Positions 1 through 38,089 of a DNA stretch of 38,089 nucleotides are shown here, piece after piece. Source of the DNA: a virus; the IMG/VR virus record IMGVR_UViG_3300021956_000028, positions 1 to 38,089 of that record; one strand, 5' to 3'. The position numbers and the translations under genes were made by a program. Every line of letters begins with the position of its first letter. Position 1 is the stretch's first letter. The notes below the pieces were generated by a model. The model did not search any database, was not told the origin of the DNA, and saw only the letters and a list, made by a program, of their open reading frames with translations.

Positions 1-93
1 CTGCACAAAATTTTTTTTTTTTATTTTTAAAAAGCCAGCAGCACACTGCCAAAAAAGTAGCCCACATTGCCCACACTTTGCTAATATCCGCGT
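1..93. promoter_or_regulatory. leader of terminase operon with -10 box and 9-mer repeats
   Basis: Non-coding start of the window. It holds a T-run (11-22), the AT palindrome TTTTTAAAAA (24-33), two tandem 9-mers (TAGCCCACA at 58-66 and TTGCCCACA at 67-75) and a -10-like hexamer TAATAT (82-87). The hexamer lies only 6 nt from the ATG at 94 and there is no Shine-Dalgarno, so the transcript would start at or very near the start codon. No good -35 is seen; the 9-mers sit where a -35 or an activator site would be. The same 9-mers recur at the right end of the window. Confidence 0.45.
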
Positions 94-555
94 ATGTTCA
101 AATCCATCCCGTTCACCCCGCGCAAAGTCGAGGCGACCGAAGCCAGGCTTCAGGCCATCTATGACGCGGCTGCGCTTGGACTCAAGGGCGACTCGCTCGC
201 CTTGGCCGCTGGCATGCTGCCCACCGAGTTTAGGCAGCTGTGCGAGCTTGACCCGGCAGCGGACATGGCAGCATTGAAGGGCCGCGCCGACAGCGAGATG
301 GAGGCAAGCGCCCACCTGCGTGAGGCAGCCCGGTCTGGCGACGCCAAGGCGGCGTTGGCGATCCTGCAGCACGCCCACGGCTGGACGGCCCGCCAAGAGA
401 TTAGTGTCGACATCACGAACAAGATCAGCATCACGCAGGCGCTGCAGCAGGCGCAGGAGCGCGTCATCGACGGGCGCACGCTCGACGGGCTGATTACGGA
501 ACAGCAACCAGAAGTATTGCCAACTAAACTAACTGCACAGGTGCAGCATGGATGA
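94..555 (+). CDS. terS: putative small terminase subunit
   Basis: 153 aa. Small terminases recognise phage DNA and regulate the large subunit during packaging. The call rests on size, position two genes before the large terminase, and an alpha-helical, Ala-rich sequence with a predicted helix-turn-helix-like N-terminal part (about residues 15-60), followed by helices that could oligomerise (60-125). No catalytic motif is expected. It overlaps the next gene by 8 nt. The ATG follows a TAATAT hexamer by 6 nt with no Shine-Dalgarno, suggesting leaderless translation. Family assignment is inferred from context and architecture, not from a diagnostic motif. Confidence 0.7.
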   Translation: MFKSIPFTPRKVEATEARLQAIYDAAALGLKGDSLALAAGMLPTEFRQLCELDPAADMAALKGRADSEMEASAHLREAARSGDAKAALAILQHAHGWTARQEISVDITNKISITQALQQAQERVIDGRTLDGLITEQQPEVLPTKLTAQVQHG

Positions 556-1039
556 CAACGCATTAGCCCCTATTAGTTTGAACGCGCTGCGCGCCGCCCG
601 TGAAGGGTTGGACTACCGCGATATGGTGCGCGAGCACCTAGCTAAAAAAGCGCTATACAGCGGGCTAGGCTCAAACGAAAACCAAATGCCTATGCAAGAC
701 TTGTTATCGTATGAATTGCGCCGCGACCCGCGCATCGCCTTAATGTTGATGGGCAATTCAGGCAACTTAATGCGAGGGCGAGCATTAGGCGAATTGGAAG
801 CCGTCACGCCGGTTATGTTAATGGCACGACTAGGGTTAGAAAGCGGCGGCGCAAGAGCTGGCGTCAGCGGCACAGCGGTTAAACTGCCAACAGGCATTAA
901 GACCATGCCCGGCGCAGCAGACGTTGGGTACTCCGCGCCTATGATGGGCGGCAACGTCGACGTCAGTGGGTTCTACGGCCTAGCGCCGTCACCTCACCCA
1001 ATGTATGGCGTCAACGTGCGGTACAACAAAGAGTTCTAA
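548..1039 (+). CDS. hypothetical protein between terminase subunits
   Basis: 163 aa, function not recognised. The N-terminal half is charged and helical (about 1-75). The C-terminal half is rich in Gly, Met and Pro and ends in an aromatic-rich stretch with the final residues YNKEF. It lies between the terminase genes, overlapping the small terminase by 8 nt and the large terminase by 1 nt (TAATG), so it is translationally coupled to both. An AGGTG Shine-Dalgarno precedes the ATG. Context suggests a packaging or minor virion role, but nothing in the sequence proves it. Confidence 0.75.
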   Translation: MDDNALAPISLNALRAAREGLDYRDMVREHLAKKALYSGLGSNENQMPMQDLLSYELRRDPRIALMLMGNSGNLMRGRALGELEAVTPVMLMARLGLESGGARAGVSGTAVKLPTGIKTMPGAADVGYSAPMMGGNVDVSGFYGLAPSPHPMYGVNVRYNKEF

Positions 1040-2577
1040 TGGCGCAACAGCCAATCTATGACGCCGAGGGCGAGCAGCTCCTAATGACGCGCCTCTGGGC
1101 GCCGACCATCGCTGACGACCCCGAGGCGTTCGTGCTGTTCGCGTTCCCGTGGGGGCAAGCGAACACGCCGCTAGCCAAGTTCAAAGGCCCGCGCACCTGG
1201 CAGCGCAAGATACTGCGCAGGATAGCCAGCCACATCAAGAACAACCGAGGTCAGATTGACATGGACGCGCTACGCACTGCGGTCGCGTCCGGTCGAGGGA
1301 TCGGTAAGTCCGCGCTGGTCTCTTGGCTAGTTCTATGGATGCTGTCGACCCGCATTGGCTCCTCCGTGATCGTCAGTGCCAACAGTGAAGCCCAGCTCCG
1401 CTCAGTCACATGGGGCGAGCTGACTAAGTGGCAAGCGATGGTCATCAACAGCCATTGGTGGGAAATCAGCGCAACGAAGCTGGTGCCGGCTAAGTGGATA
1501 ACTGAACTGGTCGAGCGCGACTTGAAGAAAGGTACGCGCTACTGGGCGGCTGAAGGCAAACTGTGGTCGGAAGAGAATCCCGACAGCTACGCGGGTGTTC
1601 ACAACCACGACGGCATGATGCTGATCTTTGATGAAGCGTCAGGTATCCCGGACGCCATCTGGTCGGTCGGTGCGGGCTTTTTTACGGAACCCATACTAGA
1701 CCGGTACTGGTTCGCGTTCTCTAACCCCCGGCGTAATCAAGGCTACTTCTACGAGTGCTTCCACGCCAAGCGTAACTTCTGGCACACGGAGAACATTGAC
1801 TCGCGAACGGTCGAGGACACGGACAAGCAGATATATGAGCAGATCATTGCGGAGTATGGCGAGGATTCGCCACAGGCTAGGGTTGAGGTCTACGGTGAAT
1901 TCCCATCGGCTGGCGAAGATCAGTTTATTGGTGCGTCTGCTGTCGACGATGCCGCCCAAAGGCCACGCTACAAGGACGAGACGGCGCCAATTGTTGTCGG
2001 CGTTGACCCAGCTCGAGGCGGCGCGGACGCAACCGTCATCGTCGTCAGACAAGGGCGGGATCTAGTCGCGATCAAGCGGTACCACGGCGAGGACACGATG
2101 ACGACCGTTGGCCGGGTGATTGACGCCATCGAAGAGTACCGCCCGGCACTGACCGTGATCGACGAAGGTGGTCTGGGCTACGGGGTACTTGACAGGCTAA
2201 AAGAACAGCGTTACAAGGTGCGGGGAGTGAACTTTGGATGGAAGTCGAGCAAGCCCGTCATGTGGGGCAACAAGCGTGCTGAAATGTGGGGCGCAATGAA
2301 GGATTGGCTGCGAACGGCCAGTATCCCCAACGACCGGCAACTGAAAGCCGACCTGACCGGCCCGATGAAGAAACCCGACTCGTCGGGGACGATCTATCTG
2401 GAAGGCAAGAAAGAGATGAAATCTCGCGGCCTAGCGTCACCGGACGCAGCCGACGCGCTAGCAGTGACGTTCGCGTTCCCAGTGGCTAGCCGTGAGTCAA
2501 GCTACGACCGGGCAACGAGGTCAGCCCCGCGAGCGTACCAACAGCAAACAGCCGCAACTGGCTGGATGGGGAACTGA
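1039..2577 (+). CDS. terL: large terminase subunit (ATPase-nuclease)
   Basis: 512 aa, the expected size. This is the motor that pumps DNA into the prohead and cuts the concatemer. Walker A is SGRGIGKS (about 84-91), with an Arg/Lys-rich adenine-binding region before it; Walker B plus catalytic Glu is MLIFDEA (194-200). The C-terminal RNase-H-like nuclease shows acidic residues in GVDPARGG (D323), TVIDEGG (D375) and SPDAADAL (469-472). The start overlaps the preceding stop (TAATG), which implies coupled translation. Every catalytic element is present, so the protein looks intact. Confidence 0.97.
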   Translation: MAQQPIYDAEGEQLLMTRLWAPTIADDPEAFVLFAFPWGQANTPLAKFKGPRTWQRKILRRIASHIKNNRGQIDMDALRTAVASGRGIGKSALVSWLVLWMLSTRIGSSVIVSANSEAQLRSVTWGELTKWQAMVINSHWWEISATKLVPAKWITELVERDLKKGTRYWAAEGKLWSEENPDSYAGVHNHDGMMLIFDEASGIPDAIWSVGAGFFTEPILDRYWFAFSNPRRNQGYFYECFHAKRNFWHTENIDSRTVEDTDKQIYEQIIAEYGEDSPQARVEVYGEFPSAGEDQFIGASAVDDAAQRPRYKDETAPIVVGVDPARGGADATVIVVRQGRDLVAIKRYHGEDTMTTVGRVIDAIEEYRPALTVIDEGGLGYGVLDRLKEQRYKVRGVNFGWKSSKPVMWGNKRAEMWGAMKDWLRTASIPNDRQLKADLTGPMKKPDSSGTIYLEGKKEMKSRGLASPDAADALAVTFAFPVASRESSYDRATRSAPRAYQQQTAATGWMGN

Positions 2578-2578
2578 G

Positions 2579-2839
2579 ATGGCTGCTAAAAAAGGCGTGT
2601 CGTTAAGTGTAGGCCGGGGCGAGAAGCTGCCGGCAAGCAAGGGTGCGGGCCTGACAGCCAAAGGGCGGGAGAAGTACAACCGCGAGACAGGCAGCAACTT
2701 GAAGGCACCGGCGCCCCACCCGAAGACAAAAGCTGATGAAGGGCGCAAGAAATCGTTCTGCGCTCGAATGGGTGCTGTGGCGGCCAACGCTAAAGACGGC
2801 GAACGCGCGAAAGCGTCACTTAAACGGTGGAAATGCTAA
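2579..2839 (+). CDS. small basic protein, DUF6321-like
   Basis: 86 aa, very rich in Lys, Arg, Gly and Ala. The ATG at 2579 is chosen over an upstream in-frame start inside the large terminase gene because it follows the terminase stop by one base. The sequence (SVGRGEKLPASKGAGLTAKG, then a KYNRETGSNLKAP segment and C-terminal CARMGAV) resembles the small phage family I know as DUF6321. The role is unknown; the high charge would suit nucleic-acid or capsid-interior binding. It overlaps the next gene by one base (TAATG). Confidence 0.75.
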   Translation: MAAKKGVSLSVGRGEKLPASKGAGLTAKGREKYNRETGSNLKAPAPHPKTKADEGRKKSFCARMGAVAANAKDGERAKASLKRWKC

Positions 2840-2994
2840 TGGCTACTAAACCAGGACTGTACGCAAACATTCACGCCAAACAGGCACGCATCAAGGCTGG
2901 CTCTGGCGAGAAGATGAGGAAACCCGGCTCGCCTGGCGCGCCGACCAACAAGGACTTTAAGCAGTCTGCCAAGACAGCTAAAAAGGGGAAATAA
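2839..2994 (+). CDS. conserved tiny basic phage protein
   Basis: 51 aa, reading MATKPGLYANIHAKQ at its start and containing GSGEKMRKPGSPGAPT. I know this KPGLYANIHAK...GSGEKMRKPG pattern as a recurring small protein beside terminase and portal genes in many podoviruses; its function is not known. It is Lys/Gly-rich with no hydrophobic core, so probably disordered or nucleic-acid bound. It overlaps the previous stop (TAATG) and the next ATG follows its stop by one base. Confidence 0.75.
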   Translation: MATKPGLYANIHAKQARIKAGSGEKMRKPGSPGAPTNKDFKQSAKTAKKGK

Positions 2995-2995
2995 G

Positions 2996-3142
2996 ATGCC
3001 GCTCGTTAAGTCATCAAGCAAAGAAGCCTTTCGTAAAAACGTCAAGGCCGAGGTACAATCTGGCAAACCTGTAAAACAGGCCGTGGCCATCGCGTATGCC
3101 ACTAAGCGCGCGGCTGCCAAACCAGCGAAAAAGATGAAATAA
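2996..3142 (+). CDS. conserved tiny basic phage protein
   Basis: 48 aa, pattern MPLVKSSSKEAFRKNVKAE...GKPVKQAVAIAYATKR. It resembles a short protein that is widespread near phage terminase or portal genes, with a typical SSKxAxxxN start and a GKPxKQAVAIA core. Function unknown. The C-terminal Ala/Lys tail is strongly basic. The stop TAA at 3140-3142 directly abuts the portal ATG at 3143, so the three tiny genes after the large terminase form one coupled chain into the portal gene. Confidence 0.75.
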   Translation: MPLVKSSSKEAFRKNVKAEVQSGKPVKQAVAIAYATKRAAAKPAKKMK

Positions 3143-5419
3143 ATGGACTACACCGGCATAAATACCGCAGCGAAAGTTGCCAACGTCGGAGGCAACCCGC
3201 CCACCAAGAAGGGCGACGAGAGCGACAGCGACACGCTAGCCACGATGCGCACACGCCTGACGATGGCGATCTCTGCGCTGTCGGAGTCTCGCGAGGACGA
3301 ACTCGACGACTTGAAGTTTTATGCCGGCTCGCCCGACAACCACTGGCAGTGGCCTGCCGACGTACTGGCTACTCGCGGTGCGGTGCAGGGGCAAACGATC
3401 AACGCCCGCCCGACACTGACGATCAACAAGCTGCCGCAACATGTCCGACAAGTCACGAACGACCAAAGACAAAACCGTCCGAGCGGCAAAGTTATTCCTG
3501 CCGACGACAACGCCGACGTTGAAGTCGCCGAAATCTACCAAGGCATGGTCAGGCACATCGAGTACATCTCGGACGCCGACGTTGCCATCGACACCGCCTG
3601 CGAGAACCAAGTAAGTTACGGCGAAGGTTACATCCGTATCATCACCGAATACTGCGACGATGACTCGTTCGATCAAGACATCAAGATCATGCGGGTCAGA
3701 AATTCGTTTTCGGTCTACATGGATCCCACCATTCAAGATCCCTGCGGGTCGGATGCCAAGTGGTGCTTCATTACCGAAGACGTCACTCGCGACGAGTATC
3801 AGCGCATGTTCCCTGATGCGTCGCCGATCTCTAGCCTTGAGAACTCTGGCGTAGGCGATCAGTCGTTAAACGTCTGGATTAACGAGGACACGGTTCGTAT
3901 TGCCGAGTATTACTACGTCGAATACGACAAGGCAACGCTCCATCTGTACCCAGGCAACATCACCGCTTTCGAAGGTTCACCCGAAGCCAAGCAGTTAAAG
4001 ATGATGGGCGTCAAACCCATCCGTAGCCGTGAAGTAGACGCCAAGCGAGTCAAGTGGTGCAAGACCAACGGATACGAGTTCTTGGACAAACGCGACTGGG
4101 CAGGCAAGTGGATCCCTGTTATCCGCGTTGTTGGCAACGAATTTGAGGTCGATGGTCGTCTGTATGTCTCTGGATTGGTCAGAAACGCCAAAGATGCCCA
4201 AAGAATGTACAACTATTGGGTGTCTCAAGAAGCAGAAATGCTCGCTTTGGCGCCAAAAGCGCCATTTATTGGCTATGGCGGCCAGTTTGAAGGCTATGAA
4301 ACTCAGTGGAAGACCGCAAACACGCAAAATTGGCCATATTTAGAGGTCAATCCTGACGTAACCGACGGAAATGGTGCAGTGCTTCCACTGCCACAGCGCG
4401 CCGCGCCACCTTTGCCACAAACTGGTCTGATTCAGGCCAAGATGGGCGCCTCAGACGACATCAAATCGACCACTGGACAGTACGATACTAGCTTGGGAGC
4501 CACTTCTAATGAGCGTTCGGGCAAGGCAATTATGGCGCGCGAGCGTCAGTCTGACACTGGCACTTATCATTACGTGGACAATCTGGCGCGCGCTGTTCGG
4601 CATTATACGCGTCAGCTAGTTGACCTGATTCCGAAGATTTACGACACCCAGCGCGTGGCCCGCATCATTGGTGTGGACGGCGAAACGGACATGGTCAAGA
4701 TCGACCCGACCCAGCAGGAGCCGGTCAAGAAGATCGTCGACCAGCAGGGCATCGAGATCGACAAGATTTACAACCCCGGCGTCGGTAAGTACGACGTTGT
4801 GGTCACTACCGGCCCGTCCTACATGACCAAGCGTCAAGAAGCACTGGATGCAATGGGCATGATCCTGCAATCCAACCCGCAGCTCTGGCAAGTCGCCGGC
4901 GACCTGTTCATCAAGAACATGGATTGGCCAGGCGCACAAGAGATGGCCAAGCGGTTTGCTCGCGTTATCGACCCGAAAGTGTTGGGCGACGGATCAGACG
5001 ACAGCCCCGAGCTGCAACAGGCCAAGCAGCAGCTGCAAGCGATGGCACAAGAACTGGATCAGCTGCACCAAATGCTGCAAAATGTCGGCAAATCCGTCGA
5101 AATGCAGGACTTGGAGCGCAAGAATTTTGAGGCTGAGATTAAGGCGTATCAGGCCGAAACACAGCGTATTTCAGCCATTCAGGCCAGTATGTCGCCCGAA
5201 CAGATTCAAGATATCGTCATGGGCACCGTGCATGGCATGATTACAAGCGGCGATCTGGTGGGCGAGATGCCTGGCCGCGAAATGAACGAGCAAATGCCTG
5301 AACAAGCCGAGTATCAGCAGCCAGAACAGGGCATGATGCCGCCAGAACAGCCTGAGTACGGACAAATGGAAATGCCGCAAGGCGAAATAATGCCACCTGA
5401 AGGGATGCCACCACAATGA
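3143..5419 (+). CDS. portal protein, P22-type
   Basis: 758 aa. The portal ring sits at one capsid vertex and is the docking site for terminase and the DNA channel. Length, gene position and sequence style match the P22 gp1-like family: an N-terminal helical region with DDLKFYAGSP, DNHWQWP and RQVTNDQRQNRPSGKV stretches (about 50-115), a central wing/stem with a TGQYDTSLGATSNERSGKAI segment (about 443-462), and a long C-terminal coiled coil (about 625-690). The tail (about 705-758) is low complexity, rich in Met, Pro, Gln and Glu with PEQ/MPP repeats. It overlaps the next gene by 4 nt (ATGA). Confidence 0.93.
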   Translation: MDYTGINTAAKVANVGGNPPTKKGDESDSDTLATMRTRLTMAISALSESREDELDDLKFYAGSPDNHWQWPADVLATRGAVQGQTINARPTLTINKLPQHVRQVTNDQRQNRPSGKVIPADDNADVEVAEIYQGMVRHIEYISDADVAIDTACENQVSYGEGYIRIITEYCDDDSFDQDIKIMRVRNSFSVYMDPTIQDPCGSDAKWCFITEDVTRDEYQRMFPDASPISSLENSGVGDQSLNVWINEDTVRIAEYYYVEYDKATLHLYPGNITAFEGSPEAKQLKMMGVKPIRSREVDAKRVKWCKTNGYEFLDKRDWAGKWIPVIRVVGNEFEVDGRLYVSGLVRNAKDAQRMYNYWVSQEAEMLALAPKAPFIGYGGQFEGYETQWKTANTQNWPYLEVNPDVTDGNGAVLPLPQRAAPPLPQTGLIQAKMGASDDIKSTTGQYDTSLGATSNERSGKAIMARERQSDTGTYHYVDNLARAVRHYTRQLVDLIPKIYDTQRVARIIGVDGETDMVKIDPTQQEPVKKIVDQQGIEIDKIYNPGVGKYDVVVTTGPSYMTKRQEALDAMGMILQSNPQLWQVAGDLFIKNMDWPGAQEMAKRFARVIDPKVLGDGSDDSPELQQAKQQLQAMAQELDQLHQMLQNVGKSVEMQDLERKNFEAEIKAYQAETQRISAIQASMSPEQIQDIVMGTVHGMITSGDLVGEMPGREMNEQMPEQAEYQQPEQGMMPPEQPEYGQMEMPQGEIMPPEGMPPQ

Positions 5420-5778
5420 AAGCAGCGGATTTTGTAGGTCTGTTGTTTCTGGCTAGGGATGTCGCGCACAGCGTGCATTTGAACACCCGCAGCTTTAGCA
5501 AACACATGGCCCTGAATATTTTTTACGACCGAATCATTGATGCGGCAGACGATTTTACGGAAGCCTACCAAGGCCGCCACGGCTTGATTGGCCCAGTGAC
5601 GTTGATGTCGGCCAAAAAACAAGGCAACATTATCGAGTTTCTGGAAGACTCGTTGAAACAGATTGAAGACGCTCGCTACGAAGTCGTTGACAAAAGTGAT
5701 ATGTCATTGCAACAATTGATCGACAATATCATTGAGATTTACCTTCGTACCTTATACAAATTGAAATATCTCGCTTGA
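5416..5778 (+). CDS. small helical protein, DUF5856-like
   Basis: 120 aa, mostly alpha-helical, with conserved-looking NTRSFSKHMALNIFYDRIID and ADDFTEAYQG segments. I associate this pattern with DUF5856, a phage family with a ferritin/Dps-like four-helix look; no enzymatic activity is established to my knowledge. The His and Glu/Asp residues (H29, D37, E49 or nearby) could be metal ligands, but that is inference. It is translationally coupled to the portal gene (ATGA overlap). Confidence 0.7.
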   Translation: MKAADFVGLLFLARDVAHSVHLNTRSFSKHMALNIFYDRIIDAADDFTEAYQGRHGLIGPVTLMSAKKQGNIIEFLEDSLKQIEDARYEVVDKSDMSLQQLIDNIIEIYLRTLYKLKYLA

Positions 5779-5786
5779 GGTAAAAC

Positions 5787-6053
5787 ATGGCAAATTACAC
5801 CTACATCACGGCTACGGCCAACATTAAACCGGCAGCCGGCAAACTAAAGGGCATTTTTGTCAGTGCAGCCTCGGCAACCCCGACTATCACTGTTTACGAC
5901 TCAGCTGCAGCGACCACAACGACCACCATTCTGGGGACGTTCACGCCGGCTGCTGCCACTTCATACCTGTTGCCGCTAGACGGCGCGTATGCTAAAAATG
6001 GCATTTATGTTGTAATCGGTGGTACAGTAAACGCAACAGTTATTTACGAGTAA
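5787..6053 (+). CDS. hypothetical small beta-rich virion protein
   Basis: 88 aa, rich in Thr, Ala and Val with alternating hydrophobics typical of a small beta sandwich (ITVYDSA...TILGTFTPAAA...YVVIGGTVNATVIYE). No Cys and little charge. A TTGAGG ribosome-binding site, overlapping the previous stop, precedes the ATG. Similar short proteins occur in phage head operons, possibly as capsid decorators. The function is not proven by anything in the sequence. Confidence 0.65.
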   Translation: MANYTYITATANIKPAAGKLKGIFVSAASATPTITVYDSAAATTTTTILGTFTPAAATSYLLPLDGAYAKNGIYVVIGGTVNATVIYE

Positions 6054-6060
6054 GTCGAAA

Positions 6061-6100
6061 TACCGCACTGACGCGGTACGTCAGGGATTCTTTAGGAATC
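6061..6100 (+). promoter_or_regulatory. alternative hairpins in scaffold-gene leader
   Basis: Three short stems lie just before the scaffold start at 6105. Stem A pairs TACCGC (6061-6066) with GCGGTA (6073-6078). Stem B pairs CTGACG (6068-6073) with CGTCAG (6079-6084). They share bases and cannot form together. Stem C pairs GATTC (6086-6090) with GAATC (6096-6100) and covers the AGGA Shine-Dalgarno (6094-6097). No T-run follows, so translational control or RNA processing is more likely than termination. Confidence 0.45.
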
Positions 6101-6104
6101 GACA

Positions 6105-6890
6105 ATGTCTGAAGAGATTCAAAACGAGTTAGCGGAAGCACCACCCCCCGCGCCAGAACAGGCACCGACGGCAGAGCCTGTAGCTGAAGAAACACATGCG
6201 CCGGAGAATGAAGAGTCAAAGCCAGCCAAAGTCTTCACACAAGAAGAACTAGACGCTGCCATTGGCAAAAGGCTTGCAAGAGAACAGCGTAAGTGGGAAA
6301 GAGAACAGGCACGTCGAGCGCAAGAAGCGCCTGCCGTATCTGCCGAACTCCCGCCGGTTGAGAATTTTAATTCTGTTGACGAATACGCCGAAGCATTGGC
6401 GGTTCGTAAAGCAGAAGAATTGCTCGCCAGACGTGAAGCTGATCGCGAACGCATGAGTATGCTTGAGGCATATCAGGATCGTGAAGAGGACGCGCGGACT
6501 AAGTATGAGGACTTTGAACAAGTCGCATACAACCCCGCACTGCCGATTACGAGAGAGATGGCTGAAACTATTCAATCGTCCGATATCGGCCCCGAACTAG
6601 CGTATTACTTGGGTTCGCACCCAAGCGAAGCTAGTCGGATTTCACGCTTATCGCCTATTTTGCAGGCTAAAGAGATCGGCAAACTGGAAGCTAAGATTGC
6701 TTCAGAACCGGTTTTAAAGAAAACAACTAGCGCCCCACCTCCGATAGCACCGATTAGCGGTCGTGGCACTGGCGCGCCGTCTTATGACACGACTGACCCA
6801 CGTTCTATCAAGAACATGAGTACGTCAGAGTGGATTGAGGCAGAGCGCCAGCGTCAAATCAGGAAGTTGGAAGCTCAACGTAATCGCTAA
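6105..6890 (+). CDS. capsid scaffolding protein
   Basis: 261 aa, directly before the coat gene, as is usual for scaffolds, which guide coat assembly and then leave the prohead. The sequence is highly charged and low in hydrophobics: an acidic Pro/Glu/Ala-rich N-terminus (1-45), long helices with many Glu, Arg and Ala (about 45-150), a Pro/Thr linker (about 205-235) and a basic C-terminal helix (EWIEAERQRQIRKLEAQRNR, 242-261). A basic C-terminal helix is what binds coat in the P22 scaffold. Homology is not evident by eye, so the call rests on position and composition. Confidence 0.85.
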   Translation: MSEEIQNELAEAPPPAPEQAPTAEPVAEETHAPENEESKPAKVFTQEELDAAIGKRLAREQRKWEREQARRAQEAPAVSAELPPVENFNSVDEYAEALAVRKAEELLARREADRERMSMLEAYQDREEDARTKYEDFEQVAYNPALPITREMAETIQSSDIGPELAYYLGSHPSEASRISRLSPILQAKEIGKLEAKIASEPVLKKTTSAPPPIAPISGRGTGAPSYDTTDPRSIKNMSTSEWIEAERQRQIRKLEAQRNR

Positions 6891-6909
6891 CTTTTTTAGG
6901 ATATAAATC

Positions 6910-8112
6910 ATGGCAAACTCGATTCTTACCATCGACATGATTACCCGCAAAGCTCTCGAAATCCTCGAGAACAACCTGGTAATCTCTCGTAACGTCAACC
7001 GCCAATACGACGACTCGTTCGCCGTTGAAGGTGCAAAAATTGGTTCTACTCTGCGTATCCGCTTGCCGGACCGCGCTTTGGTGACTGACGGCGCCGCCCT
7101 GCAAACTCAGGACGACAACGAACAGTACACCACGCTGTCGGTTGCTTCGCAGAAGCACATCGGCATCAACTTCACTTCTGCCGAACTCACCATGCAGTTG
7201 GATGACTTCGCAGAGCGTGTTCTGAAGCCCCGTATTTCGCAGCTGGCTGCATCCATCGATGCTGACGTTGCTAATGCGTACAAAAACATCTTCAATTCCG
7301 TCGGCACCCCCGGCACCACCCCATCGACTTCGCTCGTTCTGCTGCAAGCGCAACAGAAGCTGAACGAAAACGCTGCTGTGATGTCGCCACGTTACGCAAC
7401 TGTTAACCCAGCTGCTAACGCCGGTCTGGTCGAAGGCATGAAAGGTCTGTTCAACCCAACCGACACCATCAGCCGCCAGTTCAAGAACGGCATGATGGGC
7501 ACTGGCGTTCTGGGCTTCGACGAAGTCAATATGTCTCAGTCGATCAAACAGCACACCACTGGTAGCTGGGGCACCTCGATCACTGTGACTTCGACTGTTA
7601 CTACCGAAGGTCAGTCCACTCTGCCAATCAGCTTCACTGGTTCGAGCAAGACTTGGAACGTCGGCGACGTGTTCACCATCGCTGGTGTTAACGCTGTCAA
7701 CCCACAGACCCGTGAGTCCACAGGCTCGCTGCAGCAGTTCGTTGTGACTGCTGTTGCTTCCGGCTCCTCGACTGCTACGCTGTCGATCAGCCCAGCTCTG
7801 TATTCCGCTGGTCAGGCTCTGGCTACTGTTGACGCTCTGCCTGTTTCGGGCGCTGTTGTCACCATGTTGGGTTCGGCTGCTACTCAGTACGCTCAAAACC
7901 TCGTCTATCACAAAGACGCAATCACGCTGGCTACCGCCGACCTGCTGATGCCACAAGGCGTCGACATGGCGTCGCGTCAAGTCCATAACGGCATCTCGAT
8001 GCGTATCGTTCGTCAATACGACATCAACAATGACCGTATGCCTTGCCGTATCGACGTTCTGTACGGCTACAGCACGATTCGTCCGCAAATGGCTTGCCGC
8101 ATCTGGGGCTAA
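6910..8112 (+). CDS. major capsid protein, P22 coat-like
   Basis: 400 aa, near the length of P22 gp5. It forms the icosahedral shell (HK97 fold). Supporting features are the N-arm and E-loop region with DDSFAVEGAKIGSTLRIRLP, a spine-helix region with RISQLAASIDADVANAYKN, and a beta-rich insertion (about 220-300, with FTGSSKTWNVGDVFTIAGV) equivalent to the P22 I-domain. The C-terminal AITLATADLLMPQGVD...SMRIVRQYDINNDRMPCRIDVLYG block is typical of this coat family. Codon use is biased and regular, as in highly expressed genes. A T-poor hairpin follows the stop. Confidence 0.93.
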   Translation: MANSILTIDMITRKALEILENNLVISRNVNRQYDDSFAVEGAKIGSTLRIRLPDRALVTDGAALQTQDDNEQYTTLSVASQKHIGINFTSAELTMQLDDFAERVLKPRISQLAASIDADVANAYKNIFNSVGTPGTTPSTSLVLLQAQQKLNENAAVMSPRYATVNPAANAGLVEGMKGLFNPTDTISRQFKNGMMGTGVLGFDEVNMSQSIKQHTTGSWGTSITVTSTVTTEGQSTLPISFTGSSKTWNVGDVFTIAGVNAVNPQTRESTGSLQQFVVTAVASGSSTATLSISPALYSAGQALATVDALPVSGAVVTMLGSAATQYAQNLVYHKDAITLATADLLMPQGVDMASRQVHNGISMRIVRQYDINNDRMPCRIDVLYGYSTIRPQMACRIWG

Positions 8113-8118
8113 GTCTTG

Positions 8119-8138
8119 GTGGGGGCTTTGGCCCCCAT
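8119..8138 (+). terminator. hairpin after coat gene
   Basis: GGGGGC (8121-8126) pairs with GCCCCC (8131-8136) around a TTTG loop, extended by one A-T and one G-T pair. T-rich sequence appears only 9 nt later (8146-8151), so it is a weak terminator, a partial attenuator or a 3'-end stabiliser for coat mRNA. Confidence 0.6.
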
Positions 8139-8166
8139 TGACAACATTTTTTAAAGGAAAATTATC

Positions 8167-8580
8167 ATGGCACTTCCTAATGGCGCTGGTGGCTATCAAA
8201 TTGGTGATGGCAATATCAACGAAGCAATTATCAAAACGGTTCCTGTTCCAGCAACCGCAACTGCAACCGCTACTTTGACTGCTGCTCAAGTTCTGAACGG
8301 CATTCTGCTCGGTAGCCCCGGCGCATCGGCAGCTAGCTACACGCTGCCTACCGTGTCGGATTTGGAAGCAGCGCTGCCTGCAGCAACTAAAGCTGGCGTG
8401 TCTTTTGACTTCTCCGTAATCAACGTCGATGGCAATACTTCTGGCGTTATTACTCTGGTCGCAGGCACTGGCTGGACTATCGTTGGTCTGGCAACTGTGG
8501 TGGCTACTGCTGGTACGGCTCAACTGTTCCGCGCACGCAAGACTGGTGACGGCGCTTGGACTCTGTACCGTATAGCCTAA
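8167..8580 (+). CDS. putative capsid decoration protein
   Basis: 137 aa, beta-rich, right after the coat gene with its own AAAGGA ribosome-binding site. It contains the ASYTLPTVSDLEAALPA and GVSFDFSVINVDG segments and ends GAWTLYRIA. I know this YTLPT...FxVIN...YRI pattern from many phage head operons, where it is annotated as hypothetical or head-decoration. It could be a capsid-surface trimer. The N-terminus shows an ATATATLTAAQ low-complexity stretch. It is bracketed by two hairpins (8119-8138 and 8586-8603), so it may be on a transcript of its own dosage. Confidence 0.7.
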   Translation: MALPNGAGGYQIGDGNINEAIIKTVPVPATATATATLTAAQVLNGILLGSPGASAASYTLPTVSDLEAALPAATKAGVSFDFSVINVDGNTSGVITLVAGTGWTIVGLATVVATAGTAQLFRARKTGDGAWTLYRIA

Positions 8581-8585
8581 TTTAA

Positions 8586-8608
8586 CGGGGGCTTCGGCCC
8601 CTGTTTTT
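8586..8608 (+). terminator. UUCG-loop intrinsic terminator
   Basis: CGGGGGC (8586-8592) pairs with GCCCCTG (8597-8603), including one G-T pair, around a TTCG tetraloop, and is followed by TTTTT (8604-8608). This is a canonical intrinsic terminator, though probably leaky because late genes continue downstream. Confidence 0.8.
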
Positions 8609-8621
8609 CAAAGGATAAATC

Positions 8622-9032
8622 ATGTCAAATACCAAGCCAATTGGCGTTGCGTATACTGACCAGGACATCATCGGCTCAGACTACATTCTGGCCAATGGTC
8701 AACTGGGCTATACGACCGCTGCTCAAGGCGCAGTAACTCAGGCGACTAGCAAATCTACCGCTGTAACCCTGAATACTTCCGCGGGTCAAATTACGATGAA
8801 CAACGCCGCTTTGGCGTCGGTTACCAACGTAACTTTTACCCTCAATAACTCACTTATCAGCAGCAACGATATTCTTATCCTTAACGTATCCAGCGGTGCT
8901 ACCTCCGGCGCGTATAACTGCTGGGTATCGGGGCTAGGTGCTGGTTCAGCAACTATCACTGTGCGTAATATTTCTGGTGGCTCGCTGTCAGAAGCCGTAG
9001 TGATTAACTTTGCTTTGATTCACTGTCAGTAA
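8622..9032 (+). CDS. small beta-rich virion protein
   Basis: 136 aa, rich in Thr, Ser, Asn and Ala. It contains AVTQATSKSTAVTLNTSAGQ and ends with the GSLSEAVVINFALI pattern. This QATSKSTxVTLN...SEAVVLNFAL module recurs in phage head-decoration and fibre-like proteins; I infer a surface virion role. An AAAGGA ribosome-binding site precedes the ATG. It lies between two UUCG hairpins. Confidence 0.7.
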   Translation: MSNTKPIGVAYTDQDIIGSDYILANGQLGYTTAAQGAVTQATSKSTAVTLNTSAGQITMNNAALASVTNVTFTLNNSLISSNDILILNVSSGATSGAYNCWVSGLGAGSATITVRNISGGSLSEAVVINFALIHCQ

Positions 9033-9034
9033 TT

Positions 9035-9066
9035 AAGGCGGGGCTTCGGCCCCGTTCTACCCTATG
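9035..9066 (+). promoter_or_regulatory. UUCG hairpin between Shine-Dalgarno and start codon
   Basis: CGGGGC (9039-9044) pairs with GCCCCG (9049-9054) around a TTCG loop. The only Shine-Dalgarno-like sequence, AAGG (9035-9038), lies just upstream of the stem, and the ATG of the next gene lies 9 nt after it (9064). If the hairpin folds, the effective SD-ATG spacing becomes about 9 nt; unfolded it is 25 nt. The element could therefore be an attenuating hairpin and a bridged ribosome-binding site at once. Confidence 0.55.
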
Positions 9067-9267
9067 CCTATATATCTACAACACCCAGTTCACGGCACCA
9101 AAGTCGCTACAATGGAAATGGAAGCCGAATTTGATGAACAAAACGGCTGGCTTCGGTATAATCCCGACACGCCTTCAGCTCCCGAAGTTTCTGAAGTGGC
9201 GGCACCAGCCAACGAACTGGAAGTTAAACGTCGTCGTAGCCGCACTACTGTAGAGGCGGCAGCTTAA
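9064..9267 (+). CDS. hypothetical protein with basic tail
   Basis: 67 aa. It begins MPIYLQHPVHGTKVATMEME, has an acidic centre with GWLRYNPDTPSAPE, and ends with a basic KRRRSR cluster. Short proteins of this type often lie between the coat gene and neck genes in phages, where they carry the HPxHGxKVA...W..Y pattern; their function is unknown to me. No ribosome-binding site is directly upstream; see the hairpin at 9035-9066. The next gene follows after 10 nt. Confidence 0.7.
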   Translation: MPIYLQHPVHGTKVATMEMEAEFDEQNGWLRYNPDTPSAPEVSEVAAPANELEVKRRRSRTTVEAAA

Positions 9268-9277
9268 AGGGATAGCC

Positions 9278-10000
9278 ATGACAACCGCCTTCGACCAGAT
9301 TAAATCGGCGCTTCGGCTCATAGGCCAACTGGCTGAAGGTGAAGAACCCTCTCCGCAGGCCGCTCAAGACGCTCTGAATGCCTTGAATCAAATGATTGAT
9401 TCATGGAACACGGAACGCCTGTCTATTTTCAACACGATCGATCAAACCTTTCTTTGGCCTGCAGGCGAAATTCAGCGCCATCTTGGCCCATCTGGCGCAA
9501 GCATAGGCGGGTTTGACGGCCTTCGTCCTGTTTTGCTTGATGATTCGACTTACTTCCGCGACCCGCAGACTAACGTGTCGTTTGGCATCAAGTTTATCAA
9601 TCAACAGCAATACGACGGCATCGCGGTCAAAACCGTGACTTCCACGTATCCACAAGTCATGTGGATCAACATGGAATATCCCAATATTCAGATGACGATC
9701 TACCCCAAACCCACACGGGAATTGGAGTGGCACTTCATCAGCGTGCAGGAGTTGGACAAGCCCGCCACGCTAAACACTAATCTGACGTTCCCGCCAGGCT
9801 ATTTGCGTGCGTTCAAGTACAACTTGGCGATGGAAATTGCCAATGAGTTTGGCGTTGAGCCTATGCCGCAAGTGCAGCGTATTGCAATGACGTCCAAGCG
9901 TAACCTGAAGCGCATCAACAATCCTGACGACGTGATGTCCATGCCGTACTCGTTGGTGGCGACTCGCCAACGCTTCAATATTTACGCAGGCAATTATTAA
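9278..10000 (+). CDS. P22 gp4-like head-to-tail adaptor
   Basis: 240 aa. P22 gp4 (tail accessory factor) is the first ring added below the portal and seals packaged DNA. The N-terminal helices with ALRLIGQLAEGEEPSPQAAQ and LNQMIDSWNTERLSIF (3-50), the central YPKPTRELEWHF region and the C-terminal LAMEIANEFGVEPMP...AMTSKRNLKRIN helix are characteristic of this family. The length is somewhat above the P22 protein. It has a clear AAAGGGA ribosome-binding site. Its stop at 9998-10000 touches the stop of the antisense HNH gene, so the insertion is precise. Confidence 0.9.
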   Translation: MTTAFDQIKSALRLIGQLAEGEEPSPQAAQDALNALNQMIDSWNTERLSIFNTIDQTFLWPAGEIQRHLGPSGASIGGFDGLRPVLLDDSTYFRDPQTNVSFGIKFINQQQYDGIAVKTVTSTYPQVMWINMEYPNIQMTIYPKPTRELEWHFISVQELDKPATLNTNLTFPPGYLRAFKYNLAMEIANEFGVEPMPQVQRIAMTSKRNLKRINNPDDVMSMPYSLVATRQRFNIYAGNY

Positions 10001-10495
10001 CTAAATGGTGCACGTATGATGATGCTTACGCTTGGCTTGCACATACGCTTGATGCGCTTCTTCTGGGGTTTTAAAATACCCCAAAAGAATTTGCTTGCCA
10101 CTAACGCATATACGCGCGCGCCAGCATTTACCTACGGCGTGCCACGAAACGCCAAGAAAACCGTTTTTGTTTCTTGCATGCGCCTTCCGTTGATTTTGGA
10201 TATTTTGGGCGGTTGTCACATCACGCAAATTGCTAAACGAATCGTTGGTGGGGTTACCGTCAATATGGTCTATGTCGTACATTGGTTCCGCGCCAGTCAT
10301 GTACACCCATGCCAAGCGATGCGCGCGGTAGGCAACTTTGTTCAACTTGATAATCAAATACCCGTCCGGTCGCCTAAACCCAGCTATGTCGCCGATTCGA
10401 ACTCTACGGTTGGGTTTTATCAACCAAGTAAAAATGCCTGTTTTAGGGTCGTAACTAAGCATTTTTTTGATTTGTTCCGCAGGTATACTAATCAT
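10001..10495 (-). CDS. HNH homing-type endonuclease with AP2 domain
   Basis: 164 aa, the only leftward gene inside the late block. The HNH core is HRLAWVYMTG (59-68) and DIDHIDGNPTNDSFSNLR (74-91). An AP2-like DNA-binding domain follows (about 112-156: GFLGVSWHAVGKCWRARI...GYFKTPEEAHQAY). This HNH_3 plus AP2 layout is typical of free-standing homing endonucleases in phages. The start has an AGAGG ribosome-binding site. It sits exactly between the gp4-like and gp10-like genes without breaking either, as expected for a selfish insertion. All catalytic His/Asn positions appear intact. Confidence 0.92.
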   Translation of the reverse strand: MISIPAEQIKKMLSYDPKTGIFTWLIKPNRRVRIGDIAGFRRPDGYLIIKLNKVAYRAHRLAWVYMTGAEPMYDIDHIDGNPTNDSFSNLRDVTTAQNIQNQRKAHARNKNGFLGVSWHAVGKCWRARICVSGKQILLGYFKTPEEAHQAYVQAKRKHHHTCTI

Positions 10496-10557
10496 AGCTA
10501 TGCCTCTTTAAAAGGTACGCGGCCAGTATACCATGAAAGTTTAGCTTAGGACAAAGT

Positions 10558-11991
10558 ATGCGTACGCCCATTCTTGGCCAATCCTATGTGGCTCGCAGCG
10601 TCAACGCTGCGGATAGCCGCATGGTGAACCTGTACCCTGAAGCCACACCGGCGCCAGAAGGTATGGAGCCTGCGTTCCTGAATCGGGCGCCTGGCTTGCG
10701 TAAGTTGGCGACTGTCGGCACTGGCCCCATCCGTGGGCTGTGGCAGTACGGCAATTACGGCTATGCCGTCTCCGGCAGCAAGCTCTACCGCATATCAAGC
10801 GATTGGACATCGATACCACTGGGCAACGTCAGCGGCACCGGCCCTGTGTCGATGGTCGACAATGGCACGCAGCTCTTCATTGCGGCCAACCCTGATGGCT
10901 ACATCTACGACGCATCGACTGAAGAGTACGCCGAAATTACGGACGTGGACTTTCCAGGCGCCGTGACTGTCGGTTATTTGGATGGCTATTTCATCTTCCA
11001 AGAGCCAAATTCTCAGCGATTCTGGACGTCTGAGCTGCTTGATGGCACTCAAATTGACCCACTGTCGTTTGCCAGTGCTGAAGGCATGCCGGACAATTTG
11101 GTGTCGTTGTTTGTCGACCACCGCGAGGTTTGGCTGTTTGGCACCCAATCCGTTGAAGTTTGGTACGACGCAGGCACCACACCGTTTCCTTTGGCCCGTA
11201 TTCAAGGTGCGGTCAACGAAATCGGCTGCGCGGCTACTTATTCTGTGGCCAAGATGGACAATTCGCTGTTCTGGTTAGGGGCTGACGCCCGTGGCCAAGG
11301 CATCGTGTTCCGTGCTAACGGCTACTCTGGCCAGCGCATTTCAACCCACGCGGTTGAGTACGCTATTCAGAGCTACGGCACCATTTCAGACGCGATTGCT
11401 TTTACCTATCAGCAAGACGGCCATTCGTTCTACGTGCTGACCTTTCCGACCGCCCAAAAAACCTGGGTGTTCGATGTGGCCACAGGCGCATGGCATGAGC
11501 GCGCCGGGTTTGCCAATGGTCAGTTCATCCGTCACCGAGCAAACTGCCAGATGTTTTTCAATAACGAAGTGGTCGTGGGCGACTTCCAAAACGGCAAGAT
11601 TTACGCGTATGACTTAGATGTGTTTGCCGACGACAATTTTGCCCAGAAATGGCTGCGTTCGTGGCGCGCGTTGCCTACCGGCCAAAACAACCTAACCCGT
11701 ACCGCCCAACACACGTTGCAGCTTGAGTGCGAGACAGGTGTAGGCTTGGTGACCGGTCAAGGCGACGATCCCAAGGTTATCCTGCGTTGGTCCGACGACG
11801 GCGGCCACACATGGTCGAACGAGCATTGGGCGGGCGTGGGCAAGATAGGCGCGTATGGTTTTCGTGCTTTCTGGCGCCGTCTAGGCATGACTACTAAGCT
11901 GCGTGACCGCGTCTACGAGGTGTCCGGCACCGACCCCGTCAAGATCGCCATTATGGGTGCCGAACTCGTACTGACCGGCACCAATGCCTAA
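10558..11991 (+). CDS. P22 gp10-like packaged DNA stabilisation protein
   Basis: 477 aa, the same length class as P22 gp10, which forms the second neck ring and holds DNA in the capsid. It starts MRTPILGQSYVARSVNAADS and has the NLYPE...FLNRAPGL signature, then a beta-propeller-like run of repeats (AVSGSKLYRIS, YFIFQEPNSQRFWTSELLDG, EVWLFGTQSVEVWYDAG, MDNSLFWLGAD, TWVFDVATGAWHER) and a C-terminal beta domain from about 370. AGGA precedes the ATG. It overlaps the next gene by 8 nt. Confidence 0.93.
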   Translation: MRTPILGQSYVARSVNAADSRMVNLYPEATPAPEGMEPAFLNRAPGLRKLATVGTGPIRGLWQYGNYGYAVSGSKLYRISSDWTSIPLGNVSGTGPVSMVDNGTQLFIAANPDGYIYDASTEEYAEITDVDFPGAVTVGYLDGYFIFQEPNSQRFWTSELLDGTQIDPLSFASAEGMPDNLVSLFVDHREVWLFGTQSVEVWYDAGTTPFPLARIQGAVNEIGCAATYSVAKMDNSLFWLGADARGQGIVFRANGYSGQRISTHAVEYAIQSYGTISDAIAFTYQQDGHSFYVLTFPTAQKTWVFDVATGAWHERAGFANGQFIRHRANCQMFFNNEVVVGDFQNGKIYAYDLDVFADDNFAQKWLRSWRALPTGQNNLTRTAQHTLQLECETGVGLVTGQGDDPKVILRWSDDGGHTWSNEHWAGVGKIGAYGFRAFWRRLGMTTKLRDRVYEVSGTDPVKIAIMGAELVLTGTNA

Positions 11992-13372
11992 CCCAGATAA
12001 CGAGCCACAACTACCCAAGAACCAGTCGCCGATTACCGACGACCAGACAGGTCTTGTCTCGCGTGATTGGTACCGGTTTTTCCTAAATCTGCTTAATAAA
12101 GCCAATCAAGGCGGCGGGGGCGGCGGTACAGGTACGGTGACGTCTGTTAGTGTGTCCGGTGGGTCTACCGGCATGTCGTTTAGCGGCAACCCAGTGACCA
12201 CGTCTGGCACCATCACAATGACCGGCACGTTGGATTTGGACAACGGCGGCACAGGCGCCACAACAGCAGCAGGTGCTAGAACGGCCTTGGATGTGCCTAG
12301 CACGTCCGGCAGCGGGGCTACAGGCACTTGGGGCATCTCAGTTACTGGCAACTCTGGCACGGTCACCAACGGCGTCTATACGACCGGCTCGTATGCTGAC
12401 CCGACATGGATCACGTCGATTGCCGGCAGTAAAGTGTCCGGCAACATTAGTGGCCAAGCAGGCAGCGTAGCCAACGCCCTGACTGCCGGTACCGGCATCT
12501 CGTACAGCGTTGGCACGACTTACAACGGCTCGGTAGCGGTCACGATCAACAATTCCGCGCCAGACCAGACGGTGTCCTTGACCGGCGGCACAGGCATCAG
12601 CACGTCAGGCACGTACCCGAATTTTACGATCACCAACACGCTGCCCATGACCTACCCTGGGGCGGGCATCCCGAACTCGACCGGCACTGCGTGGGGCACG
12701 TCGTACTCGACTACAGGCTCTGGCACGGTGGTGGCATTGGCTACATCGCCAAGCTTTACCACGCCGATCTTAGGCACTCCGCAATCGGGCAACTTCAGCA
12801 CCGGCACGTTCACTTGGCCGACCTTTAACCAAAACACTACTGGTACGGCCAGTAATGTCACCGGCACGGTAGCGATTGCCAACGGCGGTACCGGCCAGAC
12901 AACCAAAACACCTGCCTTTGATGCCTTGTCGCCCACGACAACCAAAGGCGACCTGATAATCAACAACGGCACGAACAATGTCCGACAGGCTGTGGGCGCT
13001 GACGGGTATGTGTTGCAGGCTGATTCGACTCAGACAACCGGTGTCAAATGGGCCGCCACGGCGACCAATACGATTGCCATTAGCAACGACACCAGCACGG
13101 CGTCAAACCTGTACCCAGCGTTTGCTGCAGCGACCACAGGGTCAGTGTCTACGCTCTATACGGGCAATGCAAAATTACTGTACAAACCCAGTACCGGTGA
13201 ATTAACATCCACGGCAGTAGTGGCATCTAATGGCATATTTGTCAATAGTTTAACTATCGGCACAAGCTACACGATTGCCGCTGGCTATTCGGGCGTGTCT
13301 GCCGGTACGGTGACTATTTCTAGCGGCGTAACGGTGACGGTATCTTCAGGCTCACGATGGGTGGTGGTGTAA
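11984..13372 (+). CDS. tail fibre-like structural protein
   Basis: 462 aa. A short charged N-terminus with SRDWYRFFLNLL (26-37) resembles virion-anchoring segments of phage fibres. Most of the rest is Gly/Thr/Ser repeat sequence (GGGGGTGTVTSVSVSGG, LDNGGTGATTAAGARTAL, then AIANGGTGQTT), typical of elongated trimeric beta fibres. The C-terminus (TIGTSYTIAAGYSG... then SGSRWVVV) is a module found at the ends of several phage fibre proteins and is also related to the end of the 18854-19741 product. The receptor is unknown. Confidence 0.8.
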   Translation: MPNPDNEPQLPKNQSPITDDQTGLVSRDWYRFFLNLLNKANQGGGGGGTGTVTSVSVSGGSTGMSFSGNPVTTSGTITMTGTLDLDNGGTGATTAAGARTALDVPSTSGSGATGTWGISVTGNSGTVTNGVYTTGSYADPTWITSIAGSKVSGNISGQAGSVANALTAGTGISYSVGTTYNGSVAVTINNSAPDQTVSLTGGTGISTSGTYPNFTITNTLPMTYPGAGIPNSTGTAWGTSYSTTGSGTVVALATSPSFTTPILGTPQSGNFSTGTFTWPTFNQNTTGTASNVTGTVAIANGGTGQTTKTPAFDALSPTTTKGDLIINNGTNNVRQAVGADGYVLQADSTQTTGVKWAATATNTIAISNDTSTASNLYPAFAAATTGSVSTLYTGNAKLLYKPSTGELTSTAVVASNGIFVNSLTIGTSYTIAAGYSGVSAGTVTISSGVTVTVSSGSRWVVV

Positions 13373-13926
13373 TGGGCGACGTGTTAATTGATTCTGCCGC
13401 AACGGCTTCTTTTTTATCGGAACAAAATACACCTGAAAAGGTTAAGTTTCGTGAAAATGTAATGGCCGTGCAAGAAGGTATGGAAACAATGATTGCTAGC
13501 GGCGAAGTTAAAAATACTTTGCCTGACTGCACACTTACGCATTATTTCACCCCTAAAGATGAAAAATATGGGTGCCACGCATATGCAAGGGAAATGTTTA
13601 TTCCTAAAGGCACTTTAATAATTGGCAAAATACATCGGCATCAGCATTTAAATTTTATTTCTAAAGGCCGGGTTACCGTGTCTACAGAGTTTGGCAAAAA
13701 AGAATTGGTTGCGCCATGCACGTTTGTGTCTGAAGTTGGGCTAAAACGCGCGGTGTATGCGGAAGAAGATACGTTGTGGACTACCGTGCATTTGACTGCG
13801 CACGGCGCGGAAGATAAGTTACCTGAAATAGAAAACGAAGTTATCGCGCCAACTTACGGCGACATGAACTTAATTGGCACTATGGCTGAATTGCTTCAAT
13901 TAGAAGCAAAAGGAGAAACATTATGA
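13372..13926 (+). CDS. cupin-fold phage protein
   Basis: 184 aa with the ATG at 13372 overlapping the previous stop (TAATG). A longer GTG-initiated frame from 13357 is less likely. The core FIPKGTLIIGKIHRHQHLNF, then ISKGRVTVSTEFGKKELVAPCTF...TLWTTVHLT, is a cupin-like beta barrel; H, H and H residues (HRHQH and VHLT) could bind metal. Such cupin proteins occur in many environmental phages near tail genes, with unknown role. It is clearly more AT-rich than the fibre gene before it, hinting at separate ancestry. Confidence 0.75.
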   Translation: MGDVLIDSAATASFLSEQNTPEKVKFRENVMAVQEGMETMIASGEVKNTLPDCTLTHYFTPKDEKYGCHAYAREMFIPKGTLIIGKIHRHQHLNFISKGRVTVSTEFGKKELVAPCTFVSEVGLKRAVYAEEDTLWTTVHLTAHGAEDKLPEIENEVIAPTYGDMNLIGTMAELLQLEAKGETL

Positions 13927-14600
13927 CTTGGGGCGCAGTAGCTTCTGTTGGCAGCACGTTAATAAGCGCGTATGGCGCTAATAAAGCAGCTAATGCGCAA
14001 GAAGAGGCCGCAAGAACGGCTGCTGCGGAACAACGGCGCCAGTTCAACAAACAAGTTGAATTGCAAAAACCTTTTCGGGATGTAGGTGTTAACGCGCTGC
14101 CTGAACTAGTCGCCGCGTCCAAATATACGCCGTTTGGCATGGAACAATTCCAAGCTGATCCTGGCTACGGATTTCGTTTGCAAGAAGGCATAAAAGCTTT
14201 GGATCGTTCAGCTGCCGCACGCGGGGGGTTATTGTCTGGTAATCAACTGCGCGGCATCAATGAGTTTGGCCAAAACTTGGCGTCTCAAGAGTACACCAAC
14301 GCATTTAATCGTTATCAGACAGAACGTAATGCGCGGCTAAATCCACTGCAAAGTTTGACAGGCATGGGTCAAACATCTACAAACACATTAAGCAATGCTG
14401 CTGGTCAGTTAGGGTCTAATTTAAGTGATTTAGCTATTGGTGCCGGAAACGCTAGAGCGTCTGGATATGCCGGCATGGCTAACGCGTTTTCAAGCGGCAT
14501 AGGCCAAGCGTATAACTATTACCAAGGCGATCAAGCTGCAAAACAGCAGCAACAAAATTTCAACACCTACATGAATTATCTTAATTCTCCTAAAGGGTAA
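13923..14600 (+). CDS. DNA ejection / transfer protein (P22 gp7-type)
   Basis: 225 aa, overlapping the cupin gene by 4 nt (ATGA). It begins with a Gly/Ala-rich hydrophobic helix (WGAVASVGSTLISAYGANKA) followed by a coiled-coil segment (AAARTAAAEQRRQFNKQVEL), then a Gly/Asn/Ala/Gln-rich region and a C-terminal YYQGDQAAKQQQQNF tail. This layout is common in short phage proteins annotated as DNA transfer or internal virion protein, ejected with the genome to form a conduit across the envelope. Position before two larger internal proteins supports the role. Confidence 0.78.
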   Translation: MTWGAVASVGSTLISAYGANKAANAQEEAARTAAAEQRRQFNKQVELQKPFRDVGVNALPELVAASKYTPFGMEQFQADPGYGFRLQEGIKALDRSAAARGGLLSGNQLRGINEFGQNLASQEYTNAFNRYQTERNARLNPLQSLTGMGQTSTNTLSNAAGQLGSNLSDLAIGAGNARASGYAGMANAFSSGIGQAYNYYQGDQAAKQQQQNFNTYMNYLNSPKG

Positions 14601-14606
14601 GTGTAT

Positions 14607-16379
14607 ATGGCTTCAATTGATTCCAACATAGCACTTAGCATAAAACCGGCTCAAATTGAGTCGCCGTTAGTGCATGCCGCCCGTGCAGCTGAATTGCAAA
14701 ACGCGCAGCAATCGCAATTTATGAACATGCTCAAAATGAAAGAGTATGTTGATGAATCGCGCAATAAAAATGCAATGACTCAATGGCTAGCCGGTAAAAC
14801 AGCCGCCGACCTTAATAATGACGCTAACTTAAACCATCTTGCTACACAGTTTGGCCAGCAAGGTTTGGCGTTAGCCAAACAAATTGACGACCGCCGCAAA
14901 GCGCAAGGTGAAGCTGAATATCGTCAAGCGCAAATAACAGATCTTAAGTCGCAAGGTGACAAGCGTCGGTACGAACTTGGCGAATTACAAACCAAAAATG
15001 CCATAAGCACTATAAGCGGCCTTCGTAATCGACAGCAAGCTTTAGACATGCTGTATGAATCTGAAGTTAACGGAACCATACCTCGCGAGGCAGCTGAAAA
15101 TATCCGTCGCATGATTCCGGATAACGAGGAAGAGTTTCCGGCATTTAAGCAAAGTTTGATAAGTCGACTTGTGTCGCCGGACAAACAATTTGAAGCGCAA
15201 AACGCAAAGATAGTGCAAGATCGCAAACTGATGGACGATGCGTATGCTGCGTATGTCTACTCAGAAAAAAAGCTAAATCCTAACGCTGCAGTATTGTCTA
15301 GAGAAGAATTTGAAAAGCAACGCAATAAATCGCCATTAACTTCGGCTGTTCCAACTTTAGAATCTAACGTGGTTCCGGCAGCTGCTACTGACCAAAATCA
15401 ACCTAATCGCCTTATTTTTGCCCCGGCTCAAGCACCTGCACCGGCACCGGCACCGGCAAAAGAAGTGCCTTTAGTTGACCCAGCTGTTGAAGCAACTTTA
15501 ATTGCTCGCGGGGATTTTGCAGAATTAGCAAGGCTGCGGCAAAAAGCATCTGAAGAGCGAGACAAACTAAACCGTCCTGTATATTCTGAAATTAACCTAA
15601 CAGATAAAGTTGCAGTAGTTAAAAGAGATCCTGCAACAGGTAAAACTACTGTCGTTGACAGCTTTCCTGTAGGTATATCCCCCGCAGATAAAGAACGGCT
15701 TAAAAATGACTCTATTAAGATAAAACAGGAAAACACTAGAATTGGATTGGACGCTAAACGCGTTAGCCTTGAAACTAAGCGTGTTGCAGTTTTGGAGCAA
15801 AATGCTGCAAGGGAAGCGGACCCCGCATTCCAACGAAAAATGGCGGCTGCCCGCGCGGAGGGCGAAGCAATTGCAAAAGATGAAGTTAAGGCAAGACAAG
15901 CGTTGCCAGGCCTTATTTCACGCGCCGAAGAAAATATACGTTTAATTGACGAATTAGTTGGTAAAGCGCCAGAAATAGATAAAAAAACGGGCAAAGTAAT
16001 TAAAGCCGGGACAAAGCCACACCCCGGGTTTAGTGACGCCGTTGGCGCTACTTGGCTGCCTGGCGCGCGGTTTATAGATGGAACGGATGCGGCAGATTTT
16101 GCGCGTAGAGATCAACAAATTAAAGGTGCGTCTTTCTTGGAAGCTTTTGAAATGCTTAAAGGCGGTGGCTCTATTACCAACATTGAAGGCGAAAAAGGCA
16201 CCGCAGCTATTAACCGTATGTCTTTAGCACAAAGCGAAAAAGAATACATAGACGCAGCTCGCGAAGTTCAAGATATTTTAAGAACGGGTATGAACAGAGC
16301 GCGCACCCGCGCAAAAGTAGCTGCACCTAGCAACAGCGGCGTATTTGACGCAGCCGATGCAGTTTTGAGAGGTCAATAG
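14607..16379 (+). CDS. internal virion / ejection protein
   Basis: 590 aa. The ATG at 14607 is preferred to a GTG at 14601 because the AAAGGG site sits 9 nt before the ATG. The protein is largely helical with long charged coiled coils (about 45-130 and 375-430: KRVSLETKRVAVLEQNAARE), a Pro/Ala repeat linker (about 275-295, from CACCGG repeats near 15437-15460) and a C-terminal region with a KGGGSITNIEG segment. It is probably one of three proteins ejected into the host, as for P22 gp7/gp16/gp20. Exact homology cannot be read by eye. Codon use is AT-rich. Confidence 0.72.
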   Translation: MASIDSNIALSIKPAQIESPLVHAARAAELQNAQQSQFMNMLKMKEYVDESRNKNAMTQWLAGKTAADLNNDANLNHLATQFGQQGLALAKQIDDRRKAQGEAEYRQAQITDLKSQGDKRRYELGELQTKNAISTISGLRNRQQALDMLYESEVNGTIPREAAENIRRMIPDNEEEFPAFKQSLISRLVSPDKQFEAQNAKIVQDRKLMDDAYAAYVYSEKKLNPNAAVLSREEFEKQRNKSPLTSAVPTLESNVVPAAATDQNQPNRLIFAPAQAPAPAPAPAKEVPLVDPAVEATLIARGDFAELARLRQKASEERDKLNRPVYSEINLTDKVAVVKRDPATGKTTVVDSFPVGISPADKERLKNDSIKIKQENTRIGLDAKRVSLETKRVAVLEQNAAREADPAFQRKMAAARAEGEAIAKDEVKARQALPGLISRAEENIRLIDELVGKAPEIDKKTGKVIKAGTKPHPGFSDAVGATWLPGARFIDGTDAADFARRDQQIKGASFLEAFEMLKGGGSITNIEGEKGTAAINRMSLAQSEKEYIDAAREVQDILRTGMNRARTRAKVAAPSNSGVFDAADAVLRGQ

Positions 16380-16381
16380 TT

Positions 16382-18850
16382 ATGGCCACAGCAGAAGAAT
16401 ATGCAGCATGGATTGTCAAAAACGCCGACAAAAAAGGTACGCCGGAGTTTGACACAGTAGCGGCTGCGTACAAAGAAGCGCGCGCGCAAGAGGAAGAAAC
16501 TTCTGTACCGGAAGATTTTTTTAGGGCAGCTGAAGCTTCCGGACAATCGACAGATAAAATACCCGGCGCCCGTCAAGAAAGTACGGCATCGTATCTTGGC
16601 CGCGCGTTAGTTTCACCTGTAGCAGGAGTTCATCGAGGACTTCAAGATATTACAGATACCGCTGCGTTATTACTGTCAAAAGGCGTAGATAAAATAGCGG
16701 GCAACGATAGCGCGTCCAAATCCATTCAAGCCGAAATTGACCGCCAAAAAGCTGCGTATGAGCAAGAGTATGGTGAGTTTGGTGGTGGCAGTGTGGGCCG
16801 TTTTATTGGCGGCGCGATTGGCACTGCTCCTGTGGGCGGCGTATTAGCCGCACCATTTAAAAAAGCGGCGCAAATGGCGCCTTCTTTAGCTCGCTATTTA
16901 GAACCTCTAGCTACATCTTTGGAAACCGGTGGGTTTAAAACTAATTTAGCGCCTGGGTTAACGTCCACCGGCGTTAAATTGCTTGGTGGTGGAGGCACAG
17001 GCGCCGCGTCGGCAGCAGCAATAAATCCTGACGACGCAGCAGCGGGCGGCGTAATTGGCGCTTTGTTGCCTACTACTATTGCCCCTGTTGCAGGAAAACT
17101 TCTTGACTACGGTCGTAAATTAGCCGACTTAAAAGGCACCAATTACCTTGAAGCCGTAGAAGGTAAAGGCCGCGACATTATTAACTTACTGCGGGCCGAT
17201 GTCACCTCAAAAACCCCCGGCAGCGTGGCTACCGCCGGAGAAGTAGCTGCGCCAGCAGGTAGCACTAAGTTTTCTGCTATGCAAGACAGGTTGTCTAAAC
17301 TGCCAGGCGTAGCTACTGAATACGCTCAAAACGCCGCGCAAACTAACGCCGCCCGCATAGCGCAAGAAGAGCGAATTAAAACCCTGCGGGAAGGCGCATT
17401 TAGAAAAGTATTGGACAAGATTGATCGTTCGTTGACAAATGTGAGCCAACGCGAAACGGGCACCGCATTGTTGGCCGCCGCAAAAGCCGAACAAGAAGCA
17501 GTGAAAAAAGGCGTTATTGAACCTGCCTATAAGGAGGCATATAAAGCTGCGGGCAATGCCAAAATAGACGTATCTAACGTAGTAAAGACTGCCGAAAGCA
17601 TACTTGAGCGAAAGCTGTCCGATTTTGCGCCAGAAACCGCACCAAATACAGTACGTAAACTGTTGGCGCTTAAACCTAAAGGCGAAGCTGCAGCGCCATT
17701 AGGTAAAGGCAAAGTTTCGTCTAGAATCACTAAACCCGCGTCAGAATCTGCAGAGCCTGCAGAAGCCACGTTGGAACAGCTTGACGACATCAGAAAAGCA
17801 ATTAACGCCGACATTCAAGCGGCTAAGACTTCAATGGTGCCGTCTTCCGATATGACTTTGCGCAACTTGTACAAGTTGCACGAGTCCATTGACGACGCGA
17901 TCGGCAAGAGCGGTAATCTTACCGACGAAGCAAAATCGCTGTACGCCAAAGCAGTGCAGACCTACCGTACAGACTACGTGCCCCGCTTTAAGACCGGCAT
18001 GAATGCTAATCTGTTTAAGCAAACTTCGTTAAACGAACCAAAAATTGTGGCTGACGACGTGGTAAGCAAATATTTTCAGCCCAAAGGGGAACGCGAAGCC
18101 GAACAGTTTATTACGATGTTTGGTAAAAACCCAGAGGCGCTTAAAGTAACCAAAGCAGGCATAGAAGATCTTTACCGTCAAAAGGTCGTAGACGCGGCAA
18201 CAGGCCGCATTAACATGGCTAAACACGCCGCGTTTATGAAAGATTACGCGCGTCCAATAGCACTTTTGGATGACGCCGGTATGGGTCTGCGCAAAGGTTT
18301 TGATGCCATCGGTGTTGACGCCGCGCGCCTAGCGCGTATTCAAGAGTTGATTGATAAGACGGGCAATAAGTTGCGACCCCCGCTTCCTCCAGGTTCTAAC
18401 GCTATAGCGGTAGAAAAGCGCATATCTGAACTGACTAAAAATTTACCGCCCGAACAATTGCGTGCAGTCAATGCCGTGCGGGACGATTTAGCTCGCGAAG
18501 CGGAATACGTTCGGTTGGCTCAGTTGGGCGGCGCTGGAGATCAAGGCGTCACTATTGCGACTAAAGCAGCTAAAGAAGGCGGTTTGCCTGCGCCTAGCTT
18601 GCTTAGTGTACCGATCACTATATTTAACAACGTCGTCAAACGTTTAGCGTTAAAAATGGATGATAAACTTGCCCTAGAAATTGCTCGCGAGTTAACTAAT
18701 CCGGCGCTAGCGGCGCAGTCTATTGAAAACGCAACTGGGCGCCGATTTGGGCATGAAGTACAAGATGAAATGTTGCGACGTGCTGCGCCTTTTGTATCAC
18801 GCGGCGCATCCCAAATGCCGGCAGACCGAAACAATCTTAATCGTAGGTGA
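16382..18850 (+). CDS. large internal virion / ejection protein with membrane-active segments
   Basis: 822 aa. The N-terminus (1-60) is charged and helical; the next part holds glycine-rich hydrophobic stretches (about 140-170: GRFIGGAIGTAPVGGVLAAP; about 190-240: GGGGTGAASAAA...GGVIGALLPTTIAPVAG) that may insert in membranes. A long helical, Lys/Glu/Ala-rich remainder follows (about 300-790). This organisation is typical of the largest podovirus ejection protein, which helps move DNA across the inner membrane. No lytic transglycosylase motif is apparent. It starts 2 nt after the previous stop. Confidence 0.75.
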   Translation: MATAEEYAAWIVKNADKKGTPEFDTVAAAYKEARAQEEETSVPEDFFRAAEASGQSTDKIPGARQESTASYLGRALVSPVAGVHRGLQDITDTAALLLSKGVDKIAGNDSASKSIQAEIDRQKAAYEQEYGEFGGGSVGRFIGGAIGTAPVGGVLAAPFKKAAQMAPSLARYLEPLATSLETGGFKTNLAPGLTSTGVKLLGGGGTGAASAAAINPDDAAAGGVIGALLPTTIAPVAGKLLDYGRKLADLKGTNYLEAVEGKGRDIINLLRADVTSKTPGSVATAGEVAAPAGSTKFSAMQDRLSKLPGVATEYAQNAAQTNAARIAQEERIKTLREGAFRKVLDKIDRSLTNVSQRETGTALLAAAKAEQEAVKKGVIEPAYKEAYKAAGNAKIDVSNVVKTAESILERKLSDFAPETAPNTVRKLLALKPKGEAAAPLGKGKVSSRITKPASESAEPAEATLEQLDDIRKAINADIQAAKTSMVPSSDMTLRNLYKLHESIDDAIGKSGNLTDEAKSLYAKAVQTYRTDYVPRFKTGMNANLFKQTSLNEPKIVADDVVSKYFQPKGEREAEQFITMFGKNPEALKVTKAGIEDLYRQKVVDAATGRINMAKHAAFMKDYARPIALLDDAGMGLRKGFDAIGVDAARLARIQELIDKTGNKLRPPLPPGSNAIAVEKRISELTKNLPPEQLRAVNAVRDDLAREAEYVRLAQLGGAGDQGVTIATKAAKEGGLPAPSLLSVPITIFNNVVKRLALKMDDKLALEIARELTNPALAAQSIENATGRRFGHEVQDEMLRRAAPFVSRGASQMPADRNNLNRR

Positions 18851-18853
18851 TAA

Positions 18854-19741
18854 ATGGCTTCGCTAACCCCAACACCCAAGCAGCAGTTCTTCGATGCCAA
18901 CGGTAACCCGCTGGTAGCCGGTAAGGTCTACACCTACGCCGGCGGCACGACGACACCGATTGCGACCTACACGGATCAGGCCGGCACCACAGCCAACACC
19001 AATCCGATCATCTTGGATTCGCGCGGCATGGCCAACATCTGGCTGCAGCCAACGATCGCGTACAAGTTCGTCATTACCGACGAGAACGACGTCACCCAGT
19101 ACACCACGGATAATATCCTAGTGCCTTTGGACAACCTGTCGTTTGGATCACCGCCGCCGATCGGTGACGTGTCACCCAACACGGGCGCGTTCACGACCTT
19201 GTCAGCCACGGGCGATGTGACCTTCTCCGGCTTTGGCTACACCCAGCTCCAGGCAGGAGCTACGACTGATCGGCCTAGCACGGCGTCAGCCGGCATGTTG
19301 CGCTACAACACCAGTTTGGGGCAATTTGAAGGCTACGGCGCCACCGGCTGGGGCGCTATTGGCGGCACAGGCGCGACCGGCGGCGGCTTAAACCAAGCGT
19401 TTTACGAAAACGACAAAACGATCACGACAAGCTATACAATAACGACCAACAAAAATGCCATGTCGACCGGCCCTGTGACCACGGGCGACGCGTTCAGCGG
19501 CACCGGCAGTATCGCTGCCACGACGCTGACGATTGCGTCTGTTTCGACCGGCATTTTGGCGGTTGGGTCGGTCATTAGCGGTTCTGGCGTGACATCAGGT
19601 ACGACCGTTACCGCGTATTTGACCGGTACAGGTGGCGCGGGTACGTATACGGTTACACCATCGCAGTCGGTGTCGTCCGCGACCATAGAGTCGCCTGTGG
19701 TGATTACCATCCCGACCGGCAGCCGTTACGTCGTTATTTAA
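18854..19741 (+). CDS. tail fibre/spike protein with conserved virion-anchor head
   Basis: 295 aa. The first about 95 residues ([20 protein letters not shown], then [20 protein letters not shown]...[16 protein letters not shown]) form a known N-terminal module of podovirus fibres and spikes that attaches to the virion. The middle is Gly/Thr-rich. The end carries a [18 protein letters not shown]...[11 protein letters not shown] module that appears split by a 60-70 aa Gly/Thr/Val-rich insert (about 215-280). It starts 3 nt after the previous stop with an AGGTGA site, and base composition becomes GC-richer here. Confidence 0.82.
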
Positions 19742-19750
19742 GGAGTCAAC

Positions 19751-20533
19751 ATGTCAAGCACAATTACCGCCGGCAATGCTACGAATGGCCTGGCGCTCTC
19801 TGCAGATAACACCGGCATACTGGAGCTGAAGACCGGCACCGGTTCGGGCACCACGGCGTTAACGCTATCTAGCACGCAAACCGCTACGTTCGCAGGCGGC
19901 ATAACTTTGCCCGCGGGAACCACCACGGTCGCACCGTTAGTCATGACGGCAGGCACGTCTTTGACTTCGCCGGCAGCCGGCGCAATCGAGTTCGATGGCA
20001 GCACGTTCTTCAGCACGGACGATATCACTGACGGTCGAGGCTACATTCCTTCCGTGCATTATTTTCGTTTAACGTCTGACGGCAGCGCAATTACAACGAT
20101 CGCCAACTTTTTTGGCACTACGTCAGGCATGTCGTTAGACGCCAATATTTTTTACGAAGTTGAAGCGTATCTGTATTTCACCAAAACAACTTCGGGCACC
20201 GCGACGTTCACCCTGACGTTTAGCAATGCGCCAGTAAACAACAATGCGTTTTATGTTGGCACCCCTGTAGGCGGTGTGGGCACCGCAGGCACCGCGCAGA
20301 CTGCAGCTTTGGTTAAGTCAACCGCAACGGCAGGCGCGTTGCCAGCAACCGGCGCGCTGACCACGGCAGTTAACCATCAATATACGTTGCAGTCCATGTT
20401 TCAAGCTAACGCAACTACGGGCGGCACATTGAACATTCAAGTAACTTCAAGCGCGGGATCGATCACGCCGTTGACCGGCAGCTATTTTAAAATTACGCGT
20501 ATACCGGCAGCTAACGTCGGCGCCTTTGTCTAA
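19751..20533 (+). CDS. tail fibre-like receptor-binding candidate (paralogue A)
   Basis: 260 aa, Thr/Ala/Gly-rich, beta-structured. The N-terminal half has repeats of fibre type (GLALSADNTGILELKTGTGS), followed by a globular domain: TAGTSLTSPAAGAIEFDGS, then FRLTSDG...YEVEAYLYFTKT. The same globular domain recurs in the product of 21322-22017, so the two genes are paralogues. It has a strong AAGGAG ribosome-binding site. Likely a receptor-binding or capsid/tail-surface subunit; the ligand is unknown. Confidence 0.75.
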   Translation: MSSTITAGNATNGLALSADNTGILELKTGTGSGTTALTLSSTQTATFAGGITLPAGTTTVAPLVMTAGTSLTSPAAGAIEFDGSTFFSTDDITDGRGYIPSVHYFRLTSDGSAITTIANFFGTTSGMSLDANIFYEVEAYLYFTKTTSGTATFTLTFSNAPVNNNAFYVGTPVGGVGTAGTAQTAALVKSTATAGALPATGALTTAVNHQYTLQSMFQANATTGGTLNIQVTSSAGSITPLTGSYFKITRIPAANVGAFV

Positions 20534-20542
20534 GGATAAATT

Positions 20543-21178
20543 ATGAGCATAGGACTTAAAGGAAATGCAGACGGCTCCGGCGCTATTCAGATTGGCGGCT
20601 CGGATGCGATTACGATCACAACAGGGCTAAACACGACGTTTCTTGGTACTGCTACGGTGCCTACCGGCACGCTGTATCCGTTAGTTAGCAGCACCGTTAA
20701 CGCAGGAGGAACTAATCCGTTTCCTTCCTCCGCTGGCCCTACATCTGTTGATTACACAAACCTGCCATCTTGGGTTAAACGTATCACCATTATGTTTTCT
20801 GGTGTTTCAGTATCGGGGACAGATTCGGTTATTTTGCGTTTAGGCACTGGCGCAGGGCCGACTTATGCATCTACTGGATATGCAAACGGTAACGTATTTT
20901 TTAACGGCGCAACCGTTGGCTCTTACAACAACCCAACCACAGGATTTTTCCTTACCGCTGGCTCCTCTGCTGCCGGTTTAAATCATGGTGTTGCTACTTT
21001 GGCTTTGGTTAGCGGAACGGTTTGGGCTATTTCTGGCTCTATTATGATGAGTGGTGCAACGCGAGGTATTACTTTAGGCGGCTCACTTGATGCTGGCGCG
21101 GCACTAACTGCTATCCGTTTTGTTACAGAGACCACCAATACGTTTGATGCTGGCTCAATTAACATCCTTTACGAGTAA
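20543..21178 (+). CDS. tail fibre-like protein
   Basis: 211 aa. It starts MSIGLKGNADGSGAIQIGGS and has the fibre-like linker ITITTGLNTTFLGTATVPTG, then a C-terminal domain with SVDYTNLPSWVKRITIMFSG, DSVILRLG and a final SINILYE. I know the xxDYTxLPxWVKRITxMF domain from the tips of many phage tail fibres; it is probably a host-binding beta domain. It is somewhat more AT-rich than its neighbours. A TAAGGA site precedes the ATG. Confidence 0.75.
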   Translation: MSIGLKGNADGSGAIQIGGSDAITITTGLNTTFLGTATVPTGTLYPLVSSTVNAGGTNPFPSSAGPTSVDYTNLPSWVKRITIMFSGVSVSGTDSVILRLGTGAGPTYASTGYANGNVFFNGATVGSYNNPTTGFFLTAGSSAAGLNHGVATLALVSGTVWAISGSIMMSGATRGITLGGSLDAGAALTAIRFVTETTNTFDAGSINILYE

Positions 21179-21187
21179 GAGGTTGCC

Positions 21188-21319
21188 ATGTATAGATATG
21201 TCGTTGACGTACAAACCGGCGAAGTGACACAAGTGCCGCTGACACCTGAAGAGCAAGCGGAATTTGATGCTGCACAAGCGCAGCCAGAGCCTGCGCCCGC
21301 ACCGACTGAAGGAGCATAA
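21188..21319 (+). CDS. tiny protein in fibre cluster
   Basis: 43 aa: it starts MYRYVVDVQTGEVTQVPLTP and continues with an acidic, Ala/Pro-rich tail. Short proteins with a YxYxVDVxTGEVTxVPLTPEE pattern are common beside phage fibre genes and resemble the ends of tail-fibre assembly proteins. Role unknown. The ATG follows an AGAGG site and the next gene starts 2 nt after its stop. Confidence 0.7.
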   Translation: MYRYVVDVQTGEVTQVPLTPEEQAEFDAAQAQPEPAPAPTEGA

Positions 21320-21321
21320 TT

Positions 21322-22017
21322 ATGGCAGTAACTATTGACGGTACTAACGGCATTACTACCCCGCCAACTCTAACTTTGCAAGCGGGCGCAACCACAGCCG
21401 CTCCGCTTAACTTTACTGCAGGTACCAATTTGACCACAGCAATTGCCGGTGCGATGGAGTATGACGGCAAGGTGATCTACGCGACACCGCAAGGCACACA
21501 GCGTGGTGTAGTGCCGGGCGCGCAGTTCTTTCGTTTAAATTCTGATCTTGCAGGCGCTAATGCCACTGGCGCGCAAAATACTTTTGGTGTTGGCGTTACG
21601 TTGTCGGCAAGTACAGTGTATGCGTTTGAAGCTTTAGTCGTTTTAACAAAAACTGCGGGCACTACACTACACAATATCCAATCTGGTTTTGGTGGCACAG
21701 CAACGCTTAACGGCATTCAATACACTATTCATGTTGTGGCAGGAACTACTCAACCTGCGTATGACACTGCAATGAGCGGTCTCAGCACTAATTCAGCAAC
21801 GGCTACTAACGCATCAACTGGTATTAACACCGCTAATAACGCGAGAGCTTGGTGCTACAAAGGTACTGTATCAGTCAACGCAGGCGGCACGTTCATCCCG
21901 CAGTACACACTTAGTGCAGCTCCGGGCGGCGCGTACACGACCAATGCAGGTAGCTACTTTCTGATCTACCCTATCGGCGCGGCTGGCGCTAACACCTCCG
22001 TGGGGGCATGGGCATAA
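21322..22017 (+). CDS. tail fibre-like receptor-binding candidate (paralogue B)
   Basis: 231 aa, Thr/Ala/Gly-rich beta protein. It starts MAVTIDGTNGITTPPTLTLQ, then shares with the 19751-20533 product the segments TAGTNLTTAIAGAMEYDGK, QFFRLNSD and a VYAFEALVVLTKT strand, in the same order. It is the last fibre-type gene before the lysis genes. The C-terminus SYFLIYPIGAAGANTSVGAWA matches SYFKITRIPAANVGAFV of the paralogue. A GAAGGAG ribosome-binding site is present. Confidence 0.75.
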   Translation: MAVTIDGTNGITTPPTLTLQAGATTAAPLNFTAGTNLTTAIAGAMEYDGKVIYATPQGTQRGVVPGAQFFRLNSDLAGANATGAQNTFGVGVTLSASTVYAFEALVVLTKTAGTTLHNIQSGFGGTATLNGIQYTIHVVAGTTQPAYDTAMSGLSTNSATATNASTGINTANNARAWCYKGTVSVNAGGTFIPQYTLSAAPGGAYTTNAGSYFLIYPIGAAGANTSVGAWA

Positions 22018-22018
22018 G

Positions 22019-22240
22019 ATGGATTCACAGGTGCTTTTTAATATCGCTGTGGCGATCGCCGGGTTCTTCGGCGGTTGGATATTGAACAACATCCACAAGT
22101 CGCTCGACAAGCTCGACACGGACGTGCGCGCCATGCCGCACATGTACGTCACCCGCGAGGACTACAAGGACGACATGCACGACATCAAGGATATGTTGTC
22201 CAAGATTTTCGACAAGCTCGACAACAAGCAGGACAAATAG
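22019..22240 (+). CDS. small membrane protein of lysis region
   Basis: 73 aa: one N-terminal transmembrane helix (about 5-24: VLFNIAVAIAGFFGGWIL) followed by a charged coiled-coil tail (SLDKLDTDVRAM...DIKDMLSKIFDKLDNKQDK). It lies directly before the holin and muramidase, and starts one base after the previous stop. Proteins of this form are common in phage lysis cassettes, as holin-like or antiholin/spanin-like accessories. The exact role cannot be decided; there is no lipobox. Confidence 0.72.
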   Translation: MDSQVLFNIAVAIAGFFGGWILNNIHKSLDKLDTDVRAMPHMYVTREDYKDDMHDIKDMLSKIFDKLDNKQDK

Positions 22241-22253
22241 ATTGGGGGTCGAT

Positions 22254-22664
22254 ATGCTAGGACTTGACGCGCTGCTAGGTATCGGCGGCAAATTGATCGA
22301 CAAACTGATTCCCGACCCGGAACAAAAGGCCAAGGCCCAACTTGAACTGGCGCAAATGGCACAGAACGGCGAGTTAGCCAAGATGGCCAATGACACCGAC
22401 TTGTACAAGACGGAGCAAAACAACTTAACTCAGCGACTGCAAGCTGACATGAGCAGCGACAGCTGGCTGTCCAAAAACATCCGTCCGCTGACGCTGGTGT
22501 ATATCTTGGTAGCGTACATGGCCCTAGCGATCTTGGACGCGTCTGCGCTTGATATTGCGGATTCGTTCGTCGAGCTGCTAGGCCAATGGGGTATGCTTGT
22601 CATGTCGTTTTATTTTGGCGGCAGAACACTTGAAAAGATCATCGACATGCGGTCGAAAAAATGA
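22254..22664 (+). CDS. holin, 3TM GTA-type family
   Basis: 136 aa from the ATG at 22254, which has a GGGGG site 5 nt upstream; a TTG at 22242 in the same frame is unlikely. An amphipathic N-terminus (LLGIGGKLIDKLIPDPEQKAKAQLE split by charged residues) is followed by hydrophobic helices at about 79-97 (LVYILVAYMALAIL) and 108-122, and a basic tail (MRSKK). IPDPEQKAKAQLE plus NIRPL is characteristic of the Holin_3TM family. It would make inner-membrane lesions to release the muramidase. It overlaps that gene by 4 nt. Confidence 0.85.
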   Translation: MLGLDALLGIGGKLIDKLIPDPEQKAKAQLELAQMAQNGELAKMANDTDLYKTEQNNLTQRLQADMSSDSWLSKNIRPLTLVYILVAYMALAILDASALDIADSFVELLGQWGMLVMSFYFGGRTLEKIIDMRSKK

Positions 22665-23173
22665 AAGACAATTTTCGTTCTGCATTGCAGGCCGTCCTGC
22701 TGCATGAGGGCGGCTACGTGAACAACCCTAAAGACCCAGGCGGCATGACCAACTTGGGTGTCACCAAAAAGGTGTGGGAAGAATGGGTCGGACATCCTGT
22801 TGGCGAAAAAGAGATGCGCGCGTTGACCCCGGATACAGTGGCGCCTATGTATCGGAAGAAGTACTGGGATGCGATCAAGGGCGACGAGCTGCCAACGGGG
22901 CTAGACTATCTGATGTTCGACTTTGCGATCAATGCAGGGCCAGGCAGAGCGATCAAGACCATGCAGAAAGCGATCGGAACGGTGCCTGATGGCGCCATCG
23001 GACCCAAGACTATGCAAGCATTAAAAGACGCCGATCAGAAAGATCTGGTGGCCAAGTTCAGCATGGAAAAGGAGCTGTTCTACAAGGCGCTCCCGACGTT
23101 CGCAACCTTCGGCAAAGGCTGGATGCGTCGGGTAGCAGAGGCGCAATCACATGCGGTGACGATGTTGGCGTAA
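22661..23173 (+). CDS. endolysin, GH108 N-acetylmuramidase
   Basis: 170 aa. It cleaves peptidoglycan to lyse the host. The signature LLHEGGYVNNPKDPGGMTN (13-31) contains the catalytic Glu (E16) of glycosyl hydrolase family 108. The C-terminal half (about 95-170: AIKTMQKAIG, VPDGAIGPKTMQAL, GWMRRV) matches the peptidoglycan-binding domain usually fused to it. No signal peptide is seen, so holin-dependent export is expected. The last 27 nt overlap the 3' end of the convergent gene. Confidence 0.93.
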   Translation: MKDNFRSALQAVLLHEGGYVNNPKDPGGMTNLGVTKKVWEEWVGHPVGEKEMRALTPDTVAPMYRKKYWDAIKGDELPTGLDYLMFDFAINAGPGRAIKTMQKAIGTVPDGAIGPKTMQALKDADQKDLVAKFSMEKELFYKALPTFATFGKGWMRRVAEAQSHAVTMLA

Positions 23174-23335
23174 CTGCCGGCAGACCTCACGGTCGCGGGT
23201 GGACATGTCAGGTGTAATCTCGGCCACGCCGCACTCAGCCGGTGTGGGCCGTGGCTGGTCTGGCACGAAGAGCGCCAGAAAGCCAACGGTCGCCACCACG
23301 ATGGCCGCGTAGTAGACCACCACAAATTCCTTCAT
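23147..23335 (-). CDS. small membrane protein with two cysteines
   Basis: 62 aa, last gene of the leftward middle block. One transmembrane helix (about 4-24: FVVVYYAAIVVATVGFLALF) is followed by a periplasmic-looking tail with Cys residues in AECGVAEI and REVCRQLR that could form a disulfide. The pattern recurs as an uncharacterised protein in proteobacterial phages. Because it lies by the lysis genes a spanin role is imaginable, but there is no lipobox and it is on the opposite strand. It overlaps the upstream gene by 4 nt. Confidence 0.65.
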   Translation of the reverse strand: MKEFVVVYYAAIVVATVGFLALFVPDQPRPTPAECGVAEITPDMSTRDREVCRQLRQHRHRM

Positions 23336-23514
23336 ATACTCAGCAGCCTGCCAAACAGCTTCACCACAGGCGATTCACCCTCTGGGCGTTGGCCTAGCAT
23401 GATGTCCTGCACGAACCGCTCCTCTGGCGTCGCAGGGCGCGCGTAGAACTGCGGAATGTAGTGCGCGCCGATCTTGGGTGGCTCTTCTTTAATAAAGTAT
23501 CCATCACGTAGCAT
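23332..23514 (-). CDS. hypothetical protein
   Basis: 60 aa from the ATG at 23514, which has a strong AGGAGG six nt upstream; a longer frame from 23553 is not supported. The sequence (MLRDGYFIKEEPPKIGAHYI, then PEERFVQDIMLGQRPEGES) has no domain I recognise. It lies in the middle operon between the zinc-ribbon gene (11 nt overlap) and the small membrane protein (4 nt overlap). Confidence 0.65.
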   Translation of the reverse strand: MLRDGYFIKEEPPKIGAHYIPQFYARPATPEERFVQDIMLGQRPEGESPVVKLFGRLLSI

Positions 23515-23749
23515 CTTTTTTCCTCCTGTCTTCGTTTGCGCGGCGAGCGTCAACGCCTTTCTTTTTTATCAACGCCGCCTCGTCCTTAGTATAAATCGAT
23601 TTACCCACGATCACGTTGCCTGCAACCCACACCTCTGCTGAGTAGGCATTGTTCTTGCATGACGGGCACCTGCGTTGCCGCCGGATGCCGCCTGGCTGTT
23701 GGGTGGTGTTGACTACATGGGTCTTGCTGCCGCAGTGCTGACACTTCAT
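23504..23749 (-). CDS. zinc-ribbon protein
   Basis: 81 aa from the ATG at 23749 (ATGA overlap with the upstream gene); a GTG at 23764 is a weaker alternative. The N-terminus MKCQHCGSKTHVVNTTQQPG and RRQRRCPSCKNNAYSAEVW has two CxxC pairs forming a zinc ribbon like those of NrdR and Ogr-type proteins. The remainder is Lys/Arg-rich (KKKGVDARRANEDRRKK). A DNA-binding or transcription-modifying role is plausible. No ATP-cone is present, so it is not NrdR itself. Confidence 0.75.
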   Translation of the reverse strand: MKCQHCGSKTHVVNTTQQPGGIRRQRRCPSCKNNAYSAEVWVAGNVIVGKSIYTKDEAALIKKKGVDARRANEDRRKKDAT

Positions 23750-23994
23750 TCTGGCCGCTCCCACGCCAAGTAGCCGCGAATTTTTTCGATACTCCAGCCG
23801 GTCTTGTCGTAAATCCGTAAAATCATTCCTGCTGACATCACGTTCCCTGAATATGTTGTTTCGCCATAGCGGCGCGCATCGTTGATTGGCGTTGGCGTTA
23901 TATCCAAAAACCGCGCCAGTTCAGCGTCACTTTTAAGCTGAAATTCTTCCTTAATTGTGTCAAGCAACGGATGTTTAACTCTAGGGTTTTTCAT
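23746..23994 (-). CDS. small helix-turn-helix regulator
   Basis: 82 aa. It contains HPLLDTIKEEFQLKSDAELA, then RFLDITPTPINDARRYG, a Cro/XRE-like helix-turn-helix (about 9-45), and a SAGMILRIYDKTGWSIEKIR stretch typical of a small phage regulator family. It probably binds DNA as a dimer. No sensor or protease-cleavage domain is attached, so it is not a classical lysogeny repressor. ATGA overlaps exist on both sides. Confidence 0.78.
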   Translation of the reverse strand: MKNPRVKHPLLDTIKEEFQLKSDAELARFLDITPTPINDARRYGETTYSGNVMSAGMILRIYDKTGWSIEKIRGYLAWERPE

Positions 23995-24185
23995 GGTCGT
24001 ACCGCCTTGGCCATGATCTCCAACCGTTCACGGGCATCACGCAGGGCGCAGTACCGTTGATGCAGGCGCTGCAAGTGGGAGCTGCGGCGCTCGTTCAACG
24101 TCTCATGCGTCAGTAGCGCGAACACCTCGTCTTCCGACAATGACGGCAACTGGTCATTCAGTGCGCGCCAGCTTTGCTTTTTCAT
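23991..24185 (-). CDS. hypothetical helical protein
   Basis: 64 aa, fully helical and charged (LPSLSEDEVFALLTHETLN, then SSHLQRLHQRYCALRDARER). No family recognised. It overlaps the regulator gene by 4 nt (ATGA) and the upstream gene by 32 nt, so it is part of the same compact operon. Confidence 0.65.
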   Translation of the reverse strand: MKKQSWRALNDQLPSLSEDEVFALLTHETLNERRSSHLQRLHQRYCALRDARERLEIMAKAVRP

Positions 24186-24327
24186 CTTCGACCTTCTGTT
24201 CTATGGTTTCTAATTTATCCACCGCACGCATCCAAGCGTTGGCGATCTGGTTGTACTCCTTGTTGCGCTGGCGCTCTTCCACCTGCGCGGCCTTTAATTT
24301 GGCCTTCCAGTAGTCAATTCTTTTCAC
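24154..24327 (-). CDS. hypothetical coiled-coil protein
   Basis: 57 aa from a GTG at 24327, chosen because GGAGG lies 9 nt upstream, while the ATG at 24366 has no site and gives an unlikely Trp/Cys-rich start. The protein (VKRIDYWKAKLKAAQVEERQ at the start, DKLETIEQKVEDEKAKLART at the end) is a single long coiled coil. It overlaps both neighbours. Function unknown. Confidence 0.6.
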   Translation of the reverse strand: MKRIDYWKAKLKAAQVEERQRNKEYNQIANAWMRAVDKLETIEQKVEDEKAKLARTE

Positions 24328-24460
24328 GTTGTTCGGCCTCCAGTTCACGCAGATCATTGGCCACATCAGAGACGCCGTGCCAATCGCTGCGAGCGATCAT
24401 GACATGCAGGTAGTCGATCAGAATCTCACGCTGCGTCTCATACTTGGTGAAGTCCGTCAT
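24314..24460 (-). CDS. conserved small phage protein
   Basis: 48 aa, reading MTDFTKYETQREILIDYLHV, then MIARSDWHGVSDVANDLREL. The DWHGVxDxAxDLRExEAE pattern is one I know from many small phage proteins of unknown function. Very strong AGGAGG seven nt before the ATG. It overlaps the upstream gene by 4 nt (ATGA) and contains the ribosome-binding site of the downstream GTG-started gene. Confidence 0.75.
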   Translation of the reverse strand: MTDFTKYETQREILIDYLHVMIARSDWHGVSDVANDLRELEAEQREKN

Positions 24461-24735
24461 TTTGCTTCCTCCTTGGGTTTGGTAAATCGAGAGATCGGGA
24501 TAATACGCTTGCTGCCGTCCAACATTTCAATGTGCGCAAAGCCCTGCGAGCCCGCCCAGCACCCGTAGTACGCACGGTTTAGCCCGTCAATGTCGAAGGC
24601 CATCTTCATGCCGTGGCACCAGCTAGGGCGGTCTTGGGTTAGCACGGTCTGAACGCTGATGTCGTTCGTGTACGTCAGGTAGTCGGGTGGGGCCGCCATC
24701 GCAGGCGCTGCCAGTAATAAAAGTAGGTATCTCAT
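24457..24735 (-). CDS. small secreted (periplasmic) protein
   Basis: 92 aa with a clear signal peptide (MRYLLLLLAAPAMAAPP; cleavage likely after AMA). The mature part has two Cys (in SWCHGMK and YYGCWAGSQ) that could form a disulfide, and ends in a charged tail. No enzyme motif is visible. An exported protein made before lysis could alter the envelope, for instance in superinfection exclusion, but that is inference. It lies in a chain of ATGA overlaps. Confidence 0.72.
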   Translation of the reverse strand: MRYLLLLLAAPAMAAPPDYLTYTNDISVQTVLTQDRPSWCHGMKMAFDIDGLNRAYYGCWAGSQGFAHIEMLDGSKRIIPISRFTKPKEEAK

Positions 24736-24980
24736 GTGTTCTTCTCCTTTAGCTTGGCTTCGATGGCTGCAATAACTGCTTTCCCTTTCTTTGACACTGG
24801 GCCAGCACCGCCATTTAATCCAAAGTGATAACGCAATACATCATCTGTCAATATCTCCTCATCCGTCAGCCCCTGCCATTCGTGGTGTGGTGGGGCGCTT
24901 AAGGTATTCAAAAGTTCTATCCGATCTTTATTGTCAAAAATTAGTTTGTCTGGGTCTGTTGGGTGTGCTTTAAGCACCAT
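24732..24980 (-). CDS. hypothetical protein with WxGLTDEE motif
   Basis: 82 aa from the ATG at 24980, which has AGGAG seven nt upstream; longer in-frame starts lie inside the next gene. The C-terminal half has HEWQGLTDEEILTDDVLRYH, a motif that recurs in phage accessory proteins and in the product of 25176-25598. The tail SKKGKAVIAAIEAKLKEKN is helical. The motif seems to be a mobile adaptor of unknown binding partner. Confidence 0.65.
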   Translation of the reverse strand: MVLKAHPTDPDKLIFDNKDRIELLNTLSAPPHHEWQGLTDEEILTDDVLRYHFGLNGGAGPVSKKGKAVIAAIEAKLKEKNT

Positions 24981-24990
24981 AAGTTTTCTC

Positions 24991-25179
24991 CTAAATATCA
25001 TAAGCCGCTTCCTGTCCTGCGCCATGCAAGTATCTCGGCGTGAACTCACTTGCCTTTATCTTTCCTATCTGGCCTTCCGTTGTTTCGACAATCAAGGTAT
25101 CGCCGTGCACCTCCTTGATCTGGCAATACACGGCAGGCCAATTAAACCACCCTGTATACCCAACACGTAATTCGCTCAT
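24991..25179 (-). CDS. hypothetical small beta-barrel protein
   Basis: 62 aa: MSELRVGYTGWFNWPAVYCQ, then IKEVHGDTLIVETTEGQIGK. The strand pattern (VxxTxGxIxKI) resembles a short SH3/Tudor-like barrel, seen in various phage early proteins. No family can be named. It overlaps the upstream gene by 4 nt (ATGA). Confidence 0.65.
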   Translation of the reverse strand: MSELRVGYTGWFNWPAVYCQIKEVHGDTLIVETTEGQIGKIKASEFTPRYLHGAGQEAAYDI

Positions 25180-25598
25180 GTGTTTTTCCTCCGCAACAAT
25201 TTTTCAATCGCTCGACTAAGTGCAATAGGCCATACATCTTTTGTCAGCGTAGTCAAAACCCGCGCTGTCTCAATCTCCACTTCCTCATCCGTCAGCCCCC
25301 GCCATTCTTTGCGCTGTGGTGGGGCGGTGTAAAGTGGTTCGTGTTTCCAGTGGTCGCCGTAATACCAAGGTGTCAGATCGTTTAGGTCTACAGCGCCATC
25401 CCATGTGTGCCGCCACGCCACTGGCTCCGGTTCAGGCTGCGCTAGTCGGGCGCGGAGGGTTTCGATTGCTGCGTCCGATTGATGCCATGTTGCGCTGTCA
25501 AAGTGAATTGTTGCTGTGCCTAAGCCGATACAGCGTTGAATATGCTCCAACGCATCCAGCACCTGCTGCGCTTCCTCGCGGGTTAGTGTGATAATCAT
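25176..25598 (-). CDS. hypothetical protein, modular early-type (LYTAPPQR...GLTDEE)
   Basis: 140 aa from the ATG at 25598 (GAGG five nt upstream). The N-terminal half (MIITLTREEAQQVLDALEHI) is helical; the middle has EPVAWRHTWDGAVD and WKHEPLYTAPPQR; then EWRGLTDEEVEIETARVL and a basic tail. The PLYTAPPQR...GLTDEE combination is a modular arrangement I know from variable phage early genes of unknown function. The second module also appears in the 24732-24980 gene. Confidence 0.7.
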   Translation of the reverse strand: MIITLTREEAQQVLDALEHIQRCIGLGTATIHFDSATWHQSDAAIETLRARLAQPEPEPVAWRHTWDGAVDLNDLTPWYYGDHWKHEPLYTAPPQRKEWRGLTDEEVEIETARVLTTLTKDVWPIALSRAIEKLLRRKNT

Positions 25599-25605
25599 TG
25601 TTGCC

Positions 25606-25806
25606 TCACAGATCAGGGTCAATCCAAAACCCAGCGCCAAAGATCAGCGGGATGGGGTCATAGTCTTCGCCTTCAGCCTCTTGAATTTCTTTTTGCAAGT
25701 TGGTGCATTTCTCATGCAAATCCATCACTAAGGCGTAGACTTTTTGGCCTTCTTCTTGGTATCGGTTGTGCAGTTTCTTTAACTCGTTGATTTCTTTTGG
25801 TGTCAT
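25606..25806 (-). CDS. hypothetical coiled-coil protein
   Basis: 66 aa: MTPKEINELKKLHNRYQEEG and VYALVMDLHEKCTNLQKEIQ form an N-terminal coiled coil, followed by an acidic stretch and a hydrophobic end (DPIPLIFGAGFWIDPDL). No family recognised. It overlaps the upstream gene by 4 nt. Confidence 0.65.
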   Translation of the reverse strand: MTPKEINELKKLHNRYQEEGQKVYALVMDLHEKCTNLQKEIQEAEGEDYDPIPLIFGAGFWIDPDL

Positions 25807-25928
25807 TGTGGATTTTCCTCTTCGTCAAATGTCATATCGACAGGGTGCGGCACATCGTCATGTACAATCAACCCATCTTCTTCAGGCAGGAACCTGCCGC
25901 ATACGATGCAGTAATAACCATCGCTCAT
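25803..25928 (-). CDS. conserved small CxxC protein
   Basis: 41 aa, MSDGYYCIVCGRFLPEEDGL, then IVHDDVPHPVDMTFDEEENP. The YYCxVCGRFLP...VHDDVPHPxDMTFDEE pattern is a recurring small phage protein; the CxxC plus His may bind zinc. GGGAG lies seven nt before the ATG; the gene overlaps neighbours by 4 nt on both sides. Function unknown. Confidence 0.75.
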   Translation of the reverse strand: MSDGYYCIVCGRFLPEEDGLIVHDDVPHPVDMTFDEEENPQ

Positions 25929-26185
25929 TGTTGTTCTCCCGTAGCTTTGGCGATGGCTTTCTGTGCAATCGTGTTGCCTATGCTGTTACCGTATCTATCG
26001 CCATTGCCAAGTCGAGCCAGTTTATCCAGAGCCGCCACCAACTCAGCATTCACCTTATGCAAGCGGCGTAGTTCGGCGGCGTATGCAAACATTTCTTTGT
26101 GTGGAAGTGATCTTCTTTCTAACCAACCAGCAAAATGTTCAGCGTCATCAGCCAGCCGCAGGGCTTCGGGTTGTTTATCTGTCAT
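25925..26185 (-). CDS. hypothetical early protein (Ea-type)
   Basis: 86 aa, helical: MTDKQPEALRLADDAEHFAG, then AAELRRLHKVNAELVAALDK. The PEALRLADxLE...AAELRRLHxVNxELxxAL pattern is frequent in short phage early proteins of Ea8.5/Ea22 style, whose roles are undefined. It overlaps the helicase stop and the CxxC gene by 4 nt each. Confidence 0.7.
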   Translation of the reverse strand: MTDKQPEALRLADDAEHFAGWLERRSLPHKEMFAYAAELRRLHKVNAELVAALDKLARLGNGDRYGNSIGNTIAQKAIAKATGEQQ

Positions 26186-27519
26186 TTCAGTGCCTCCATC
26201 GCTATGTCGGAAATTGCTCGTTTGTCGTGCAGTGCTGCCCAGATCTTTTCGTCAACTGTCTTCTCGGCGAGTAGGATATAGACCCAGACATCTCGCACTT
26301 GACCCGAACGGTGCAGCCGTCCAACCGTTTGCTCGTACAGCTCCAAGCTCCACGGCAACGACAGAAATACCATGTGATGACTTGCACCTTGTAAATTCAG
26401 ACCGTGCCCTGCTGACTTGGGGTGGACAGCTAATAATTCAATTTGTCCGGCGTTCCACCGTTCGATCGCGCGGTCATCATCCAAGGTTTGTACTTGCGGA
26501 TAGCGCCGTTTAAGCTCTGCAAGTTCTTCCTGAAACTGGTAAACGATAAGCGTATTCGCATGTTGGTTCTCCTCTAGTAAATCGTCCAATCGATCAAACT
26601 TGTGACTGCTAAACCACACCGCCGTCTTACTCGACGTAAACTGACCCGACGCGTCACTCGCCACCCGGCTGCTGTCGTACACAAAGCCAGACGCCATCTG
26701 TTGCAACTTTGATGTAACGGCAGCAGCGTTTGCCGCCAGAATCTCAGCCGTCGGAAACTGCACCACAAAGTCTTTCTTCATCTTCTCGTAGGGTTTGCGG
26801 TCGTCCAACTGACTGCGCAGCTCAACCACATGGCAGGGCGGCAGCTTGTCCTTGTATTCGCCAGGCTCCAGTACGAAGGTCGCCGGCTTGATCTTCTCCA
26901 TGACTAGCTGCAGAGCGCCTGGGCGTGGCAGCCACTCGCCAAAGTCGCGGTTCATACATACAAAGTATTGCTGCAGGAACGCGCCTTTGGCACGGCCAAG
27001 CAGCTTCTCGTCGACGATCTTGCACTGGCCGAACACGTCTTCAAGGCCGTTACTGGTAAATGAGCCGGTCAGACCCCAACGAATCTTGAATTGGTCGATC
27101 ACCTTGTGCAGCGCCTTAAAGCGTGTGCCGGACGGATTTTTGAGTTTGGTCAGCTCGTCAAACACAATCGCGTCAAAGTCGGACAAGTCTTGTTCGGCTA
27201 GCCACTGAATGTTGTCGTAGTTAGTGACCACTATCGCCACAAACGAGCGCAGTGCTGACGCCCGATCTTTAGGCGCGCCCACGGCGACGCGGTGATCTAG
27301 CTCTGGCGCCCATTTGGGCACCTCGATTGGCCACACGTCAGTGCAAACACGCTTTGGCGCCAAAACAAGGAAGCGACTTGCGTAGCCATCCTTGACCATC
27401 GCCTGCATGGCGGTCAGCGTGATCGCCGTCTTGCCTGCGCCCACAGGCGCCAAGATCATCGCCCGGTCACGCTCGTACAAGAAGTCGGCGGCTTCGTCTT
27501 GGTAGGGTCTAAGCTGCAT
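26182..27519 (-). CDS. SNF2-like DEAD/DEAH-box helicase
   Basis: 445 aa from the ATG at 27519, with GAGG five nt upstream; a GTG further up would extend into the previous gene. Superfamily 2 ATPase: Q-like LRPYQDEAADFL (3-14), Walker A PVGAGKTAIT (25-34), Walker B VFDELTKLKN (119-128, DELT rather than DEAH), motif III GLTGSF (149-154), motif V SAGHGLNLQGA (369-379) and motif VI YEQTVGRLHRSGQ (395-407). It is short for SNF2 proteins but typical of phage versions, and may act in recombination-dependent replication with the VRR-NUC nuclease upstream. Confidence 0.93.
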   Translation of the reverse strand: MQLRPYQDEAADFLYERDRAMILAPVGAGKTAITLTAMQAMVKDGYASRFLVLAPKRVCTDVWPIEVPKWAPELDHRVAVGAPKDRASALRSFVAIVVTNYDNIQWLAEQDLSDFDAIVFDELTKLKNPSGTRFKALHKVIDQFKIRWGLTGSFTSNGLEDVFGQCKIVDEKLLGRAKGAFLQQYFVCMNRDFGEWLPRPGALQLVMEKIKPATFVLEPGEYKDKLPPCHVVELRSQLDDRKPYEKMKKDFVVQFPTAEILAANAAAVTSKLQQMASGFVYDSSRVASDASGQFTSSKTAVWFSSHKFDRLDDLLEENQHANTLIVYQFQEELAELKRRYPQVQTLDDDRAIERWNAGQIELLAVHPKSAGHGLNLQGASHHMVFLSLPWSLELYEQTVGRLHRSGQVRDVWVYILLAEKTVDEKIWAALHDKRAISDIAMEALK

Positions 27520-27781
27520 TGTTGCCTCTGGCGCGGATAAGTTCTTGGCAATGGTTTTTAACGCCGTAGGCAAATTTTGCAGAATCAGGACTGTCGTACA
27601 TAGACGCAGACCCTACTGCGCCATTACAGGCTTCTGCGCACGCCTCGCGCTCTGCTGCTGCGCCTGCTTCATAAATAGTCTTAAAAGCGTCTGTAAAAGT
27701 AGCGTCAGAAAACTGAATGACTGCGCCGCCCAATAAAAAATTCCCGCCCAGCTCTTCAACTAATTTGTCTAATCCATTCAT
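27509..27781 (-). CDS. hypothetical protein
   Basis: 90 aa. The ATG at 27781 has AGGAG eight nt upstream; a TTG one codon earlier is less likely. The middle part has AFKTIYEAGAAAEREACAEA, like the (A)AEREACAxxC motif of many small phage proteins, and the end CQELIRARGNN is helical. Function unknown. It overlaps the nuclease gene by 26 nt and the helicase start by 11 nt. Confidence 0.68.
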   Translation of the reverse strand: MNGLDKLVEELGGNFLLGGAVIQFSDATFTDAFKTIYEAGAAAEREACAEACNGAVGSASMYDSPDSAKFAYGVKNHCQELIRARGNNAA

Positions 27782-28031
27782 CAATCATCTCCTTTGACCA
27801 TAAACAGGCGTAGTTTTGTTTTAAGCGCAACACGTCGTTGCGGAAGATCTTTTGTAGTTCAGACAGCCGACCGCCTTTGGTTTTCAATTCGACAAACCAT
27901 GTGCTGCCATCAGGCATACAAGCCAAGCGATCACTAACCCCACGTTGTGTGGGAGACTTGAACTTGTACGTCTTACCGCCAGCACGTTCGACCGTCCAAA
28001 CAAAGTAGTTCTCGATTTCTTTTTCTAACAT
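27756..28031 (-). CDS. VRR-NUC domain nuclease
   Basis: 91 aa, essentially a stand-alone VRR-NUC domain, a PD-(D/E)xK nuclease often acting on branched DNA. Key residues: E6 in the first helix (LEKEIENYFVW), D33 in GVSDRLACMP, and the ELKTKGG core (E48, K50), followed by LSELQKIFRNDVLRLKQNYA. It probably resolves replication or recombination intermediates with the downstream helicase. First gene of the leftward middle operon; the promoter -10 ends 6 nt before the ATG and there is no Shine-Dalgarno, so it should be read from a leaderless mRNA. Confidence 0.92.
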   Translation of the reverse strand: MLEKEIENYFVWTVERAGGKTYKFKSPTQRGVSDRLACMPDGSTWFVELKTKGGRLSELQKIFRNDVLRLKQNYACLWSKEMIDEWIRQIS

Positions 28032-28037
28032 GGCGCA

Positions 28038-28066
28038 AATATAAAGGCTAAAAAAGTATTTGACAA
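28038..28066 (-). promoter_or_regulatory. leftward sigma-70 promoter of middle operon
   Basis: On the minus strand: -35 TTGTCA (28066-28061), 17-bp spacer, -10 TATATT (28043-28038). The expected start point is around 28031, at or next to the A of the nuclease ATG. The -35 overlaps that of the rightward promoter. Confidence 0.75.
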
Positions 28067-28088
28067 GAATTATTTTAGGGTCTACAGT
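28060..28088 (+). promoter_or_regulatory. rightward sigma-70 promoter of replication operon
   Basis: -35 TTGACA (28060-28065), 17-bp spacer, -10 TACAGT (28083-28088), giving a leader of roughly 27 nt before the ATG at 28122. It shares five -35 positions with the leftward promoter, so the two are likely to compete or be switched together. Confidence 0.78.
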
Positions 28089-28121
28089 CGAGGCTCAATC
28101 ACTACACGGGAGTACAGTCAA

Positions 28122-28301
28122 ATGAATGTAGAAGACATTTTTGATGCAGACGGCACAGCCCTGCAAGCAGCATTAGACCTAATCGAGGTCATCATCAAAA
28201 CCGATCCCGGCGTTTACGACGAAACGGCTGCGCCGGTACTGTTGTTGTTGCGTCAACGCCTGTCTAGTTCATGGCGTAACGAGCCAGCGGGGGTGAAATA
28301 A
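28122..28301 (+). CDS. small hypothetical protein, first gene of replication operon
   Basis: 59 aa: MNVEDIFDADGTALQAALDL, then IEVIIKTDPGVYDETAAPVL and LLLRQRLSSSWRNEP. Acidic N-terminus, helical throughout; no family recognised. GGGAG precedes the ATG in a GGGAGTACAGTcaa context, echoed by AGGAGTACAGTa before the 29433 gene. The stop overlaps the next start (TAATG), so translation is coupled to the nuclease gene. Confidence 0.75.
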   Translation: MNVEDIFDADGTALQAALDLIEVIIKTDPGVYDETAAPVLLLLRQRLSSSWRNEPAGVK

Positions 28302-29419
28302 TGAGCCATTCCAATATCGTCGGCGGTTCCACCGCCAAGCGCGTCATCAACTGCCCGGCATCAGTCAAACTTGTGCAACAGATGCCGCCGCAGGTCGAGT
28401 CCGAACACGCAGCACGCGGCACACTGCTGCATAACGTCATCGCCGAACTGCTTGAGTTCGACAAAAAGCCCGCGCAGTGCTTGGGCGCACAGTACAAAGA
28501 TCAGATACTCACACCGGAGCTACTTGATGAAAAGATTATTCCCGCTCTCGCGCTACTCGATGAAGTCGATCCCGAAAAGCAAATGGAGTATATGGTTGAG
28601 ACCCGAGTTGGGTTTGGCGATTTTCTGCCTGGTGTGTTTGGTAGCACTGACTTACTTGGGCGTAAAGGTAAACGCGCTATCGTTCTCGATTGGAAGTTTG
28701 GCGATGGCGTGCTTGTGGATGCTGAAGATAATCCTCAACTCTTATTTTACGCAGCTGCGGCAATGAGAACACCGGCAGCGCAATGGATATTCGAAGGCGC
28801 TGAAGAGATCGAGTGCATCATCGTGCAGCCGCCATCGATTCGTCGTTGGGTGACCACGCCAGAGCGCATCAAGCAGTTCGAGCAAGAACTCCTCTACGCT
28901 GTGCGTCTCTCATCATGGCCAGAGGCACCGTTTGCAACAGGCGACCATTGCCGTTGGTGTACCGCAAAACCTATTTGCCCACGCATGACCGGCGCAGCTG
29001 ATCGTGCGCTGAAGGTGCAGCTGACTAACCTGCCGGCAGAACAGATCGCAACGCAGCTGCGTCAGGCTGATATGCTGGAAGACTACATCAAGGAGCTGCG
29101 CGCGCTTGCGTTCCAGATGCTTGAGAACGACCGCCCCGTGCCTGGCTACAAACTGGTTGCCAAACGTGGCACACGCCAGTGGGTAAACGAGGCGAAGATT
29201 GAAGCGTGGGCTGACGCGAATGGCGTAGAAGACGCATACGACACCAAAATTAAATCGCCCGCACAGCTTGAAAAAGTCTTGAAAAAGACTACACTAGATT
29301 TCCCGTCAGATTTGGTTGTATCGATCTCGTCGGGGAGTACGTTGGCGCCGGAGTCTGACCCGAGGCCAGCGGTTCTGCAAATCGGGAAGCAGTTAACTGC
29401 AGCCCTTTCTAAACTTTAA
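28301..29419 (+). CDS. Cas4/RecB-like nuclease, DUF2800 family
   Basis: 372 aa. It starts MSHSNIVGGSTAKRVINCPA and has EHAARGTLLHNVIAELL (catalytic His region, about 32-48), a DLLGRKGKRAIVLDWKFGDG core (D and K of PD-(D/E)xK, about 117-136), QLLFYAAAA (QxxxY motif) and a C-terminal CRWCTAKPICPR cluster which, with the early Cys (about 18), may bind an iron-sulfur cluster as in Cas4 and AddB. DUF2800 proteins sit beside phage family A polymerases and are thought to process DNA ends for recombination. All motifs look intact. Confidence 0.9.
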   Translation: MSHSNIVGGSTAKRVINCPASVKLVQQMPPQVESEHAARGTLLHNVIAELLEFDKKPAQCLGAQYKDQILTPELLDEKIIPALALLDEVDPEKQMEYMVETRVGFGDFLPGVFGSTDLLGRKGKRAIVLDWKFGDGVLVDAEDNPQLLFYAAAAMRTPAAQWIFEGAEEIECIIVQPPSIRRWVTTPERIKQFEQELLYAVRLSSWPEAPFATGDHCRWCTAKPICPRMTGAADRALKVQLTNLPAEQIATQLRQADMLEDYIKELRALAFQMLENDRPVPGYKLVAKRGTRQWVNEAKIEAWADANGVEDAYDTKIKSPAQLEKVLKKTTLDFPSDLVVSISSGSTLAPESDPRPAVLQIGKQLTAALSKL

Positions 29420-29432
29420 TAGGAGTACAGTA

Positions 29433-30074
29433 ATGTCCAATATGGTCACGTTCAAAGGTGCAAACCTTCCAGCAGTATCTACCCTCTCCACCGCACTGCG
29501 TTCGCTTGAAACCGTCGCAGGCCCAGCAGGTTCTGTCATCATCAAGATGGACAAGACCGGCCACTGGGTGTTCGGTGCTGACCAAACTGACGTCGAAGAA
29601 GACTCGACTTGGGCGGTCAACCCGTTCAGCTTCATCCACGGCTTTATCGCTTGGGGTGACGGCGAGGTGTTGGGCGAGAAGATGGTGTCGGTCTCCGAGC
29701 CGCTGCCTGAGATGGAAGCAGCACCGCCCAACGCCAAGCGTGGTTGGGAGTCGCAGATCGGCATGTCCTTGAAGTGCGTCTCTGGCGAAGATAAGGACAT
29801 GGAGGCGCGCTACACGGTGACGTCCGTCGGTGGTAAGAAGGCCGTGCAAGCTCTCGCGGTTGCAATTGCCGAGCAGGTTGAGAAGAACCAGGCCAAGCCC
29901 GTGCCTGTGGTGCGTCTCAAAAAAGACCACTACACGCACAAGTCGTATGGCCGCATCTACACGCCGGTCTTTGAGATCGTCGAGTTTGTGTCGATGGATG
30001 GTAAAGCAGATGAAGCCCCGGCTGAAGAAGCACCTGCAGCCGAAGCCGCACCTGCCCGCCGCCGTCGCGGCTAA
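29433..30074 (+). CDS. probable ssDNA-binding protein (DUF2815-like)
   Basis: 213 aa. The beta-rich core contains VFGADQTDVEEDSTWAVNPF, GFIAWGDGEVLGEKMVS and HYTHKSYGRIYTPVFEIVEF. The tail is acidic Glu/Ala-rich followed by RRRRG. Position between a DUF2800 nuclease and a family A polymerase is where phage single-strand binding proteins of the DUF2815 type are found; the acidic tail also suits an SSB. The end RRRRG is unusual, since SSB tails normally end hydrophobic-acidic. AGGAG precedes the ATG. Confidence 0.75.
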   Translation: MSNMVTFKGANLPAVSTLSTALRSLETVAGPAGSVIIKMDKTGHWVFGADQTDVEEDSTWAVNPFSFIHGFIAWGDGEVLGEKMVSVSEPLPEMEAAPPNAKRGWESQIGMSLKCVSGEDKDMEARYTVTSVGGKKAVQALAVAIAEQVEKNQAKPVPVVRLKKDHYTHKSYGRIYTPVFEIVEFVSMDGKADEAPAEEAPAAEAAPARRRRG

Positions 30075-30079
30075 GTAGC

Positions 30080-30154
30080 ATGGGGAAAAGCGGATGCCGG
30101 GCGGTTGACGGACGCAGCGAGTACCCCACCTTTTCTATGACCCCGGTCATCTAA
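30080..30154 (+). CDS. possible 24-aa leader ORF
   Basis: ATG at 30080 to TAA at 30152-30154, within the leader of the polymerase gene. It reads MGKSGCRAVDGRSEYPTFSM, then TPVI. There is no convincing Shine-Dalgarno. The last codons overlap the left arm of the large hairpin (30138-30152), so ribosomes translating it would melt that arm, as in attenuation systems. Might be chance; no family known. Confidence 0.3.
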   Translation: MGKSGCRAVDGRSEYPTFSMTPVI

Positions 30155-30210
30155 TCATCAGGCTCTTCCTTGGTCGGTTCGACCTGATGCTGGCAAGATG
30201 ACAGGGGTCA
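30138..30210 (+). promoter_or_regulatory. large compound hairpin in polymerase leader
   Basis: A 15-nt left arm (30138-30152, TGACCCCGGTCATCT) pairs with a right arm (30196-30210, AGATGACAGGGGTCA) with a single internal mismatch. Inside, CATCAG (30156-30161) pairs with CTGATG (30184-30189), and GTCG (30173-30176) with CGAC (30180-30183) around a GTT loop. The structure ends 9 nt before the polymerase ATG, where no clear Shine-Dalgarno is seen, and no T-run follows. A translational or attenuation switch is the likeliest role. Confidence 0.6.
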
Positions 30211-30219
30211 CCCTTACCC

Positions 30220-32163
30220 ATGACAATACTCTGGCTTGACTTTGAAACCCGGTCCAAGTGCGACTTATCCTCTAAAGGGGTTTACAACTATGCCCAAGAT
30301 GGAACCACCGATGTACTTTGTATGTCCTACGCGTTTGACGACGATGACGTTGTCACCTGGACTTCCGATCAGCCGTTCCCTGACGCCGTTCGGCATCACA
30401 AGGGGCGAATCTATGCTCATAACGCTGCGTTCGAGCGCCTTATATTCTGGTACGTCCTACAAATTAATTTCGATCTCACGCAGTTCTATTGCACAGCGGC
30501 ACAAGCGCGTGCTAACTGCCTGCCTGGGTCTCTCGAAGACGTCGGACGAGCCATCAGCAGCCAAATGCGCAAAGACCACCGAGGTGGACAGCTTATCCGA
30601 CTACTTTCCATCCCTCGCGCTGATGGATCGTTTAACAATTCGCCAGAGCTAATGGCCGAGATGATCCGCTACTGCGAGCAGGACGTCAGAGCCATGCGCG
30701 CCATCAGTAAGGCCATGCGCCCGCTGTCGGATGAGGAGCTTGCCGACTACCATACGAACGAGCGCATCAACGACCGGGGCGTGCTGCTTGACCTGCCACT
30801 GGCACAAGCCGCCATTCGCTACGCGTCGGTCGAGCTTGAAGAGATCGAGACACTGGTCGCCGACCTGACCGAGGGTGCGATCAAGTCCGTGCGCAGCCCC
30901 AAGATGCGCCAGTGGGTGATCGATAGGGTCGGCCCACAAGCTTTAAAGATGATGGAGACATACAAGGACGGCGACTTGAAGTACAGTATCGACAAGTCCG
31001 TTCGTGCCAATTTACTGGCTTTTGCCGAGGAAAACCCCGATGAGATTCCGACCACTGTTGCGGACGTCATTCAATGCGCAGATGACCTTTGGGCGTCGTC
31101 GGTTGCGAAGTTCAGCCGCCTTGCGAGCCTGGCAGATGAAGACGATCAACGAGTACGAGGTGCTTTCGTATTTGCAGGAGGATCTGCCACCGGACGTGCT
31201 TCAAGCTATGGCGCGCAGGTTCACAACTTTACGCGCAAGTGCGCCAAAGAACCCGACGCAGTACGCCACGCTATGGTCCGTGGCCACAGCATCGTCCCAA
31301 GATTTGGAAAACGCGTTACGGATGTTCTCAAAGGAATGCTCCGGCCCGCACTGATTCCGGCGCCGGGTAAGCAGTTTGTCGTCGCCGATTGGTCAGCCGT
31401 CGAGGCACGGGTCACCGCGTGGGCGTCAGCCGACCCGCAGGCCGAGGACGTACTGCAGGTCTTCCGCGAGGGCCGCGACATCTACAAGCGTGAAGCCGCC
31501 GGCATCTACCGGGTCGCTGAAGACGCGGTCGACAAAGACCAGCGCCAGATCGGCAAGGTCGCGATTCTCTCACTTGGCTTTGGCGGCTCGATTGGCGCCT
31601 TCTCAGCGATGGGTCGCAATTACGGTGTCTTCATGCCTGAGTCGGATTCGCGTCGCATTGTAGACGCTTGGCGCCGCGCTAATGCGTGGGCGGTGCGTTA
31701 CTGGGAAAAGCTTGAGAGCGCCTACGCGCGGGCGCTACGCAATCCTAACCGCGAATTCTCAGCCGGTCGGGTCACCTATTTGTATGACGGTCAGCATCTT
31801 TGGTACGCGCTACCGTCCGGTCGCGTTTTGTGTTATCCGTTCGCCAAGTTTGAGAATGACGAGATCACGTACGTCAAAGCAGCCTGGAAGCCGGCAGCTG
31901 ACGCCAAAGAATGGCCACGGGCACGCTTGTGGCGCGGGCTCGCCTGTGAGAACATAACGCAAGCGATCGCCAACGATCTGCTACGGCACGCTTTACGCTC
32001 GCTCCCCGACGTAGTGCTGCACGTACATGACGAGATCGTAATGGAGACCGCCGACCCCGATGCACCCAATACCCTGCAACAAGTGATGTGCACGCCGCCT
32101 GAGTGGGCGGCCGGACTGCCTTTGTCGGCAGAGGTTGAAACCATGTCGAGGTATGGAAAATGA
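30220..32163 (+). CDS. DNA polymerase, family A with 3'-5' exonuclease
   Basis: 647 aa, a typical short phage Pol I-like enzyme. Exonuclease motifs: LDFET (D7, E9), AHNAAFE (66-72) and YCEQDV (151-156, D155). Polymerase motif A VADWSAVEARV (388-398, D390), motif B RQIGKVAILSLGFGG (442-456, in place of the usual RRxxKxxNFGxxYG), motif C HVHDE (601-605). No 5'-3' exonuclease domain. It copies the phage genome, with the primase-helicase two genes downstream. It overlaps the PAPS-reductase gene by 4 nt. Confidence 0.96.
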   Translation: MTILWLDFETRSKCDLSSKGVYNYAQDGTTDVLCMSYAFDDDDVVTWTSDQPFPDAVRHHKGRIYAHNAAFERLIFWYVLQINFDLTQFYCTAAQARANCLPGSLEDVGRAISSQMRKDHRGGQLIRLLSIPRADGSFNNSPELMAEMIRYCEQDVRAMRAISKAMRPLSDEELADYHTNERINDRGVLLDLPLAQAAIRYASVELEEIETLVADLTEGAIKSVRSPKMRQWVIDRVGPQALKMMETYKDGDLKYSIDKSVRANLLAFAEENPDEIPTTVADVIQCADDLWASSVAKFSRLASLADEDDQRVRGAFVFAGGSATGRASSYGAQVHNFTRKCAKEPDAVRHAMVRGHSIVPRFGKRVTDVLKGMLRPALIPAPGKQFVVADWSAVEARVTAWASADPQAEDVLQVFREGRDIYKREAAGIYRVAEDAVDKDQRQIGKVAILSLGFGGSIGAFSAMGRNYGVFMPESDSRRIVDAWRRANAWAVRYWEKLESAYARALRNPNREFSAGRVTYLYDGQHLWYALPSGRVLCYPFAKFENDEITYVKAAWKPAADAKEWPRARLWRGLACENITQAIANDLLRHALRSLPDVVLHVHDEIVMETADPDAPNTLQQVMCTPPEWAAGLPLSAEVETMSRYGK

Positions 32164-32861
32164 AACACGTTATCGGGTTATCTGGCGGGAAAGACAGTAC
32201 CGCTTTGGCATTGCGTTTGGCCGAAATTGAGCCGCGTGATTACGAATATATCTGCAACGAAACTGGCAACGAGCTGCCTGAGATGCACGCGCACTGGGCC
32301 AAGCTTGAGGAAATGCTAGGCAAACCAATCAAGCGGGTGCGGTACAAGCACGATTTGGAAGGCACGATTCGCGAGATGAATATGCTGCCAAGCGTGTTTG
32401 CGCGGTGGTGTACGCGAGTGCTGAAGATCGAGCCGACGATTGATTACATGGCCGAACTGCCCAAAGGCTCTGTGCTGTACGTCGGTCTGCGAGCAGACGA
32501 AGAAGAGCGCAAAGGGCTGTTTGGTGAAGACATCGCTATCCGGTTTCCGATGCGTGAGTGGGGCTGGCGTGAAGCGGATGTGTGGAAGTACCTCGACAGT
32601 CGCGGCGTGGCTATTCCTGCACGCACCGACTGCGCGTTTTGCCCGTATCAGCGTCTGGGCGAGTGGCGTGACTTGCACGACAAGTACCCGGTCATCTGGG
32701 CGCGCGGCGTGCAGCTGGAGAAGGACTTAGGCCATACGTTTCGCAGCCCAGGCCGCGATACATGGCCCGCTGATCTGGAGTCGCTGGGTGAAGAATTTAA
32801 AGCAGGACGTAAACTGCGGGCATACAAGCGTGATGCGTCCTGCCGGGTGTGTTCACTATAA
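32160..32861 (+). CDS. PAPS reductase / ATP-pyrophosphatase-like enzyme
   Basis: 233 aa. The N-type PP-loop SGGKDST (8-14) and the ARWCTRVLKIEP segment (about 80-91) place it in the PAPS reductase/DndC superfamily, enzymes that adenylate or handle sulfur on a substrate. Two further Cys pairs, TDCAFCPY (about 156-163) and SCRVCSL at the C-terminus, may bind metal or an Fe-S cluster. It starts at an ATGA overlap with the polymerase gene. The substrate is unknown: phage members have been proposed in nucleotide or DNA modification and in sulfur metabolism. Confidence 0.88.
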   Translation: MKHVIGLSGGKDSTALALRLAEIEPRDYEYICNETGNELPEMHAHWAKLEEMLGKPIKRVRYKHDLEGTIREMNMLPSVFARWCTRVLKIEPTIDYMAELPKGSVLYVGLRADEEERKGLFGEDIAIRFPMREWGWREADVWKYLDSRGVAIPARTDCAFCPYQRLGEWRDLHDKYPVIWARGVQLEKDLGHTFRSPGRDTWPADLESLGEEFKAGRKLRAYKRDASCRVCSL

Positions 32862-32868
32862 ATAAAAA

Positions 32869-32892
32869 AGCCGCCTGGCAGGGCGGCTCTTT
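32869..32892 (+). terminator. hairpin terminator after PAPS-reductase gene
   Basis: AGCCGCC (32869-32875) pairs with GGCGGCT (32882-32888), loop TGGCAG. It is flanked by an A-run on the left and TCTTTC on the right, so it could stop both strands, more strongly the leftward one. The primase-helicase gene continues after it, so rightward termination must be partial. Confidence 0.7.
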
Positions 32893-32909
32893 CAACTACA
32901 AGGACTGCA

Positions 32910-35225
32910 ATGGATTTCCTCGAATTTTATACTAATCTGGCCCCAGTGGGTGAGACTGCGCTCGTCATCCGTCAAAAGCCCAAGCTTAAAAACGGACAAA
33001 TTCAGACGCACCCAGACGGCGCTGTGATCTGCACATGGCCGGCTTACCTGCCAGACTACCCGACCAAGCCCGATTGGGCCATCTACGGCAACACCGCGTC
33101 GTTTGTGATTGACCGCTTCAAGGACGGCCATGTGTCTGCGTCCAAAGAGAATTGCGACTACGTGCTCGTCATGGTGTTGGACGACGTCGGTGACCCTGAG
33201 AAGGCGCCCAACATCCCGCCGCTTGCGCCCACATGGATCATGGAGACGTCGGAGGGGTCGTTCCAGTGGGGCTACGCGTTCAAGGATCAGCCGACGAAGG
33301 GCGAGTACGCCGCAGCCATTGACGCGATTATCAAGGCCGGCTACTGCGACCCAGGCGCGAATAACGCAGTGCGTAACTTCCGACTGCCGGGGTCGATCAA
33401 CATCAAGCCAGGCCGCGAGCTGTTCGCGTCGCGCTTGGTCGAGTTCCACCCGGACCGCGAGTACACCCTGCCCGAAATCTGCGACGCGCTTGGCGTCACG
33501 CCGTCCGAGCCATCATCGCTAGGCGTGCGTCCTATCCGACTGTCCGATGATGGGGCCGACGACGTGATGGCGTGGCTCTCGCATCAGGGCGTGCTGTTGT
33601 CTACGCCAAACACGCGAGGGTGGGCTGCAGTCATCTGCCCCAACAAGGACGAGCATACCGATGGCAACCCCGAAGGCGGCTACAGCCCATCGACCCGGTC
33701 CTACCGCTGCCTGCACTCGCACTGCGTCGATTTTGACTCGCACGCGTTCCTTGATTGGGTCGCAGCCAATGGTGGGCCAAAGCACGCGCCTGGACTGCGC
33801 GAAGAGCTATTAGCGGCGGTGATGGACCAGACGCTCTCAAAATTGCAGCCGACCGAGGCGTTTCCGGACAAGGGCGCCGAGGTAATTGCCGAGGTCGAGA
33901 AAAAACAACTGGATAGGGTGACAAAAGATGATTGGTACAAGCGTTTTGCGTACATTCAAAACGAAGATGCGTACTTTGATATGGATGATCGGCGCGAGAT
34001 TAGTCGCGGCACTTTTAACGCACTCTTTCGACACGTCACCTGTCATTCAATCCACCCGACAAAAACGGGTAAGCGCCGCATTGAGGCGTCAATTTGTTAT
34101 GACGAGAACCGGCAGGCCAAAAAAGCATTGACGATCGCGGGCATCACTTACGCCGCTGGCGAGACGGTGCTGGTGTCGCGTGAGGGGCAGGCATACGGTA
34201 ACCGCTGGGTCGACCACCGGCCAACAGCGGCCACCGGCAACGCAAAAATGTGGCTCGATCACGTCGAGCGCATGATCCCGGACCCTGTTGAGCGCAACCA
34301 TGTGCTAGACGTGATGGCGTACAAGCTTCAGAATCCGAACCGCAAGATCAATCACGCCGTACTGCACATCGGTCACCCAGGCTCTGGCAAGGACACCATG
34401 TGGCAGCCGTTCCTGTGGGGCATCGGCGGCGAGGCGCTCTCAAACGTGTCAATTGTGCGTAATGAGGAAATTCAATCCCAGTGGGGTTACGCATACGAGT
34501 CCGAGGTTATGGTCTTCGAGGAACTACGCCAGAGCGAGGCGAAGGACCGCCGCGCGCTCGAGAACCATCTGAAACCCATCATTGCAGCGCCGCCAGACTT
34601 CCTGCAGGTCAACCGCAAGGGCCTGCACCCGTATCAGGCGCTAAACCGCATTTTCGTTCTGGCGTTCTCGAATGAGCGAGTGCCCATCTCCGTGTCGGGC
34701 GACGATCGCCGGTGGTTCGTGACGTACTCCGAGGCGCCGAGGATGACTGAGCAGGAAGCCTGCGCGATTTGGGACTGGTACAAGGCCGGCGGGCTGGCTG
34801 TGGCTGCCGGCTGGCTTTATGAGCGTGACGTATCGCGGTTTAACCCCGGCGCCACTCCACCGCTGACAGAGGCGAAAATTATCATGGTAGAGCAGGGCAG
34901 GTCGACCGCCGAATCCTATTTGGTCGAGATGATCGAGCGCCGCCTGGGCGAGTTCTCTGCAGGTGTCGTGGCAGCGCCGTTTTATAGCCTGTGTGACCGC
35001 TTGCAAGGTGGGGCGCCCACGAACACGCGTGTGGTACAGCAGGCGCTATTGCACGCGCTGAAAGAAGCCGGCTGGGTCGATATGGGGCGCATAAAGTCGC
35101 GAGAGTTTGACACCCGCAAGCACATTATCTGCGCGCCAGAACTCGCTGCTACTGCCACGAAGTCAGAATTGCGCCGCATGGTCGAGGAAACGCCGCCGCC
35201 GTCAGCGGTTCGCCTAGTCAAATAA
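32910..35225 (+). CDS. primase-helicase (RepB-like primase plus SF3-like helicase)
   Basis: 771 aa. The N-terminal third is a primase of RepB/archaeo-eukaryotic type: VLVMVLDDVGD (85-95) with metal-binding acids, WIMETSEGSFQWGYAF (109-124) and VRNFRLPGSIN (154-164). A Cys/His region (C243, H249, C267, H271 or C272) resembles a zinc finger. The C-terminal part is a DUF5906-type ATPase: Walker A GHPGSGKDT (488-496), Walker B VMVFEEL (533-539) and LAFSNERVPISV with the downstream Arg-rich DDRRWFV. It lays primers and unwinds DNA for the family A polymerase. AAGGA precedes the ATG. Confidence 0.92.
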   Translation: MDFLEFYTNLAPVGETALVIRQKPKLKNGQIQTHPDGAVICTWPAYLPDYPTKPDWAIYGNTASFVIDRFKDGHVSASKENCDYVLVMVLDDVGDPEKAPNIPPLAPTWIMETSEGSFQWGYAFKDQPTKGEYAAAIDAIIKAGYCDPGANNAVRNFRLPGSINIKPGRELFASRLVEFHPDREYTLPEICDALGVTPSEPSSLGVRPIRLSDDGADDVMAWLSHQGVLLSTPNTRGWAAVICPNKDEHTDGNPEGGYSPSTRSYRCLHSHCVDFDSHAFLDWVAANGGPKHAPGLREELLAAVMDQTLSKLQPTEAFPDKGAEVIAEVEKKQLDRVTKDDWYKRFAYIQNEDAYFDMDDRREISRGTFNALFRHVTCHSIHPTKTGKRRIEASICYDENRQAKKALTIAGITYAAGETVLVSREGQAYGNRWVDHRPTAATGNAKMWLDHVERMIPDPVERNHVLDVMAYKLQNPNRKINHAVLHIGHPGSGKDTMWQPFLWGIGGEALSNVSIVRNEEIQSQWGYAYESEVMVFEELRQSEAKDRRALENHLKPIIAAPPDFLQVNRKGLHPYQALNRIFVLAFSNERVPISVSGDDRRWFVTYSEAPRMTEQEACAIWDWYKAGGLAVAAGWLYERDVSRFNPGATPPLTEAKIIMVEQGRSTAESYLVEMIERRLGEFSAGVVAAPFYSLCDRLQGGAPTNTRVVQQALLHALKEAGWVDMGRIKSREFDTRKHIICAPELAATATKSELRRMVEETPPPSAVRLVK

Positions 35226-35250
35226 AAAAAGCCCGCCGAAGGGCGGGCCA
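35224..35250 (-). terminator. terminator between converging operons
   Basis: GCCCGCC (35231-35237) pairs with GGCGGGC (35242-35248) around a GAAG loop (CTTC on the minus strand). An A7 run precedes it on the plus strand, giving TTTTTTT after the stem for leftward transcription. It is thus a canonical terminator of the leftward early block and may also protect the 3' end of the primase-helicase mRNA. Confidence 0.85.
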
Positions 35251-35280
35251 AAACCGAAGGGCGGTCGGAGAGTGACCGCG

Positions 35281-35340
35281 TCACAACCCTAGCACGACCG
35301 CGAGCAGGGCCGCAAGTATTAATCCGATGAGAGCGAACAC
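35281..35340 (-). CDS. possible 19-aa hydrophobic micro-protein
   Basis: GTG at 35340 to TGA at 35281-35283; GGAGG lies four nt upstream. It reads VFALIGLILAALLAVVLGL, a single membrane helix, and overlaps the end of the gene before it by 22 nt. This block contains two other micro membrane proteins, which makes it more believable, but chance cannot be excluded. Confidence 0.35.
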   Translation of the reverse strand: MFALIGLILAALLAVVLGL

Positions 35341-35567
35341 GCGGCCTCCGCTTCAATATCTTTGATGATATGGTCCTTCAGCAGGTCGACCACATCGACA
35401 CCACCGGCGTACGCGTGGATCAGCCAAGCGCCGCCGGTCCAGCCTACAGAACGATCGGCCGGCTCCCAATCGACAAAACAGAGCAGTTCGGTATCGCCGT
35501 GCGTGTACGTGTAGGGCCAGAGGTGCGCCGGGTACCAAGGCGCTGCAGTGTCAATTTGCGTTTTCAT
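35319..35567 (-). CDS. hypothetical protein
   Basis: 82 aa, rich in Trp and aromatic residues: TAAPWYPAHLWPYTYTHGDT, then WEPADRSVGWTGGAWLIHAY. No family recognised, though the Trp/Tyr/His pattern resembles small globular phage early proteins. It starts with an ATG overlapping the upstream gene by 17 nt, with GAGG upstream. Last substantial gene of the leftward early block. Confidence 0.65.
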   Translation of the reverse strand: MKTQIDTAAPWYPAHLWPYTYTHGDTELLCFVDWEPADRSVGWTGGAWLIHAYAGGVDVVDLLKDHIIKDIEAEAACSLSSD

Positions 35568-35835
35568 CGATTACCTCGAAAAGTGGCATTGTTGGGTCAT
35601 ACTGCGCGGTGCTTTCGGTACTGGCGCCGTCATAATCCACCGATTGCAGAAAATTAAGCGCATCAAACCGGCGAATGTAATCGGCCGTCGATACTGTCGG
35701 AGTCCATGTCGGAAACTTGCGCAGGTCTTTAAACTTGGCCGGTTTCCAGGCTTTGCGGGCCGCTTTGGCCAATTGGACCGGATCGCGGTCGAATTTAAGC
35801 TTATAGGTAGTGCCATCTACTTTTATCGTTTGCAT
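35551..35835 (-). CDS. hypothetical protein
   Basis: 94 aa: MQTIKVDGTTYKLKFDRDPV, then QLAKAARKAWKPAKFKDLRK, basic in the first half; the second half is acidic (FEVIDENAN). No family recognised. It overlaps both neighbours by 13-17 nt and is in the early block. Confidence 0.65.
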   Translation of the reverse strand: MQTIKVDGTTYKLKFDRDPVQLAKAARKAWKPAKFKDLRKFPTWTPTVSTADYIRRFDALNFLQSVDYDGASTESTAQYDPTMPLFEVIDENAN

Positions 35836-36029
35836 AGCTCAGACTCCATAAGGTAAGTATTGATCAGGAACAGCGCTTGTTCGGCGTTTCTGGCGCAGGA
35901 TTTTGCGTCGACGCGTTCCATTATGGCGAGCGATAAAACGTCTCTCGCTTCCCACAATAGGTTTTCATTGGCGCCGGTTATATCGGCGGTTTCCTGCGCG
36001 CGCAGGATTGCGGTTTTGAGTTTTGCCAT
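35823..36029 (-). CDS. hypothetical helical protein
   Basis: 68 aa, helical: MAKLKTAILRAQETADITGA, then LLWEARDVLSLAIMERVDAK and a C-terminal Cys. AGGAG is seven nt upstream and lies in the tail of the preceding gene. Function unknown. Confidence 0.65.
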   Translation of the reverse strand: MAKLKTAILRAQETADITGANENLLWEARDVLSLAIMERVDAKSCARNAEQALFLINTYLMESELCKR

Positions 36030-36033
36030 TGTG

Positions 36034-36195
36034 TTACTCCTCTTCAGTTAAATCACAATTTTCGATTGTGAATGAAATTATGTTTCCAAATTGACTAGAT
36101 AAAAATTCTAGCTCTTCGCGCAACTCTTGCCAGGCATCCGATTCATTATCGGCTTGCATATGTAATACGCACTCAAAACGATACATTTTCACCAT
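36034..36195 (-). CDS. small acidic hypothetical protein
   Basis: 53 aa: MVKMYRFECVLHMQADNESD, then AWQELREELEFLSSQFGNII and an acidic end (NCDLTEEE). GGAG lies eight nt before the ATG. The strongly acidic charge could suit a DNA-mimic or inhibitor protein, but there is no direct evidence. It overlaps the upstream gene by 7 nt. Confidence 0.6.
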   Translation of the reverse strand: MVKMYRFECVLHMQADNESDAWQELREELEFLSSQFGNIISFTIENCDLTEEE

Positions 36196-36350
36196 AGCGC
36201 TACTCCGTGAGTTTCGATTGTCGGAATTTGGCGCGCCGGTACGGGCACGCGCCGTGTGATATACCGGCCAGTGGCCGGCGGATAGTCAAGCCAGCGGATT
36301 ACTTCATTGAAGCAGTCCAACTGGCCGTACTGCAGGCGATAGCGCATCAT
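36189..36350 (-). CDS. hypothetical basic protein
   Basis: 53 aa: MMRYRLQYGQLDCFNEVIRW, then LDYPPATGRYITRRVPVPAR. ATGA overlap with the gp88-like gene upstream supports translation; a second ATG follows directly. No family recognised. It probably belongs to the same early transcript. Confidence 0.6.
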   Translation of the reverse strand: MMRYRLQYGQLDCFNEVIRWLDYPPATGRYITRRVPVPARQIPTIETHGVALW

Positions 36351-36991
36351 GCTGCCAATTTGATGCGGATGACTTTATTCATCTTGACGCCGTGCGCCGG
36401 ATACGCAATCACCTTGATTTTTTTATCGTAGCAGGCACGACATGGGCCACAAGCTCCGCCGTTGTCATAAGCGCCGCACAATGTCATGCCACGCTTGACA
36501 TCGTCGGGTGTCGGGATAATGACGCTACCATGCAAACCGCGCGTATATTGGCCAGTGACGCTGTCGGATGAAAACCGCACGCATACATTTTTCAGCGCCT
36601 GCATTTCGGCCAGTACCTGCCGAAATTTCGGGAATTTGTGCATGCGTGTCGGCAGCCAATGTTTCACCCATGGCGTGCGACGCATGACCTCGAGAATCTT
36701 TTCGGCCAGCGCCAGTGTGTACATGTCGCCGCTGTCAAACCAACGAAAATAGCGGTCCTTGTCTAATTCGTCGACCATATCGTCGCACCATTCGATCCGC
36801 TGCCAATCCTCTTTATTGTGGCGCCGTGGCGCCTTGACGTTTTCAAACCTATAGTTGCCCGTGGTGGCATAACAGCCAGCGCATGCGTCGACTAGCTGGC
36901 CAGGCGCCGCGATTGATCCTGGGCACGTCTCGAGCGCCTGAAGTGACCATGAGCGCACGCCGTCAAGTTTTGAAGTAACAGAGATTTTCAT
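36347..36991 (-). CDS. gene-88-like cysteine-rich phage protein
   Basis: 214 aa. Segments ETCPGSIA, CAGCYATTGNYRFENV, RWFDSGDMYTLALAEKIL, HWLPTRMHKFPKF, CVRFSSDSV and the C-terminal CGPCRACYDKKIKVIAYPAH are those of the gp88 family first named in mycobacteriophages. Cys pairs (CxxCYA near the N-terminus and CGPCRACY near the end) suggest an Fe-S or zinc centre, and the overall GD...PTR order recalls radical-SAM-like barrels, but the function is not established. It overlaps the next gene and the upstream gene by 4 nt. Confidence 0.82.
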   Translation of the reverse strand: MKISVTSKLDGVRSWSLQALETCPGSIAAPGQLVDACAGCYATTGNYRFENVKAPRRHNKEDWQRIEWCDDMVDELDKDRYFRWFDSGDMYTLALAEKILEVMRRTPWVKHWLPTRMHKFPKFRQVLAEMQALKNVCVRFSSDSVTGQYTRGLHGSVIIPTPDDVKRGMTLCGAYDNGGACGPCRACYDKKIKVIAYPAHGVKMNKVIRIKLAA

Positions 36992-37287
36992 TGGCCGGCC
37001 CCCTGCGCGATATTGGCCGCGATTGCCGGCGTATAGCAGAAGTACTCACGGACTTTAGACCGGCGCTCGCGCGCGACGCGAGAACGAAGCTTAGGATCAG
37101 CGCCAAAGCGCGTGTTATATGCATTCATGAAGCGGGCCGCGTCGCAATCCTCTTCAAGATACGCAAACCCGTTTTTATAGTAAGAATAAGGCGATATGTC
37201 GCCGGCAATGTTTAATTCCAGCAAAAGCGTAACGGGCACTTTAATCCAGCCGTGGCCTGGATCCTGAATATAATCGAAAGTTTTCAT
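36988..37287 (-). CDS. conserved hypothetical phage protein
   Basis: 99 aa: it begins MKTFDYIQDPGHGWIKVPVT, then ISPYSYYKNGFAYLEEDCDA, and ends with a basic RSRVARERRSKVREY stretch. The YIQDPGHGWxKVP...ISxYSY...YLEEDCDAxxF pattern is a recurring phage early protein of unknown function. An AGGGG site lies 9 nt before the ATG; the next gene (gp88-like) overlaps by 4 nt. Confidence 0.75.
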   Translation of the reverse strand: MKTFDYIQDPGHGWIKVPVTLLLELNIAGDISPYSYYKNGFAYLEEDCDAARFMNAYNTRFGADPKLRSRVARERRSKVREYFCYTPAIAANIAQGAGQ

Positions 37288-37306
37288 GGTCGGTTCCCCT
37301 AGTTAA

Positions 37307-37393
37307 TTAATATGCAAGGCAAAGAAAAACAAATAGCGCGAGTGATGCAAAGCCGAACACGGCGCAAGCTATTTCAAGGATAGTCGGTTTCAT
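37307..37393 (-). CDS. micro membrane protein
   Basis: 28 aa: MKPTILEIACAVFGFASLAL, then FVFLCLAY. One membrane helix with short ends and two Cys. AGAGGG lies about 7 nt before the ATG (AAAGAGGGCACGAT). It is in the same early transcript as the next micro-protein. Function unknown; early micro membrane proteins of phages often target the envelope. Confidence 0.55.
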   Translation of the reverse strand: MKPTILEIACAVFGFASLALFVFLCLAY

Positions 37394-37405
37394 ATCGTGC
37401 CCTCT

Positions 37406-37489
37406 TTACATGGTCATCATTAAAAACGCGCAGAAAATCATGGCCGCGCAGTAAATCGCTGAAAGTATCTCGAAGCCGTAATTTTTCAT
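37406..37489 (-). CDS. micro membrane protein
   Basis: 27 aa: MKNYGFEILSAIYCAAMIFC, then AFLMMTM. A single hydrophobic segment. TAGGA precedes the ATG in an ACTAGGAAAGC context similar to ACTAGGGGAACC before the 36988-37287 gene, hinting at local duplication. No family recognised. Confidence 0.55.
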   Translation of the reverse strand: MKNYGFEILSAIYCAAMIFCAFLMMTM

Positions 37490-37509
37490 GGTTTGCTTTC
37501 CTAGTTAGT

Positions 37510-37527
37510 GGCCGGCTTTCGCCGGCC
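37510..37527 (-). promoter_or_regulatory. GAAA-loop hairpin within early transcript
   Basis: GGCCGGC (37510-37516) pairs with GCCGGCC (37521-37527); on the leftward RNA the loop is GAAA, a GNRA tetraloop. It lies between the first early gene and the micro-protein genes, without a T-run, so stabilisation, processing or partial attenuation are possible. Confidence 0.5.
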
Positions 37528-37534
37528 GTTTAAG

Positions 37535-37675
37535 TTAAAATTCATTAGCAAGTATTTCTATCGCTTTGCGATCGTCGCGGTTTTGTAGCGCTTCAACTAA
37601 GTTTTCGTTTTCAAGCGCAACGTAAGGGTCAATTTGAAACTCAAGGCAAAGCGAAGCAAATTCAGTTTTAGTCAT
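37535..37675 (-). CDS. first gene of early operon, small hypothetical protein
   Basis: 46 aa: MTKTEFASLCLEFQIDPYVA, then LENENLVEALQNRDDRKAIE and ILANEF. Acidic, helical; the pattern resembles short phage early proteins of unknown role. GGAG lies eight nt before the ATG. It is the first gene after the strong promoter at 37747-37774 and the palindrome at 37696-37712. Confidence 0.7.
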   Translation of the reverse strand: MTKTEFASLCLEFQIDPYVALENENLVEALQNRDDRKAIEILANEF

Positions 37676-37695
37676 GGTCAGTTCTCCAGATAGAT

Positions 37696-37712
37696 TGCCT
37701 AAAATTTAGGCA
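37696..37712. promoter_or_regulatory. perfect palindrome in early leader (candidate operator)
   Basis: TGCCTAAA and TTTAGGCA flank a central A, a perfect 8-bp inverted repeat. It lies about 28-44 nt downstream of the expected transcription start, before the first early gene. It could bind a dimeric repressor such as the small HTH protein at 23746-23994, or fold in RNA. Confidence 0.55.
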
Positions 37713-37746
37713 GTGAAATACTACACAATGTTTTGCTGCTAAAACC

Positions 37747-37774
37747 ATTATAGCGACACAATCAAAAATGTCAA
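37747..37774 (-). promoter_or_regulatory. near-consensus sigma-70 early promoter (leftward)
   Basis: On the minus strand: -35 TTGACA (37774-37769), 16-bp spacer, -10 TATAAT (37752-37747). Both hexamers match the consensus exactly. It should drive the leftward early block immediately on DNA entry by the host polymerase. Confidence 0.88.
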
Positions 37775-38089
37775 AGAATATTTTGCATTTATTTTTGTGG
37801 GTCATTTGGGCGGTTTGTGGCCTACAAAATCCAGCGTGATGACCCACGGCGAAACCTAGTCTGCGAGCGGCTTTTGGCTATTTGTGGGCAATGTGACAGT
37901 AAATGTTATCAGCTGATTTTTAAGTTTAATTTTGTTATCATTATGGCAATACTGTCAGGAATAGGGCCGCGTTTAAAGAGCCGGCAGCGATTTTTTTCCA
38001 TGGTCCACATGGCCCACATTGCCCACATCTCAAAATGACAACAAAAAAAGTTATCCACAGATTTGGTAGCATTTTAGTAACAAGTTAGT
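37775..38089. other. non-coding control region with 9-mer repeats and DnaA box
   Basis: No credible gene. It holds TGTGG-type 9-mers (37796-37804, 37814-37822), an inverted copy TGTGGGCAATGTG (37883-37895), and three tandem 9-mers TGGTCCACA, TGGCCCACA and TTGCCCACA (38001-38027) whose core GCCCACATTGCCCACA (38012-38027) recurs at 60-75. A perfect DnaA box TTATCCACA lies at 38051-38059. If the genome is circularly permuted, this region is continuous with 1-93 before the terminase gene. A replication origin, packaging site or operator array are all possible. Confidence 0.55.

Follow-up and report, generated by a model that had tools for sequence, protein, structure and literature searches.

Candidate replication-origin iterons of a freshwater phage co-vary with residues in the predicted wing of its primase-helicase

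The short repeats at the two ends of a freshwater phage contig are best explained as iterons of the phage replication origin that would be bound by the C-terminal domain of the phage's own primase-helicase, and across about 100 related phages the repeat sequence and two amino acids of this protein changed together. The analysed window comprised the whole of IMG/VR virus record IMGVR_UViG_3300021956_000028 (linear, 38,089 nucleotides). A sequence-only reading had proposed that 9-mers in direct and inverted orientation at both window ends, clustered between the early promoter and the terminase gene, may mark an origin, a terminase pac site or a regulator array, and that the ends would join if the genome is circularly permuted. 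The observation itself was confirmed. In contrast, its interpretation was only partly supported, since the origin was strongly favoured among the three options, whereas the best-matching reader of the repeats was neither the small terminase (TerS) nor the HTH protein that it had named.

The sequence GCCCACATTGCCCACA occurred exactly at 60–75 and 38012–38027 and nowhere else in the window. The right copy was preceded by a third tandem unit (GTCCACATG, 38003–38011), such that 38003–38029 (+) comprised three tandem direct units, GTCCACATG, GCCCACATT and GCCCACATC. Inverted copies were found on the minus strand at 37883–37895 (TGTGGGCAATGTG) and, weaker and degenerate, at 37796–37803 (TGTGGGTC) and 37816–37822 (TGTGGCC), and a direct GACCCAC, not listed in the sequence-only reading, was located at 37841–37847 (+). 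At the left end, two tandem direct units (GCCCACATT GCCCACACT; 60–77, +) lay just upstream of the terS −10 element. Over the whole window, the bare 9-mer with one mismatch was no commoner than in shuffled sequences (11 against 9.1), and thus only the clustering was significant: eight cores of the 9-bp unit occurred in the 482-bp non-coding junction, against a mean of 0.18 and a maximum of 3 in 20,000 Markov simulations. The stretch between the inverted and the tandem direct sets (37896–37950) was AT-rich (65%–73% AT in windows over 37881–37980) and is a candidate DNA unwinding element. A perfect DnaA box (TTATCCACA; 38051–38059, +) followed about 22 bp after the array. An ORF over the array (37817–38038), which reads MVHMAHIAHI from the 9-bp period, was considered spurious rather than a gene.

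Comparison with relatives showed that the two window ends adjoin. About 160 fetched contigs (L-numbers below denote such relatives) carried a close TerS relative, many of them in the contig interior, and in the most suitable of these, L127, the homologues of the right and left window ends were 164 bp apart. This shows adjacency, not circular permutation of virion DNA. The missing piece was an array of GTTAGTGAGTGCTCACTAAC-like palindromic repeats followed by a G-rich block and CCGGTCACGnnnACGGAGG, and the window contig probably broke at the repeats. Upstream of terS (about −260 to −130) in L127, L126, L144, L137, L160 and L040, three to eight such palindromic repeats (variants GTTAGTGACCACTAAC) were found between the iterons and terS; the window contig ends at the first unit of this array. 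At about −130 to −70 from terS, relatives carried a G-rich run (GGGGGGTGGGGGG) followed by the strongly conserved CCGGTCACGnnnACGGAGG and a T-rich stretch. The position next to terS, the adjoining ends and these elements in the same intergenic region could point to a pac or cos site read by TerS. However, contig ends in relatives were scattered, giving no sign of a fixed packaging start, and TerS remained about 90% identical across phages with different units, with none of its columns tracking the unit type. A packaging function of the 9-mers is therefore unsupported and very unlikely; if there is a packaging site, the conserved ACGGAGG block is the better candidate.

The exact 9-mer was not conserved. 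Its absence from close relatives had been set beforehand as a refuting condition, and it was indeed often absent, but a different 9-mer occupied the same positions. Each phage had its own version (GCCCACA, GTCCACA, GACCCAC, GCCAACA, GCCTACA, GACTAAC, GACGTGC and others), which was largely shared among the copies within one phage. The layout was kept: inverted copies, one direct copy, inverted copies, an AT-rich spacer, tandem direct copies and usually a perfect DnaA box. This box was present in 42 of 48 near relatives (a control 9-mer in 0), although only 12 of 118 far relatives had the perfect box. The units next to terS were present with the cognate unit in some relatives and absent in others. 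In L143 and L023, an extra stretch with an apparent small leftward ORF and TAACGTTA-like repeats was inserted in the iteron region next to a DnaA box. Because the units of the window phage resemble the DnaA box (TTGCCCACA differs from TTATCCACA at two positions), we considered whether they are degenerate host DnaA boxes. This is highly unlikely, as the units in relatives become GACTAAC, GACGTGC or GCCAACA, unlike any DnaA box and not matching TTATNCACA, while the TTATCCACA box stays.

The protein that reads the unit should vary with it. The candidate was the primase-helicase (32910–35225, +; 771 aa; primase phrog_1156, DUF5906 helicase), because SaPI Rep helicases recognise origin iterons with their C-terminal domain (PMC7581432). 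With 80 relatives, sliding-window identity singled out residues 710–754 (partial correlation 0.43 and 0.40; all other windows 0.21 or less), and the alignment showed a segment, GRIKSREFDTRKHIICAP in the window, that changes with the unit. Two further scans brought the set to 166 proteins. For typing, close variants were grouped (YCCA joins CCCA and TCCA, and CTAM joins CTAA and ACTA). On 98 non-redundant typed genomes, the two of 771 columns that associated best with unit type after removing overall identity were 729 (0.69) and 734 (0.63), followed by 730 (0.41), also in the wing, and 434 (0.38). K729 went with a YCCA unit in 59 of 59 genomes, whereas other residues did so in 12 of 39. Within YCCA, column 736 best separated CCCA from TCCA (R736, 14 to 1; K736, 11 to 37).

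The co-variation was next examined across lineages (INDEPENDENCE). On a tree built without residues 715–750, the unit type needed 24 changes and was almost as scattered as shuffled labels. In 15 independent pairs on supported branches that differed in having a YCCA unit, a basic residue (K/R/H) at 729 went the same way in about 13.6 and the opposite way in 0 (p about 1e-4), and M729 followed the CTAA/ACTA types in 7 of 8 with none opposed (p 0.016). Among pairs of primases differing at 10–80 positions outside the 14-residue segment 728–741, pairs with different units differed at 5.2 of the 14 positions on average and pairs with the same unit at 1.9, although these pairs are not independent. 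The cleanest case was L227 and L228, which differed at 18 of 772 positions, seven of them in this segment (p = 3e-9), and carried GTCCACA and GACGTGC iterons, respectively. A rule fixed on the first 89 proteins was right for 47 of 48 non-redundant held-out genomes that it covered and whose unit could be typed; seven more that it covered had no array or an untypable one. A few phages broke the rule. L006 has a CCAA-type primase differing by three residues from that of L223 (GCCAACA type), but its intergenic region is mostly GACCCAC, like L196, with a few GCCAACAT left; L206 has the R729 wing but GCCCACATT; and L319/L244 and L312 have A729/S734 with CCCA units. Recent recombination or assembly chimerism could explain these exceptions. 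Some genomes with a typical wing had no clear array (L341, L347 and L348), and some distant genomes showed no recognisable array.

In the same genomes, no column of TerS (best 0.28, against 0.71 for primase column 729), TerL (0.42), PolA (0.42) or the conserved protein at 29433–30074 (0.39) came near the primase columns (column 729, 0.63–0.73 in these comparisons). Columns of the exonuclease reached 0.62, but 27 of its 32 genomes belonged to one type and this control is not informative. An alternative is an operator array of a Cro/CI-like repressor or activator controlling the divergent early promoter and the terS promoter, with specificity switching as in immunity groups. A perfect sigma-70 promoter for the leftward early genes (TTGACA-16-TATAAT, 12 of 12; minus strand, 37774–37747) lies beside the first inverted unit, two units abut the terS −10, and rapid switching with shared internal units resembles immunity types. 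However, no conserved small regulator was found: the HTH gene (23746–23994) proposed as a reader of the repeats was detected in only one of 98 representative genomes, the window itself, although many fetched loci do not reach that part of the genome. Moreover, the unit type tracked the wing of a replication protein better than any column of the other proteins with adequate sampling. This alternative therefore seems unlikely, although a dual role of the primase-helicase as initiator and repressor cannot be excluded.

AlphaFold2 predicted a winged-helix fold for the C-terminus (residues 666–748; 34905–35153, +; pLDDT about 90 in this domain), with helices at 666–676, 691–701 and 710–719 and strands at 686–688, 723–728 and 737–741. 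Helix 710–719 occupied the recognition-helix position, and the wing loop (residues 729–736, including K729, D734 and R736; 35094–35117, +) lay between the last two strands. The code residues are therefore in the predicted wing, while the recognition helix is strongly conserved and presumably reads the constant part of the unit. The predicted helicase region matched the NrS-1 primase-polymerase C-terminal region (6k9c, E 5e-16; the best PDB fold match) and SaPI5 primase-helicase (7ola). The isolated C-terminal domain matched PDB winged helices (PadR, MarR and RTP) only weakly, and a PDB sequence search with this domain gave no meaningful hit.

Taken together, we consider with high confidence that the 9-bp units are iterons of the phage replication origin, bound by the C-terminal winged-helix domain of the primase-helicase, whose wing loop would read the variable bases. 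In this view, the protein would assemble on the inverted set (37796–37895) and the tandem direct set (38003–38029), the AT-rich stretch between them would open, possibly with DnaA, and the protein would load as a hexameric helicase and prime. The two units upstream of terS are probably extra binding sites, perhaps tying late-gene transcription to replication. The terS −10 (TAATAT, 82–87) ends six bases before the ATG at 94, and TAATAT/TTACCAT-like elements keep a similar spacing in relatives, suggesting that terS mRNA may be leaderless. The analysis established the repeats, their layout, the adjacency of the window ends, the co-variation with the wing residues and the predicted fold, whereas physical binding, unwinding, origin firing and the role of the terS-proximal copies are inferred. 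Cumulative GC skew did not turn at this region (extremes at 28.6 and 6.5 kb) and was uninformative for origin mapping.

SaPI/PICI elements with Rep or fused Pri-Rep are among the closest known systems (Ubeda et al. 2007, as cited in PMC7581432; PMC6092414). SaPI Rep and SCCmec Cch2 bind origin direct repeats with their C-terminal domains (PMC7581432), and PICI origins consist of two iteron sets flanking an AT-rich region beside a pri-rep gene (PMC6092414), the plan also found here on the 3′ side of the putative initiator gene. In contrast to PICIs, the array is not immediately 3′ of this gene but about 2.6 kb away across a leftward gene block, a DnaA box is present, and the window is not a satellite, as it carries terminase, P22-type coat and other virion genes, with no integrase seen. 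The residue-level wing code and its repeated switching are further differences. The P4 alpha protein likewise combines primase and helicase in one protein and uses short iterons in both orientations (ori/crr); it has a C-terminal winged-helix origin-binding domain. Here, a winged-helix fold was predicted, but the C-terminal domain had no sequence match to a PDB chain, P4 alpha was not among the top 50 fold hits for this weakly matching domain, and the unit sequence was unrelated. Lambda O is a phage initiator with type-specific iterons and an AT-rich element, but it is not a primase-helicase and its origin lies inside its own gene. NrS-1 encodes a phage PrimPol with sequence preference, but has two copies of an 8-nt template recognition sequence rather than an iteron array, and its recognition basis was stated to be unknown (PMC7102993). 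MW202483 (Podoviridae sp. ctNMl277, circular, 38,801 bp, Manatee Spring) has a 50% identical primase-helicase, P22-type coat and portal, a terminase next to the region and its own 9-bp-period array there (ACCAACACT), with a different repeat and a different wing (F and S at the two code positions, as read from the sequence). Typical auxiliary genes of the window included a PAPS-reductase-family protein between PolA and the primase (32160–32861) and a GP88-family protein on the other strand (36347–36991). A scan of genome contigs returned only one MAG fragment, from a Lake Erken gammaproteobacterial bin, and did not identify the host.

Iteron origins and self-recognising primase-helicases are known, whereas the wing code and the frequency of its switching are new here; no report of the origin of this phage group or of a wing-residue code with repeated switching was found in the open-access literature searched, which is only partial. 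A broader reading, somewhat more likely than not, is that a large family of freshwater phages carries a freely switching origin-specificity system, in which two or three wing residues (729, 734 and 736) set which 9-bp iteron is read and type switches (24 on the present tree) occur between otherwise nearly identical phages. This would be a lytic-phage counterpart of plasmid incompatibility types. The pace of switching raises the question of what drives it, such as decoy origins carried by satellites, co-infecting or competing phages, or mosaic recombination; ectopic copies of lambda ori block lambda (PMC4488673), and decoy origins are therefore one possible, though speculative, pressure. Initiator–origin specificity is a classic problem with few natural series of paired protein and DNA variants. 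Over 100 metagenomic phages supply such a series here, with near-identical proteins that differ mainly in the wing and carry different sites, such that a winged-helix recognition code becomes directly testable. The series also gives a simple way to find origins and predict cross-replication between phages from sequence.
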